From an uncultured Bacteroidales bacterium (GTDB lineage Bacteria > Bacteroidota > Bacteroidia > Bacteroidales > UBA932): DNA of 61,644 bases. Below are positions 1-61,644 of this stretch, in pieces. Position 1 is the first letter of the stretch; every line of letters starts with the position of its first letter. Both the position numbers and the translations under genes were made by a program. Location: NCBI GenBank assembly GCA_946415345.1, contig CAMKRY010000002.1:1-61644 (forward strand), given 5' to 3'. The notes below the pieces were generated by a model. It ran no database searches. It was given only the letters and a program-made list of their open reading frames with translations, and was not told the origin of the DNA.

Positions 1-50
1 CACTACAGATTCTGGCTCTGTCAGTGAGGGTTCGAGTCCTTCTATCTCAA
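1..50 (+). tRNA. tRNA-Gln(CTG), 5' truncated by window edge
   Basis: Anticodon stem ACAGA/TCTGT with loop TTCTGGC (anticodon CTG), T arm GAGGG-TTCGAGT-CCTTC, 3' acceptor half TATCTCA+A; 5' part outside the window. Confidence 0.8.
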
Positions 51-57
51 CAAGTTT

Positions 58-131
58 GGCGGGGTAGCTCAGCTGGTTAGAGCGTCGGATTCATAATCCG
101 GAGGTCGTGGGATCGTGACCCACTCCCGCTA
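58..131 (+). tRNA. tRNA-Met(CAT) (elongator Met versus Ile2 not resolved)
   Basis: Acceptor GGCGGGG/TCCCGCT, anticodon loop TTCATAA, T stem GTGGG/CCCAC. Confidence 0.85.
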
Positions 132-277
132 CCCAAACACAACATATGTAAGTGAGCGAGTACGAAGCTCCTTACAGTCAAGAATTTCATCATATATCGT
201 CCGGCGCACTTGTACTGCGGCGGTTTTTTTGTATTTGTTTGGACGGTAGTCAAATCTTCCTTACCTTTGTCGCCACT

Positions 278-736
278 ATGGCAGAAAAGAAGAAAAAGAG
301 CATCCAAATCAATAACAGGCGGGCCTCGTTCGACTACGAGTTCCTGGAGACCTATACGGCCGGCATCCGGCTGGTCGGGACGGAGATCAAGTCGATCCGC
401 GCCGGGAAAGCCTCGTTGAACGATGCCTACTGCTATTTCTCCGGTGGCAATCTCTACGTCCGCGGAATGAATGTGGCGCTATATGACTGGGGGACATGGG
501 GCCAGCACGAACCCGCCCGCGACCGCCAGCTGCTGCTTACCCGCAAGGAACTGCGCCATCTTGCCATAGAGGACAAGAAGGCGGGCCTGACCATCGTGGC
601 CGTACGGCTTTTCATTGCGGAGAACGGCTACGCCAAACTGCTCATAGCCCTTGCCCGCGGCAAGAAGGAATTCGACAAACGCGAATCCATCAAGGAGAAG
701 GACCTCCGCCGCGAGCGGGAACGGGGAGATTATTAG
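278..736 (+). CDS. smpB: SsrA-binding protein SmpB
   Basis: Translation MAEKKKKSIQINNRRASFDYEFLETYTAGIRLVGTEIKSIRAGKASLNDAYC... RGKKEFDKRESIKEKD typical of SmpB; internal ATG preferred over the ORF-track start. Confidence 0.95.
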   Translation: MAEKKKKSIQINNRRASFDYEFLETYTAGIRLVGTEIKSIRAGKASLNDAYCYFSGGNLYVRGMNVALYDWGTWGQHEPARDRQLLLTRKELRHLAIEDKKAGLTIVAVRLFIAENGYAKLLIALARGKKEFDKRESIKEKDLRRERERGDY

Positions 737-758
737 ACGCCCTCATGCTCTTTCGGCG

Positions 759-1316
759 ATGAAACGGATTCTGCTCCATGCATGCTGCGCGCCGTGCTCC
801 GGCGCCATTGTGGAGGCCCTGCTGAAGGAGGGTGCCGATTTCGCCGTTTTCTTTTCTAATGACAATATCGTTCCCGAGCCGGAGTATGCCCTGCGGCTGC
901 GGGAGGTGCTTCGGTATGCCGCCGCGATGGGCGTGGAGGTCGTCGAGGACCGTTACGACCATGACGCCTGGCGCTGCAGCGTTGCGGGACTGGAGGATGA
1001 GCCCGAACGGGGCAGGCGCTGCGAAGCCTGCTTCCGCCACCGGCTGGACCGCGCCGCGGCGTATGCCCATGCCCATGGATTCGACACGCTGACGACGACC
1101 CTCGCCTCCTCGCGCTGGAAGGACCTGGACCAGGTCAACCGCGCCGGCGAAGCGGCCTGCGCCCCCTATGAGGATGTAGAATGGTGGCCCCGCAACTGGC
1201 GCAAGGGCGGCCTGCAGGAGCGCAGAAACGAAATCATCCGCGAGCAGCACTTCTATAATCAGCGCTACTGCGGATGTGAATTCTCAGAAGAGATTTCTCG
1301 ACTGCGCTCGAAATGA
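759..1316 (+). CDS. queH: Epoxyqueuosine reductase QueH (DUF208) with repeat-derived C-terminus ISRLRSK
   Basis: MKRILLHACCAPCSGAIVEAL (CC motif), CEACFRHRLDRAA, TTTLASSRWKD, QRYCGCEFS. Confidence 0.9.
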   Translation: MKRILLHACCAPCSGAIVEALLKEGADFAVFFSNDNIVPEPEYALRLREVLRYAAAMGVEVVEDRYDHDAWRCSVAGLEDEPERGRRCEACFRHRLDRAAAYAHAHGFDTLTTTLASSRWKDLDQVNRAGEAACAPYEDVEWWPRNWRKGGLQERRNEIIREQHFYNQRYCGCEFSEEISRLRSK

Positions 1317-1317
1317 C
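1292..1317 (+). repeat. 26-bp repeat element at queH 3' end
   Basis: GATTTCTCGACTGCGCTCGAAATGAC. Confidence 0.9.
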
Positions 1318-1323
1318 AAGGGA

Positions 1324-1983
1324 TTATCGGGCAGAGGAGAAGGCCGAGGCGGGATCGGTGGACTTGCCGTTGCCGCGGAAGTCGAACGAGGAGCCGCGAT
1401 AGGTCCAGTTGTAGAAATTCTCCCCTTCGTTGATCGTGATGACCTGCCGGAAGACGCGGGCCTCCTCGACGTCGGGACCGAATGCGGCAATCTCGCCGCA
1501 GGAACGCCACTTCCCATCCTTGAACTCCAGCACATAGACGATCAGGCCGTTGCCGTGGGCGCCCTTGCCGGAAATGTCCCGCAGGGCGACGACGAGCTCG
1601 GGCTCGCGGTCGTTGGTGAAGTCATGGACACCGACGATGATCTCGTTCGTATCGAGGAACCGTCCGGTGTCGTTCACGCCGAGGGAGGGAATGGACAGGC
1701 TCGGGCGGGCCGGTGCGAGGCGGTAGCGGCCGTCGGAATAGATGGCCGTCTGCGTGCCGCCGACCTGCGAGACCTCGACGCTCTGGCCCACCACGATGGC
1801 CTTGAAGACCTTGCCGTGGGTCGAGAAATCGAAGCCGGCAGTGCCCGCGGAGGACACGGTGAAGCGGAGGTAGTTCTCCAGGCCGATGACGAAGTTGCCG
1901 TTGGCGCTGTCGCTGCTGGTGCGGATCTGGGCCGTGGCCGTGATGCAGAGCAGGAGGGCAGTAGCGAGGGTGAATCTTCTCAT
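1324..1983 (-). CDS. Secreted hypothetical protein
   Basis: 219 aa ORF with N-terminal signal peptide MRRFTLATALLLCITATAQ. Confidence 0.6.
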   Translation of the reverse strand: MRRFTLATALLLCITATAQIRTSSDSANGNFVIGLENYLRFTVSSAGTAGFDFSTHGKVFKAIVVGQSVEVSQVGGTQTAIYSDGRYRLAPARPSLSIPSLGVNDTGRFLDTNEIIVGVHDFTNDREPELVVALRDISGKGAHGNGLIVYVLEFKDGKWRSCGEIAAFGPDVEEARVFRQVITINEGENFYNWTYRGSSFDFRGNGKSTDPASAFSSAR

Positions 1984-1984
1984 G

Positions 1985-2608
1985 TTACTTCTTCGGGATA
2001 TCGAACTTCGCGGCCGGAATCACGACGCCGGCTTTGCAGTCCTTGAGGGTGTATTCGTTGACGTTGCCGTTGAACTCCTCGAAGCGGAGGGACTCCAGCA
2101 GGCCGTCGTCCTGGCGGTAGCGGAGGACAATCTTGGCGTAGCCCTTGGAGGCTTTCTTCTTGGCCGTGAGGGTGATGACCCAGGCACTTTTCTCGCTCTT
2201 GACGGCGAGCGTGGCGTTGTTGTCGTCCGCAACACTCTGGACCTCCCCGCGGATGCAGGCGAACAGGAGCGCGCTGAGCTTCTCCATCTGGTTGACCTTG
2301 CTGATGTGGCCCTTGTTGGCCTTGCCGCCGCGGCGGATGAAGAAACGGTCGGCGTTGAGGACGAGGCCTTCGGAGTCCTGGGCGTAGTGCATGGCGAGAC
2401 GGTCGGTCGCCGTATAATAATAGGTGCCAGTGAAAGTGATGGACTTACCGGTAGCCTTCACCGTCTTGACGTGCGTAAAGGATGCCTCCATGGAGGTCAG
2501 CGCTGCGCCGGCGGTCCCGATCTTGGCGGGAACCTCCGCGGCCGGAAGCTGCATCGTAGCGAGGCCGAGGAAGGCGAGCAGTATCGTAAAAAGATGCTTC
2601 ATATTCAT
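1985..2608 (-). CDS. LolA-like outer membrane lipoprotein carrier protein
   Basis: Signal peptide; SMEASFTHVKTVKATGKSITFTGTYYYTATDRLAMHY... pattern of LolA family. Confidence 0.75.
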   Translation of the reverse strand: MNMKHLFTILLAFLGLATMQLPAAEVPAKIGTAGAALTSMEASFTHVKTVKATGKSITFTGTYYYTATDRLAMHYAQDSEGLVLNADRFFIRRGGKANKGHISKVNQMEKLSALLFACIRGEVQSVADDNNATLAVKSEKSAWVITLTAKKKASKGYAKIVLRYRQDDGLLESLRFEEFNGNVNEYTLKDCKAGVVIPAAKFDIPKK

Positions 2609-2679
2609 TCTAAATGTCGTACAACCGACAAAGGTACGAAAAAAACTTCTAACTTTGTAAGAACTAGCGTGGACCTGAT

Positions 2680-3900
2680 ATGCAACTATCGTTCCTGAAA
2701 AACTACGGCGCGACGCTCCTCCTGCTTGGCGGAGTGGTGCTGGGTGCCGTTGCAGGGCTGATTTTCGGCCCCGATGCCGCCGTCGTCAAGCCCCTCGGCG
2801 ACCTTTTCCTCAACCTGATGTTCGTGCTGATTGTCCCGCTGGTTTTCCTCAGCGTGGCCTCGGCGCTGTGCACTATGCGCCGCAGCGGCCTGGTGGGGCG
2901 CCTGCTCGGCACGGCGACGGGCGTATTCCTCGCGACCTCTTTCATCGCCGCGACAAGCGCCTACTTGATTCTCCTTGTCTTCAACCCCCTTGCCGGCGTC
3001 GACAAATCGCAGATCATGGCGAACCTCCCCGAAGCCGCGGCGGTGACCGGTTCCCTCGGCGAGACCCTCGTGGCGACCTTCACGGTCAATGATTTCCCGC
3101 TGCTGCTCTCCAAGTCGCACCTCCTGCCGCTGATCATCATTGCGGCACTGGCCGGCTTCGTTGCCGGCTCGCCGAAAGCCGCCTACGCCGACCGCCTCTC
3201 CAAAGCCCTGCAAACGGGTACGGCCTGGATCGCCGACATGCTCGGTGCCATCATGAAACTCGCCCCCATCTGCCTAGGCTGCTATTTCGCCTACACCGTC
3301 GGCATGCTCGGCGGCCAGCTCCTGACGGGCTATGTCCGCGCCTGGCTGATCTTCCTAGGCATGACGGTGCTGCTCTATTTCGTCCTGCATACAATTTACG
3401 TCTGGATCGCCCTCGGCCGCCGCGGCATCCTGCCCTTCTGGCGCGCCATCCTGACCCCGTCCCTGACGGCCATGGCGACCTGCTCCAGCGCCGTCTGCAT
3501 CCCGCTGAATATCGATGCCGCGAAAAAGCTCGGCGTCCGGCCGCTCATCGCCGACAGCGTCATTCCCCTCGGCGTCAACCTCCACAAAGACGGCTCCGTC
3601 CAGCTGGGCGTGATGAAGGCCGTCTTCCTGATGACCCTTTTCGGCATGTCCTATGCGGGCGTGGGAAACTGGCTGACGCTGGTCGGTGTCGCCATTCTCG
3701 TCGGCGCGGTCATGGGCGCCATCCCGACCGGCGGCATGACGGGCGAACTGCTCGTCTGCTCGGTCTTCGGCTTCCCGCCGGAGATGGCTGCCGTGGTCCT
3801 GGTGATCAGCACCACCGTCGACATCCCCGCGACGCTGACCAACAGCACCGGCAACATCGTTTCCGCCCTTCTGGTAGAGCGGTTTACCCCGAAAGAATAA
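2680..3900 (+). CDS. Dicarboxylate/amino acid:cation (Na+ or H+) symporter (DAACS family)
   Basis: 406 aa multi-pass protein; LFLNLMFVLIVPLVFLSVASAL, SSAVCIPLNIDAAKKLGV, VISTTVDIPATLTNSTGN. Confidence 0.85.
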   Translation: MQLSFLKNYGATLLLLGGVVLGAVAGLIFGPDAAVVKPLGDLFLNLMFVLIVPLVFLSVASALCTMRRSGLVGRLLGTATGVFLATSFIAATSAYLILLVFNPLAGVDKSQIMANLPEAAAVTGSLGETLVATFTVNDFPLLLSKSHLLPLIIIAALAGFVAGSPKAAYADRLSKALQTGTAWIADMLGAIMKLAPICLGCYFAYTVGMLGGQLLTGYVRAWLIFLGMTVLLYFVLHTIYVWIALGRRGILPFWRAILTPSLTAMATCSSAVCIPLNIDAAKKLGVRPLIADSVIPLGVNLHKDGSVQLGVMKAVFLMTLFGMSYAGVGNWLTLVGVAILVGAVMGAIPTGGMTGELLVCSVFGFPPEMAAVVLVISTTVDIPATLTNSTGNIVSALLVERFTPKE

Positions 3901-3916
3901 ACGCGCTAAGCGGGGA

Positions 3917-4576
3917 TTAAACCGTCACAATCCCCCGAGCGACCGCGGAGGCGACGCATTCGATGATGGTGTCCATGCCGAATTTGGCCTTGATGCGCTC
4001 CTTATAGGTCTCCACGGTAGTCGTCGCGATGCCGAAGGCGGCGGCGATCTGGTTGTTGCTGTAGCCGGAGCAAATGAGCTGCAGCACCTCCAGTTCCTTG
4101 GCACTCAGTCCCATAGGTTTGCGGCTTCGGAGTTCGCGGTCGTTGCCGAAGAGGGAACGGATGAGCTCGGGCGGAATCGTGTCCCCGAAAAACAGGCTGC
4201 TGCCCCCGGCCACCTTATGGACGGCATCCAGAATCTCCTCTGGCGCCGAATCCTTGGACAGATAGGCCCCGGCGCCAGCGGTGATGGCCAGCAAGATATA
4301 CCCGGGATGTTTGTAGTGGGACAGAATCATGGTCCGGACCGCCGGAAACGCCACCCGAATGCTCTCCAGCAGCGTCAGGCCGTCGGTTTCCGACTCTATG
4401 GAGATGTCTACCACGGCTACGTCCGTGTCGGGATGCTCCCGAAGATGGGAAAGCGCCGCGGAGGGCGAGGCTACATGAGAGAAGGACAGGTCTCCGCCCG
4501 CGAGGGCATACTGCAGCCCCATCGCAAAGACGGGAGAATCCTCCACGAGAAGAACGTTCAGCTTTTTTGTTTCCAT
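3917..4576 (-). CDS. LuxR/NarL-type response regulator
   Basis: Receiver domain (LLVEDSPVFAMGLQ, VAVVDISIES) plus LuxR HTH (LSAKELEVLQLICSGYSNNQIAAAFGIATTTVETYKERIKAKF). Confidence 0.9.
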   Translation of the reverse strand: METKKLNVLLVEDSPVFAMGLQYALAGGDLSFSHVASPSAALSHLREHPDTDVAVVDISIESETDGLTLLESIRVAFPAVRTMILSHYKHPGYILLAITAGAGAYLSKDSAPEEILDAVHKVAGGSSLFFGDTIPPELIRSLFGNDRELRSRKPMGLSAKELEVLQLICSGYSNNQIAAAFGIATTTVETYKERIKAKFGMDTIIECVASAVARGIVTV

Positions 4577-7314
4577 GGCAGTTCCATTGTCATTTCGCAG
4601 CCCCCTTCCGGCAGGTTTCTCCCCCGGAGGCGACCGCCCAGTTTATCCAGCAGTTCGCGGGTAATCACGAGCCCCAGATGGCCCGGCTTCGAGAGGGTGG
4701 ACAGCAGGGCGGGATCCATTCCGGGTCCCTGGTCCCGCACGGCGATCGTTCCTCCGGTGATGCTGACGGTAACGGTGCCGCCTTTCGGGGAGAAGCGGAC
4801 GGCATTATCCAGCAGATTCCGAAGGCAGGTGGCGAGCATCTTTCGGTCGGTCCGGACGGATACTTCGCCATCGGCGGAGAGGCGGATGGTCACATCCCGC
4901 GCATCGACCGTTCCGACGGCCTCCCGGACGATATCCGCCAGGGACTCCTCACGCCACTGCGGCCGGAGACCCTGTTTCTGGTTCAGCGACCACAGCAGCA
5001 GGTTTTCGAGCAGGTTCGATGTTCCGGAAGCCGCGCCCTTGATTTCTTCCAACGCCCCGCGTACTTCCTCCGGCGAAAGGGTCCCGACGCGCCGCGCCAG
5101 GGCATCGGAAAGCTGCCGGATGCCGGCGACAGGCCCCTTGAGATCGTGCGAGATGATGGCATAATAGAGGTCCCGGGCCATCTCCCGGCGGGTCTTGCGT
5201 TCCCGCCAGCGGATAAACAGCCACACTCCGCCGCCCAGCAACAGCCCATACAGCAGCAGGAAAGGCCAGCGCAGCAGCAGCGGCACCGGGACCCGCAGGG
5301 TCATGACCGAGGTGGTCCCATGCTCCCAGCGCCCGAAAACGTCGGTTGCAGCGCTCTCCACCGTATAGCGCCCAGGCCTCAGATGCGCCCGCAGGCGGGT
5401 AAAACGCCCGCTGATCCACTCTCCCCCGTTGATCCGGTAACGGTGCTGATAGAGGGAGGTCAGGGGTAGATGCCCGGCTGTGCGAATGGAAAGCAGGCTG
5501 TCCGGATGGAACACCACCGCCCCATGGGGTCCGCCGAAGGCCAGCGACCCGTCATCCAGTCGGCAGGAGACATGCTCGCCGTAGATGTCCGAGGGAAAAC
5601 CCAGCCCTTTCCGGGCCACGCCTACGCTGCCGTCCGTGTCGACGAACCAGAGCCCTTCCTCCGTCCCTGCCCAGAGCCGCCCACGGGCATCCGACTCGAT
5701 GCTCTGGACAAGTTTCCCTTTCAGCAACACCTCCCCCGATGGCGTCCAGAGGCCTCCGCGGGTCGCCACCCAAAGCGTTCCGTCCGGGGTCAGGCAGAGG
5801 TCAGTGACGTAAGGGTCCGGCAGCGTGGAATTCTCCGGCAGATATTTGGTCACCCGCCGCGTCTGCCGGTCGATGATATTGAGGCCAGCCTCCGAAGTAC
5901 CATAGACGAGATTGCCGTCGCGGTCCTCCAGGATCCGGGTCCCCAGGCGGGAACTCAGATAGATGCTGGAATCCCTGCCGGGAACGGGATACTTGAAGGG
6001 ACTCAGCCACTCCGGCGACAGCGTCTCCCCGGTCGCCCGGTCCCATTCATTCAGACCCACCCCCTCCCAGGTGACCACCCAGAAGCGGCCGTCACGATCC
6101 TCCAGAAAATCCGAAATCCAGTTGGACGTCACGCGGTCCCCGGAAGCCACGGTATGCTGCGCGGCAGGAAGGGGGCCGCTGATGCGCCCGTGCTCCTTCC
6201 GGCCGTCCTTCCAGATATCGAAGCCGGTGTTGTTCCAGTAGCCGACATAGACGGCACCGGCGCGGTCCTCATAGAGACAGCTGACGCGCTCCTCCCGGGT
6301 CCCGATCCACAGCTTGCCTTCATGATCCTGCAGCAGCGCCGAGACCTGGGCCGTAGAAACGGTCTTCACATGTTGCCGGGCGGCGCTCAGCACCGAAAGG
6401 CCGTTGTCGCCGCCTATCCAGAGGTTGCCCTGGCGGTCCTCGAAGAGGCAGTAGAGCTCGCCCGAAGCCAGGGTCGAAGGGTCGTCCGGACGATGGGTAT
6501 ACACGACCGACCGCGGCGGGCAGGCCGTATCCACGAGCGCCAGTCCATAGGTCCCCGCTGCCCAGAGCCGTCCCCGGCTGTCCCTGAGGAGGGCCGCATG
6601 TGCAATCGGAAGGTCGCCGTCCCGGACAAAGGTCTCCGCTGCCTCATCGTAGTGCAGGAGGCAGGAATAGTAGTCGTCATAGGCCCAGAGCCGCCCGCCC
6701 AGCCAGGCATAGTTCCCTGTATTTCCGCCCGGGACACGGCGGACCGAATCCGCCGGATCGACCGGATCCGCCACCACCTGGGGCGGGAGCATGCGTCCCC
6801 CCAGCCACAGGCGGCCCAGAGAGTCCTGGAAAAGCTGCTGGATGGGATAATCCCCCTCGAAATCGCCGATGATAAAGCGTAGGCGAACCTCCTCCACCGG
6901 TCCCCGGGCATCTGCATGCAGACGCACCAGGACGCTGTCCTTGGTCGCCGCCCAGACACGTCCGCGACGGTCCGTACACAGGGCGCGGATGTGCTTCCCA
7001 TGTAGAATGGTGTCGCCATCGGTGCAGAGTCCCGCCGTCGTACCCGTCCAGAGCCGTCCGTCGGCATCCACCGCCAGGGAGGTCACCCGGAGGGCGGGCA
7101 GGCCTTCGTTGAAAGGCTCAAAACGGATGCCGTCGTAGCGGAACAACCCGCCGCGGGTACCCACCCACAGGAAGCCCTCGGCATCCTGGGTGATGGCATA
7201 GACTGAAGAGGAGGTGAGCCCGTCGTCCGGCCCGTAGTTCACAAAACGGGCAGTCTGGGCGGAAAGACCCGCCGGCAGAAACCAGAGAATAAATATGTAG
7301 AAAAGCCGGCGCAT
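4558..7314 (-). CDS. Two-component sensor histidine kinase with Reg_prop beta-propeller sensor
   Basis: WVGTRGGLFRYDG, LWIGGDNGLSVL repeats; Y_Y_Y-like region; HisKA-like ISHDLKGPVAGIRQLSDAL; HATPase_c; 19-bp overlap with downstream regulator. Confidence 0.9.
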   Translation of the reverse strand: MRRLFYIFILWFLPAGLSAQTARFVNYGPDDGLTSSSVYAITQDAEGFLWVGTRGGLFRYDGIRFEPFNEGLPALRVTSLAVDADGRLWTGTTAGLCTDGDTILHGKHIRALCTDRRGRVWAATKDSVLVRLHADARGPVEEVRLRFIIGDFEGDYPIQQLFQDSLGRLWLGGRMLPPQVVADPVDPADSVRRVPGGNTGNYAWLGGRLWAYDDYYSCLLHYDEAAETFVRDGDLPIAHAALLRDSRGRLWAAGTYGLALVDTACPPRSVVYTHRPDDPSTLASGELYCLFEDRQGNLWIGGDNGLSVLSAARQHVKTVSTAQVSALLQDHEGKLWIGTREERVSCLYEDRAGAVYVGYWNNTGFDIWKDGRKEHGRISGPLPAAQHTVASGDRVTSNWISDFLEDRDGRFWVVTWEGVGLNEWDRATGETLSPEWLSPFKYPVPGRDSSIYLSSRLGTRILEDRDGNLVYGTSEAGLNIIDRQTRRVTKYLPENSTLPDPYVTDLCLTPDGTLWVATRGGLWTPSGEVLLKGKLVQSIESDARGRLWAGTEEGLWFVDTDGSVGVARKGLGFPSDIYGEHVSCRLDDGSLAFGGPHGAVVFHPDSLLSIRTAGHLPLTSLYQHRYRINGGEWISGRFTRLRAHLRPGRYTVESAATDVFGRWEHGTTSVMTLRVPVPLLLRWPFLLLYGLLLGGGVWLFIRWRERKTRREMARDLYYAIISHDLKGPVAGIRQLSDALARRVGTLSPEEVRGALEEIKGAASGTSNLLENLLLWSLNQKQGLRPQWREESLADIVREAVGTVDARDVTIRLSADGEVSVRTDRKMLATCLRNLLDNAVRFSPKGGTVTVSITGGTIAVRDQGPGMDPALLSTLSKPGHLGLVITRELLDKLGGRLRGRNLPEGGCEMTMELPWKQKS

Positions 7315-7430
7315 CCTGACGCAAAGGTATCAAATCCTTCCGAGAAAACCGCATTCCCACAGGCGGTTGTGGTGGAATCCACTACAAAAAGGATGGCGCG
7401 ATATCGTAGCTTTGCAAAAAATACAGAACT

Positions 7431-8063
7431 ATGAAACGTATTCTTTTACTCCTTACCGGCCTTGCGCTCTCGCTGCAGGCATTTGCACAGACCACCCTTC
7501 CCGGCGACCTTTTCGTCAAGGCCAGCGTCAATTTCCACTCCGTTACCGGAGATGATATCAAGACCATGGACAATCTGGGACTGGGATATCGGATCACTTT
7601 CGGCATGGAGAAACCCCTCGGTTCTTCGGAGCAGCTGTTCATGCAATATGAGTTAGGTCTCGGCACCCGCGGTTCCTGGTCGCAGACCAACGAAGGCGGC
7701 ATAAGAACGGACAGCAAAATGACGGACCACGCCTTGCAGGTCGGCCTCAACCTCCTCTATCGGGTAAATCTCGGAGACAATCAGGCGCTGGATCTGCACG
7801 CCGGCATCGGATGGTCGATGGACATGTTCGGCAAGACCAAAAGCGAGGCGACGATGGGAGAGGAAACCTACAAGAACGAGACGAAACTCAAGGACTACGG
7901 GACGGGATTCCGCCGGTCGGATATCTTCATCACCCCCGGTATCACTTACTGGATCGGCAATTTCGGTGTCGACATCGCCTGGCAGCGCGGTCTCATCCCG
8001 ATGGCCGAGGACACCAACACTTGCGCATCCAATATCCTGATGGGCGTTGCCTTTAAATTCTAA
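7431..8063 (+). CDS. Outer membrane beta-barrel family protein
   Basis: Signal peptide, alternating beta pattern, C-terminal GVAFKF. Confidence 0.6.
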   Translation: MKRILLLLTGLALSLQAFAQTTLPGDLFVKASVNFHSVTGDDIKTMDNLGLGYRITFGMEKPLGSSEQLFMQYELGLGTRGSWSQTNEGGIRTDSKMTDHALQVGLNLLYRVNLGDNQALDLHAGIGWSMDMFGKTKSEATMGEETYKNETKLKDYGTGFRRSDIFITPGITYWIGNFGVDIAWQRGLIPMAEDTNTCASNILMGVAFKF

Positions 8064-8067
8064 AGCC

Positions 8068-8622
8068 ATGAAAAAGTTGTTTACAGGCCTCCTTCTCGCA
8101 GCCGTCTGCCTGGCTGCCTGCACCAAGGACGACGGCGGCGGTTCCAGTGAGGGATCCGCCGTCAAGGGAAACTCCTCCCTCATGGTCGGATGGGGAATCA
8201 ACGGTTCCTTCGACTCCGGCACCGCCTTCATGTACAAAACGGCCCAGACTTACTGCTTCCTGCTCTGCGAAGGCCAGGCCAAATCTTGGAGCGACGCGCT
8301 GAAACTGCCCCATCTCGAAATCCACATCTGGGAATCCTACATCAACAAGGATATCAACGCCGTAGCGGACCTCTCCAGAGTCTATGACATCAACGAAACG
8401 CCGTCGCACATCTACGTCTGCTGGGTTCCCGGGAACGGACACCGTTTCTTCAACAAGCCCCATCTTTCCTCCGCCCAGGGCAATTATCCATTCGAAAGCG
8501 GCAATCTGTCCGTCTCCTACCTCTACGGAATGTACACCATCGCCTTCTCGGGCTTTTGCGCCGATGACAAAGGATCCTATTCTCCAGGCTGGAGTTATTC
8601 CGGACAGTTCAAGGGGATGTAA
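8068..8622 (+). CDS. Putative lipoprotein, unknown function
   Basis: MKKLFTGLLLAAVCLAACTKDDGGG lipobox. Confidence 0.65.
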   Translation: MKKLFTGLLLAAVCLAACTKDDGGGSSEGSAVKGNSSLMVGWGINGSFDSGTAFMYKTAQTYCFLLCEGQAKSWSDALKLPHLEIHIWESYINKDINAVADLSRVYDINETPSHIYVCWVPGNGHRFFNKPHLSSAQGNYPFESGNLSVSYLYGMYTIAFSGFCADDKGSYSPGWSYSGQFKGM

Positions 8623-8625
8623 CTG

Positions 8626-11031
8626 CTAGAGTACCGCCAAACCGATATGGTAGGCGGCGAAGGCGAGAAGCCAGGCGATGACGATCGTGTAGACGGCGAC
8701 GCCGATGGCCCAGCGCCAGCGGCCGGTCTCGCTCTTGATGGCGATGAAGGTAGCGACGCAGGGGAAATAGAGCAGCACGAAGACCATGAACGCCAGGCCG
8801 GCGGCGCGGGAGGTCGATCCCGCCAGGGCCCGCTGCAGCGTGGTGCTTTCGGCGAGCTCATCCTCACCGACAGACTCAGCCTCTTCCACCCCATAGAGCA
8901 CGCCCATCGTGCCGACCACCATTTCCTTGGCGCCTACGCCAGCCAGCAGGCCGACATCCATCCGCCAGTCGAAGCCCAGCGGCGCCAGGGCCGGTTCGAC
9001 GGCCTTTCCGATGGTGCCGATATAGGACTGTTCCTGCTGCTCACGCGGGGACAGCTCTTCGTTGTGGGGGAAGTACATGAGCGCCCATATGACCACCGAG
9101 CAGACGAGGATCGTCGTCGCCATCTTCTGGAGGTACTGCCGGCCCTTTTCCCAGGTGTGGCGCCAGATGGCCTTCCCGGTCGGGACGCGGTAGGGCGGCA
9201 GTTCCATCACGAACGGCAGGTCGTCGTCCCTGACGAATTTCGACATAACCCAGGCCGACAGCAGCGCCAGGATGATGCCGAGGAGGTAAATCCCCATCGT
9301 CGCCAGCGCCGGATTGCCCGGGAAGAACGCCCCGGCCAGCAGCACGAAAATGGGCACGCGGCCCGCGCAGGACATGAAGGGGATCACCGACAGCGTGATG
9401 AGCCGGCTCTTGCGGTTCTCGATGGCGCGGGTCGCCATAATGGCGGGCACGTTGCAGCCGAAGCCCATCACCATCGGGATGAAGCTCTTGCCATGGAGAC
9501 CGATGCGGTGCATGAGCTTGTCGACGATGAACGCCGCGCGGGACATGTAGCCGCTGTCCTCCATCAGCGAGATGAAGAAATAGAGAATCAGGATGTTCGG
9601 CAGGAAGACGAGCACCGAGCCGACGCCGCCGATGACGCCGTCGACCAGCAGATCCTTCAGCCAGCCGTCGGACAGGAGCGATGACACGCCGTCCTTGCAC
9701 CGGTCCACGAGCCACTCTATCCATTGCACCGGATAGTCGCCGAGGGTGAAGGTCGCCCAGAAGATGAAGAACAGCAGCGCCAGGAAGATCGGAAAAGCCG
9801 CCCACTGGTTCGTCACCACGGCGTCGATCCGGTCGGTCAGGGTGCGGCGGCCGCGGGAGGCGCGGTAGGCCCGATAGGTCTCGGCGAGGGCGCCCTGGAT
9901 GAAGGCGTACTTCGCGTCGACGATGGCGGATTCGGGGGTGTTCTTCAGGAGTCGCTGCAAGCGGGCGGTCTCCTGCTCGCGGGCCTCGCGGATGGCGGCG
10001 CCGTTGGGCAGGTCCTCCACGATGCGCTCGATGTCATGGTCCGTCTCGAGATATTTGATCGCGAGGTAGCGGGTGGAGTATTTCGAGCGGATGGACTGGT
10101 CCTGGAGAATGAGGTCGCGGATGCGGTTGATGCTCTCCTCGAGCTCGCGGCCGTGGTTGATGTGGATATGGCGGCTCAGGCGGGGGTCGCTCTGCTCATA
10201 GACCTTGATGACGGTGTCGAAAAGGGCGGGAATGCCCTCGCCGCTGCGGCTCACCGTCGGGCAGACGGGCACGCCGAGCAGGTAGCTCAGCTGCTTCGTG
10301 TCGATCTGGTCGCCCTTGGCCTGGAGCTCGTCGTACATGTTCAGGGCCACGACGGTCCTCAGGTTCATGTCGATGAGCTGGGTCGTCAGGTAGAGGTTGC
10401 GCTCGATGTTGGACGCGTCGACGACATTGACGATGACGTCGGGCATGGCGTCGATGAGGTTCTTCCTTACATAGAGCTCTTCCGGCGAATAGGCTGACAG
10501 CGAATAGGTTCCGGGGAGGTCGACGAGGGTGATGTCGTAGCCGCTGTGGGAGAAATGGCCTTCCTTGGCGTCCACCGTCACGCCGCTGTAGTTGCCGACG
10601 TGCTCATGGCCGCCGGAGGCGATGTTGAAAAGGGAGGTCTTGCCGCAGTTGGGGTTGCCGACAAGGGCCACGCGGATGACGTGGCGCCGCTCCTCGGCGA
10701 CATGGGCAAGGGCCTTGTCGATGAGCTGACGGTCAATCTTGTCGTCGCGGGAGGTCGGCTCGAGCGCCCGGAGGTGCTCGTCGGTAAAGAGGGCCTCCTC
10801 TGCTTCGGTCTCGGACACGATATCGATATTCTGCGCTTCGGAGCGCCGCAGGGATACCTTGTACCCCAGAACCTCATACTCGATCGGGTCCTTCAGCGGA
10901 GCACCGAGCACGCAGCGCACGCTCTTTCCGCGGATGAACCCCATCTCTATCAAACGCTTGCGGAAGCCACCGTGGCCGTTGACGCGCACGATGACACCGC
11001 TCTCGCCCGTCTTGAGATCTGCCAGTGACAT
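8626..11031 (-). CDS. feoB: Ferrous iron transport FeoA-FeoB fusion
   Basis: N-terminal FeoA-like MSLADLKTGESGVIVRVNGHGGFRKRLIEMGFIRGKSV...; then GNPNCGKTSLFN, DLPGTYSL, FeoB gate helices. Confidence 0.95.
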   Translation of the reverse strand: MSLADLKTGESGVIVRVNGHGGFRKRLIEMGFIRGKSVRCVLGAPLKDPIEYEVLGYKVSLRRSEAQNIDIVSETEAEEALFTDEHLRALEPTSRDDKIDRQLIDKALAHVAEERRHVIRVALVGNPNCGKTSLFNIASGGHEHVGNYSGVTVDAKEGHFSHSGYDITLVDLPGTYSLSAYSPEELYVRKNLIDAMPDVIVNVVDASNIERNLYLTTQLIDMNLRTVVALNMYDELQAKGDQIDTKQLSYLLGVPVCPTVSRSGEGIPALFDTVIKVYEQSDPRLSRHIHINHGRELEESINRIRDLILQDQSIRSKYSTRYLAIKYLETDHDIERIVEDLPNGAAIREAREQETARLQRLLKNTPESAIVDAKYAFIQGALAETYRAYRASRGRRTLTDRIDAVVTNQWAAFPIFLALLFFIFWATFTLGDYPVQWIEWLVDRCKDGVSSLLSDGWLKDLLVDGVIGGVGSVLVFLPNILILYFFISLMEDSGYMSRAAFIVDKLMHRIGLHGKSFIPMVMGFGCNVPAIMATRAIENRKSRLITLSVIPFMSCAGRVPIFVLLAGAFFPGNPALATMGIYLLGIILALLSAWVMSKFVRDDDLPFVMELPPYRVPTGKAIWRHTWEKGRQYLQKMATTILVCSVVIWALMYFPHNEELSPREQQEQSYIGTIGKAVEPALAPLGFDWRMDVGLLAGVGAKEMVVGTMGVLYGVEEAESVGEDELAESTTLQRALAGSTSRAAGLAFMVFVLLYFPCVATFIAIKSETGRWRWAIGVAVYTIVIAWLLAFAAYHIGLAVL

Positions 11032-11121
11032 ACCTTTTCAGATTTTACCGATGCAAAGGTACGCCATTTTCGCGGCGCGGGCAATCGCTATTTGTTGGTA
11101 TTACGCGCGCCTGACACAATT

Positions 11122-11147
11122 GTCATTTCGAGCGCAGTCGAGAAATC
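11122..11147 (-). repeat. 26-bp repeat element at esterase 3' end
   Basis: GTCATTTCGAGCGCAGTCGAGAAATC, exact reverse complement of 1292-1317. Confidence 0.95.
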
Positions 11148-12853
11148 CTGAGCCCCGCCAGGCGCTCCCCTACCGGGCGCTTGTTGGGATAATGGACTTC
11201 GTAGGCCATGCCGAGGTCATAGGTGACGACCATCCCGAGACCGGGACGGCAGGTCACGAGCCTCTCCTGCGCCGCCCGGAATTCCGGCCAGAGGGGCCGC
11301 TCCATATAGGACAGCTGGGCATAATAGAACGGAACGTCCCCGAAGAAACCGCGCCAGGAATCAATCAGCAGCGGGAAGAGGCGCTCGAAAGCCTCGACGT
11401 TGTGGGCGTTGGACTCGCCCTGGTACCAGATGACGCCGGAGATGGGGAACTGCTCCATCGGGCGGATGGCCGCGTCGAAAAGATAGGCCGGCTGGTAGGG
11501 ATGGCGTCGGTTCGCGCCGGAAAGATTCTCCGCGGCCCGCTGGCGCACCCAGGGCATGACGAGTTCGTTGTTCCACCAGTTCGGCAGGATCTCCGGGAAA
11601 CCGTCCTCCAGCGTCGTGCGGTCGATCCAGGCCTCCACGGGAGAGCCGCCGATAGCATTGCAGATCAGGCCCACGGGGACGCCGAGGCTGTCACGCATCG
11701 TCTTGCCGAACCAATAACCGACCGCCGAGAAGACGGCTTCATTCTCCGCCGTCGCGCTCTCCCATTGCGCGTCCTGAAAATGCTGCAGCCGGTCCGTCGC
11801 GTCGAGGGCATCCGCCGGCCAGGCGACCGCGTCCGTGCGCCAGCGGCATTTGCTGTCGTAAAGGCGAAGGAGCGGGTCGGGCGTGCCTTCCGGGTCGCTG
11901 CACTGGCGGAGTTCGAACTCCATGTTGGACTGCCCCGAGCAGAGCCAGAGCTCGCCGATGGCGACGTTGTCAAAGCGCAGTTTGCGGCTGCGGGTCTCGA
12001 TGCGGAGGGTGGTGCTTTCCGTGGCTTTCATGGGGCCGATTTCCACGCTCCAGCGGCCGTCGGGGCCGGTTTTGGTCGTGTGCTTCTGGCAGCCGAGCCG
12101 GACGGAAACCTTCTCGCCGGCGTTGGCGGTGCCGCGGATCGTGAAGCGCTTGTCCCGCGGCAGGACCATGTTGTCGGAGTAATACGGCGAGACCCGCAGG
12201 CCGCCGAAGTCGCCGGTGATGGCGCCGTAGACCGTTTTCGCCAGGATGCCCGCGCCCTCGGCGTTGGGATGGACGGAGTCCGGCAGCAGGTCCGGCCGGG
12301 CAATCAGCGGCTCGTAGAAGTCGATCAGCTGGGCCCCGGTCTCCTGCGCGACGGTCTCGATGGCGTGCTGGATATGGCGGTGGTACGGAATATTGCCTGT
12401 CAGCAGGCGCGGATGGCCCGCCCCGAGCGGGGTCATGCGGGCGATATAGAACCGGGCGCCGGGATTGACCTCCCGCAGCGCCTCGACGAGCGCCTTGTAG
12501 TCCTTGACGAAGTCTGCGCCGCAGACCGGCCAGTCCCGCGGGTCGGTGTCGTTGATGCCGAGATGGATCACGACGATGTCCCCGGCGAACGCGAGCGCTG
12601 CCCGAAACTCCGCCTGCTCCATGTAGGGCCGGTGCCCCCGCCGCAGCAGCGTCGCCCCCGGCTTGCCGAAGTTCCCGACCTCGTACCCATCCCCCAGCAG
12701 CGCCTGCAGCTGCGCCGGATAGCTGTCATGCTCCCGGTCCGCAATCGTCATCCCATAGGTGATGCTGTCGCCCACGCAGGCGACTTTGATCTTTTGCGCG
12801 AAGGCGGAGACGGCCAGCAATGCGGCTAGCAGGAAAAGGAAAAAACGTTTCAT
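11123..12853 (-). CDS. SGNH/GDSL hydrolase plus sialate O-acetylesterase two-domain protein; C-terminus ISRLRSK repeat-derived
   Basis: VACVGDSITYGM, HLGINDTDPRDW (GDSL); WLCSGQSNMEF, WYQGESNAHNVE (sialate O-acetylesterase). Confidence 0.85.
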   Translation of the reverse strand: MKRFFLFLLAALLAVSAFAQKIKVACVGDSITYGMTIADREHDSYPAQLQALLGDGYEVGNFGKPGATLLRRGHRPYMEQAEFRAALAFAGDIVVIHLGINDTDPRDWPVCGADFVKDYKALVEALREVNPGARFYIARMTPLGAGHPRLLTGNIPYHRHIQHAIETVAQETGAQLIDFYEPLIARPDLLPDSVHPNAEGAGILAKTVYGAITGDFGGLRVSPYYSDNMVLPRDKRFTIRGTANAGEKVSVRLGCQKHTTKTGPDGRWSVEIGPMKATESTTLRIETRSRKLRFDNVAIGELWLCSGQSNMEFELRQCSDPEGTPDPLLRLYDSKCRWRTDAVAWPADALDATDRLQHFQDAQWESATAENEAVFSAVGYWFGKTMRDSLGVPVGLICNAIGGSPVEAWIDRTTLEDGFPEILPNWWNNELVMPWVRQRAAENLSGANRRHPYQPAYLFDAAIRPMEQFPISGVIWYQGESNAHNVEAFERLFPLLIDSWRGFFGDVPFYYAQLSYMERPLWPEFRAAQERLVTCRPGLGMVVTYDLGMAYEVHYPNKRPVGERLAGLRISRLRSK

Positions 12854-12900
12854 AGGCGCATCGTTTGTTTGTAAAGATAGTGATTCCCCGCGAGACCGCC

Positions 12901-12933
12901 AAAAAAAGGTGGCCGACCAAAAGGCCGGCCACC
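12901..12933 (-). terminator. Rho-independent terminator
   Basis: On minus strand GGTGGCCGGCCTTTTGGTCGGCCACC followed by TTTTTTT, just downstream of the 44-aa ORF. Confidence 0.8.
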
Positions 12934-12954
12934 CTGTATCAGGATTTGTAAGGA

Positions 12955-13089
12955 CTACCACGCGATCTCTCCACCGTCCTGGTAATTATCCGTGGTCCCT
13001 GCAGGCGCCACCGGATTGGTACCCAAAAAATTGACCTCAATCTGAATCCGGTCAACGCTTACCGTCGGTTGGAGATATTGTTGTTTCAT
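12955..13089 (-). CDS. 44-aa microprotein, family related to 14974..15114
   Basis: MKQQYLQPTVSVDRIQIEVNFLGTNPVAPAGTTDNYQDGGEIAW; consensus promoter upstream, terminator downstream; not in supplied ORF track. Confidence 0.65.
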   Translation of the reverse strand: MKQQYLQPTVSVDRIQIEVNFLGTNPVAPAGTTDNYQDGGEIAW

Positions 13090-13111
13090 AACGCTTTCTC
13101 GAAATCAGTCA

Positions 13112-13142
13112 CAAAGTTAGGGAAAGGAATTGAGAAATCAAA
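13112..13142 (-). promoter_or_regulatory. Bacteroidetes-type promoter
   Basis: Minus strand TTTG-N19-TAACTTTG. Confidence 0.65.
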
Positions 13143-13198
13143 ACCCTGAAGCGTCGTTTATTGCTAAAGACGGCGTTTTTCCACGACACGGCCAAAAG

Positions 13199-13831
13199 CT
13201 AGCCAGCCAACTGCTCCGGAGTGCAGGACAGGGCCCGCGACAGGCGGATGATGTGGCCCGCACTGGCTGCGGACAGGGATATCCGGGACTGCTCGTAGGC
13301 GCGAAGGACGCGGAGGGATACCCCCGAGAGTTCCGACAGCTGCCTCTGCGTCATGTGTGCGGCCTTCCGCTGCCGTTTCAAGCGGGAACCCTCCGTCTTA
13401 TCCGTTATCTGCAGCGCACAGACCAGAACCTTCGTCAAATCGGCCTCATGAAGCGCCGCATACCGGGAATGGAGGGCCGTATCGTCCAGCCCTGCCCTGT
13501 AAAGTGCCATGAATCCCCTCTCCAGCGTCCGCTGAAGATATCCCAGCGCCCAGCCTGTCCAGTATTCCGGACTGCCCATGTCGATGTATGGCTCGGCCTC
13601 TTTCAGGGCAGGACCCGTCCGGCGGGCGACCTCCATGGCCATTTCAATGCCGGATATCCCGCAGAGATAACGCGGATTGCCCCGCTCGATCTGCTCGGGA
13701 ATGCCGCTTCGGAGGAAGCGGGCATAGAAAAGCGTCCGGTCCTCGCCGCAGGAATTGACGGCATAGTCGAGCATGGCCCCCATGGTTTCCATGACGTCTG
13801 TCAGGTATTGTTCATTGTAAACGCGGATCAT
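13199..13831 (-). CDS. XRE-family HTH protein, candidate antitoxin partner of DUF3990 protein
   Basis: C-terminal HTH SRLKRQRKAAHMTQRQLSELSGVSLRVLRAYEQSRISLSAASAGHIIRLSRALSCTPEQL; overlaps upstream ORF by 20 bp. Confidence 0.75.
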   Translation of the reverse strand: MIRVYNEQYLTDVMETMGAMLDYAVNSCGEDRTLFYARFLRSGIPEQIERGNPRYLCGISGIEMAMEVARRTGPALKEAEPYIDMGSPEYWTGWALGYLQRTLERGFMALYRAGLDDTALHSRYAALHEADLTKVLVCALQITDKTEGSRLKRQRKAAHMTQRQLSELSGVSLRVLRAYEQSRISLSAASAGHIIRLSRALSCTPEQLAG

Positions 13832-14489
13832 GGCTGTCCCATTTTTCTGTGAGAATGTTCAACATGTATGTCGCCCCGACAACGGGTGTTTCTTCCAGCA
13901 TGAGAGAAAAGTCGCGGCGCGCCTGCAGGTCTCTCGCCCGCTTTTTCGCGAAGAATATGCTGCTGTCGACCGGTTCCGTCCCGACAAACTGCAGGCGGGA
14001 GAAAGCATCCTCGCTTTTAAGCACCGTCTGCTCGCCCAGCTTCCCCAGCTGCATGGCCCTGCGAAGCTGCTCCAGACTGATTCCATTCTCCAGAAAAGCC
14101 TTAGAGAACGAAAAATAGGAATCATCCGCGCGGTACCCGACGAGGATATCGAAGCCTTTGTAGTCGGGCAGGAAATGCTCCAGAAGATACCGCCGCCCCT
14201 GGATGGCCACGGGCGTTCGCAGATCATAGGTCCGGTTCTCCAGCAGGATGGCCAGCCAATGGAGAATCGTGTACTCGGGCCCGTTGAGATGGAGGACTGT
14301 CAGCCCGGACATGTCTATCCGATATTGATTGGCAAATCCGTCCGCGGCTTCAGCACTTGCCCACTCGCGCGCCAGCTCCGGGCTCTCTGTGCAATAAAAC
14401 CCCAACCCGTAATCGTTTCGGGGATTCCCTGCGCCAAACACGGGCCGCTCTACAATCTTTCCGGAGCCATGGTAGAGTATCTTTTGCAT
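13812..14489 (-). CDS. DUF3990 (ADP-ribosyltransferase-like) protein, candidate toxin
   Basis: ILYHGSGKIVERPVFGAGNPRNDYGLGFYCTESPELAREWA matches the DUF3990 N-terminal motif pattern. Confidence 0.7.
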   Translation of the reverse strand: MQKILYHGSGKIVERPVFGAGNPRNDYGLGFYCTESPELAREWASAEAADGFANQYRIDMSGLTVLHLNGPEYTILHWLAILLENRTYDLRTPVAIQGRRYLLEHFLPDYKGFDILVGYRADDSYFSFSKAFLENGISLEQLRRAMQLGKLGEQTVLKSEDAFSRLQFVGTEPVDSSIFFAKKRARDLQARRDFSLMLEETPVVGATYMLNILTEKWDSHDPRLQ

Positions 14490-14492
14490 AAA

Positions 14493-14510
14493 GTGACATT
14501 ATAATGTTAC
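14493..14510. promoter_or_regulatory. Palindromic candidate operator upstream of DUF3990/XRE operon
   Basis: GTGACATTATAATGTTAC (8/9 half-site match), 3 nt from the start codon, downstream of the -7 box TATCTTTG (minus, 14516-14523). Confidence 0.65.
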
Positions 14511-14864
14511 TTTTGCAAAGATAGGAAGAAGAATTGGAATGGCCAAGGGCCACCATACTCGACACCCCCAATTTCAAGCCTCCCGTGCATGAAACACAGC
14601 GTTTTCATACACGGGAGAAGAAACAACAACGGAGACCCTGGCGCCGTCACATGACGGATATACTTGGTTTGGTCAGGGATATGATTGAGCGTCACTGGGA
14701 AGACGCGTCGGGCACTAAAAACAGGTAAGAGAAGCGATGAAATGCCTAGATAATCAGCAAAGTGCGGTAACAGGGGTTTATTCATAAAGCCGTTGAATTT
14801 TTAACATGATAATTATTAATAAATTTTATTTATTTCTCGCTATTACACAAATAATTATAAATAG

Positions 14865-14895
14865 TTTGAACTTTCATTTGGAATATTTAACTTTG
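14865..14895 (+). promoter_or_regulatory. Bacteroidetes-type promoter
   Basis: TTTG-N19-TAACTTTG. Confidence 0.7.
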
Positions 14896-14973
14896 TCGGT
14901 CCTATAGTGCCCAACTTAGGACGTTGGCCGGAAAGCCGGCATGAACTAGAATCACAATAACCAATTTTAAAAA

Positions 14974-15114
14974 ATGAAGAAAAAATACCTTACACCGGAG
15001 GTCACTATGACGTATGTGACCTTCGAGCAGAACATTCTTTCGAATGGGGAAGACCTGAGTATGAGAAACTACGGCACTGGCGCCGGAGAGGATATAGATG
15101 ATTTCTGGGATTAA
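14974..15114 (+). CDS. 46-aa microprotein, family related to 12955..13089
   Basis: MKKKYLTPEVTMTYVTFEQNILSNGEDLSMRNYGTGAGEDIDDFWD; promoter upstream; 13 nt before the next lipoprotein gene; not in supplied ORF track. Confidence 0.7.
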   Translation: MKKKYLTPEVTMTYVTFEQNILSNGEDLSMRNYGTGAGEDIDDFWD

Positions 15115-15127
15115 TCTATAGGAGGAA

Positions 15128-16858
15128 ATGAATATGAAAAAGCTCTATACTTTTGCGCTTGTTTTTGCTGCAGCGCTTTTCACTCTCTCCTGCGAAAAGG
15201 AAGTTGAACAGGCAACCGTCCCGGAAGAAGAAAATGAGGAGATGGTCAGAATCAGCATCCGTGGTACGCTCGATAAGGAAATCTCCAAGACAGCCTATGA
15301 TGCCGACGGCAAGATGACCTGGGTCGATGGGGATCAATGTGGCTTAATTGTCTGTCATAACGGTGATTATTCTAATCAGAACAGAAACACTTATACTCTT
15401 TCTGCTTATTATGGAGATATCACAGAAGAAGGCAGGAATGCCTCATTCTATGGAATGGTTCCTTACCATCAGGATGATACCAAGGAGTGGTTAAGCACGG
15501 GTATTGCGGTATATCCTGTAGGTGTTACACAGATTAATAGTGGAAATTACTATAATAAACCGTTTATTAAAATGCCAAGCGGTGTTTCCGGGCTTGCGTC
15601 TTCTATTATTCTGGTCGGGCTTCCGGATAGTGATGTTCTTGCAGAGGTGACTAACTTCAATTTCAAGACCGCCATGGCAGTCATGAAAGTCACGGTTAAC
15701 AACATTCCAGCTGAAACCGCTACCATAAAACTGTGCGCCCTGGACAAGGAGAATTATCCTATTGATGGCGACTTCACTTTAGTCAAATCTGAGGGTGTGG
15801 CCACAATTGGTATTAGTAATTATCAAGGATATGGTGAAGGATATCAAGGAGTTGACCTCTCTGGTGAGGGTTTTATTGATACTCGCGACTTTTACTTCAA
15901 TATCCCTGTGGGCACCTTCGCTGCTGACAAACTTGCAATAAAGCTTGAGAGGAAGGATGGAACTTCGATTTTGACAAAAACCATCAAAAAACAATTGGTA
16001 TTTTCTCGTAACGAGTGCTTAGTAATTCCCGAGTTGAATGTAACACCCATTCTTATGGATGGAAATGCCATAGCGCCTAAGCTTTATTACAGAAAAGCTT
16101 CAACACAGTGCATTCGCTTCGATGTCAGCCCAGTTGCAATGACTCCTGAAAATTACAACTCTTCCAGTTGGAAAGACGGGAACAAATTTAGTCCTGGCGG
16201 AGGCGGAACCAATGGTAATTATGGCATTCCTGCAGCGACCTTCTCGTCTGGTTCAGGTCTTTATTATTTGAATTATTTTGTCTTGACTTCCACAGATCAG
16301 CCGGCAACCGTAGATGCTGCAAATGTGATTAGCTATGGATCGGTCCCGTTCTATTATCTTGATCCAAGCACGGCCTCGATTAACTTGAAAGATGATTGTA
16401 CTGTAACAGCCTCCTCTATCGAAACCTCGGAAGGAAGTCTAGATTATCTTACCGACGGATTAACCAATAATTACTGGCATTCAGTTTGGTCTTCTGGCGA
16501 TCACCATTTTGATTCAACATATGGTGTCTACATCGATATCAACTTAAATGGATCCAGCTTACAGACCTACCAAGTCGTTTATATCATTCGACATAATAAC
16601 AATAACGGACGTCCTCGTGAAATCGTTTACGGCTTAAGTAATGATGGAACTGAGTGGACAAAGGGTGAAACAGTCTCTATTGCAGCCATGGATGCATTAA
16701 AAGGAGCAACTGTAAATCTACCTGTCGTTCATGCAGCAAGCTCTTTTAAGTATCTTCGAATAGGTATTACAAAGGCTGGTGACACTTCTTATTCATTGAC
16801 AGGAGGATCTGGTTCCACCGCTTTAACAGAATTAAAACTGTATGGAGTAAATAAATAG
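15128..16858 (+). CDS. Lipoprotein with fimbrillin-like N-terminus and F5/8 type C (discoidin-like) C-terminal domain
   Basis: Lipobox FTLSCEKE; ISKTAYDADGKMTWVDGDQCGL; SEGSLDYLTDGLTNNYWHSVWSSGDHHFDSTYGVYIDINL... FKYLRIGITKAG. Confidence 0.8.
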   Translation: MNMKKLYTFALVFAAALFTLSCEKEVEQATVPEEENEEMVRISIRGTLDKEISKTAYDADGKMTWVDGDQCGLIVCHNGDYSNQNRNTYTLSAYYGDITEEGRNASFYGMVPYHQDDTKEWLSTGIAVYPVGVTQINSGNYYNKPFIKMPSGVSGLASSIILVGLPDSDVLAEVTNFNFKTAMAVMKVTVNNIPAETATIKLCALDKENYPIDGDFTLVKSEGVATIGISNYQGYGEGYQGVDLSGEGFIDTRDFYFNIPVGTFAADKLAIKLERKDGTSILTKTIKKQLVFSRNECLVIPELNVTPILMDGNAIAPKLYYRKASTQCIRFDVSPVAMTPENYNSSSWKDGNKFSPGGGGTNGNYGIPAATFSSGSGLYYLNYFVLTSTDQPATVDAANVISYGSVPFYYLDPSTASINLKDDCTVTASSIETSEGSLDYLTDGLTNNYWHSVWSSGDHHFDSTYGVYIDINLNGSSLQTYQVVYIIRHNNNNGRPREIVYGLSNDGTEWTKGETVSIAAMDALKGATVNLPVVHAASSFKYLRIGITKAGDTSYSLTGGSGSTALTELKLYGVNK

Positions 16859-16872
16859 AAATCCAAACGCGC

Positions 16873-16904
16873 AAAGCCCTCGGCCGGTACGGTCGGGGGT
16901 TTTG
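16873..16904 (+). terminator. Rho-independent terminator
   Basis: CCCTCGGCCG-gtac-GGTCGGGGG-TTTT. Confidence 0.65.
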
Positions 16905-16926
16905 GTTTGTGCTAGGAGCCTCGACA

Positions 16927-17003
16927 TGTCGCAGTTCAGATGCCGAAGTGTCGCAGGTCGGATGCCGAAGTGTCGCAGGTCGGATGCCGAAGTGTCGCAG
17001 GTA
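16927..17003. repeat. 22-bp tandem repeat, about 3.5 copies
   Basis: Unit TGTCGCAGGTCGGATGCCGAAG starting at 16927, 16949, 16971, 16993; copies 2 and 3 identical. Confidence 0.9.
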
Positions 17004-17144
17004 TGCTTTTTTGGAACCGACCCGGGGCGGGAAATTGCCTCCTGCGCAATGTAGCGTCGCTGGTCGAAAGATTTTCGCAGACCTGCCACGTTTTGAGGCC
17101 TGACCTGCGGCAGAACAAAGGAAACCAGCAGCAAAGCCAGTAGT

Positions 17145-17239
17145 AACTGTCCTCAATGCTGCCAGGAAGTGGAGCATTAGGGACAAAAGAGGGCAAAAAC
17201 GGGCGCAATGCTGCCAAGATTTGGAGCATTAGGGACACT
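17145..17239. repeat. 95-bp dispersed structured repeat, copy A
   Basis: AACTGTCCTCAATGCTGCCAGGAAGTGGAGCATTAGGGACA...GGAGCATTAGGGACACT; near copy at 20858. Confidence 0.85.
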
Positions 17240-17288
17240 TGGGAAATAGCGGAGGGAAGCGGGTACAGAAATTGCAAAAGAAAAGGGC

Positions 17289-17657
17289 ATGAAACAGATA
17301 ATCCTCCTTTTCGCCGTCCTCGCGGTGGCCATTTCCTGCGGAACGCAGAAGCAAACTATCGTCATCGACGATCCCCTACCCATCAAAGAAGGGATCGACG
17401 TCTCGCCGGACAAACTGATCATCATGTACGACGAGGAAATCGGCAAGGAGCCGCTGCTGGCGGCCGTCGAAGCCTATGGCGCCGAGCTCATCTATGACTA
17501 CAGCATCATCCCCGGCATCGCCATCCGCATCCCCGACGGCAAGGACATCCACGACGCCATCGCCTACTTCAAAAAGGTTCAGGGCGTCACCACCGTCGAG
17601 CGCGACCACATCTACCACCTCACCGACCCCGTCCAGCCGCATTTGGAGGTTATGTAA
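17289..17657 (+). CDS. Lipoprotein resembling a stand-alone subtilase propeptide/I9-type inhibitor domain
   Basis: Lipobox AVAISCGTQ; LIIMYDEEIGKEPLLAAVEAYGAELIYDYSIIPGIAIRIPDGKDIHDAIAYFKKVQGVTTVERDHIYHL; no protease domain follows. Confidence 0.6.
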   Translation: MKQIILLFAVLAVAISCGTQKQTIVIDDPLPIKEGIDVSPDKLIIMYDEEIGKEPLLAAVEAYGAELIYDYSIIPGIAIRIPDGKDIHDAIAYFKKVQGVTTVERDHIYHLTDPVQPHLEVM

Positions 17658-17671
17658 CAGATTCATCAACC

Positions 17672-18610
17672 ATGAAACGCCATCTATATACATTCATCGC
17701 CAGCCTCACCCTGGCCGTTCTTCTCCCTGCCTGCCAATCCTCTCGCAGCGGGAAAGCAGCGTCAGGACAAACCGCGCCGACGGCAACGGTCAGCAGCGGT
17801 ACGCTGGATATCTACTCCGACTTCGCATCGGAGAATGTCCCGCCGCGGACGGTCTCTGTCTGGAAGCCGGACGGCTACCGGGCCGGCGACAGTTGCAGCG
17901 TCATCTATATGCATGATGGCCAGATGCTCTTTGACGACAAGGTAACCTGGAACCATCGCGAATGGACGGTGGACGAAGTGTTGGCAGACCTCATGGGAAA
18001 GGGCCAGATCCCTCCTGTCATCGTCGTAGGCATCGACAATTCCCCCAACCGCCTCAACGAGTACTTTCCCGACAAGGCCGGGCTCTATGTACCCGGATTC
18101 GATAGCGCAGCAGACACGACGGGGCACTGCGGCGACGCCTATCTGCGCTTTCTGGTCACGGAGGTCAAGCCTTTTATCGACCGGCAATACCGCCCCCTCA
18201 ACGACCGGGAGCACACATTTGTGCTGGGATCCAGCATGGGCGGGCTTATTTCCCTCTATGCCCTGTGTGAATTCCCGGAAGTCTTCGGCGGCGCGGTCTG
18301 CATGTCGTCACACCTGTCCATGGGGCATCTCCAGCTGGAGGGACGCAACGAACAATGGGCCGAGGGATTCCGGCATTATCTGGCGGATCAGCTGCCGCCA
18401 GCCAACAGCCGACGGATCTACATGGACCGCGGCACCGTAGGCATCGATGAGCCCTATGCGCCCTATCAGCGTCAGGTGGATTCGCTCTTCGCCGCCCTTG
18501 GCTGGGATGAAAGCCATTATCAAAGCCTCGTCTTTGAGGGAGACGAGCACAACGAGACCTGCTGGGGCGCCCGGCTCGCTACACCGATTTGCTTTGTGCT
18601 AGGGAAATGA
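17672..18610 (+). CDS. Putative esterase (alpha/beta hydrolase, esterase D-like)
   Basis: Lipobox LLPACQSS; VIYMHDGQMLFDD; GSSMGGLISLYALCEFPEVFGGAVCMS. Confidence 0.85.
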   Translation: MKRHLYTFIASLTLAVLLPACQSSRSGKAASGQTAPTATVSSGTLDIYSDFASENVPPRTVSVWKPDGYRAGDSCSVIYMHDGQMLFDDKVTWNHREWTVDEVLADLMGKGQIPPVIVVGIDNSPNRLNEYFPDKAGLYVPGFDSAADTTGHCGDAYLRFLVTEVKPFIDRQYRPLNDREHTFVLGSSMGGLISLYALCEFPEVFGGAVCMSSHLSMGHLQLEGRNEQWAEGFRHYLADQLPPANSRRIYMDRGTVGIDEPYAPYQRQVDSLFAALGWDESHYQSLVFEGDEHNETCWGARLATPICFVLGK

Positions 18611-18626
18611 AAGACATTCTCTCCAT
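18605..18626. repeat. 22-bp direct repeat, left copy
   Basis: AAATGAAAGACATTCTCTCCAT identical to 19218-19239. Confidence 0.95.
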
Positions 18627-18870
18627 GTTTACACCACGGAGTAGCACCTATGTCCACTTAAGAAAAGTGTTTCTTTTTTCGTGATGAACAGATAAGAAAC
18701 AGTAAAATTCTTATAAGAAATCGACAAAAGACTAAAGAAAGATAAAAATCTGACCGTCCGGAAGCATTTCTTTGCAATCAAAAATGGTTTTTGTACCTAT
18801 ATTGGGATCCCGTCATGTTTTGTGGCGGGATTAATGATTATTAACGACAGGCTCTTTTTGATCCTAAACA

Positions 18871-18902
18871 TTTGTAAAGTCAAAGAATTCTTCCTAGTTT
18901 TG
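18871..18902 (+). promoter_or_regulatory. Bacteroidetes-type promoter of Phd-like gene
   Basis: TTTG-N20-TAGTTTTG. Confidence 0.65.
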
Positions 18903-18917
18903 TACATTATAATGTAC
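18902..18917. promoter_or_regulatory. Perfect 16-bp palindrome, candidate operator
   Basis: GTACATTATAATGTAC; core ACATTATAATGT shared with 14493-14510. Confidence 0.7.
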
Positions 18918-18924
18918 TTGTGTT

Positions 18925-19161
18925 ATGGTCGTCATTAGTTCTGCGGAGTTCCGCAATAATATGAAGAAGTATCTGGACCTGGCCCGGACAGAGCGAGTTG
19001 TAATCCAGCGTGGACGAAACGAAACCTTCGTTCTTGTCGCACAAAATAATGCTCCGGATGCCGATCTTGCACGTGCCATCTCGGTTGACGAGATAATTGA
19101 CAGGGTGCGGGAAGGACTAACGCAAATGCTCGAGAGGAAAGAGGCTGAGAAATCAGCTTGA
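18925..19161 (+). CDS. Type II antitoxin, Phd/YefM-like
   Basis: MVVISSAEFRNNMKKYLDLARTERVVIQRGRNETFVLVAQ typical N-terminus. Confidence 0.8.
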   Translation: MVVISSAEFRNNMKKYLDLARTERVVIQRGRNETFVLVAQNNAPDADLARAISVDEIIDRVREGLTQMLERKEAEKSA

Positions 19162-19162
19162 A

Positions 19163-19219
19163 ATGCAAGTCCAATTCCTTCCAGAGGTAGTTGATCAAGG
19201 ATTTCCAGTGCTTCTCTAA
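19163..19219 (+). pseudogene. Candidate remnant of RelE/ParE-type toxin (N-terminal 18 codons only)
   Basis: MQVQFLPEVVDQGFPVLL*, 1 nt after antitoxin stop; MxVxFLPEV start resembles Bacteroidetes RelE/ParE toxins; truncated exactly at the direct repeat. Confidence 0.5.
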
Positions 19220-19239
19220 ATGAAAGACATTCTCTCCAT
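19218..19239. repeat. 22-bp direct repeat, right copy
   Basis: AAATGAAAGACATTCTCTCCAT identical to 18605-18626. Confidence 0.95.
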
Positions 19240-20842
19240 AATTGTTGCGTTGGCAATAGCGGTGACGAGCTTCGGCCAGGAGGCGGTTGTCGGAAGCTGG
19301 CTCTTTGCGCCCGCCCCGCGTGAGATGTCAGAAATGGCCGATGAAGCCTTCGTGCTGCAGCCGGCCACGGTTATCAACTGCCCAGAAGAGCTTCGGGAGC
19401 AGGCCCGGTTGTTGTCTGACCTGATGGAACCCGCCGTCGGACGGAATCTGCCGGTGAGTGACGGTTCACACGCCATCAACCTGCGGCTGGATTCCTCATT
19501 GGGCGCCGTTCTGAAGGGTTTCCAACAGAAGGAATGTTATCATCTGACTGTAACGCGTCAGGGCGTGACGCTCACTGGGGCGACGCCCGTCGGCGTCCTG
19601 CGCGGCATCCAGACATTGGTGAAAGCTTTGCCGGCCGGCACGGAGCCGGACAGACTTGTGGCGCTTCCCGGCGGCGAAATATTTGACTATCCCGAGTATG
19701 AGTACCGGGCCTTTCTGCTGGACTGCGGACGGCATTTCTTCCCGCTACCTACCCTGAAGAAAATCATCGATATCCTTGCGCTTCATCAGCTGAATGAATT
19801 CCACTGGCACCTGACCGAAGATCAGGGCTGGCGGCTGGAAATCAAACGGTATCCCCGTTTGACGGAGGTCGGATCCTGGCGTGCCGGCAGTCCGGTGCCG
19901 GGGCAGGAAGGCCATGACGGGGTACCCGTCAGCGGCTTATATACCCAGGAAGAAGCCCGGGAAATCGTCGCCTATGCCGACGCACGGGGCATTGAGGTTA
20001 TCCCGGAAATCGACATGCCTGGCCACATGAAGGCCGCCCTGGCGTCGTATCCGGATCTCGGCTGCACCGGCGGCCCGTATGAAGTGGCATGCGAATACGG
20101 CGTCCTGGACGATGTTCTCTGCGTCGGGAAAGAATCCTCCCTGGAGTTCGTATATAATGTCCTGGACGAGGTTATGGACATTTTCCCGTCCCGCTATATC
20201 CATCTGGGCGGGGATGAATGCCCGAAAGGCCGTTGGGAGGCCTGTCCGCATTGCCAGGCCCGGATCCTGGCACTCGGACTACAGACCAGCGGAGCCATGA
20301 CCGCGGAGGAACTGCTACAGTCCTGGTTCCTCGACCGAATGGCGGAAAGGATAGAGGCCCGCGGCCGGCGTGTCATCGTATGGAATGACGCGCTGCTGGG
20401 ATGGGACAACATCGTCAGCGGTGCACCGTCGAAGCAGACCGTCATCGCCGGCTGGATGCGTCCGGTCTCTTCGGAGATTGCCGTTCGGGAAGGTTACGAT
20501 GCCATCATCTGCCCGGTTGGCCATCTCTACCTGAGCGCCGCTGATGGCAACCGTCTTAAAGGAGAGGCATACCTTCGCCGTGTCTACGACTTGCCCGTCC
20601 CGCCGGTTTCTTTAAGCGAGGTGGAAAAAGATAGAATTCTTGGCGTGGAGGCGTGTCTTTGGACCGAACGCGTGGCTGATGAAGAGCTGCTGCTGTGGGA
20701 ATTACTACCCCGGCTGAGCGCCGTGGCCGAGCTCCAATGGTCGGACCCCGCGTCCCGAGATTTTGACGCCTTCCTTTCTCGCATTATAAGGATGGAATCT
20801 CTCTACACAGCCCGTGGATGGAGCTGGAATGCCGCCGAGTAG
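19220..20842 (+). CDS. GH20 beta-N-acetylhexosaminidase
   Basis: LHQLNEFHWHLTEDQGWRLEIKRYPRLTEVGSWR, VIPEIDMPGHMKAAL, YIHLGGDECPKGRW. Confidence 0.95.
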   Translation: MKDILSIIVALAIAVTSFGQEAVVGSWLFAPAPREMSEMADEAFVLQPATVINCPEELREQARLLSDLMEPAVGRNLPVSDGSHAINLRLDSSLGAVLKGFQQKECYHLTVTRQGVTLTGATPVGVLRGIQTLVKALPAGTEPDRLVALPGGEIFDYPEYEYRAFLLDCGRHFFPLPTLKKIIDILALHQLNEFHWHLTEDQGWRLEIKRYPRLTEVGSWRAGSPVPGQEGHDGVPVSGLYTQEEAREIVAYADARGIEVIPEIDMPGHMKAALASYPDLGCTGGPYEVACEYGVLDDVLCVGKESSLEFVYNVLDEVMDIFPSRYIHLGGDECPKGRWEACPHCQARILALGLQTSGAMTAEELLQSWFLDRMAERIEARGRRVIVWNDALLGWDNIVSGAPSKQTVIAGWMRPVSSEIAVREGYDAIICPVGHLYLSAADGNRLKGEAYLRRVYDLPVPPVSLSEVEKDRILGVEACLWTERVADEELLLWELLPRLSAVAELQWSDPASRDFDAFLSRIIRMESLYTARGWSWNAAE

Positions 20843-20857
20843 GTTACTTCCCAAAAC

Positions 20858-20951
20858 AACTGTCCTCAATGCTGCCAGGGAGTGGAGCATTGGGGACAAA
20901 AAGGGGTAAAAACGGGCGTAATGCGCCAAATTTTGGAGCATTAGGGACACT
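20858..20951. repeat. About 94-bp dispersed structured repeat, copy B
   Basis: AACTGTCCTCAATGCTGCCAGGGAGTGGAGCATTGGGGACA...TTTTGGAGCATTAGGGACACT; near copy at 17145. Confidence 0.85.
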
Positions 20952-21711
20952 GGAGATATAAATCCCCCTGGCAGACGTCGCGGAGGAGGGAGACGTAGCG
21001 GTCGATGACAGCGGCGGCATAGGCGGCGCCTTTGGCGGCGGTGGCGGCGTGGGGGTTGCCGATGCCGGTGTCCGTGGAGACGCGGGACCAGTCGCGCGGC
21101 GCCCAGGCCGTCTTGTCGTTCAGGCCCTGGACCGCGAAGCCCTTGGAGCGGCCCTCGCCGGCATATTCCATCTTCACGAGTTCCGGGTGGAAATGCATCA
21201 TGACGGACGTTTCCTGCTCGCCGGCATGGTCGTCGATCTCAGCGTCAAAATAGCCCTTGCGCGGGATGAAGGCGTACCACTCGCTCTCCATGATGAGGAA
21301 GTCCGGATGGGAAACGGCGAAATCGCGGATCATGCCCTTGAAATTGTTGCCGCCGTGGCCGTTGACGATCAGGAGCCGGCGAATCCCCGCCCGCTCCAGC
21401 GAGCTGACGATATCTTCCAGCACGGCCTTCTGGGTCTCCTGGCGGGTATGGATGCAGAACGGGAGTCCGGTCTGGCCGGGATTCTGCGAGCCGAGGGGAA
21501 TGCCCGGCAGGACCATGGCGTTCACGCCCAGCGGTTTGGCCTGCTCTGCGGCGGCGAGAGCAATGTCGCGGGAGAGAATCACGTCCGTGCAATACGGCAG
21601 ATGTCCGTTGTGCGGCTCCGTCGCGCCCCAGGGCAGCAGGGCGATATCATAACGGTCTGTTTGTTTCACGTCGCCCCATTTGGCGGTTTCGATGTTGAAG
21701 GGAGAGATCAT
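20941..21711 (-). CDS. Creatininase family protein
   Basis: DIALLPWGATEPHNGHLPYCTDVIL, LIVNGHGGNNFKGMIRD, DDHAGEQETSVMMHFHPELV. Confidence 0.85.
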   Translation of the reverse strand: MISPFNIETAKWGDVKQTDRYDIALLPWGATEPHNGHLPYCTDVILSRDIALAAAEQAKPLGVNAMVLPGIPLGSQNPGQTGLPFCIHTRQETQKAVLEDIVSSLERAGIRRLLIVNGHGGNNFKGMIRDFAVSHPDFLIMESEWYAFIPRKGYFDAEIDDHAGEQETSVMMHFHPELVKMEYAGEGRSKGFAVQGLNDKTAWAPRDWSRVSTDTGIGNPHAATAAKGAAYAAAVIDRYVSLLRDVCQGDLYLQCP

Positions 21712-21722
21712 GGCGAAATGGA

Positions 21723-22649
21723 TTAAAGGCAGGAAACAATAAGTTCGAGGAAGGCGGCGTCGAAGCGGTCGAAGGACTCTAATTCTTTACTGTCGATGTC
21801 GAGAACCGCCTTGACGGCGCCCTCGACCATCAACGGAACGACGATTTCGGAGCGGGAGAGAGCGCTGCAGGCGATGTGGCCGGGGAAGGCTTCGACATCG
21901 GGGACGACGACGGTCTCGCCGCGCTGCCAGGCCGTGCCGCAGACGCCTTTGCCATATTTGATGCGGAAACAGGCGGCCGGCCCCTGAAACGGGCCAAGGA
22001 CCAACTCCTCCCCTTCCACGCGGTAGAAGCCGACCCAGAAGAACTTCATCCGTTCATAGATCATCGCGGCGGTATTGGCCATGCGGGCGATGGGATCCGG
22101 CTCGTCGCCGAGCAGCAGGCGCAGGTCCTGATAGAGACGCAGATAGCGGAAAGCCTTCAGCGGCAAATGGCAATAGCCGTCGGGATTCTTGTCGAGATAA
22201 TCCTGATGATAATCCTCCGCCGGGTAGAAGTTGCGCAGCGGTTCCAGTTCTGTCGCCAGAGAGATTCCACGGACAAGCCGTGGAATGACGGTCGTCGCAA
22301 CCTCGGCAAAAAGCGACTCGAGCAGCGGCAACTCAGCGGGATCGGTGTAGTAGACGCCCGTGCGGTAGCGGGTACCGACGTCGTGGCCCTGCTGATTGAC
22401 GGAAAGCGGGTCGATCGACGCAAAAAACAGCCGCACAAGGGTCTCCAGCGAGACCCGGTCCGGGCGGTAGCGCACGCGGACGGTCTCGGCGAATCCCGTC
22501 GTATCGGTATATACCTGCTGATAGGTCGGATTCTCAATACTACCGTTGGCATAGCCCGGCGTAGCCTCAACGACGCCGTCCACGCCCTTGAAAAAATGCT
22601 CGACGCCCCAGAAACAGCCGCCGGCGAAATAGATTTCCTTGCTTGTCAT
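21723..22649 (-). CDS. msrA: MsrA fused to GAF-type free methionine-(R)-sulfoxide reductase; palindrome-derived insertion in MsrA domain
   Basis: YFAGGCFWGVEHFF, FYPAEDYHQDYL (MsrA); FFWVGFYRV, LGPFQGPAACFRIKYGKGVCGTAW, VPDVEAFPGHIACSALSRSEIVVPL (fRMsr). Confidence 0.9.
   Translation of the reverse strand: MTSKEIYFAGGCFWGVEHFFKGVDGVVEATPGYANGSIENPTYQQVYTDTTGFAETVRVRYRPDRVSLETLVRLFFASIDPLSVNQQGHDVGTRYRTGVYYTDPAELPLLESLFAEVATTVIPRLVRGISLATELEPLRNFYPAEDYHQDYLDKNPDGYCHLPLKAFRYLRLYQDLRLLLGDEPDPIARMANTAAMIYERMKFFWVGFYRVEGEELVLGPFQGPAACFRIKYGKGVCGTAWQRGETVVVPDVEAFPGHIACSALSRSEIVVPLMVEGAVKAVLDIDSKELESFDRFDAAFLELIVSCL
22263..22289. repeat. 27-bp palindromic element inside msrA
   Basis: GATTCCACGGACAAGCCGTGGAATGAC; perfect 9-bp arms ATTCCACGG/CCGTGGAAT. 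Confidence 0.9.
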
Positions 22650-22663
22650 ACTGCAAAGATAAC

Positions 22664-22690
22664 AAAAAAAGCGATCCTTTCGGATCGCTC
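22664..22690 (-). terminator. Rho-independent terminator downstream of tRNA-Leu
   Basis: Minus strand GAGCGATCC-gaaa-GGATCGC-TTTTTTT. Confidence 0.8.
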
Positions 22691-22693
22691 TCG

Positions 22694-22776
22694 TGCGGAC
22701 GGTGAGACTCGAACTCACACAGGCCAACGCCCACTACCCCCTCAAAGTAGCGTGTCTACCATTTCACCACGTCCGC
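22694..22776 (-). tRNA. tRNA-Leu(GAG)
   Basis: Minus strand GCGGACGTGGTGAAATGGTAGACACGCTACTTTGAGGGGGTAG...GAGTTCGAGTCTCACCGTCCGCA; long variable arm. Confidence 0.9.
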
Positions 22777-22847
22777 AAACTTTGGGATTGCAAAGGTACA
22801 AACGAAAATTGAATTACCAAATTTTTTCAGCGAAAAAGTGCGAAAAA

Positions 22848-22878
22848 TTGTGGAATCCACGAAATTTGACTATCTTTG
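22848..22878 (+). promoter_or_regulatory. Promoter of rpsP-rimM
   Basis: TTG-N20-TATCTTTG. Confidence 0.65.
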
Positions 22879-22940
22879 CAGCCGCTTTCTCGGGTAGGAA
22901 GCATAACACAATTTATTAATATTTAAACAACAGATTCACA

Positions 22941-23495
22941 ATGGCTGTTAAGATTCGTTTACAGCGCCACGGTAAGAAGAATTTCGCATTCTTCCACATT
23001 GTTGTGGCCGACTCCCGCTCCAAGCGTGATGGTCGTTTCATCGAAGAAATCGGTACCTACAACCCGAACACGAACCCTGCTACGATTACCCTTAAGGGTG
23101 ACCGCGCTCTTGCATGGCTCAACGTCGGCGCCCAGCCGACCCTCGTGGTTCGTCGCCTCCTCTCCTATGAGGGCGTGCTTCTCCGCAAGCACCTCCAGGG
23201 CGGTGTCGAGAAGGGTGCCCTGACCCAGGAACAGGCCGACGCCAAGTTCGCCGCCTGGAAGGCTCAGCACGATGAGAAGGTCAACGCGAAGGTTTCGGGT
23301 CTGAAGAACGACGCGATCGCGAAGGCCAAGGAAGCCAAGGCCGCCGAGGCCAAGGTCAACGCCGCCCGCGCAGAGGCTATCGCCAAGCGCAAGGCTGAGG
23401 CCGAAGAGGCTGCCCGCAAGGCCGCCGAGGAAGCTGCCGCTTCCGAGGAGACCGCTGAAGAAGCTCCCGCTGCCGAAGAGGCTGCTGCCGAGTAA
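22941..23495 (+). CDS. rpsP: 30S ribosomal protein bS16 with Ala/Glu-rich C-terminal extension
   Basis: [44 protein letters not shown]. Confidence 0.97.
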
Positions 23496-23496
23496 G

Positions 23497-23997
23497 ATGC
23501 GGCTGATCGCCCGAATCCTGAAATCCAACGGAACCGACGGGGAGGTTCTCATGAGCTTCCTCGGCATGGATCCGGAAGAAATCAATCGCAAGGAACCGGT
23601 GTTCGTCGAATTCGACGGACTGCCGGTTCCCTTCTTTTTTGAATCCTTTACCCGCCGCGGTAACAATCGCGCCCTCGTACACCTGACAGGCGTCCGCAAC
23701 CTCGCTGACGCCGACGAGCTGGCTGGCCGCGACGTTTTCCTCGAAGCCTCCGACGAGGAGGACGAAGAAGACATCATCGGCTGGACGGTCCTGGACGACA
23801 ACGGCACCGTCGTCGGAAAGGTCCGCGACTATGAGGACATTCCTGGGAATTTGTGCATTTGGGTGGAAAGAGATTGCTCGACTTCGCTCGAAATGACAAA
23901 CAAGGAGGTCCTGCTGCCGCTGCACGACGATTTGATCCTGGAAGTCAATCCCGACACGCAGACCATCATGCTGGAAATCCCGGACGGGTTGCTATAA
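23497..23997 (+). CDS. rimM: Ribosome maturation factor RimM with repeat-derived internal insertion
   Basis: Follows rpsP by 1 nt; VHLTGVRNLADADELAGRDVFLE, KEVLLPLHDDLILEVNPDTQTIMLEIPDGLL. Confidence 0.93.
   Translation: MRLIARILKSNGTDGEVLMSFLGMDPEEINRKEPVFVEFDGLPVPFFFESFTRRGNNRALVHLTGVRNLADADELAGRDVFLEASDEEDEEDIIGWTVLDDNGTVVGKVRDYEDIPGNLCIWVERDCSTSLEMTNKEVLLPLHDDLILEVNPDTQTIMLEIPDGLL
23872..23897. repeat. 26-bp repeat element inside rimM
   Basis: GATTGCTCGACTTCGCTCGAAATGAC, 24/26 identical to 1292-1317. Confidence 0.9.
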
Positions 23998-24000
23998 ACA

Positions 24001-24029
24001 AAAAACGGAGCCGATCGGCTCCGTTTTTG
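24001..24029. terminator. Bidirectional Rho-independent terminator
   Basis: AAAAACGGAGCCGATCGGCTCCGTTTTTG between convergent rimM and sialidase genes. Confidence 0.9.
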
Positions 24030-24030
24030 T

Positions 24031-27000
24031 TTAGCGGACAATCGCCGTCAGCGGAACGGCCTGGAAGAAGATGTTGCCCTTGGAGCACTCGTAGAGGATA
24101 CCCACGGTGTCCTTGTCAATCATCGTCAGGCAGCTGTAACCCAGCGCACCGCCGGCATCCAGCAGCAACTCATGCTCCCAGGTCACGCCCTTGTCGAGGC
24201 TGGCCTTGATGGTGATATGGTTGCGGCCGGAAGAGCTCGCCGGATTGGAGAACAGGAGCAGATCCTTGCCGAGACCGTTGTCGGCGGCATCGACATGGAT
24301 GAGGGAGGCCTCGCAGGTCGGCTCGATGAGCTTGCCGTTGGAGGCATGTTCCTGCCAGGTACGGCCGAGGTCGGTGGTCGTGAAGTTGCGGCGATAGTGG
24401 GAGTTCGTCTCATCTCGCATCGTCAGCAGGAGCACGCCCGGCTCGATTTCGGCAACGGCCGACTCACTCGTAACCGGATGGGCATAATTGTGCGCATGCC
24501 AGGTCCGGCCGTGGTCGGTCGAATACATGACGCCGGAATTGAGGCTACGGGAGCCTTCCTGATGCTGGAACGGAATGACCAGCGTGCCATCCTTCATCGT
24601 GATGCCGCGGCCGGGGCCCTGGAAGGACATCATCCAGTCGTAGCGCTTGATCTGGCGGGTCAGATTGATCGGCTCGGACCAGGTCAGGCCGTCATCGGTC
24701 GAGCGGACCATCATCAGTTGCGGCGTGTCGATCGGCTCGTAGCCCGTGCCCGCCCAATAGATGCAACGGCTGTTGGCATGGTCATGTGCCCAGATGGCGA
24801 AGCAGAAGATCTCGCCGGTGTTCTCGTCGACCAGCAGACACGGGTCGCCGATGCCGTTGAGCTTCTGGGCATCTTTCCAGGTCATCTCGCCCGAGGCCAC
24901 CTTGTCTTCATACCCCCAGATGCCCAGGTCCATGGCAAGACCGAGGTCGCTCCAGGTCTTACCGCCGTCTGTCGAGCGCTTGAAGCCGACATCGATATCG
25001 CCCTGGAGGTCAACAGAGGAGTCATAACGGACGTCGTAGGCCGCGATGAGCGTTCCCTTGGTCGTCGTCACGAGCGCCGGGATGCGGAACGAGGCAACAG
25101 TCTCCTCCGTATCGTTGCGCACAGTCACCTTGTCGCCGCCATGGTTGACGATAACACCGGACAGATGCGGAATGACATCCTGGTGGATCTCCAGGCTCTG
25201 GCCGTCCACGACCACTTCCTGGATGGTGAAGGTAATCGGCGTACCGATGGCCAGCTCCTCGAAGCGGAAGTTGAGGTCGATGTCGCCGGCAATCGTCGCA
25301 TTGCTGAACGACGTCATGACCACCGTGCCGGAGGCATCCGGCGACACATAGTCATCGTTCATCCAGCCGCTCTGGTAGAGGCGGATACCGGTAACCTTGG
25401 CGTAGCTCTGGAGGCCGGACATCTTCACGACCAGCTTCTCCAGCGTACCGGACGGCAGGCTCAGCGTCTCGACCGGGTTGTCGTAGTCCGGCATCAGCGG
25501 ATACTGCTTCACCGTCACGACCGCAGCGCCCTCCAGGGAAGGCACACCCGGCATGAGGATGCGGATCATGTCGTCGTAGTAGTCGCGGGAGTATTTATAC
25601 TTGGAAGAAAGGGCTCCGGTCTCATGATAGATCGGGGCCAGCTGGAGCGATTCCGGCTCCCCGGCACTGTTCCGGGTCAGGACCTTGTTGTAATTCACGT
25701 TCTTGTCCAACACCTTCGGATGGCTGATGGATACGCTCCAGCCATAACCGCCGTCAACCTTCTCCATGCCGGTCACCAGCTCGTCGAAGTCGATCAGGCC
25801 GCTGTCGGCGATGGTGAAGTAGAGGTAATCTCCGGGCGTATAGGTCAGGCTCGTTCCGGTCAGGTCCGCCAGCGCCGGATAAGGGTTGGCGAGACGATAG
25901 CGGCCGAGGTTGCTATGGTCCAGCTGCGCTCCTGCGTAAGGGCTGTTGGTAAACAGGAACTTATCGCGGTAGTGCGCTTCTCCCAGAGAGGTCCACACTT
26001 CTTCCGGCTGCAGCTGCTCTTCCTCCGGGAAGGAGAAGAAGATGCTCGGCGCGGTGTTCTTGGTGTACTTGTAGCTGTAGAGGGAACTGGTCGTGCCGGA
26101 ATAGACTACAGCGAACTGGAAGCGGGCAGGGAGGCCGTCGCTTCTCCATTCGAGTACCTTATTATAAGATACGTCGTAGGAACCGCCCCACTGGCTCGGG
26201 AACCAGATGCGCATCTGGTGACCGCCGGAAGCCTTGTCCTCGATACCCGCATTGAACGTGTCGAAACTCAGGAGGTTGTTGTCGCCCAGGTTGATATAGA
26301 TATACTCGGCGACGTTCTCCGCCGACTCATACGGCGTATAACCGAACTGGGCAGCGGCGATCAGGTAAGGGTTGGCGACGCGCAGATGCGACTGAATCTT
26401 GCTGCTCTGCTCGAGAGCCACAGGGACCTTCGTCGTCCCCCAACCCTGCAGGGACCACAGGAGTTCGTCGATAAACTCGCCGTCGGCGACTTTGTTCCAC
26501 GACTCGGGAGAATTGTCCGGAATGCTGATGTGGATGCGCTGGGAAGTAGAGTTCCCCTCGTTGTCGCGGGTGTAGTAGTGGCCGGAATCATCCGGATCGG
26601 AATACATGGGGGCGAGTTCGATTTCGACAGGCGTACCGTCGGCGAGCGCCGTGACTACCTTGCTGTAGGTACCCTTGCGGGAAGAAGTCCAGTCCGTCGG
26701 ATGCGTCAGCATCGCCGGACGGCCGCCGCTGTCGGTATCTTCGAGACCCGTGCGGAAGCGCTGGAAGTATACCAGGCCGTCGTCGAGAATCTTGAAGATA
26801 AGGTAATCGTCCGCGACGATGTCGGCGATGTAATTGGTGTAGCCAAACTGCGTCTTGGCGACGGTGTACGGGTTGGCGAGTCGATACTTGTTGGGATGGA
26901 GACCGCTACGCTCGAGGCTCGTGGTCACCGGGGTCCCGTTCGTGAATACGCTGTGCTGGCTCCAGAGGAAGTCGTCGACGAACTGGACCTCGTCGGAAAC

Positions 27001-28647
27001 GACAGACCACTGCTGATCCACGGACTCAAACTCGACGGTTTCCAGGGTCACGATGTCTCCCGAATGAAGCGTCACCCCCTTGGCAACGGTCACGACCATG
27101 GATTCATCCGGATCGGCCGCGTTGCCGATCGTCAGCGTCATGCCCTCCGGGAAAGAGCCGCCCGGAATCGGGAAGTAGAAGGTCGCGGCATTGCCGAGAC
27201 CGGAGAAGGTCAGGGTCTGGCCTTTCGGATTGGCGGAAATGACGCCAGCCTGGTTGATGGTACCCGTCGCCGTGTCGAGATGGAAGCTGCCGGACAGAGC
27301 GGCCGTCTCGCTCGAAAGCGTGACGAAATCGGCATTGTCCGGAAGGCCCGTCACCGGCACACCGAGGAGTGCCGTCATCGGCGTGAAGCAATAGCTCAGG
27401 TCGGGTTGGCGCTGGCCGATCAGCGGCAGGATGCGGGTAGGATTCTCCGCAGGCAGGGCCATCACCGGCGGGAGATCGACGGTAATGATTTCCGTCTCAT
27501 TCGGATAGCGTTCGAGATCTTCGGGATAGAAGTTCGGACGGATGTCCCACTGGAGGTTATAGCCGCCATCCTGCGCTACTTCAGAAGTGCGGGACGGATA
27601 GAAGGCCCAGTTCCCGAGGGCCAGGCTGTCGGTTTCCTCTTCGTTGGCGAGCAAGAAGCGAACTTCCTGTCCCTCTTCGGTGGTAACGAAGCGACGTCCC
27701 TGCCAGACATCGCGTCCAAGGCTCGCAGCAACGTCGATTTCATCACCGGCCTTCCAGGAGAAGGAGCCGGATGAAGGCTCCAAAGTGCTGCGGACTTCCG
27801 TACTCTTGAAGTAGGCGCGGATGCTGGTATAGGCCTGTTCGCTGGCTACGGTGGAAAGATTGATGATGGTATTGCGCGGGAGATCGATGGGCTGGCCCGT
27901 CACGGCGATGGGAAGGTCGCCGCTGCCGCTCCGCAGAAGGGTTACCACCATACCGCCCGGAATCGTCTGCACCGCCATCGGGAAATAGAAACTACGGGTC
28001 TCGCCGGCCGCCTCGGGCGTAAACAGCGCCGTAACGTGATTCGCGGAAGTGATCGCCTCCCGGTATGTCAGGATGCCATTGCCCGGAACGGAGAAGGTAC
28101 CGGAAAGGATGGGCGTCTCATTGACGTGCGAGAGCCGGATACCCGTTGCATCGCCCGGGATGCCGCTGACGGTCAGCTTGAGGATGCTGCCGGCGGTCTT
28201 GAAGAGGTAGCTTCCATTGGGATTGGCCCGGCCGAGCAACGGCACGCAGGAAAGCGGATTCGCAGGATCGGGCGTAAACTCAGCCGGGAAGGTCAGGACG
28301 ACTTCATTTTCCCCGCCGATGGATGCCAGGTTCTCCGGATAATACGCCTCGCCGGCGAGTTGGGCGCCGGCCGGCAGAGTACCCGTAAACTCGGCGGACG
28401 GAGCCGTCGTTTCGGTCTGGAAACCCGTTAAAACGGAGTTTCCGCCCGCATCCGCAAGCACGGCTATGCGGTCACCGGAAAGCCAGGTAAAGGTCTTTTC
28501 GCTCTCATAGGCGGTCTTGGTTTCGGGATCCAGGACGGCCTTGATGGTTACGGTATTGCCGGTGGGTGCTTCCATTTCTCTCTCGCAGGAGAGGAGGGCC
28601 GCGGCGCTGAGCAGCAGAAGGCCCGGGAGGAGGATTCGTTTCGTCAT
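24031..28647 (-). CDS. GH33 exo-alpha-sialidase with fimbrillin-like N-terminus and three related internal modules
   Basis: Lipobox ALLSCEREM; VASFRIPALVTTTKGTLIAAYDVRYD; Asp boxes STDGGKTWSD, STDDGLTWSE, STDHGRTWHA, TTDLGRTWQE, SLDKGVTWEH. Confidence 0.9.
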   Translation of the reverse strand: MTKRILLPGLLLLSAAALLSCEREMEAPTGNTVTIKAVLDPETKTAYESEKTFTWLSGDRIAVLADAGGNSVLTGFQTETTAPSAEFTGTLPAGAQLAGEAYYPENLASIGGENEVVLTFPAEFTPDPANPLSCVPLLGRANPNGSYLFKTAGSILKLTVSGIPGDATGIRLSHVNETPILSGTFSVPGNGILTYREAITSANHVTALFTPEAAGETRSFYFPMAVQTIPGGMVVTLLRSGSGDLPIAVTGQPIDLPRNTIINLSTVASEQAYTSIRAYFKSTEVRSTLEPSSGSFSWKAGDEIDVAASLGRDVWQGRRFVTTEEGQEVRFLLANEEETDSLALGNWAFYPSRTSEVAQDGGYNLQWDIRPNFYPEDLERYPNETEIITVDLPPVMALPAENPTRILPLIGQRQPDLSYCFTPMTALLGVPVTGLPDNADFVTLSSETAALSGSFHLDTATGTINQAGVISANPKGQTLTFSGLGNAATFYFPIPGGSFPEGMTLTIGNAADPDESMVVTVAKGVTLHSGDIVTLETVEFESVDQQWSVVSDEVQFVDDFLWSQHSVFTNGTPVTTSLERSGLHPNKYRLANPYTVAKTQFGYTNYIADIVADDYLIFKILDDGLVYFQRFRTGLEDTDSGGRPAMLTHPTDWTSSRKGTYSKVVTALADGTPVEIELAPMYSDPDDSGHYYTRDNEGNSTSQRIHISIPDNSPESWNKVADGEFIDELLWSLQGWGTTKVPVALEQSSKIQSHLRVANPYLIAAAQFGYTPYESAENVAEYIYINLGDNNLLSFDTFNAGIEDKASGGHQMRIWFPSQWGGSYDVSYNKVLEWRSDGLPARFQFAVVYSGTTSSLYSYKYTKNTAPSIFFSFPEEEQLQPEEVWTSLGEAHYRDKFLFTNSPYAGAQLDHSNLGRYRLANPYPALADLTGTSLTYTPGDYLYFTIADSGLIDFDELVTGMEKVDGGYGWSVSISHPKVLDKNVNYNKVLTRNSAGEPESLQLAPIYHETGALSSKYKYSRDYYDDMIRILMPGVPSLEGAAVVTVKQYPLMPDYDNPVETLSLPSGTLEKLVVKMSGLQSYAKVTGIRLYQSGWMNDDYVSPDASGTVVMTSFSNATIAGDIDLNFRFEELAIGTPITFTIQEVVVDGQSLEIHQDVIPHLSGVIVNHGGDKVTVRNDTEETVASFRIPALVTTTKGTLIAAYDVRYDSSVDLQGDIDVGFKRSTDGGKTWSDLGLAMDLGIWGYEDKVASGEMTWKDAQKLNGIGDPCLLVDENTGEIFCFAIWAHDHANSRCIYWAGTGYEPIDTPQLMMVRSTDDGLTWSEPINLTRQIKRYDWMMSFQGPGRGITMKDGTLVIPFQHQEGSRSLNSGVMYSTDHGRTWHAHNYAHPVTSESAVAEIEPGVLLLTMRDETNSHYRRNFTTTDLGRTWQEHASNGKLIEPTCEASLIHVDAADNGLGKDLLLFSNPASSSGRNHITIKASLDKGVTWEHELLLDAGGALGYSCLTMIDKDTVGILYECSKGNIFFQAVPLTAIVR

Positions 28648-28704
28648 ACGTCAAATAAGGCGAGAGCCCGCCGCAAGGGCGGGCTTTCGCCAAAAGAAGG
28701 TTAA

Positions 28705-31700
28705 TTACTGCACTTTCACACGCTTGCCGTCGTACTGGACCGCCCAGAGGGAGGTACCGGAGAGGGAGACGGGCGAAGTGAAGCTGAACATATTGGAGAA
28801 ATAGAGGAGTTCACCCGTCTCGGAGGTGCCGCGACGGACCTCGACGGCAACGGCCTGATCGCAGTCGGTGAGGGTCACCTTGCTGCCGCTGATGCTGGCC
28901 TTCGGGGTCTTGGTGATCTGGACCTTGTCCTTGTACTGGGTGTAGTAGCCCATTTCGCTGTAGGTCACGCCACCGTGCTTCGTACGGTCTTCCAGATACT
29001 GAATCGGGGCCGCCTTCGGGAGGTTCATGTCGCGGACACGGGCCTTGGAGGCGTTGATCATGGCATCGGTGACGGTGTACTTGGTCTCGCCGTACTGAGA
29101 GTAGGTCTGGTCGATTGTCCGGAAGAAGCCCCAGGCATCGAAGAAGTCGGTCAGATCCTGTCCGGCCACGACGCAGCAGGCCTCATAGTACTCGAGCTGG
29201 CACAGACCGGCATTCTCGACGCGGCCGTAGTAGTTCAGCGCGCTCTGGTTCGGGAGCTGGTGACCGTCGCGGAAGTAGTTGAACAGGGCCGGGAAGAAAT
29301 CGGTCTTGTAACCGCACTTCTGGTAGTAGTTCCACAGCTGCCAGTTCATTCTCATATGGAGTTCCGGATCCTCTCCCTGGTAGCTGCCGTCGCCGAGGAT
29401 CGCCCACGGGCGCTTGTTCGCATAGTCGGCCGCCAGATCGGAGATCTTCTTGCCGCGGGACCAGCGGGTGCTGGACGGGAACGGCTCGCCGGCGAGGTTC
29501 ATCACGCAGTAGTTGGAGAAGAGGTTGTTGGAGGACTCGGTCGTGGAGCGCCAGTTGATGGCCATCTGGTTGATGTGGCCCATTTCGTGGGCGGGACCCC
29601 AGATGGTACCCTGGCCACCTTCCGAACCGGCTTCCATCATCTTCTCACGGGAACCGATCTGAGAGATGGTACCGACACCGAACTGGACGCGGCGGTTCGT
29701 AGCGTTCATGTAGACCTCGGGGTTGGAGCTCGTAACGGCCATCATGTGGTTGTTGAACCACTTGACGTCGGTCAGGCCCATGAGCTCATGCTGCCAGCGG
29801 ACGATGTCGTCCCACACGCCGATACCCGAACGGATGCTGTTCGGCCAGTCGGTACGGAGCTGGTTCGTATGGAAGAGGAACATGCACTTCTCACCCTTGA
29901 CGACGAAGTACTTGTAGGTGCAGCGGTTAAGCAGTTCCTTGTAGCGCTCGTCGGTGTGGCGGGCCGGGTCGAAGTAGCCCTGGACGGTACCGCAGCCGGG
30001 GAGAATATGGACCTTGACGTTTTTGAACGTCGCCATGTCGGCCCGGTTGGTCTCCGGAACGGTGTTCATGATGTAGGCCATACCGTCGGCCGTGATGCGG
30101 ACGGTGTTGATACCTGCCGTAAGCTTGGTGTTCTGATTGATGATTTCCGTCTCACCGCCGCCGCCATAGTTCGGACCATACTCGCTCTCTTCACCGTAAA
30201 CGGCGAGGGAGACCGTCTGTCCGTCCGGAATCTTGTCGACGCAGACGATGATGTCCTTGCCGGACTGGACCTCGATACCCGTCGGGTTGTTCATCGAGGT
30301 GTAGTACTGCATGACCAGGGCCTTGTTGACATGGCTGTCGGAATAAGGCTCATAGCTGTGGATACGGAAGTCCTTTTCGTTCTCGTTGTAGGTTCCGTTA
30401 AGCAGCGGGATGGCCACGTTCGTCGCGAGATACGGGGACACGGCGTTCATCTTGATGATGTCTTTCTTGGTGACGCCGGACTTCAGTTCGGAGCAGGAGA
30501 GATCCGTGAAGATCTTGTTGATCCACTCATTGACCTCCGCGCGGTTCGTGTTGAAGAACTCGACCTCGCCGCAGGTGACGTACTGGCCGTCGGTACTGCT
30601 GGCGCTGCCCGGGTCGGCGTCGTCCAGAATTTCGATCTTGATCCAGGTGGCGTTCTCGATCGGCTGATCGAGATAGGCGGTCTGGTAACCGCCGCGGCCA
30701 CCGAAGTCGAAGGTCTGGGCGAAGACGTACTCGTCGGTCGGATTGATCTTGTAATAGACGTTGAAAGTGCCGATCTGGCCTCTCCAGTGGCTGCCGGGCG
30801 TGGAGCCGGAGGCACGGTGCATGATGCTGATGTAGTCTATGCGCTGGTCGCCGAAGAATTCGAACTCCCAGACCACCGGGAATACCGTCGCCACCTCATA
30901 CGGAGAGTGGTAGTAGGTCATGTAGTTGCCGTCGACGAGGTTCTCTACCGGGCCTTCGTAGGAGCTGACCTGGTTGGCCTTGACAGAGAGCACCTGCACC
31001 TTCTCATCGGAGAAGACCTCCGTGGAAGTGACGGAAATACTGTTCTGCGTGATCACGCACTGGGTCTCTGCCGACTTGTCGGCCGGGTCTACGACCTGGA
31101 ACTTGACGGTCGCCTCGCGCTTGTCGGGGAGTTCGTTTACGTCGACCTGGTAGATGAAGCGGGTCGTGGCGAAGCCTTTGACCTCTTCAAAGCCCTTGTA
31201 GATGATCCAGTTCTCGCCGTCCTCAGCGTTGAAGGCCGGCTTTTTGACGCCTTCCTTGTCGATGGAGACGTTGGAAATAACGTCGACATAGACGGTACCG
31301 CCTTCCGGACCCACCGAGACGTTCTTGACGATGATGGCCGGACCGTAACCGGTCTGCACCACGAGCAGGGTGTACTCGTTGCCGCCGGCACTGACCGTAA
31401 CCGAGGCCTGGCGCTGCTGCTCCTTGTCGGTATTGTCAGTGACGGAAATCATGATACCCTTCTCGGAAGAAAGGCTGCGGCCTACCTTGCACCAGTCGGC
31501 GTTGGAAGAGAACTTCCACTGGTCCTCGGGGATGTTCGTCTTGACGGGAACGAAGGCGACCTGGGCGTTCTGTTCGAGCGCGATCAGTTCGTACTTGTCC
31601 ATGTCGATCTTGAACGTGCCCGGGGACATCGAGTCGCTGTCCTCCTTGACGCAGGAGAACGCGGCGGCCAGGGTTAAGGCCAGGATTCCAATATATTTAC

Positions 31701-31713
31701 TGATGGATTTCAT
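28705..31713 (-). CDS. M60-family (enhancin-like) peptidase with BACON-like and discoidin-like domains
   Basis: Lipobox AAFSCVKED; GPAHEMGHINQMAINWRSTTE (HExxH...E); BACON-like WKFSSNADWCKVGRSLSSEKGIMISV. Confidence 0.9.
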   Translation of the reverse strand: MKSISKYIGILALTLAAAFSCVKEDSDSMSPGTFKIDMDKYELIALEQNAQVAFVPVKTNIPEDQWKFSSNADWCKVGRSLSSEKGIMISVTDNTDKEQQRQASVTVSAGGNEYTLLVVQTGYGPAIIVKNVSVGPEGGTVYVDVISNVSIDKEGVKKPAFNAEDGENWIIYKGFEEVKGFATTRFIYQVDVNELPDKREATVKFQVVDPADKSAETQCVITQNSISVTSTEVFSDEKVQVLSVKANQVSSYEGPVENLVDGNYMTYYHSPYEVATVFPVVWEFEFFGDQRIDYISIMHRASGSTPGSHWRGQIGTFNVYYKINPTDEYVFAQTFDFGGRGGYQTAYLDQPIENATWIKIEILDDADPGSASSTDGQYVTCGEVEFFNTNRAEVNEWINKIFTDLSCSELKSGVTKKDIIKMNAVSPYLATNVAIPLLNGTYNENEKDFRIHSYEPYSDSHVNKALVMQYYTSMNNPTGIEVQSGKDIIVCVDKIPDGQTVSLAVYGEESEYGPNYGGGGETEIINQNTKLTAGINTVRITADGMAYIMNTVPETNRADMATFKNVKVHILPGCGTVQGYFDPARHTDERYKELLNRCTYKYFVVKGEKCMFLFHTNQLRTDWPNSIRSGIGVWDDIVRWQHELMGLTDVKWFNNHMMAVTSSNPEVYMNATNRRVQFGVGTISQIGSREKMMEAGSEGGQGTIWGPAHEMGHINQMAINWRSTTESSNNLFSNYCVMNLAGEPFPSSTRWSRGKKISDLAADYANKRPWAILGDGSYQGEDPELHMRMNWQLWNYYQKCGYKTDFFPALFNYFRDGHQLPNQSALNYYGRVENAGLCQLEYYEACCVVAGQDLTDFFDAWGFFRTIDQTYSQYGETKYTVTDAMINASKARVRDMNLPKAAPIQYLEDRTKHGGVTYSEMGYYTQYKDKVQITKTPKASISGSKVTLTDCDQAVAVEVRRGTSETGELLYFSNMFSFTSPVSLSGTSLWAVQYDGKRVKVQ

Positions 31714-31721
31714 AATCTTCA

Positions 31722-33158
31722 CTAATTGTCAGATGTTCCATAAAGTACCAGTTCGGCCAGTGCCGTCCACATCGGGCTGGACGAATAGTTGACGGTCAGG
31801 TCACCGGCGACGGATTCGGCGATACCGAAGCGGATGTACTTGAAGTTGCTGGTGTGCTTCATCACAGGGAGAGTAAACCATTGGGCCGTTCCCTTGGGCA
31901 TGTCGGGATCCTGGACATCGCCGATCACTTCCCAGGAGGTCTTGTCGTTGCTCACGCCCACGACGACGTGCGTCGGGCAGCCGTTGGCATTCTGGGCACG
32001 GGTGCAGTAGGACATGACGATGGCCTTGAGCGGGGTCTTCAGGGTAATGTCGACATAGACGCCGTAGGTCGGGTCGGCATTGCTGACAGATCCGCTCCAC
32101 GGGGAGTGCCAGTAGGTCGTTGCGTCGCCGTCCACGAGGGCCGGGGCGCCGGTACCGTCACCTGACTGGTTCGCACTGACCTCGACCATATCCTCGGTAA
32201 GGGTGATCTGGTCGGGATCGAGACGAACGTTCAGCAGGAAGGAGTTCTTGGTCTCATCGATGAGGAACTCGCTCTTGGAGCAACCCGTCACGACGATCGG
32301 AAGAGCATATTCCGTGAGCATGTCCATGCCGTCACGCATGATCTCGACGTCGAATTCGGCGTCCAGCTGGCCTTTCTTGAACTCGAGCGTGGTCGTGGAG
32401 AGCTTGTAGGCCTCCGGCGGCAGCAGCTCGAAGCTCTTGCCGTTGTTGTAGTTGTAGTCCGCAAGCCAGGCGGCGTCAGCCGGGGCGATGGTGCAGGTAA
32501 AGTCCCACAGGTTCTCGTCCATGTTGAGCGAGAGGGTGTTGTGGTAGGTTTCCTTCGCCGGACTGGCGCTGGTGTAGTTGTGGGTCTCGACACCGGCGGC
32601 CACCAGGGCGACCTTCGGGATCTCGATCTCAGGCTTCAGGAGGAGGAGGTTGATATCGTCGGACACCTTTCCATCGGAGAAAACCTGCATGCCGAGGGCG
32701 TAGGTGTTATCCGGGTTGGCCAGCATCAGCGCACTGAGGTCCACGGTCTTGATGCTCACATAGACAACCTGATAGGAGTCATCGGAGCCGAATTCGAGTT
32801 CCACGCGCCCCTGCTCGGAGAGCGGGCTGCGGTTTTCATCCGTGAAGGCGAAGAGGTTAGCCGGGATGAGGGTATAGTCAGTCTCATAGGTGATGTTGTA
32901 CATCGCCATCTGGGCCTCGTCGAAAGGAATGACGACCGCATCGGCTTTGCCTTTCAGGTCGACGCCGGACTTGCAGACCGGAATCCGGTAGAAGCCGTCC
33001 TCGCCCGTACGGAAGAGGGTCAGCGACTGTTCGCCGCCATTGCGGAAGTAGACCATCGTCTGGTAGTCTTCCAAATGATCTTCGCGGTGGTCCTCACAGG
33101 CCGTGAAAAGCACTGCGGCACCGGCGAGAAGAAGATATGTAAAGAGACGTGTTTTCAT
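31722..33158 (-). CDS. DUF1735 lipoprotein with F5/8 type C domain
   Basis: Lipobox VLFTACEDH; YQTMVYFRNGGEQSLTLFRTGEDG; DGDATTYWHSPWSGSVSNADPTYGVYVDITL. Confidence 0.85.
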   Translation of the reverse strand: MKTRLFTYLLLAGAAVLFTACEDHREDHLEDYQTMVYFRNGGEQSLTLFRTGEDGFYRIPVCKSGVDLKGKADAVVIPFDEAQMAMYNITYETDYTLIPANLFAFTDENRSPLSEQGRVELEFGSDDSYQVVYVSIKTVDLSALMLANPDNTYALGMQVFSDGKVSDDINLLLLKPEIEIPKVALVAAGVETHNYTSASPAKETYHNTLSLNMDENLWDFTCTIAPADAAWLADYNYNNGKSFELLPPEAYKLSTTTLEFKKGQLDAEFDVEIMRDGMDMLTEYALPIVVTGCSKSEFLIDETKNSFLLNVRLDPDQITLTEDMVEVSANQSGDGTGAPALVDGDATTYWHSPWSGSVSNADPTYGVYVDITLKTPLKAIVMSYCTRAQNANGCPTHVVVGVSNDKTSWEVIGDVQDPDMPKGTAQWFTLPVMKHTSNFKYIRFGIAESVAGDLTVNYSSSPMWTALAELVLYGTSDN

Positions 33159-33177
33159 AGTCATATCTGTTAGCGGT

Positions 33178-35085
33178 TTACCAGCCATAGTTCTGCGTCA
33201 GGACCTTGTTGCGGTCAAGCTCGCGCTGGAGGAAAGGATAGAGGTAATGGTTCGGGCGGAAAATGCGGGTCTCCATCACCTTGCGGGTCCACATCTCGGC
33301 AGGGACGACCGTCTCTTTCGGGCCGGTGCCCTTGGCGTTGGTGTTCAGACCGTAGACAGGACCGTTGCAGACGTCGGTAGCGATCATCCAGGTACGGACG
33401 TCGAAGTAGCGGTGACCTTCCTGGGCCAGCTCGACCTGGCGTTCGCGATGGATGAGGTCGATGAGGTCCTCTGTCGTCGCATCGGTATAGATCTCGGTGA
33501 TCGGGGCCATGCCGCTGCGGGCACGGAGCTGATCCCAGAGCATCATCGCGGTGGTGTGGTCCACGTCCGGACCACCTACGCCGTTGGCCTCGCACTCGAG
33601 GACTGCCTCGACGTAATTGAGGATGATCTCGGCATAGCGGAAGGTCGGGAAGGTGACATTACCCCACTGGCCCTGATAGGAATCGAGGGTGTGGTCATAC
33701 CACTTGTTCACGAGGTAACCCGTGATCGGGTAGTCGTGGGTCGTGTGGCCCGAACCTCCGTTGGAGAACGTGGCGCGGCCGACGGCGTCGCCGTGCTTCC
33801 AGCCGGTGCCCGGATAGTAGACGGTCACGTAGAAGCGGGGCTCGCGGTTCGCGTACATACGCGGGGAGTTGGAGGTCGCGTCGGTATCGTTGCACTTGAG
33901 GGCCTTGAGGAACGGGTTCACGATGTTCGTAAGCTCGAACTCGCGGTCCGCGGCCGGATAACCGGAACGGGAGTCGATGAGGGGGCCGCCGGAACGGTCG
34001 TAGCCCGTGACCGGGTAGCGTCCTTCAGCCATGGCGTAGCTGTCGACGGAGCTCTGGGTCGGACCCCAGCCGCCATAAGCGGAACCGGAGGCGATGTCGG
34101 TCGGAGTCGTGTGGACGCCGAGAGCCCAGCGGCTCTGGTAACCGCCGCCGCAGAAGATCAGCTCGTCGTTCCAGGGTTTCTGGAAGACGCCGTAGTAGTT
34201 GAGGTACGGGTTCGTCGGGTCGTCCTCATCCTTGTAGAGCTGGTAGACGCCGAGGTCGATGACCTTCTTGGCGGCAGAAGCGGCCGTCACCCATTTGCCG
34301 GCATCGAATTCCTCCGGGAAGAGGGCGGTACCGTCGGGATTGCGGACCGTCTTGTACAGCGAGTTGCCGTTGAACAGCGGACGGGCGCTGTAGAGTTCGA
34401 GACGGGACAGGACCGCGAGGGCGGCGCCGCGGGTCGGCAGGCCGTAGTTCGCGCCGGAGAGGGTTGCCGGCAGGTTCTGTGCGCAGTAGGTCATTTCGTC
34501 CTCGACATACTTCACACATTCATCCCAGGTGTTGCGCGGACGCTGAAGAGCCTGGGTCGAGGCCGTGAAGTCCATGACGTCGTCACCGACGAGGAAGATC
34601 GGACCGTAATCGCGCATAAGCAGGAAATAGTTATATGCGCGGGCGAAGCGGATGGAGTCATACCACAGCTGGAGCTGGGTCTGACGGGCGGCATCGGACT
34701 CAAGAATCGGGTCTGAGCAGTTCAGCACGTTCTTGAGGAAGATGTTGCAGTCGCGGATTGCCTGGTAGCGGTTGTTGAACTGGTCGTTCGGGACGGTCGT
34801 GGCATTCCAGGAACCGAAATTGATATAACGGTAGGAATAGTTCCAGGTCATCGACGTTTCGTCGGAGGCGCCGAAGTAAGGCATGCCGCCGTAGAAGTTG
34901 GTCGATTCGACGGGGAGATAGCCCCAGCAGTTGTAGAAATACTGACGGGTATAGTTGAAGGATGCCCAGATCTTTTCTTCGGTCAGCTGCTCATCTTCCT
35001 GGCGGTCCAGGAAGCTGTCGCAGGAAGACAGCGTCAACGCGGAAAGGGCAATAGCAAGAATACCTTTATAGAAAGTCTTTTTCAT
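33178..35085 (-). CDS. RagB/SusD family nutrient-binding outer membrane lipoprotein
   Basis: LSSCDSFLDRQEDEQLTEEKIW; IHRERQVELAQEGHRYFDVRTW; FPLQRELDRN-type C-terminus. Confidence 0.95.
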   Translation of the reverse strand: MKKTFYKGILAIALSALTLSSCDSFLDRQEDEQLTEEKIWASFNYTRQYFYNCWGYLPVESTNFYGGMPYFGASDETSMTWNYSYRYINFGSWNATTVPNDQFNNRYQAIRDCNIFLKNVLNCSDPILESDAARQTQLQLWYDSIRFARAYNYFLLMRDYGPIFLVGDDVMDFTASTQALQRPRNTWDECVKYVEDEMTYCAQNLPATLSGANYGLPTRGAALAVLSRLELYSARPLFNGNSLYKTVRNPDGTALFPEEFDAGKWVTAASAAKKVIDLGVYQLYKDEDDPTNPYLNYYGVFQKPWNDELIFCGGGYQSRWALGVHTTPTDIASGSAYGGWGPTQSSVDSYAMAEGRYPVTGYDRSGGPLIDSRSGYPAADREFELTNIVNPFLKALKCNDTDATSNSPRMYANREPRFYVTVYYPGTGWKHGDAVGRATFSNGGSGHTTHDYPITGYLVNKWYDHTLDSYQGQWGNVTFPTFRYAEIILNYVEAVLECEANGVGGPDVDHTTAMMLWDQLRARSGMAPITEIYTDATTEDLIDLIHRERQVELAQEGHRYFDVRTWMIATDVCNGPVYGLNTNAKGTGPKETVVPAEMWTRKVMETRIFRPNHYLYPFLQRELDRNKVLTQNYGW

Positions 35086-35104
35086 ATCTGTTGTCCTCCA
35101 TCAA

Positions 35105-38100
35105 TTAAAAGTTGGCGTTCAGACCGAAGGAATAGACACGGTTGTTCGGGTAGGAAGCACCCTGGCCGCCGCCCTGCTCCGGATCCCAGAGCTTGAACTT
35201 GGAGAAGGTCAGGAGATTGTTGCCCGAGATATAGAAGCGAACGGACTGGATGAATCCGGTCCGGGAGAGGACCTTCTTCGGCAGGGAATAACCCACCTCG
35301 AAGTTCTTCAGACGGAGGAAGGATCCGTCACGCTGCCACCAGGAAGAAGTCTGGCTGTTGTTGGAAGAGCCGGCCGCGGAGCCGATGGCCAGGCGCGGGT
35401 ACACCGCGTCGCCGGCCTTGCTCATGTCCTCGCCGTGGTTGGTGAGCTGGTCCCAGCCGTTGGTCCAGACGTCTTTCTGCACGGCGGCACGCTCGATGGA
35501 GGTGCTGGAGAACGGAGACGTCAGGGAGGAACCGCCGAGGAAGAAGCTCACATGGTCGACACCCTGGAAGAAGACGTTGATGTCGAAGCCCTTGTATTCG
35601 GCGTTCAGGCCGAAACCGTAGGTGATTTCCGGGAGGGTGGTGTAGCCCATGTAGATCTGGTCGTCCGTATCGATGCGGCCGTCACCGTTGATATCCTGGT
35701 ACTTGATATCACCTACGCGGTACTCGCCGAAGGTCTGCACCGGGGAATTGGCAATTTCCTCCTCGCTCTCGAACAGGCCGACGGCCTTGAGACCCCAGGG
35801 CTGGGCGGCACCGATACCGTACGGCTTGCCGATGCGGTTCTGGTACTTGTACTTCCAGTCCGGTTCGTCGTTGTTGACGAGGTTGTTGCGGTTGTAGGTG
35901 AAGTTGCCGCGGGCGGTAAGGAACCACTGGCCTACCTGCTTGTGGAACTCGGCGGTCATATCGACACCGCGGTTGCGGGTCTCACCGACGTTCACGTACG
36001 GGAGCTTCGAACTGTTCTGGTAGCCGGCGATACCGGGCAGACCGCCACGGAGCATGAGGATGCCGGTACGGTGGGAGTCGAAGTAGTCGGCCATCACGCG
36101 GAGGCTGTGCCAGAGCTCGAACTCGACACCGATGTTGAGCTTGGTTTCCTCTTCCCAGGAGAAGTCGAGGTTCTCGGGACGGCCGATGGCAAGACCGCCG
36201 CCGCCGTTGCCGCCGGTCTCGCCGAGGGTGGCGGAGTTGCCGGAGATGATGGTCGGGAGGTAGAGCCAGCGGGCGCCGCCGATCTGGTCGTTACCGACCT
36301 TACCGTAGGAACCTTTGAACTTGAACATGTTGGCGATGTTCTTGATCGGGGCCCAGAACGGCTCTTCGGAAATCAGGTAACCGGCGGAGAAGGCCGGGAA
36401 GAAACCGAAGCGGTGGCCGGGGGCGAAGTTCTCGGAACCGTTGTAACCGACGTTGATTTCCGCGAAGTAGCGATCCCTGAAAGCGTAGGTGACACGGCCG
36501 GCGATACCCTGATTCTTATAAGGAAGGGAGGTTGTTGCATCGCCGCCGAGGGTCGTGCGCTTGATGGAATGGTTATAGAGGAACATCGCGCCGACACGGT
36601 GGTCGCCGAAGTTGCGGTTGTAGTTCAGCGAGGCCTCGAGGTAGGTGTTCATGGAGCTGGAACCGCCGGCGGAGTAGGAAAGGCTGCTGGAACCGGAGAC
36701 GATCGGGTCGCCGAAGATGAGGTTGCCGTCTTCGTCACGGCCGCTAGCATGGTACTGGGTCGGGGTCTTGGTGCGGCCCTGGGACTGGTAGTTCCAGGCG
36801 TCCCAGGAGAACTTCATGTTGGCCGTCAGGCCCTGGAGGGGCTCAAAGGCTTTGCCGAAGTCCTGCGTCAGGCCGATGACGGACTGGGCGGAGTTCGTGA
36901 AGGACTCGTAGTAACCGGTATGGACGAGGAGGTTCCACGGGTTCTCGTTGGTACCCGAAGGACGGGAGATCGTGCCGTCGGAGTACTCGTACGGAACGGC
37001 GTTCGGAGAGGTCGAGAAGGCCCAGCTCCAGATGTTGCCCGTCGACGTACCCGGCGAAACTCTCGTCTCATAGATATTGGCGATGTTCAGCGAGAGGATG
37101 GTGGACTCGGTCAGGTTGATGTCCACGTTCGCGCGGAAATTGAACTTGTCGTAGCTGATGGAGGAATCGTAACCGTAGAGGTTGCCGGCATTCTTGAAGA
37201 TGGAACTCTCCGTGAAGTAGGAGCCGGAAACGAAGTAACGGACGACATCCGTACCGCCGCTGACCGAGACGTTGACGCGCTGGTTGTGGGCCAGTTTGCG
37301 GTACATCTGGTCGATCCAGTCGACGTCCGGATAGAGGTCCGGATCATCGTGGTTGCGGTAGTGCGCGATTTCTTCCGGGGTATACTGGACTTCCGGGGAC
37401 TTGGCCCAGTTGTACATCGTGGCGAACTGCTCGGAATTGACGAAGCTCGGCATGATGAGCGGCTGGGTGATACCGGTCTCCTCGCGGACGTTGATCTTCG
37501 GGCGGCCCACGTCACCTTTCTTGGTGGTGATGAGGATAACGCCGTTAGCACCGCGGACACCGTAGACGGCGGAAGCGGAAGCGTCCTTCAGGATGGAGAA
37601 GGAAGCGATATCGTCCGTGTCGACCAGGTCGAGGTCACGCTCGACGCCGTCCACGAGCACCAGCGGTTTGGACGTACCCTGGAATGAGGATACACCGCGG
37701 ATATAGAAGTCGGCGGAGCTGGAACCCGGCTGACCGCTCTTCTGGACGGCGACCACACCGGCGAGCTGGCCGGCGAGACCCGTGGAGAGCTGGGCGGACG
37801 GAACCTTGATGTTGGAGACGTCGACCGTGGAGATAGCACCCACGACGGATTCACGTTTCTGGGTACCGTAACCGACGACGACGACTTCCTCGAGGAGGTC
37901 CGAAGCGGGCTGCATTTGTACATTGATGGTTTCACGGCCGTTCACAGGGATTTCCTGCTCTGCGTAGCCGATGCTCGAAAAGACGAGGACACCGCCGCCG
38001 CCCGCCGCATCGATGGTAAGGGAATACTCACCGTCGAAGTTGGTGGAGACACCGATCACTGTGTTCTTGAGGAGAACACCCGCTCCGATCATGGGCTCGC

Positions 38101-38227
38101 CGGTCTCATCGACGACCACACCGGAAACGGTGATCTTGCCTTGGGCTGAAGCATCCGGCGTCTGCATCAAAAGCAGCGAAAAGACAGCTGCAATGATGCC
38201 GAGACTGGACAGAAGTTTTTGCTTCAT
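35105..38227 (-). CDS. SusC/RagA family TonB-linked outer membrane protein
   Basis: VSGVVVDETGEPMIGAGVLLKNT; VVVGYGTQKRESVVGAISTVD; TonB plug and barrel. Confidence 0.95.
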   Translation of the reverse strand: MKQKLLSSLGIIAAVFSLLLMQTPDASAQGKITVSGVVVDETGEPMIGAGVLLKNTVIGVSTNFDGEYSLTIDAAGGGGVLVFSSIGYAEQEIPVNGRETINVQMQPASDLLEEVVVVGYGTQKRESVVGAISTVDVSNIKVPSAQLSTGLAGQLAGVVAVQKSGQPGSSSADFYIRGVSSFQGTSKPLVLVDGVERDLDLVDTDDIASFSILKDASASAVYGVRGANGVILITTKKGDVGRPKINVREETGITQPLIMPSFVNSEQFATMYNWAKSPEVQYTPEEIAHYRNHDDPDLYPDVDWIDQMYRKLAHNQRVNVSVSGGTDVVRYFVSGSYFTESSIFKNAGNLYGYDSSISYDKFNFRANVDINLTESTILSLNIANIYETRVSPGTSTGNIWSWAFSTSPNAVPYEYSDGTISRPSGTNENPWNLLVHTGYYESFTNSAQSVIGLTQDFGKAFEPLQGLTANMKFSWDAWNYQSQGRTKTPTQYHASGRDEDGNLIFGDPIVSGSSSLSYSAGGSSSMNTYLEASLNYNRNFGDHRVGAMFLYNHSIKRTTLGGDATTSLPYKNQGIAGRVTYAFRDRYFAEINVGYNGSENFAPGHRFGFFPAFSAGYLISEEPFWAPIKNIANMFKFKGSYGKVGNDQIGGARWLYLPTIISGNSATLGETGGNGGGGLAIGRPENLDFSWEEETKLNIGVEFELWHSLRVMADYFDSHRTGILMLRGGLPGIAGYQNSSKLPYVNVGETRNRGVDMTAEFHKQVGQWFLTARGNFTYNRNNLVNNDEPDWKYKYQNRIGKPYGIGAAQPWGLKAVGLFESEEEIANSPVQTFGEYRVGDIKYQDINGDGRIDTDDQIYMGYTTLPEITYGFGLNAEYKGFDINVFFQGVDHVSFFLGGSSLTSPFSSTSIERAAVQKDVWTNGWDQLTNHGEDMSKAGDAVYPRLAIGSAAGSSNNSQTSSWWQRDGSFLRLKNFEVGYSLPKKVLSRTGFIQSVRFYISGNNLLTFSKFKLWDPEQGGGQGASYPNNRVYSFGLNANF

Positions 38228-38373
38228 TACGATTGGATATTAGTTATTTAGTGTTTTCTCGCACTCCAATTATAAGTATGAGAGAGCGCAATATAACGAT
38301 TAAAAGAGACTTTTACAAATTTATCGCTATATTTGTCAAGACTTGTTTAACACGCTGGAACGTTTTTAAAAAT

Positions 38374-41300
38374 ATGAAAAAACTCCTCCTCTCCGCGATC
38401 GGGTTTTTATTAATTACCCTTTCCCTGTCCGCCCAGGAGCTGATTTCCTTGGAAGGCACCGCCACCACCGTCCGTCTGCAGGACGGAAAAATCATGACCG
38501 TCGACTTCTACGGCCCCGACATTGTGCGGGTTTTCCTGGATCCCGCCGGTGGTCCGGTGCGGGACCCGCAGGCCACGCCCCCGGCGAAAATCCTGGTGAA
38601 CAATCCGCGGAGAGACGCTGGAGATCTGCTGAGCATGCCCTTCGGGGATGACGCCGTCTGGATCAACTCCGACGACATCGATCTCGTCATTTCAGGGGAC
38701 GGCAGTTTCCGTTTCCGCCACCACATCCCCGCCATGAGGACAATGGACCCCTACCAGGACATCTGGCGGCAGGCCCGGGTCGAATTCACCCCGACCGGGA
38801 CGACGCTGACCCTGCCCGGCAATGAGGTCGCGGACTATTACGGCGGCGGCATCCAGAACGGCCGCTACCGCCATAACGGCAAGACCATCGCCATCGAGAA
38901 CCAGAACAGTTGGACGGACGGTGGCGTCTGCTCCCCCGCCCCCTGGTTCTGGTGCACCGACGGCTACGGCATCCTCTGGCACACCTTCGCCAAGGGCAGC
39001 TACCGTTTCGGCGAGGAGGTCGTGCTGCAGCATGATACCCCTTATCTTGACATTTTCCTGATGCTGGCGGATGATCCGCTGCAGTATCCCTCCGTTCTCG
39101 AGCAGATTCCCGGAGCGACCAAGCGCGGCTTCCTGGAGCCGTCCGGCCATCTGATCGCTCAGCTGCCCGCGCGGATGCTGAAGCTCTACTACCAGCTCAC
39201 CGGCGCCCCGGTCCTGCTGCCGAAATTCGGCTTCTATGAGGGCCACCTCAACGCCTACAACCGCGATTACTGGACGGAAACGACGGAAGAAGGCAAGGGC
39301 ATTCCTTTCGAGGACGGCAAGCGCTATATCGAAAGCCAGAAGGACAACGGCGGCATCCGCGAGTCCCTCAACGGCGAACTCCCCGGCAATTATCAATTCT
39401 CCGCCCGGGCCGTCATCGACCGCTATGAGGCGGCGGACATGCCCCTCGGATGGGTCCTCCCGAACGACGGCTACGGCGCCGGCTACGGCCAGACCGAGAC
39501 CCTTGCCGGAAACGTGCAGAACCTCAAGGAGTTCGGCGATTATGCCCGGTCGAAGGGCGTCGAAATCGGCCTCTGGACCCAGTCGGACCTCCATCCGATC
39601 GACACGATCCCGGCCCTTCTCCAGCGCGACATCCTCGCGGAGGTGCGCGATGCAGGCGTGCGCGTCCTTAAAACGGATGTCGCCTGGGTCGGCTGGGGCT
39701 ACAGTTTCGGCCTCAACGGCATCGCCGATGCGGCGGGCATCATGACCCGGTACGGCTCCGACGCCCGTCCCTTCATCATCACCCTCGACGGCTGGACCGG
39801 TACCCAGCGCTACGCCGGCGTCTGGTCCGGCGACCAGGTGGGCGGCAACTGGGAATACATCCGCTTCCATATCCCGACTTACATCTGCGCCGGTTTGAGC
39901 GGCCAGCCGAACATCACCTCCGACATGGACGGCATCTTCGGCGGGAAGAACGAGGCGGTCAACATCCGCGACTTCCAGTGGAAGACCTTCACCCCGATGC
40001 AGCTCAACATGGACGGCTGGGGCAGCAATGAGAAATACCCGCAGGCCCTCGGCACCCGCGCCGCCGACATCAACCGCCGCTACCTCAAGCTCAAGTCCGA
40101 GCTGATGCCGTACGCCTACAGCATCGCCCGCGAGGCCGTTACCGGCGATCCGATGATCCGCGCCATGGAATTCGAGGCCCCCGAGGCGAAGACGGTCGCG
40201 ACCTCGCAGTACCAGTTCCTCTATGGTCCGTCAATCCTTGTCGCACCGGTTTACCAGAATACCGACGCGGACGCCGACGGCAATGACCTCCGCAACGGCA
40301 TCTACCTCCCCGAAGGTCTCTGGCTGGACTACTGGACCTCCGAGGCCTACGAGGGCGGCCGGGTCATCAACGGCTACGACGCTCCGCTGGACCGCCTCCC
40401 CGTTTTCATCCGCAGCGGTGCCATCATCCCGATGACGCGCCCCCACAACAATCCGTCCCTGCAGGACAAGTCCGTCCGCATCTACGACATCGCCCCGTCC
40501 TATCGGAAGACCCGCTTCACGGAATATGACGACGACGGCACCACGACCGCCTATCTCGGCGGCGACTCCGCCGACCACCGCATCGAATGCGAGGTTGTCG
40601 ACGGTAACGCCCTGATCCGCATCGAGCCCTGGAAGGGGTCCTTCGACGGCATGGTCCGCCGCCAGGCCACCGAGCTGCGCATCCGCACGGCCGGAACGCC
40701 GAAAAAGATTGTTGCGACCGTCGGCGGCAAGAAGGTGAAAGTCAAGCCGACCTTTGATGCCCGGCGGCAGATGCTGCTGATGGAACTTCCCGAGAGCGAC
40801 GTCACGGCCGACGTTATCGAAGTAACCCTCAAGGGTTTCCATCCCATCTACGCTTCCGGCACTTCCCGCCCGACGCCGGAGGAGACCGCCTTCTGCCTCC
40901 AGAACCCCGCGCCGGAGAAATGTCCTTCTACACCGCTCTGGCTGGAACCGGTCGTGACCCCGACGAGCATCGACCTATGCTGGGAACCTGTAGAGGGTGC
41001 CGACAGCTACCGCATCGATTTCGGCGGCATGGTCTACGACGGCATCAAGGGGAATCATCTCCTCTTCGAGGGCCTCACCCCGGACACGGAGTACTCCTTC
41101 AATATCCGCAGCCTCGAGGACGGCTGGCCATCCTTCGCCGGTTTCAAGGCTGTCCGCACCGCTCCTGACCCGGTTCTCTGGGCCGTCCGCGACATCCAGG
41201 CCCGCTGCTCCGCTCCGGCCCAGCCCGGCCAGGACCTGAAGAATCTCTTCGACCTCGACCTTAACAGCGAAGTCTGGCATACCCGCTGGGGCGAACCGGC

Positions 41301-41655
41301 CGTGCCGTTCACGCTGGAACTGGACCTCGGCGCCATCTATACGCTGGACAAGATGGACTACTACCCGCGCACGGACGCCGGCAACGGCACGCTGCAGGAG
41401 GGCACGGTATCCTGGAGCCGTGACGGCGCCGCCTGGAGCGAGCCGCAACCGTTCCAGTGGAAACGGGACAACAGCGTCAAGCGCTTCGGCTTCGAAGGAA
41501 CGCCGCAGGTGCGCTTCGTTCGGATCAGCGTGACCCGCGCCACGGGCGCCTTCGGCTCCGGCCGAGAACTGCTCTTCTACCGAGTCCCCGGCACGGAAGG
41601 CTTCAAGGGCGGCGTCTTCAACGAAAAGGGAGAAGCCGTAGAGAAAGTGGAATAA
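38374..41655 (+). CDS. GH31 family glycoside hydrolase with C-terminal Fn3/F5/8 type C-like domains
   Basis: GIEIGLWTQSDLHP-type strand, VLKTDVAWVGWGYSF, FIITLDGWTGTQRYAGVWSGDQVGGNWEYIRFHIPTYICAGLSGQPNITSDMDGIFGG. Confidence 0.9.
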   Translation: MKKLLLSAIGFLLITLSLSAQELISLEGTATTVRLQDGKIMTVDFYGPDIVRVFLDPAGGPVRDPQATPPAKILVNNPRRDAGDLLSMPFGDDAVWINSDDIDLVISGDGSFRFRHHIPAMRTMDPYQDIWRQARVEFTPTGTTLTLPGNEVADYYGGGIQNGRYRHNGKTIAIENQNSWTDGGVCSPAPWFWCTDGYGILWHTFAKGSYRFGEEVVLQHDTPYLDIFLMLADDPLQYPSVLEQIPGATKRGFLEPSGHLIAQLPARMLKLYYQLTGAPVLLPKFGFYEGHLNAYNRDYWTETTEEGKGIPFEDGKRYIESQKDNGGIRESLNGELPGNYQFSARAVIDRYEAADMPLGWVLPNDGYGAGYGQTETLAGNVQNLKEFGDYARSKGVEIGLWTQSDLHPIDTIPALLQRDILAEVRDAGVRVLKTDVAWVGWGYSFGLNGIADAAGIMTRYGSDARPFIITLDGWTGTQRYAGVWSGDQVGGNWEYIRFHIPTYICAGLSGQPNITSDMDGIFGGKNEAVNIRDFQWKTFTPMQLNMDGWGSNEKYPQALGTRAADINRRYLKLKSELMPYAYSIAREAVTGDPMIRAMEFEAPEAKTVATSQYQFLYGPSILVAPVYQNTDADADGNDLRNGIYLPEGLWLDYWTSEAYEGGRVINGYDAPLDRLPVFIRSGAIIPMTRPHNNPSLQDKSVRIYDIAPSYRKTRFTEYDDDGTTTAYLGGDSADHRIECEVVDGNALIRIEPWKGSFDGMVRRQATELRIRTAGTPKKIVATVGGKKVKVKPTFDARRQMLLMELPESDVTADVIEVTLKGFHPIYASGTSRPTPEETAFCLQNPAPEKCPSTPLWLEPVVTPTSIDLCWEPVEGADSYRIDFGGMVYDGIKGNHLLFEGLTPDTEYSFNIRSLEDGWPSFAGFKAVRTAPDPVLWAVRDIQARCSAPAQPGQDLKNLFDLDLNSEVWHTRWGEPAVPFTLELDLGAIYTLDKMDYYPRTDAGNGTLQEGTVSWSRDGAAWSEPQPFQWKRDNSVKRFGFEGTPQVRFVRISVTRATGAFGSGRELLFYRVPGTEGFKGGVFNEKGEAVEKVE

Positions 41656-41656
41656 A

Positions 41657-41681
41657 GATGCCCGATCAGGTCGGGCATGAC
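41657..41681. repeat. 25-bp palindromic element between convergent genes
   Basis: GATGCCCGATCAGGTCGGGCATGAC; identical to 45295-45319. Confidence 0.95.
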
Positions 41682-41687
41682 GAACGA

Positions 41688-43544
41688 TCAGGCGCCGATC
41701 TCCGAAAGGAGGTCGGTGCTTTGATAATAGTGGCGGAGGATGAAGAGGATGTAGCGGATTTCGACGCAGACGCAGCGCGTGACTTCCGGGACGAAGCACC
41801 AGTCGGAGGAGAGGGACTCTTTGTTGCCGTCGAAGGCGAGACCGACGAGTTCTCCGTGCTCATTCAGCACGGGCGAACCGCTGTTTCCGCCGGTGATATC
41901 ATTGTCCGTGATGAAGTTGACGGGGCCGTTATAGTCCTTCAATATAGCCAGGAAATCCTCCGGTACGGCGAAGTCGTGGCGCTCCGGATCGGCCTTCTGG
42001 AAGATGCCGCGGGGCGTCGTGTACCAACTGCAATAGACCGCATCGCGGGGAACCAGCGGACAGACTTTGCCGGTGCTCAGGCGAAGGGTGGAATTGGCGT
42101 CCGGATAGGCATGGATCCCCCGGCTCAGTTCCATCTCGTAGACGGCATGGGTGTAGGCCTGGCGCAGCGGGGCGGTATCCGTCTGGGGAAAAGCGGTGAT
42201 GCGCACCTCCGTAAGGAAGTCCGCGAAAGCCTTCGGATCATCCCACAGCGCGGCGGCCATCGCATCCCAGTCGCTGCCGAAACGCTCGCAGAGAGCCTTC
42301 TGGCGCTCTCCGACATATTCCGGGGCCATACCCGTAAAGTATTCTGACAGAGCGTATGCAAGCAGTTCTTTCTCTACGCGAGGATCGACCTGGGCGAGAC
42401 CGGCGGCATAGACCGCATCTGGATCCTCCCGGGCATTCTGCATCCGGAGGAGGGTCGGGGCGATATAGGTACCGCGGATCAGAGTCTCGCGATAGAGGAC
42501 CTTCAGGGCTTCGGCGCGGGCGATGGCGGCATAACCTTCGCGAAGGTCAGCCAGCAGCGTACCCCATTGCGCCTGTCGCGACGAACCGTCTGCGATCCAG
42601 GCAGCCAGTTCCCGTTCCCGGGCTTCCTTTCGGGCTACCACGCCGTCGCGACGGGTGCAAGCGAGCTCTCCGGCATAGTATTCCTGGGCATTGGAGAGGG
42701 AGAAGAAGCGGTCGGCATAGAGCCGGCGCACCTCCGGGTCGGCGTCCATCCATCTGCGGAGAATCTCCATCCGACGGGCACCGAGGCGGGTCGAAACGGG
42801 CCACTGGACCGTAATTTCATGGCCCATCTCGAAGGAGGAGCTGTAGCGGTGGGTCCGGCCGGGATAGCCGATAACCGTCGTCGCAGCGCCAAATTTCGTC
42901 CCTTGCAGAGCCACCTTCAGGTGCCAGGGGCTCTGGAGCGGCTCGCCGTTCTCATAGATTCGATATAAGGTAAAGTCCGCCTTCTGCTGCGGCCATTCCC
43001 AGTTGTCCTCGTCGCCGCCGAAAGCCGCCACCGACACGGGCGGGGCCAGCACGAGACGCACATCGTCATAGACCTTGTAGAAGGCGATATAGTCCCGGCT
43101 GCCCGCCCACATGGACTCGAAGGATACCGTCAGACCGGGCGTTTGGTAGCGCTTCTCCATGATGGCGCTGAGCTTGCGGCCGCCGAAACGGATGCCCTCA
43201 CGCTTCAAGGAATCTTTCACGGCATCCACCTCATCCGTCACATCCAGCATCCGCTGGAGGATCTGCACCTTCTTCCCGGGGATGCGCAGTTCCTCGTCCC
43301 GGGTCCGGGCACAGAAGCCGCTCTCCAGCAGGTTCAGCTCCGCCAGGTCGCTGTAGGCCACATGATGGTTTGTAATCAGCAGGCCGTCCCGGGAAATGAC
43401 GCTGCCGGTGCCGATGAAATCCATCGACACGACGGCCCGTGCCCCAGCCGCCGCCGGATCGGTCACCAGCCACATCCCCTCGTCCGCACGCAGCGGTATC
43501 ACCGCGAGGAGAAACGTAAGTATCGGAAAAAGGAACTGTTTCAT
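41688..43544 (-). CDS. S46 family peptidase (DPP7/DPP11-like)
   Basis: ADEGMWLVTDP, GTGSVISRDGLLITNHHVAYSDL, NFITDNDITGGNSGSPVLNEHGELVGLAFDGNKESLSSDW. Confidence 0.95.
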   Translation of the reverse strand: MKQFLFPILTFLLAVIPLRADEGMWLVTDPAAAGARAVVSMDFIGTGSVISRDGLLITNHHVAYSDLAELNLLESGFCARTRDEELRIPGKKVQILQRMLDVTDEVDAVKDSLKREGIRFGGRKLSAIMEKRYQTPGLTVSFESMWAGSRDYIAFYKVYDDVRLVLAPPVSVAAFGGDEDNWEWPQQKADFTLYRIYENGEPLQSPWHLKVALQGTKFGAATTVIGYPGRTHRYSSSFEMGHEITVQWPVSTRLGARRMEILRRWMDADPEVRRLYADRFFSLSNAQEYYAGELACTRRDGVVARKEARERELAAWIADGSSRQAQWGTLLADLREGYAAIARAEALKVLYRETLIRGTYIAPTLLRMQNAREDPDAVYAAGLAQVDPRVEKELLAYALSEYFTGMAPEYVGERQKALCERFGSDWDAMAAALWDDPKAFADFLTEVRITAFPQTDTAPLRQAYTHAVYEMELSRGIHAYPDANSTLRLSTGKVCPLVPRDAVYCSWYTTPRGIFQKADPERHDFAVPEDFLAILKDYNGPVNFITDNDITGGNSGSPVLNEHGELVGLAFDGNKESLSSDWCFVPEVTRCVCVEIRYILFILRHYYQSTDLLSEIGA

Positions 43545-43671
43545 GTTTTATAAGGTGTTATGCAAAGATAACACTTTTCGGGAAACCCGGCGCCATCCCC
43601 ATTAATAGGGATTGCATTAGCAGGAAAAAAGCCGTATTTTTGCAGATACGAAGACAATAATTCTCTATCAT

Positions 43672-45282
43672 ATGAAAAAAATCTTCCCCATCCTCGCCGG
43701 TCTGGCGCTTCTGCTGACCGCCTGCGAAAACAAAGAAAACAAAGAACCTGTGGCCCCGGAGACCGATTTTTCCGATGTGGCCGTTCGCATTGAACCCATC
43801 ATCACGAAGGCCACGGAAACAAACTTCGAGAACGGCGACGCCATCGGTCTGACGATCAGCCGCGAGGCCGGCGTCTATGCCACCAACGAAAAGCTCGTCT
43901 TTGACGGTACCGCTTTCGCCGGCAGCCTGAAGTGGTATGCCGAGGGCGGTGACAAGGCGACCCTCGCCGCTTACTACCCGTATGCCGCCGAGGTCCCGAC
44001 CAGCTTCACCGTCGCGACCGACCAGTCCGCCGCCGGCGCCCTTGCCGCCTGCGACTTCCTCTCCGCCGTCAAGGCCGACGTCCTGCCGAGCGCCAACGCC
44101 ATCTCCATGGTCTTCAAGCACCAGCTCAGCCGCATCGTCATCACGGTGGTCAACAACTCCGGCGCCGCCATCGACGCCATCACGCTGAAGGGTCTCAACC
44201 CGAAGGCCACCATCGCCGCCGACCTCACCGCCACGGCCACGGAAGGCACGACCCCGGTCGACATCAAGACCGCCAAGTCCGGTGACAACTACTACGCCAT
44301 CGTCCCTCCCCAGACGGTCTCCATCAAAGCCGCCGTCGAATATCTCGGCCTGACCCGTGAGCAGCAGCTCACCGAGGCTGAACTTCTCGCCGGCAAGCAG
44401 TATTCCCTCACCATCGTCGTCAACGCCGCTGACATCAAGGTCATCCTCGCCGGCGAAATCGAGAACTGGACCGACGGTGGCGAAATCACCGGCCAGCCCG
44501 AGGACCCGGACAACAACGAGCACCTCGACGAAGGCTACATCACCTACGCCGGAGATAAGTACAATGTCGTCAAGATGGATGACGGCAAGTGGTGGATGGC
44601 CCAGAACCTCCGCTTCGTCCCCGCAGGCCTGACCCCGGCCAGCGAACTGACCGCCGTCACCGCCGGTATCTTCAACCCGCTGAAGGTTAATGACGGCCAG
44701 ACCGCCCTCGAATTCACCAACGACGCCGACATCATCGCCGCCAACGGTTACCTCTACCAGAGCGAAGTCGCCCTCGGCCTCAACGTCGGCGACCTTACCA
44801 CCGTCGCAGCCGCCGAGGCCCTCGAAGGTACCCAGGGCATTTGCCCGAAAGGCTGGCACGTCCCGACCATCGCCGACATCACCGGCCTCGTCGGAAAGGC
44901 CGTCAGCCCGATCACGACCAACACCGAGGCCCCTTATTACAACGGCAGCAACGGTTCCATCGCCCTGCTGAACGCCGACGGCTTCAACATCGAGGCTTAC
45001 GGTGCCATCACCATCCAGGACAACACCAAGACGACCGGTACCTTCATGGGCTTCATGTCCAGCTATAAGGATCACCTCACCTCCAGTATGATGATTGGTT
45101 CCACCTATGCCGGCGTCACCTACAACACCTCCAACGACGAGACTTCCGGCGTTAAGAACCTCCAGTTCTACGGCCTGATGCCGATGACCAACAAGGCCAC
45201 CGAGGCTGACTACACCTGCAATGGTACCAAGGTCAGCTACCGCATCGCCGGTCCCGTCCGCTGCGTCCGCGACGCTGAATAA
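43672..45282 (+). CDS. Fimbrillin family lipoprotein with FISUMP-type C-terminal domain
   Basis: Lipobox LLTACENK; AYYPYA, FKHQLSRIVITV; WWMAQNLRF, GICPKGWHVPTIADI, VRCVRDAE. Confidence 0.85.
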   Translation: MKKIFPILAGLALLLTACENKENKEPVAPETDFSDVAVRIEPIITKATETNFENGDAIGLTISREAGVYATNEKLVFDGTAFAGSLKWYAEGGDKATLAAYYPYAAEVPTSFTVATDQSAAGALAACDFLSAVKADVLPSANAISMVFKHQLSRIVITVVNNSGAAIDAITLKGLNPKATIAADLTATATEGTTPVDIKTAKSGDNYYAIVPPQTVSIKAAVEYLGLTREQQLTEAELLAGKQYSLTIVVNAADIKVILAGEIENWTDGGEITGQPEDPDNNEHLDEGYITYAGDKYNVVKMDDGKWWMAQNLRFVPAGLTPASELTAVTAGIFNPLKVNDGQTALEFTNDADIIAANGYLYQSEVALGLNVGDLTTVAAAEALEGTQGICPKGWHVPTIADITGLVGKAVSPITTNTEAPYYNGSNGSIALLNADGFNIEAYGAITIQDNTKTTGTFMGFMSSYKDHLTSSMMIGSTYAGVTYNTSNDETSGVKNLQFYGLMPMTNKATEADYTCNGTKVSYRIAGPVRCVRDAE

Positions 45283-45294
45283 TTTTCGGTCAAA

Positions 45295-45319
45295 GATGCC
45301 CGATCAGGTCGGGCATGAC
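45295..45319. repeat. 25-bp palindromic element, second copy
   Basis: GATGCCCGATCAGGTCGGGCATGAC. Confidence 0.95.
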
Positions 45320-45329
45320 GAATACTCGT

Positions 45330-45372
45330 GTGCCTTCTCTCCTTTAAAATAGGCAGAGAAGGCACGTTTTTC
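45330..45372 (+). terminator. Hairpin plus T-tract, likely terminator
   Basis: GTGCCTTCTCT...AGAGAAGGCAC followed by GTTTTTC. Confidence 0.7.
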
Positions 45373-45443
45373 TGGCATTTTCGTTCCTTCTCTCCTCATT
45401 TTTCGGGAGAGAAGGAGCACTTGTCCGGAGGTGCGGAGGAAGC

Positions 45444-45563
45444 ACCATTCAAAACCCGTGGCCACCCTCGGCCACGTAAGAGGGTGGGGAGGTTGCAAAG
45501 CAACCGACTGGGGCCCGAAAAAGCCGAGCGAAGCGAGCGCTTTGCAGGGCGGTTTTGAATGGT
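45444..45563. repeat. 120-bp MITE-like structured element
   Basis: 13-bp perfect terminal inverted repeats ACCATTCAAAACC/GGTTTTGAATGGT; internal hairpins CGTGGCC-accctc-GGCCACG and GGTTGC-aaa-GCAACC. Confidence 0.7.
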
Positions 45564-45589
45564 CTTCCGTAGCACAGGAGGACAACAAA

Positions 45590-47173
45590 CTAAAAGTTAT
45601 AGCCGAGGCGAAGGGTGGAGGTCCAGCGGTTCTTGCCCTTCAGGAGGGTGATCTCGAAGGCGTGGGTCCAGGAAGCGTCGAGCGTGAGAGAAAGGCCCTG
45701 GACGGACTTGAGACGATAGGTCAGGGCGCCGTTGAGGCCCATGCCGGAGGCGGTCAGGTATTCGTGGCGACGGACCCATTCGAAATTGAGCCGGTAAGGC
45801 TCGGAAGCGGGTTCTATGGCAGCGTCTCCTGCCTCCAGGCCGCGCTCATGGTCGTTGGCCCAGAAGTAGCGGGCGCCGAGGGCGAGGGTGAAACGCTGCG
45901 CGAAGCCGCCGAAGGGCAGGCCCGTCACGACGTTGGCGTTTAGTCGGCTCATCCAGATGTGCCAGCGGTCGGTGTAGGGATACTGCGGCGAGGCGTACTC
46001 GTCCCAGACAGTGCCGCTGTAGCCCAGTTTAACGGAGCGGAGGGCACAATAGAGGAACAGGAACTCATAGTCGGCGGAAAGATTGGTCTGGCGGCGGCGG
46101 TAGACGGTATTGTAGCCATAGACCTCGGGGAGCGTGATGCCGCCGTCGGTAACCTTATCCCATGCGGCCTCCTCCAGTCTCTGGCTGCGCCAATCGGCGT
46201 GGAGGCTTAAACGACCGAAATTGTAAAGAAGGTAAAAAAGTAACGGATCATGCTGCAAGGATAGATTTGCTGCCAGGCGATGGCCCGGGAAGCGGTACCA
46301 ATCGTAACCTCTCTCTCCTACCAGACCCTCGGTCCGGAGATATTCCGCATCTACATAAAACACATAAAACAGCCCTGATCCTTCATACTGATATTGCAAG
46401 GCCGTTCCATAAGAAAACTCCTTTACCGGCAAACGGCTCACGCCGGCCTCGGCGAGATGGATACCGGAGCCATCCCAGGCCTGATAGGTGCCGTACCGCA
46501 TGCCCTTGTCGAAGAAAGCATAATAGGTATCGGCCGTCGCCGCGCCGACCTGCTCGGCTTCAACAGACTCGGAGGTCTTGCGAAAAACCAGAGAAAGTCC
46601 CAGTTCGGAACCTTTGGAAAACTGATAAAGAACAGATGGAACCACACTGAAATCCAGTGCATAATTCGTATGACGGATATCTTTCCGTTTGGCGTAATTC
46701 TGGGACGAAAAGGCGACACGACCACCGATTCGCCAGGCATCATTCAGCGAATGGGCTATACCGCCGTTGAAACGGTAGGTCTGCAGCGTCTTGTCGCCGG
46801 GCGTAAACTCCATCACATCGATGGGGTAATACCCAGGATTGATGAACATCGACATCATCATGTCCTTACCGTTCATCTCCTCAAACGAGAAACTACCGGT
46901 CATGTAAGTATTTTCGTAGTGTCTGCGTGTCCTAGCCTCTGCCCCAACCCGCCAAATGTCGGAAGAAGAGTGACCGGGACGGAAGCCTCCCTTTTCAAAA
47001 CCGCTATACAGCGAGGCTGAGGATCTGTTGACCAAGAATTCTCCGCAGACATTTCGGCCTTCGGCAAAAGCATCCCTCATCGGTATGCCTACTTCCTCTC
47101 TCAATTGGGCGCGAAGCGGCCCGAAGGCGCTACTCACCAGCGCCAGTATGCAAAGAAGCCGTTTCGCGTTCAT
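45590..47173 (-). CDS. Outer membrane beta-barrel-like protein (DUF6850-like)
   Basis: 527 aa, signal peptide, alternating beta strands, C-terminal STLRLGYNF; family name from genomic context. Confidence 0.6.
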   Translation of the reverse strand: MNAKRLLCILALVSSAFGPLRAQLREEVGIPMRDAFAEGRNVCGEFLVNRSSASLYSGFEKGGFRPGHSSSDIWRVGAEARTRRHYENTYMTGSFSFEEMNGKDMMMSMFINPGYYPIDVMEFTPGDKTLQTYRFNGGIAHSLNDAWRIGGRVAFSSQNYAKRKDIRHTNYALDFSVVPSVLYQFSKGSELGLSLVFRKTSESVEAEQVGAATADTYYAFFDKGMRYGTYQAWDGSGIHLAEAGVSRLPVKEFSYGTALQYQYEGSGLFYVFYVDAEYLRTEGLVGERGYDWYRFPGHRLAANLSLQHDPLLFYLLYNFGRLSLHADWRSQRLEEAAWDKVTDGGITLPEVYGYNTVYRRRQTNLSADYEFLFLYCALRSVKLGYSGTVWDEYASPQYPYTDRWHIWMSRLNANVVTGLPFGGFAQRFTLALGARYFWANDHERGLEAGDAAIEPASEPYRLNFEWVRRHEYLTASGMGLNGALTYRLKSVQGLSLTLDASWTHAFEITLLKGKNRWTSTLRLGYNF

Positions 47174-48347
47174 AGAAATCGTTGCTTGAATTGTTGGTAT
47201 CCTGGAGGATCGTGAAGCCCGCGGCGGCGCTCGCCTCCTCGTCGACCGTGCGCATCAGCGAGCGGCCCTTGAAGGTTTCGGACTGGCTCACGTAGCCGGC
47301 GTCGACCGCCGGGGGCAGGCGCTTGGCGTTGCCGCTGCTGCTGCCGTTGAAGACCTCCACCCCGTCGATAATCCAGTCCCACGGCACCTTGACGACGACA
47401 TCCGCGGCAGCACCCGGGGTCGCCTGGATGACGTCCGGCCGGGCGAGGAATTCCTGGATGGAAGTGCCCTGGACCCGGAAAATCACGAAGGCCGGAGAGG
47501 AGATGGACACGACGTTGGCGTTGGACTGGCCGGTCTTGACCGCGACCTCGAGGATGTGGTCCTGGCGGACCTGGTCGCCGGGGGCGGGATGGTAGATCGG
47601 GTTCGGGAAGTAGGTCGGGTTGTAGCAGACGAAGCAGTCGGGGCGGTTGAGATTGACCGACAGGGGGTATTCGGCGGTGTGGTCGATGGCGCCGCGAAGG
47701 GCGATGAGGGCATCCTCGCCGGGGGCCAGCGGATAGGTCTTGCCGTCGCCGGGGAAGTTCCACACCACACTCACCACGGGCGCGAAGTCCGGCAGGGAGC
47801 CGTCCGGCTGCAGCCAGTGGTTCACGCCGTTGGAATTGTAGGGATGGAGGCTGCCGAAGCAGAGGGAGTCGAGATAGACCGTCTGGTTGTCGTTGTTGTG
47901 GAGCAGCACGTACTGGTCGCTCTGCCAGGTGCCTTCCTGGGGGGCCTTGCTGCAGCCGCCGACATAGAGTTCCTTCACCACGAGGGTGCCGGCGAGGGAA
48001 TACTCCAGCGCGAGCTGGACGGTCACGGGCTCACCCGCAACGACCACCTTGTCCTGGCTGCCGTTATAGATGTCGCGGCCCTGGCGGTCGCTCATCAGAA
48101 TGCGGTAAACGCCCTTCGGCAGGAGGACGGTCACGGCGCCGCGGCTGTCGGTTTCGGCCTGCCAGGCAGATCCGGTGGCGATATCGGCAAAGCGTACAAG
48201 GGCGCCCTCCCGGACGGCATCGGCATGGCCGGCGGGATAGACGGCATGGACCGTGACGCTCACGAGCGCATCCTGGTAGGGATCGCTGAAGTGGCTGCAG
48301 GCGGTGAGCCCGAGGGCCAGCAGGATTATGAGAACAAAGCGTTTCAT
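47130..48347 (-). CDS. DUF4876-like lipoprotein
   Basis: Lipobox LTACSHFSDPY; VVKELYVGGCSKAPQEGTWQSDQYVLLHNNDNQTVYLDSLCFG. Confidence 0.75.
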   Translation of the reverse strand: MKRFVLIILLALGLTACSHFSDPYQDALVSVTVHAVYPAGHADAVREGALVRFADIATGSAWQAETDSRGAVTVLLPKGVYRILMSDRQGRDIYNGSQDKVVVAGEPVTVQLALEYSLAGTLVVKELYVGGCSKAPQEGTWQSDQYVLLHNNDNQTVYLDSLCFGSLHPYNSNGVNHWLQPDGSLPDFAPVVSVVWNFPGDGKTYPLAPGEDALIALRGAIDHTAEYPLSVNLNRPDCFVCYNPTYFPNPIYHPAPGDQVRQDHILEVAVKTGQSNANVVSISSPAFVIFRVQGTSIQEFLARPDVIQATPGAAADVVVKVPWDWIIDGVEVFNGSSSGNAKRLPPAVDAGYVSQSETFKGRSLMRTVDEEASAAAGFTILQDTNNSSNDFYERETASLHTGAGE

Positions 48348-51139
48348 AGCTTGATGCGGCAGGTCAGACCATAATAGAAGGCCGGGGTGAAGATGGCGCT
48401 CACGCCGGTCGCCCAGTTCTTGCGGTAGGGCCGGGCGGCGGTGAAGTTGTTGGCGAAGAAGGAGAGGGACACGGCCTTGCCGATTTCCTTGGTGAGGCTG
48501 AGGTTGGCGCTCAGGTAGGGGTCGTAGCCCTCGGCGGCGAAGGTGTAGCGGTTGCCGGAGCGGAGGATCAGGCGCTGGAAGTCGGGGTTGGCGGCTTCGG
48601 CCTCGGTCCAGGGATGGCGGTTGCCGTCGAGGTCCAGCCAGGCGACCGGGGCCACGGCCGTGTAGGCGTCGCCGTCATAGATGTCCCCGCCGGTCGGGGC
48701 CAGGGTCTGCTCGGAGACGGTGTAGGCGGCGTTGGAGAGGTTCTGGGCATTGCGCAGGAGGGTCGCCTCGATGCGGCAGGTGACAATCAGGCGCGCCGAC
48801 GGGATGTGGGTGATGGCGGTCAGGTTGGCGTCGAGCCAGTCCGTCTTGCGGCCCTGGACGAGAGCATGGGGACCGGCGTAGATGCCGACGTAGGGATAGG
48901 AGCGGTTCGCCAGCGAAGGATGGGACCAGCCGGCCTGGTAGTACGCGGATTCCTGCTCATTGAGGTAGCGGGAATGGGTGTAGGAGGCGTCGAGACGCAG
49001 GCGGGTGCGGACCGGGCGGATCTCCGGGGCATCCACGGTCAGTTCCAGGCCCGTTCGGGTCACCGTCGCGCCGCCGCGCTGGGTGCGGGTGTTGATGAAG
49101 CTGCGGTCCATGACGGTCAGCTCCATGGGGACGTAATAGCCGTCGTCGCCGCGGAGGTAGACCTCACCGGTCTGGCTGTCGACCCGCATCTGAGGGTCCG
49201 CCGCAGGGGTGAAACCGTCCGGCAGGCGGCTCTGGCGGTAGGTGAACGGGACGTAGCTGTCGGCGTATTCGTAAGGGTTGCGGGTGAGGTTCCGGAAAGC
49301 GGCCAGGGAGACGCTCCAGCCGCCCTTTTCGAAGTCGATGCCGAACTCGGCGTTGCTGTTGGACTGCCACTGCAGGTCAGGATTCGTCGCCAGCGTGTAG
49401 GGCAGCGTATAATAGACGTAGCGGCTCTCGGCTCCATAGCTGACGCCGAAGGAGCGGATGTCGCGGTACTCCTGCTTCGGGTAGAGGATATAGAAGGACG
49501 GGAGTTTGCGGGTGATGCCCCAGCCGGCGCGGAAGGAAAGGGCATCGCCGAGGTGCAGGCGGGCATTCAGGCGGGGCGACAGGGTCCGCAACTTGTCATA
49601 CTGCGCGTCACGGATATAGACGCCCTCGCCGCGGAGACCGAGGCTGAGGTCCAGCTTCGTCTTCGGACTCAGCGGGACGGTGAGGTTGTCCTCGGCATAG
49701 GCCGAGAAGGTGTGCATGTAGGGATAGTCCGTGTAGGGGCGCGGACGGTAGCCGCTGGCCGCCAGGGACGGATCCTCATAGTATTCGCCCTCGCCGACAT
49801 TGCCGTCCGCCTTCCACTGCAGACCGGCCTTGAGGGAGGACTTCACAGGGCCGAAATGGTGCAGCCAGTCGTATTTGAACGAGGCGGCGGCATCCAGCTC
49901 GCGGGAGTCGGTGATGCGGTCGGCATAGAAGGTCGTCGGCAGGGCGGTCGCGGGGAAATAACCCTGCTGCTCCGCATGGACGGCCGGCTGGGAGGAGGCG
50001 TAGGAGTTGTAGATGTGCTCGCGGGACTTCTGGTCGTGGTAGTAGAGCGAGGCCTCCAGGCTGAGGTTCGTGACCCAGCTGCGGTTGAGAAGGAGCGTCG
50101 CCTTGACGTGCGGGGTCAGGAGGTTGTCGCGGGCCTTCGTCCGCTCGTCGGAGAAGGCGTCAGGGTCGTTTTTCGCGTCCATGCCACCGACGTTGCCGGT
50201 CAGACCCGCCTCGAGGCGGAGTTTCTGCCGGAAAGTGACGCTGTATTCGGCGGTGAAGCCGCGGCGGGTATAGGAAGTGTAGGGCGAGGAAAGCTTCTGC
50301 GTCGCGCGGGTCCACTGGCCGCTGAGGTTCAGCACGCCCTTCCCGAGTTCGACGCCCTTGGAGATGCCGGCGTCATAAGTCCGCGGATTGACGGAAAAAC
50401 TGATGTTGAGCGGCGTGCGGCCCTTTTTCGTGATGATGCGGACCATGCCGGAGCCGAGGTCGCCATACTCCGCCGACGGGACGCCGGTCAGCACCTCCAC
50501 CGACTCGATGTTCTCCACCTGCAGCGCGCGGGTGTCGACCCCCTGCATACCGGCGAAGCTCGCGTTGTCGCCCATGCGGACGCCGTTGACCTCGACCGCC
50601 GTGGAGAAGGCGGCATTGCCCGCGGACTGCCCGCCGCCGCGCAGGGAAAGCTCCGTCTGCGCCGTCAGGTCCGGATTGACCGTCTTGCCGCCGGGCATCA
50701 GCGCGGCGACATTGCCGACGCCGGACATCTGAAGATGGTCCAGCGCCGCCCGGCCGAGGGTGCGGGTCGTGTTGATGTTGTCCTTGGAGCGCTCGGCCGT
50801 GACCACGACTTCTTCGAGGGCCAGGGAGCTCACGCGCAGCCGGATGTCCTTGACGATGCCGGCCGTCCCGACGGTGAGCTTTTCCCGAACGGTCTCATAG
50901 CCGATCATGCTCACTTCGAAGGTGTACTCCCCTTTCGCGACGTTCCGGAGGGCATACCGCCCGTCCTCGTCGCTGACGGACCAGACATAGTTCCCGTCCA
51001 GCGTCACCACCACGCCCGGCAGGGCCTCTCCCGTCTCGGCATCCGTGATGCGGCCGGAAATGTCGATACCGGCCCATCCTGTCACTTCCGACAGGAGGGC
51101 CAGTATCAATAACATCAACAATAAACTGGTTTTTTTCAC
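48344..51139 (-). CDS. TonB-dependent receptor with carboxypeptidase-regulatory-like N-terminus
   Basis: DISGRITDAETGEALPGVVVTLDGNYVWSVSDEDGRYAL; plug VLTGVPSAEYGDLGSGMVRIITKKGR; ATGA overlap with downstream gene. Confidence 0.9.
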   Translation of the reverse strand: MKKTSLLLMLLILALLSEVTGWAGIDISGRITDAETGEALPGVVVTLDGNYVWSVSDEDGRYALRNVAKGEYTFEVSMIGYETVREKLTVGTAGIVKDIRLRVSSLALEEVVVTAERSKDNINTTRTLGRAALDHLQMSGVGNVAALMPGGKTVNPDLTAQTELSLRGGGQSAGNAAFSTAVEVNGVRMGDNASFAGMQGVDTRALQVENIESVEVLTGVPSAEYGDLGSGMVRIITKKGRTPLNISFSVNPRTYDAGISKGVELGKGVLNLSGQWTRATQKLSSPYTSYTRRGFTAEYSVTFRQKLRLEAGLTGNVGGMDAKNDPDAFSDERTKARDNLLTPHVKATLLLNRSWVTNLSLEASLYYHDQKSREHIYNSYASSQPAVHAEQQGYFPATALPTTFYADRITDSRELDAAASFKYDWLHHFGPVKSSLKAGLQWKADGNVGEGEYYEDPSLAASGYRPRPYTDYPYMHTFSAYAEDNLTVPLSPKTKLDLSLGLRGEGVYIRDAQYDKLRTLSPRLNARLHLGDALSFRAGWGITRKLPSFYILYPKQEYRDIRSFGVSYGAESRYVYYTLPYTLATNPDLQWQSNSNAEFGIDFEKGGWSVSLAAFRNLTRNPYEYADSYVPFTYRQSRLPDGFTPAADPQMRVDSQTGEVYLRGDDGYYVPMELTVMDRSFINTRTQRGGATVTRTGLELTVDAPEIRPVRTRLRLDASYTHSRYLNEQESAYYQAGWSHPSLANRSYPYVGIYAGPHALVQGRKTDWLDANLTAITHIPSARLIVTCRIEATLLRNAQNLSNAAYTVSEQTLAPTGGDIYDGDAYTAVAPVAWLDLDGNRHPWTEAEAANPDFQRLILRSGNRYTFAAEGYDPYLSANLSLTKEIGKAVSLSFFANNFTAARPYRKNWATGVSAIFTPAFYYGLTCRIKL

Positions 51140-51193
51140 TGTTGCAAAGATACGGGATCAGCCGCAACAGCGCAATCCCCAATTATTGGTATT

Positions 51194-52273
51194 CTACAGC
51201 GTTGCGAGGAAGGCCTGCATCTGCGGAACCTTGGCCAGGGCGGCCTTGAAGAGGGCGACCTGGTTGCGGGTGCGGACGAGGTTGTGCTCGGGATACTTGA
51301 TCTTATAGTAGGTATCGCCGTTGATGTAGTCCGCGAAGAAGCGCACGGCCTGCATGTACGGGAAGAGGCAGGCAGCATAGGGCAGCATTTCGCGCTCGAG
51401 CGGGGTCAGGAAGACCTTGGCGGAGCTGATGTAGCCCTCGGCGAACGCCTCGAAGATGTCCATCTTAAAGTCCACCTTCTCCACGGCCGGGTCATCCTCA
51501 GCGACGGTGTTGGCGGCCGTCCGGAGGAAGTCGCCGAAGTCGGAGAAGACGAAGGAAGGCATCACGGTGTCGAGGTCGATGACACAGAGGACGTTGCCCT
51601 TGTCGTCGAACATCATGTTGTTGACCTTGGTGTCGCAGTGGCAGATGCGTTTGGGGAGCTTGCCCTCACGGTGGAGGCGCTCGGCCTTGCACATCTCTTC
51701 CTCATACGGCTGCAGCGTGGCGAGGATTTCCTGCACCTCAGGCTCTTTCATGCGGCCGGCCTTGTCGGCGGCGACAGCCTCGCGGAGCTGGCGGGCGCGG
51801 AGTTCCATGTTGTGGAAATCCGGAATCGTCTCACCGAGCTTGTCCGGGATGTCGGCCAGCATGGCCTCGAAACGGCCGAAAGCCTCGCCGGCGAAGCGGG
51901 AGTACTTCGGATCCACCGTCTCGTAGGTGAAGGCGTCCGGGATGAACACGCCGACGCGCCAGTACTTGTCCTCCACGACGCAGTAGGTCTTGTCGCTGTC
52001 CACGAGCGGGACGAAGCTGAGGACCTTGCGGTCGATGTCCGTCTCGCCGGCGGCTTCGAGTTTCTTGCGGATATGGCGCGTGACGGCGACGATGTTGTTC
52101 TGCAGAAGATCTACATCCTGGAAAATGGCGTTGTTGACGCGCTGCAGGACGTAATCCTTGGGACCGTCGGTCTTGATCTTATAGGTATCGTTGATGAGGC
52201 CGTTTCCGAGCGGCTTGATGTCCAGCACCTTGCCCTCAATGGCAAAGCGGGCGGCAATGTCCTTGAGTTCCAT
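51194..52273 (-). CDS. Phosphotransferase of the APH/NahK type (N-acetylhexosamine 1-kinase-like)
   Basis: GNGLINDTYKI, YVLQRVNNAIFQDV, ICHCDTKVNNMMFDDKGNVLCVIDLDTVMPSFVFSDFGDFLRTAAN. Confidence 0.85.
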   Translation of the reverse strand: MELKDIAARFAIEGKVLDIKPLGNGLINDTYKIKTDGPKDYVLQRVNNAIFQDVDLLQNNIVAVTRHIRKKLEAAGETDIDRKVLSFVPLVDSDKTYCVVEDKYWRVGVFIPDAFTYETVDPKYSRFAGEAFGRFEAMLADIPDKLGETIPDFHNMELRARQLREAVAADKAGRMKEPEVQEILATLQPYEEEMCKAERLHREGKLPKRICHCDTKVNNMMFDDKGNVLCVIDLDTVMPSFVFSDFGDFLRTAANTVAEDDPAVEKVDFKMDIFEAFAEGYISSAKVFLTPLEREMLPYAACLFPYMQAVRFFADYINGDTYYKIKYPEHNLVRTRNQVALFKAALAKVPQMQAFLATL

Positions 52274-52276
52274 GGC

Positions 52277-53680
52277 TTACTCGGCAAAGGCGTACTTGAA
52301 TCCGTTGACCTTGTTCCAGTCGCCGCGGGTGAAGTCCGGAATGGCGACGGGCATGTTACCGTTCTCAAGGGAGATGCGGGAGAGTTCGCCGAGGCAGCAC
52401 CATTCCGCGAGGTCGTAGACGTCCATATCGAGCGGCAGGCCGTTCTGGAGGCAGTAGATGAGGCGGTAGTCCATGATGAAGTCCATGCCGCCGTGGCCGC
52501 CAACCTGCTTCGCGAGAGTCTCGAGCTCGGGGGTCAGGATGTCGCTGCGGTGACCGGCCATGAGGGCGTCGAGTTCGCCGCCCATATAGACGACTTCGCC
52601 CTGGAGGTCATCATAGGCCACTTTCTGGGCGCCTTCGCTGCGGAGGCAGATCTGGCCGACCGGGTACTTGCCGGCATAACCGTCAGTACCGACGAGCTGA
52701 TACATGCGGCTGTAGGGGCGCGGGGTCATGACGTCATGCTCGATAAGCATCGTCTTGCCGTTCTCGGTGCGGATGAGGGTGCAGGTCTGGTCGGCGTTCT
52801 GGAAGTCGGTGCATTCCTCGCCGGTCTGGGCCTTGACGTGTTTCGGGCCGTTGAAGGTGCCGGTATCCATCGAGACGAGGGTCTTCATGCGGTCGCCGCG
52901 GTGGATGTTGAGGGCCTGGCAGATGGGGCCGATGCCGTGGGTCGGGTAGACGTCGCCGCGGTTCTTGTGGTTGAAATCGAGTCTCCAGTTGTTCCAGTAG
53001 CCGTTCCAGTAGGGATCGAGGTTGTGCTGGTAGGCGCCTTCCGCATGGATAATCTCGCCAAACATCCCTTCCTGGGCCATCTTGAGGGCGGTCATCTCGA
53101 AGAAGTCGTAGACGCAGTTCTCGAGCATCATGCAGTGCTTGCGGGTCCGCTCGGAGGTATCGATCAGGCTCCAAATTTCGTCGAGGGTCGTGGCGGCCGG
53201 GACCTCGATGGCGACGTGCTTGTTATGCTCCATCGCATAGAGGGCGATCGGCGTGTGGTTGATCCAGTCGGTGCAGATGTAGATGAGGTCGATATCTTCA
53301 CGCTCGCAGACCTCCTTCCAACCTTCGGCGCCGGAGTAGCTGTCGGCGGCGGGGAGGTTGTAATAGGCGAGGATCTGCTGGCTGCGTTCGACGCGGTCGG
53401 GCTCGACATCGCAGAGGGCCTTGATCTCGACGCCGGGGATATGGCAGTAGCGCGGGACGGCGCCGGTGCCGCGGTCACCGAGACCGATGAAGCCGATGCG
53501 GACGACCTCGATCGGGTCCGCGGTCATACCCAGGGCACTTTCCTGGCCGGCAGGACGCTCCGGAACGGCGACTTCGATGGCGCCTTCCTTGTTGCAGCAT
53601 TTTTCATTGGACTTGCAGGACACTGCCGTACCCACCAGGAGGGCAGCGGAAGCAAGAAGAAGGAGAATAGTACGTTTCAT
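52277..53680 (-). CDS. Gfo/Idh/MocA-type oxidoreductase, GH109-like (alpha-N-acetylgalactosaminidase)
   Basis: VRIGFIGLGDRGTGAVPRYCHIPGVEIKALCDV; IYICTDWINHTPIALYAMEHNKHVAIEVPAATTLDE; EGAYQHNLDPYWNGYWNNWRL. Confidence 0.8.
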   Translation of the reverse strand: MKRTILLLLASAALLVGTAVSCKSNEKCCNKEGAIEVAVPERPAGQESALGMTADPIEVVRIGFIGLGDRGTGAVPRYCHIPGVEIKALCDVEPDRVERSQQILAYYNLPAADSYSGAEGWKEVCEREDIDLIYICTDWINHTPIALYAMEHNKHVAIEVPAATTLDEIWSLIDTSERTRKHCMMLENCVYDFFEMTALKMAQEGMFGEIIHAEGAYQHNLDPYWNGYWNNWRLDFNHKNRGDVYPTHGIGPICQALNIHRGDRMKTLVSMDTGTFNGPKHVKAQTGEECTDFQNADQTCTLIRTENGKTMLIEHDVMTPRPYSRMYQLVGTDGYAGKYPVGQICLRSEGAQKVAYDDLQGEVVYMGGELDALMAGHRSDILTPELETLAKQVGGHGGMDFIMDYRLIYCLQNGLPLDMDVYDLAEWCCLGELSRISLENGNMPVAIPDFTRGDWNKVNGFKYAFAE

Positions 53681-53795
53681 AATCGATTATGTAGTTGTGT
53701 TTGGTTCCAGTCTTACAAACATAATCAAAAAGTTGGTAATTGGCAAAAACTTCGTAACTTTGCAGTCGCTTTTTTAACCGGTCTGTTTCGGTTTT

Positions 53796-53869
53796 GGTCG
53801 AGTAGCTCAGTTGGACAGAGCAACAGCCTTCTAAGCTGTGGGTCTTGGGTTCGAATCCCAACTCGATCA
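53796..53869 (+). tRNA. tRNA-Arg(TCT)
   Basis: Acceptor GGTCGAG/CTCGATC; anticodon loop CTTCTAA; T arm TTGGG-TTCGAAT-CCCAA. Confidence 0.95.
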
Positions 53870-53870
53870 C

Positions 53871-53902
53871 AAAACGCCGTCCTTTTCAGGGCGGCGTTTT
53901 TG
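53871..53902 (+). terminator. Rho-independent terminator after tRNA-Arg
   Basis: AAAACGCCGTCCTTTTCAGGGCGGCGTTTTTG. Confidence 0.85.
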
Positions 53903-53904
53903 TG

Positions 53905-55272
53905 TTAATAGTAGCGGTAGAACAGCGCGATGGACTCCATCCCGGCGAAGAGCTGCCGGAGGAGATAACTCTCGTTCGGGGAGTGGATGGTGTCGCGCTC
54001 CAGGCCGAATCCCATCAGCAGCGGATCAATGCCGAGGATCTTCTGGAGATCGGCCAGCACGGCAATGCTGCCGCCGCCGCGGCTGGGGACGGGCGTGATG
54101 CCGTAGACCTCTCCCATAGCTTTCGATGCTGCCTGGAAGGCCGGCGAGCTGATAGGAATCAGGAAGCCGTCGCCGCCTTCGAAGGGCGTGACTTCCACCT
54201 TGACATACGGCGGGGCGATGGCTTTGAAATGCTCAGCAAACAGTTTGGAAATCTCGGCACCGGTCTGGTTCGGAACGAGGCGCATCGAGATCTTGGCATG
54301 GGCCGTGGACGGGAGGACGGTCTTGGCGCCGGCGCCCGTGTAGCCTCCCCAGATGCCGCAGACGTCGAGGCAGGGACGGATGCCCGTGCGCTCGAGCGTA
54401 GTGTAGCCCTCTTCTCCGCGAACTTCATTGATATCAAGGAAAGCTTTGTACTCGTCGAGATCAAACGGTGCGCGGGCCAGTTCAGCCCGGTCTTCCGCAC
54501 TGAGTTCCACCACTTTGTCGTAGAAGCCGGGGACATTGACGCGGCGTGTAACCGGGTCGATGAGCGTAGCGATCATCTCACAGAGCACGTTGATCGGGTT
54601 CGCGACGGCACCGCCGTAGTGGCCGGAATGGAGGTCCTTGTTGGGGCCGGTGACCTTGACCTCGAGATAGGCCAGGCCGCGCATGCCGCAGTTGATGGAC
54701 GGGACCTTGTCGGAAATCATCGTCGTGTCGGACACGAGGATGACGTCCGCGGCGAGCAAATCCTTGTGCTCGGCAGCCCATTTCGGAAGGGCGCCGCTGC
54801 CGATTTCCTCCTCGCCTTCGAAGATGAACTTGATGCTGTGCCTTAATTGCCCGGTCCGGACGAGGTATTCGAAGGCCTTGATGTGCATGAAGACCTGTCC
54901 CTTGTCGTCATTGGCGCCGCGGGCGTAGATGGCCTCCTCGCCGGTCGCGGGATCCTTCGCGATGACAGGCTCGAAGGGGTCCGTGCGCCATTTCTCCAGC
55001 GGCTCCGGCGGCTGGACGTCGTAGTGGCCGTAGATCAGCACGGTCTTTTCCGCGCCAGGGACGTCCTTGCAGCCATAGACGACGGGATGGCCGGTTGTCG
55101 GATAAACGTCGGCGCTGTCGGCACCGGCCTCCAGCAGGAGCTCGGTCAGGCGCCGGGCACAGCGGGTCATATCCTCCTTGTGCTCGGGCTGGGCACTGAC
55201 GGAGGGAATGCGAAGAAGGGAAAAGAGTTCTTCAAAGAAGCGGTCTTTGTTCTGCTCGATGTATTGTTTCAT
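53905..55272 (-). CDS. M20 family dipeptidase
   Basis: VLIYGHYDVQPPEPLEKWRTDPFEP, YARGANDDKGQVFMHI, FEGEEEIGS. Confidence 0.92.
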   Translation of the reverse strand: MKQYIEQNKDRFFEELFSLLRIPSVSAQPEHKEDMTRCARRLTELLLEAGADSADVYPTTGHPVVYGCKDVPGAEKTVLIYGHYDVQPPEPLEKWRTDPFEPVIAKDPATGEEAIYARGANDDKGQVFMHIKAFEYLVRTGQLRHSIKFIFEGEEEIGSGALPKWAAEHKDLLAADVILVSDTTMISDKVPSINCGMRGLAYLEVKVTGPNKDLHSGHYGGAVANPINVLCEMIATLIDPVTRRVNVPGFYDKVVELSAEDRAELARAPFDLDEYKAFLDINEVRGEEGYTTLERTGIRPCLDVCGIWGGYTGAGAKTVLPSTAHAKISMRLVPNQTGAEISKLFAEHFKAIAPPYVKVEVTPFEGGDGFLIPISSPAFQAASKAMGEVYGITPVPSRGGGSIAVLADLQKILGIDPLLMGFGLERDTIHSPNESYLLRQLFAGMESIALFYRYY

Positions 55273-55306
55273 GAATATCGGTGTTTCGTGTTTTGTGGCG
55301 AAGCAT

Positions 55307-56587
55307 CTACCCGGCGAGGAAGCACAGGCGGTGGGCGGCGAAGGAGGAGGAAAGGGTGGCGGCGGGAGTGCGGCCGGCGGCGAGGGCGGCGAAGAAATCG
55401 CGAACGAGCGCCTCGTCGGCGCCGGCGTGCAGCGGCAGGTGCCGCAGATGGGTATAGTCCTCGTCAAGGACGCGCCCGTCGGCATAGTCGACATGAATGC
55501 AGCCTCCGTCGGCATGGAGCGTTCCGGCAGCACCTTTTATAACGGTAGCGCGTCCCTCCTCCAGGGAAGTGCCTTCCAGCCGCATGCGCAGCGTAATTCT
55601 GCCGGTAAGGCTTGTACTTATCTCCTGGGTGTCGTAAACGTTGTTGTCGCAGTGGTAGACGCAGCGGCCATAGCGGCCGGAAGCAAGCTCGCGGCGGATG
55701 ACCTGCTCCAGCGTATCGCCGTCGGGAATGTCAAAGCCGTCGGTCCACTCCCCTCTCTCGATATAGAGCGACACGGCGCTGTAGGCGCAGGAAGAAGCCA
55801 ACGGACAGTCGATGCAGCGATAGGCGGCACCGGAGGGAGCCGCGGAGGCCCGGAACTTGGCCCGCTCTCCCCTGCTGCGGACGGGACCGTCCAACTCGGC
55901 GCCGGTAATCCAGAAGATAAAATCGGCGTCATGGCAGCATTTGGAGAGGAAAATAGGCCCCGCATCGGCCCGGCGGGACCACAGGCCGCGGACAAAGGTA
56001 TGCGCCATCCGGTCCGGGCCGATATGCTCCGTATGGTCGATCTCCCGCAGCTGGCCCAGCGTCGCCGTGAGTTCCTTAATGCGCTGGAAGTAAGGATGGA
56101 ACCGCATCTCCAGACACAGCGCCACCGGCACGCCTTTGCGCTCGGAAGCCGCCAGCAGCGAGCGATAAGCCGATTCCGAAGAAGCCGCCGGCTTTTCCAG
56201 CAGCACCGGCCAGCCCCGCTCGACACAGCGCAGCGCCAGCGGCACATGCAGCCGGTCCGGAGCCGCGATGATCACCGCGTCGATACCGCTGCCGGAAGCC
56301 GGAGTGTCGGAAGATGTCGGGAGGAATGCGGTCTGCAAGGACCGTGAAGCGGGAGCTTGCTCCGGCTGGAGATACTGACTCCCGACGTCTTTCGACCGGA
56401 GGCTGGAGGCAGCAAAAAAGTCATCCGGGGAGGAGAAGCAGCCGTCGGCGGGAACGCCGAAGCGAGCGGCGGTCTGGCGGAGCCGGAGGGGGTCCGGTTC
56501 CACCAGGCAGCGCACGTGTACGCCCTCTGGCAAGCAGCCGAGGTACTTTCGGGCCCTGTTTCCCGCTCCTATGACGGCAATGTTCAT
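55307..56587 (-). CDS. Gfo/Idh/MocA family oxidoreductase with repeat-derived insertion in Rossmann domain
   Basis: MNIAVIGAGNRARKYLGCLPEGVHVRCLVEPDPLRLRQTAARFGV; IDAVIIAAPDRLHVPLALRCVERGWPVLLEKPAA. Confidence 0.88.
   Translation of the reverse strand: MNIAVIGAGNRARKYLGCLPEGVHVRCLVEPDPLRLRQTAARFGVPADGCFSSPDDFFAASSLRSKDVGSQYLQPEQAPASRSLQTAFLPTSSDTPASGSGIDAVIIAAPDRLHVPLALRCVERGWPVLLEKPAASSESAYRSLLAASERKGVPVALCLEMRFHPYFQRIKELTATLGQLREIDHTEHIGPDRMAHTFVRGLWSRRADAGPIFLSKCCHDADFIFWITGAELDGPVRSRGERAKFRASAAPSGAAYRCIDCPLASSCAYSAVSLYIERGEWTDGFDIPDGDTLEQVIRRELASGRYGRCVYHCDNNVYDTQEISTSLTGRITLRMRLEGTSLEEGRATVIKGAAGTLHADGGCIHVDYADGRVLDEDYTHLRHLPLHAGADEALVRDFFAALAAGRTPAATLSSSFAAHRLCFLAG
56306..56396. repeat. 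91-bp cruciform-type repeat inside Gfo/Idh/MocA gene
   Basis: 18-bp terminal inverted repeats (16/18) GTCGGAAGATGTCGGGAG/CTCCCGACGTCTTTCGAC with internal hairpins CGGTC-tgcaag-GACCG and GGAGC-tt-GCTCC. Confidence 0.8.
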
Positions 56588-56588
56588 C

Positions 56589-58627
56589 CTACTTCAGGCC
56601 ACGGGCACGAAGGAGCGCATCCGGGTTGGGATCAGCTCCGGTGAAGGAACGGTAGAGAACCATCGGCTCCTCGCTGCCGCCCTTCTCGAGGAAGGTACGG
56701 CGGAACTGCATGGAGATCTCCGGATTGAAGAGACCCTCTCTCTTGAAGCGCTCGAAGGCATCCACGTCGAGGACCTCGGACCACAGATAGCCGTAGTAGC
56801 CGGCGCTGTAGCCGCTGCCGAAGATGTGGTTGAAGTAGCTCGTGCGGTAGCGCGGGATGATCTCGTCGATGAGGCCCATCTCCTTGCAGACCTTCGTTTC
56901 GAAGTCGCGGATATCCTGGGCGGTCTGGAACTTGGCCACCTCATCCACGCTCAGTTCATGCCACTTCATGTCGAGGATGGAGGCGGCGCAGAGTTCGCCG
57001 GTCATAAAACCCTGGTTGAACTTGAGGGAGTTATTGATCTTCTCCACCAGTTCGGCCGGGATCGGCTCGCCGGTCTGGTAATGGTTGGCATACTGCGCAA
57101 GGATTTCCGGCTGGAATGCCCAGTTCTCGTTGAACTGCGAGAACATCTCCACGAAGTCGCGGGTCACGGACGTGCCGCTGACGCCCTTGTAGTGGCATTT
57201 CGTCAGGAAGCCGTGGAGGGCGTGGCCGAATTCGTGGAAGGCGGTCTGGACCTCGTCGACGGTCAGCAGGGAAGGCATTTCTTCCGTGGCCGGCGGGAAG
57301 TTGCAGACGTTGACGATGACCGGACGGACGTCCTCGCCTTCCGGCGTGACGTACTGGTCGCGGAAGTTGTTCATCCAGGCGCCGCTGCGCTTGGTCTCGC
57401 GGGAGAAGTAGTCGCAGTAGAAGATGCCGATGAGGGAACCGTCGGCGTCAGTCAGCTTGTAGGCCTTTGCGACGGGGTTATAGACCTCAACGTCAGGGGC
57501 TTCCTCGATGTTGACACCATAGAGTTTGTGGGCGGCGAAGAAGAGGCCCTTCTTGACGGAGTCGATCTGGAAGTAGGGCTTCGTCAGGTTCTCGTCGAGG
57601 GCGAACTTGCGGGCGCGGACCTTCTCGGCATAGTAGAACCAGTCCCAGGGCTGAATCTTGCTGCCCTTCGGCAGGAGCCCGGCGGCGATATCCTCGTCCA
57701 TCACCTGCTGCATGTCCTTGATTTCCTCTTTCGCCTTCACCATGGAAGCGTCCATGATCTTGGCGAGGAAGGCGTCAACCGTGGCGGGATCGCCGGCCAT
57801 CTTGTTGTCGAGCTGGAAGGCGGCGAAGGAGTCGAAGCCCAACAGCTTGGAGCGCTCGGCGCGAAGTTTCATGGTCTCAAGAACGATCTCGTTGTTGTCG
57901 TTCTCATTGCCGTGGTTGCCGCGGGAAGAATAGGCATAGAACGCCTTCTCGCGAAGGGCGCGGTCCTCACAGGTCGCCATCCAGGACGGATACTCGGAGA
58001 CGGTGATGCCGATCTCGGCCTTGAAGGCGTTGTTCTCGGCAAGGAGGTTCTGGCCGAATTTCTGCGACAGCGAGGCCAGGCGGGTGTTGATCTCGGCGAA
58101 ACGGGCCTTGCCGGCTTCGTCCAGACCGACACCGTTGCGCTGGAAAGCTTCATAGAGGTTCTTCGTCAGCATCTGCTGCTCGCGGGTCAGTCCGTCCATG
58201 TTCTCATAGACGGCCTTGACACGGGCGAAGAGGTCCGGATTCATCATAATCTCGTTCTCGGCGGCGGTCAGAAGGGGCGTAACCTCTTCCTCGATGGCCT
58301 GCATCTCCGGCGTGGAGTCGGACTCGGCAAGGTTGAAGAAAACGCCGCTCACCCTGGCGAGCAGTTCGCCGCTGCGGTCATAGGCGGCGACGGTGTTCTC
58401 GAAGGTCGGTGCCTCTTCGCAGGCGATGATGGCCTCGATGTCGGCCTTCTGCTGCGCGATGCCTTCCTGGAAGGCGGGCATATAGTCGGAGACTTCAATC
58501 TTGGAGAACGGGGCGGTGCCGTACGGGGTGTCCCATTCCTCGAAGAAGGGGTTGGTGCGTTCGGTTTTGGAGGTGCAGGCGGCGATGGCGGCCATTGATA
58601 ACAGGAAAATTAAGGTTCTTTTCATAA
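56589..58627 (-). CDS. M3 family metallopeptidase (oligopeptidase A/Dcp-like)
   Basis: FHEFGHALHGFLTKCHYKGVSGTSVTRDFVEMFSQFNENWA (HEFGH); lipobox AIAACTSK. Confidence 0.93.
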
Positions 58628-58658
58628 TGGGGAAACAAGCTCGAAATGACAAAAGAGA

Positions 58659-58684
58659 CCCCCGGTCGAGGCCGGGGGTGACGT
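58659..58684. repeat. 26-bp palindromic element next to a 12-bp fragment of the 26-bp repeat (58641-58652)
   Basis: GACCCCCGGTCGAGGCCGGGGGTGAC; preceded by GCTCGAAATGAC. Confidence 0.85.
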
Positions 58685-58699
58685 TAGGGTACAGCCCCC

Positions 58700-59836
58700 T
58701 TATTTCACGACGGAAACGGTGGGGTTGTCGACCAGGGTGAGCTGGGCGGCGCCGTTGTAGATCGTCAGGATGCCGGTCACCGTGATCGGGGCGCAGTCGG
58801 CGTCGTTGGACGCGTTCGGGTCGCCGATGATGGCGGGATCGATTTCCGTGTCGGCGAACTTGGCGTAGCCGCTGGTGCGGATCTGGACGGGCGTTTCGCC
58901 GATGTGGAAATACTGGCTCGTCGTGACGGCCACGGCATTCTCGCGGAGCATCTCCTTGACAGTCTTGGTGTTATCCTTGTCGAAGGAAGTGAAGGCATCG
59001 TTCATGCCGAGCTTGCCGTTGGTCTGGCACTCGTCGAAGTTGCCGTTGTCGAGGTACTCGAGGAACTTGGCCTTGGACATGGCCCAGGTGTTGACGCCGT
59101 AGGTCTTCTGGGAGCAGAAAACGCGGTTGTCACCGGACTTCTTGTCCTTGTACTGGTCGACGTAGAGGAGAATGAAGATGCGCTTGTAGTTGTCCGTCTT
59201 GTAGCTGCTGCTGGCGCCGTACTTCAGACCCTGAATCTGGACCAGTTTGCCCCAGAGTTCACCGGTGAAGCCGGTGCTGATGGCGGTCTTGATGTCTGCC
59301 TCGGTGACGACGGCAGGCGCAAGGGCCGTTGCCTGTTCGCCGCGAAAGACGTGGCGGTTGATCAGTTCCTGGAGGTCGATGTAGGAGGTCTCATACTCGG
59401 AGTTCTGGTCCTTCTCGAGGCCGAGCTGCGGCATGCCGTTGTAGGCGCCGAGCGTCAGGCCTTCGCATTTGACATAGACCCACTGGCCGCGGGTAAACTC
59501 GCTGTAGAGGGAGGACTTGCCGATCTTGACGTCGATGCCGCCAGTGTTGTCCTGGATATAGAGCTCGCGATAGACATTGCCTTCGCGGTCGTCGGAAATG
59601 ACCTGGCCCTTGATCCAGACGTTGCCGAGCTCGACACCGCCGGTCTTATACATGGCCTTCAGATCCTTGATGGTCGTAAACTCGCCGGAGAAACCGGGAA
59701 GGGTCGCCTCCGTGTAGGGAACGAATTCGGCGGGCTCGTTGTCACCGAACGTGAAGACGGGCTGCCATTCTTCTTTCAGACTCTGGCAGGAGACGAGGGC
59801 GGCAAGGGCCGTAAAAGCAATCAATAACTTTTTCAT
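58700..59836 (-). CDS. DUF5689-like lipoprotein
   Basis: Lipobox ALVSCQSL; TIKDLKAMYKTGGVELGNVWIKGQVISDDREGNVYRELYIQDNTGGIDVKIG. Confidence 0.8.
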   Translation of the reverse strand: MKKLLIAFTALAALVSCQSLKEEWQPVFTFGDNEPAEFVPYTEATLPGFSGEFTTIKDLKAMYKTGGVELGNVWIKGQVISDDREGNVYRELYIQDNTGGIDVKIGKSSLYSEFTRGQWVYVKCEGLTLGAYNGMPQLGLEKDQNSEYETSYIDLQELINRHVFRGEQATALAPAVVTEADIKTAISTGFTGELWGKLVQIQGLKYGASSSYKTDNYKRIFILLYVDQYKDKKSGDNRVFCSQKTYGVNTWAMSKAKFLEYLDNGNFDECQTNGKLGMNDAFTSFDKDNTKTVKEMLRENAVAVTTSQYFHIGETPVQIRTSGYAKFADTEIDPAIIGDPNASNDADCAPITVTGILTIYNGAAQLTLVDNPTVSVVK

Positions 59837-59842
59837 AGTCGC

Positions 59843-61644
59843 TTAGAATCTGAAATAAACGTTCAACATATAGTTCGTACCGGCCATGTAGAAGTACTTC
59901 GGATCGAAACGGTAGAAGCGCTCCTTGGCGACCGTGTTGTCGACGATACGGGTCTGCTCATAACCGCCCGTCTTGACGTCCTTGTTGTTGAGGAGGTTCT
60001 TGACGTTCAGCGAGAAACCGAGCTGGTACTTGCGCTGGATATACCAGGACTTGCCGACGGAGAGGTTGACGAGGACGGCCGGGTCGAATTTCTCCTGGGC
60101 GGTCATATACTCGATCTCTTCGTTGGTCATGTTGTTGTCCGGACCGGCGACGGCGTAATCCGTACGATAGAGAGGGTTCATGTCGAGGTAGGACTCGCCG
60201 AAGTACTCGACGTCCGCATCGATGAACCAGTAGTTGTAATTGTAGGCCAGGCCGAGGGAAGCGGCAATCTGCGGCGTACCCGCCACATAGTGCTGCGTCT
60301 TCTTGCCCTCGAGGGTCACGGTCTCCTTCCAGTAAGGGACCAGGACGTTGTCCATCACCACCGACGCGCTGTTGTCGACCGTCTGGGTCATGTGCGGATT
60401 GGAGGTGTAGACATAGTTGCCGAGGGCGAGGACGCCCTGGACGGAGAGGTTGTCGACGACATAGGTCGGGACCTTGAAGCCGAGCTCGAAGCCCATGTTG
60501 CGCTGGTCGATGCCGCTGATGGCGAAGTTCGAGAAAGCGTTCTGGATGTCGTCATAGGCGCTCATCACCTTCGACTGGTCGTTGATGGTGGTGAAGAAGG
60601 CCGTTGCGCGGACATTGATGCCCGGGGAGGCATACTGCCAGTTGAGGTCGGCGGAGAAGGTCTTCGTCGTCGTGAGGTCCTTCATCAGTGTGTTGCGCGT
60701 ACGCGGGGAAAGGAAGGCCTGGTTGAAGTGCGGTGCATCGGTGAAGTAGCCGACGTTGGCATAGACGCGCTGGTGACCGCCGATGACGTAGTTGAGGTTG
60801 GCCTTGGCGGCGTAGGTCAGGAAGCCGGAGACCTCGGACTTGCCGTAGGAGGTCTCCTCGGAGGCCTGGATGCCGGCGGCGGCCCACTGGGCGGCCATGG
60901 CGTCGTTCTCAGGCTGGCCCGGGAACAGACCCTTGCGGTTGAGACCCTCGCGCCAGAAGCTCTCGTGGCCGAGGCGGCCGGCGAGCGTCGCGCTGAAGTT
61001 GTCGATGGAGTACTTGCCGCTGACCCAGGCGCCGAAGTTGCGCACCTGCGCATAGTAGTCGAAGCCATACTTGTCACCGACCTTCAGGACGCGGGCCTGT
61101 CCGTTGGCGAGATAATAGTCGAGGTCGTTCTGGACCTTCCAGGGGGTCGTCGCGAAGTCACGTTCGGCGAAGTTGTCGGTATCGAGGAAATACTCGCCGC
61201 CGAGGAGGTCGGCCACCGTCTGGAAGTATTCCGTGCGGTTGATGCGGGCATTGATACCGCCGTTCACGATGAGGTCCACGGACGGACGCCATTTGAAGGA
61301 AGCGGCGAAGTTGAAGTCGCGCTGGTCCGTGCGGCGCTCCTGCTGGACATACTTGGAACGGCCGTTCTGCGTGCGGTTGATGTTGTAGATGCGGTCCCAG
61401 TCGATATGGGTGATGTTCGGGAAGTCCTCCGGATGGGTCCAGATCTCATTGGCCCAGCCGCGCTTGATGTCGTTGTAGCGGTTGAGGTCCGGATTGGGAT
61501 CGTAGAAGTAGCTCGGGAGGTTGCGGTAGTAGTCCGGACGGGGATCCTGGGCGTCGTACCAGTCGAGAGCTGTGTAGCCGTTCTTGCCAAAGCGGAACAT
61601 GGCCGTCGCCGAGGCGTTGAACTCATCGGAAGGGGTGTAGTCGT
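59843..61644 (-). CDS. TonB-dependent receptor, N-terminal part beyond window
   Basis: Barrel strands and C-terminal YMAGTNYMLNVYFRF; frame remains open to window end (DYTPSDEFNASATAMFRF). Confidence 0.85.
   Translation of the reverse strand, partial: DYTPSDEFNASATAMFRFGKNGYTALDWYDAQDPRPDYYRNLPSYFYDPNPDLNRYNDIKRGWANEIWTHPEDFPNITHIDWDRIYNINRTQNGRSKYVQQERRTDQRDFNFAASFKWRPSVDLIVNGGINARINRTEYFQTVADLLGGEYFLDTDNFAERDFATTPWKVQNDLDYYLANGQARVLKVGDKYGFDYYAQVRNFGAWVSGKYSIDNFSATLAGRLGHESFWREGLNRKGLFPGQPENDAMAAQWAAAGIQASEETSYGKSEVSGFLTYAAKANLNYVIGGHQRVYANVGYFTDAPHFNQAFLSPRTRNTLMKDLTTTKTFSADLNWQYASPGINVRATAFFTTINDQSKVMSAYDDIQNAFSNFAISGIDQRNMGFELGFKVPTYVVDNLSVQGVLALGNYVYTSNPHMTQTVDNSASVVMDNVLVPYWKETVTLEGKKTQHYVAGTPQIAASLGLAYNYNYWFIDADVEYFGESYLDMNPLYRTDYAVAGPDNNMTNEEIEYMTAQEKFDPAVLVNLSVGKSWYIQRKYQLGFSLNVKNLLNNKDVKTGGYEQTRIVDNTVAKERFYRFDPKYFYMAGTNYMLNVYFRF

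Follow-up and report, generated by a model that had tools for sequence, protein, structure and literature searches.

A TGTC-tagged palindromic repeat lies in frame within rimM of an uncultured Bacteroidales bacterium, and a repeat of another class occupies the site in a sister species

The rimM gene of an uncultured Bacteroidales bacterium carries, in its reading frame, a dispersed 28-nt palindromic repeat (class 1) that is absent from the congeneric RimM orthologs aligned with it, and a sister species holds a palindrome of a different class (class 2) at the same junction. The gene lies in a stretch of 61,644 nt, analysed as a whole and referred to here as the window (Table 1). We regard it as probable that the repeat is a bulged, TGTC-tagged variant of the CGTC-tagged REPs, that it was inserted into rimM in an ancestor, and that the classes turned over later.

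Table 1. Repeats and their neighbouring or host genes in the window.
Feature	Position	Strand	Remarks
rimM	23497..23997	+	166 codons and stop; carries the embedded element; Pfam, NCBIfam, ORF
Class-1 element in rimM	23871..23898	-	Minus-strand sequence TGTCATTTCGAGCGAAGTCGAGCAATCT; plus strand reads DCSTSLEMT; ends set by flank consensus of 54 copies
rpsP (ribosomal protein S16)	22941..23495	+	Immediately upstream of rimM; Pfam, NCBIfam
MsrA then GAF domain, single ORF	21723..22727	-	PMSR and GAF Pfam matches; carries class-2 element in frame
Class-2 element in msrA	22262..22290	-	CGTCATTCCACGGCTTGTCCGTGGAATCT; 9-bp stem; read as VIPRLVRGI
Class-1 copy	1291..1318	-	Its TGA ends the upstream ORF finishing at 1313
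Class-1 copy	11121..11148	+	Its TGA, in minus-strand reading, ends ORF 11126-12985
CGTC-tagged palindrome	41656..41682	-	CGTCATGCCCGACCTGATCGGGCATCT
CGTC-tagged palindrome	45294..45320	-	Second, identical copy of CGTCATGCCCGACCTGATCGGGCATCT
CGTC-tagged palindrome	58656..58683	-	CGTCACCCCCGGCCTCGACCGGGGGTCT

The rimM product matches the RimM N domain (residues 4-85, E 3e-7) and PRC_RimM (residues 91-165, E 7.7e-11), both above the Pfam cut-off, and scores 61.5 bits against TIGR02273 of NCBIfam, slightly below the cut-off of 66.2; with the insert, the protein retains its conserved residues. A sequence-only reading of the window had described a 26-nt repeat read through rimM as DCSTSLEMT and matching an element at 1292 at 24 of 26 positions. 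Position, ORF and Pfam matches bear this out: the 26-mer (23872-23897) lies in frame, its translation stands between GNLCIWVER and NKEVLLPLHDDLI, and the copies at 1292 and 11122 each differ from it at 2 of 26 positions. The 26-mer is present as described; the complete element, however, is 28 nt long. Its constant part is longer by one base at either end (of the 54 copies, 53 have T before GTC and 52 have T after ATC), and the class-1 unit is therefore TGTCATTTCGAGCGNAGTCGAGAAATCT. The rimM copy has a single stem-breaking base, a T to G change at position 5.

Class 1 is present in 24 copies with at most three mismatches in the draft genome of this species (1.34 Mb in 75 contigs, 56% complete), in agreement with the many copies anticipated, and the reversed-pattern control gave none. 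Two of the copies besides that in rimM fall in the window, where shuffles predict none. The sister genome has 43 copies, and class 1 was found in 139 of 400 congeneric genomes, with a maximum of 66; ten genomes from other families of the order had no copies. The insert is missing from more than 50 aligned congeneric RimM orthologs outside the sister species, the nearest of which have loops such as WVKRPSGEEVLLP, and a scan of the genome contigs returned three loci in all, one of them the sister. Thus rimM has what is typical of a protein-embedded element of the Rickettsia palindromic element (RPE) type, an in-frame insertion in a conserved gene that orthologs elsewhere lack. The residues are not shared by RimM orthologs outside the sister pair, as the sequence-only reading had expected of relatives without the repeat. 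It had also foreseen an insertion of about 9-12 aa; the insertion is there, but set against the nearest relatives that lack the element the net increase is about 7 aa, because loop length varies. This variation within the genus, exemplified by a long proline/alanine-rich loop at L185, would be compatible with an ordinary variable loop whose native residues resemble a repeat by chance, yet such an origin is scarcely credible, being refuted by the copy number (24 near-identical genomic copies against zero expected) and opposed by the conserved ends and tag. The longer RimM loops of genomes G135, G262 and G343 were considered as repeat copies and rejected, since they are not repeats.

The repeat is a variant of the CGTC-type REPs: its ends are palindromic, its stem shows compensatory changes and it bears a TGTC tag. 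It is probably related to RPE-4, RPE-6 and RPE-7 of Rickettsia. The unpaired TGTC tag is found in 53 of 54 copies, one end reads ATGAC, and A-T pairs occupy the first and second stem positions (2-23 and 3-22) in 24 of 25 class-1 variants. Plain energy folding gave no significant hairpin for class 1 (z about 0.5), and the stem was therefore assessed by covariation. At pairs 4-21 and 5-20, 11 double-changed cells were counted compared with 2.2 in shuffles, a signal that vanished on sliding. The stem so defined has 5+2 bp with a 2-nt bulge and a 6-nt loop, whereas published CGTC-tagged REPs have stems of 8-9 bp and loops of 4-5 nt, and for this reason class 1 is classed only as a CGTC-like variant. 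Class 2, CGTCATTCCACGGCTTGTCCGTGGAATCT, as in msrA here and in the sister's rimM, does resemble the CGTC-tagged REPs in its perfect 9-bp stem and 5-nt loop; it carries the CGTC tag in 30 of 30 copies and occurs 23 times in this genome and 83 times in the sister. Both classes have the many dispersed copies of CGTC-tagged REPs. In addition, the window holds palindrome classes beyond these two. In the msrA ORF, MsrA is joined to a GAF domain that resembles a free-methionine sulfoxide reductase; in the sister, the GAF part holds an in-frame class-2 element, and a long, unrelated insert is found at the MsrA site.

Previous work placed RPE-4 and RPE-6 of R. conorii within the CGTC-tagged REP superfamily (Di Nocera et al. 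2013, PMC3733652), so that the likeness to protein-embedded Rickettsia elements first guessed from the window is closer than supposed. The same study reports CGTC repeats from Bacteroidetes, describes intragenic copies, notes that CGTC REPs have no dedicated transposase, and describes two Xanthomonas species with different REPs at roughly one recB site (PMC3733652). Our elements share with families 1 to 4 of that superfamily the CGTC or TGTC tag, the AT at the stem base and the occurrence of dimers, as well as intragenic copies, including in DNA polymerase I (PMC3733652). According to the R. japonica genome paper, RPE groups have an ATGAC motif in common, and orthologous genes may carry RPEs of different groups (PMC3767692). 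The likeness to RPEs, judged from the CGTC-type tag and the terminal ATGAC as given in these papers, extends to short ATGAC palindromes lying in frame in conserved genes (DNA polymerase III alpha in Rickettsia, for example) and to different groups within one gene of related species. However, the RPE inserts in the genes listed are 84-192 nt long and the unit here is 28-29 nt; different RPE groups were described as close together but not at one position, whereas here at least one junction coincides exactly; and the host is a member of the Bacteroidales instead of an alphaproteobacterium.

The sister species, G115, matches rumen bin RUG11383. Its RimM is 84% identical and reads WVERDSTDKPWNDGKDKPWNDGKKDAQEKAHEVLLP, and its rimM DNA has the identical left junction AAAGAGATT, followed by the class-2 palindrome AGATTCCACGGACAAGCCGTGGAATGACG, which bears a CGTC tag of its own and is partially duplicated in tandem. 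Therefore, the rimM site is occupied in both species, by different classes. Sorting the sites by eye on pairwise alignments of this one sister pair, both genomes being drafts, we scored a class difference at eight of 15 co-occupied orthologous sites (L003, L006, L013, L020, L022, L087, L093 and L111); seven sites of this genome besides rimM show it at the same junction. The same class was scored at the other seven (L004, L008, L010, L017, L021, L097 and L113), and L005 was scored as the same class with an expanded loop. Four sites (L009, L012, L015 and L024) lack an element in the sister and two are ambiguous (L011 and L085). Comparison from the sister side adds class differences in rsmE and in a GH2 gene. 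Neither comparison yielded a clean empty site with near-identical flanks usable for junction mapping. Two further features were seen. At L013 and L005, the element's internal ATG (GAAATGACA) coincides with the probable start of the following gene or closely precedes it, and might serve as a start codon. A miaA-like gene of the sister (L088) has a composite of several palindromes of about 100 nt that is missing from this genome, and L097 holds a related composite.

These comparisons suggest that a small non-autonomous palindromic element entered codons of the rimM hairpin loop, most likely in the common ancestor of the two species, and that class 1 came to occupy the site in one lineage and class 2, with its own tag, in the other. 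A length of 28 nt alone shifts the frame; therefore extra changes would have accompanied or followed the insertion. In the exchange, a new element was probably inserted next to the old one and one of the two was then lost. Mixed arrays agree with this add-and-lose route: holB has class 1 together with a long-loop class in this genome and only the latter in the sister, and polA, a gltD-like gene and rsmE are also multi-element sites. The same dimers and mixed arrays, which are common, together with the partial tandem duplication in the sister's rimM, could alternatively mean that at least two classes already stood side by side in the ancestor and that each lineage kept another, with no insertion after the split. 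We hold this to be possible but distinctly less probable, as at most exchanged sites each species shows a single class, with no visible trace of the other.

A preferred target that independently received an element in each lineage, without an ancestral one, would fit the tolerance of the RimM loop for length changes and the non-random neighbours of both classes, a pyrimidine at -2 in most copies and a T just beyond the opposite end. We think this unlikely: the same junction and orientation recur at many unrelated genes, the same class is found at seven of 15 co-occupied sites, as common descent predicts, and no longer target motif was seen in the flanks of either class. To ancestral insertion followed by class turnover one may add a more speculative proposal, which we would back only with considerable doubt, namely that occupied loops of conserved proteins act as docking places at which an enzyme working in trans exchanges entire tagged hairpins again and again. 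If that were true, the surface loops of a set of housekeeping proteins would be rewritten at intervals.

How the element persists in rimM may be explained by its open frame, its short polar peptide and its location in a loop where the PRC barrel makes a turn. AlphaFold modelling of 26 RimM orthologs gave a mean pLDDT of 85.8 and a pTM of 0.51. The insert residues 128-134 have pLDDT below 50 and fall between strands 120-124 and 137-141 of the PRC domain, so the insert is placed by the model at a beta-hairpin turn, consistent with a tolerated turn, and is predicted to be translated as a floppy loop of RimM. A PDB sequence search with RimM gave no match at E 0.1.

Elements lie in frame in 11 genes besides rimM. 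The twelve class-1 copies within genes of this genome, rimM included, read as VISSEVEKS in nine cases and as DFSTSLEMT in three; all twelve use two of the five open frames and never the other three, for which we calculate a chance of (2/5)^12 = 1.7e-5. These polar peptides are presumably the ones tolerated. The sixth frame supplies the TGA stop at the copies at 1291 and 11121. Hosts confirmed by Pfam are an iron-sulphur protein, HolB, a DUF5106 lipoprotein, UDP-glucose dehydrogenase, a polyA-polymerase-type protein, altronate dehydratase, Lnt, an outer membrane protein, RsmE (with a class-2 element) and DNA polymerase I, which has two elements, one of class 1 at residue 307 and one of class 2 at residue 473. 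Insertions frequently fall between domains, as in two further hosts with Pfam support: regions 2 and 4 flank the element of an ECF sigma factor, and in a GltD-like oxidoreductase it separates the domains.

Since RPE and CGTC-REP precedents exist (PMC3733652, PMC3767692), elements of this kind are already known; both protein embedding and class differences between orthologs have been reported for Rickettsia. As far as the open literature searched shows, the host phylum, the bulged TGTC class, the class difference at an exact junction and the frame rule are new. Protein-embedded palindromes are thereby extended from Rickettsia to the Bacteroidota, in a species-rich Bacteroidales genus, and the question of their entry into conserved genes and persistence there is therefore no longer tied to bacteria with an obligate intracellular life. 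The hundreds of congeneric genomes make it possible to measure the rates at which elements are gained, exchanged and lost at single sites, as well as the rule of frame choice.

The elements would be mobilised in trans by some enzyme. Y1_Tnp (PF01797) matches occur in 296 of the 400 congeneric genomes (74%), with three genes in this genome and two in the sister, and by our count in about 55 of the approximately 62 genomes with at least six class-1 copies. In two other species, the distance between class-1 copies and one Y1_Tnp gene is about 0.5 kb; none of the copies in this genome is near such a gene. No firm link to the Y1 transposase as mobiliser can be drawn, because the genome with 66 copies (G407) is not among the matches. 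Like the GTAG-tagged REPs with their RAYT transposases (REPtrons), our elements are dispersed small palindromes that at times lie in genes or give a stop codon. Unlike in REPtrons, the tag is another one, and no consistent pair of elements was found flanking the RAYT-like genes. The RAYT-like genes L168, L173 and L178 have about 300 codons and an HxH-type motif.

The window has other repeats as well: a 22-nt unit, CGAAGTGTCGCAGGTCGGATGC, stands in three tandem copies at 16922-17002, and two 67-nt direct repeats, 91% alike, lie 3.7 kb apart at 17145-17211 and 20858-20924.
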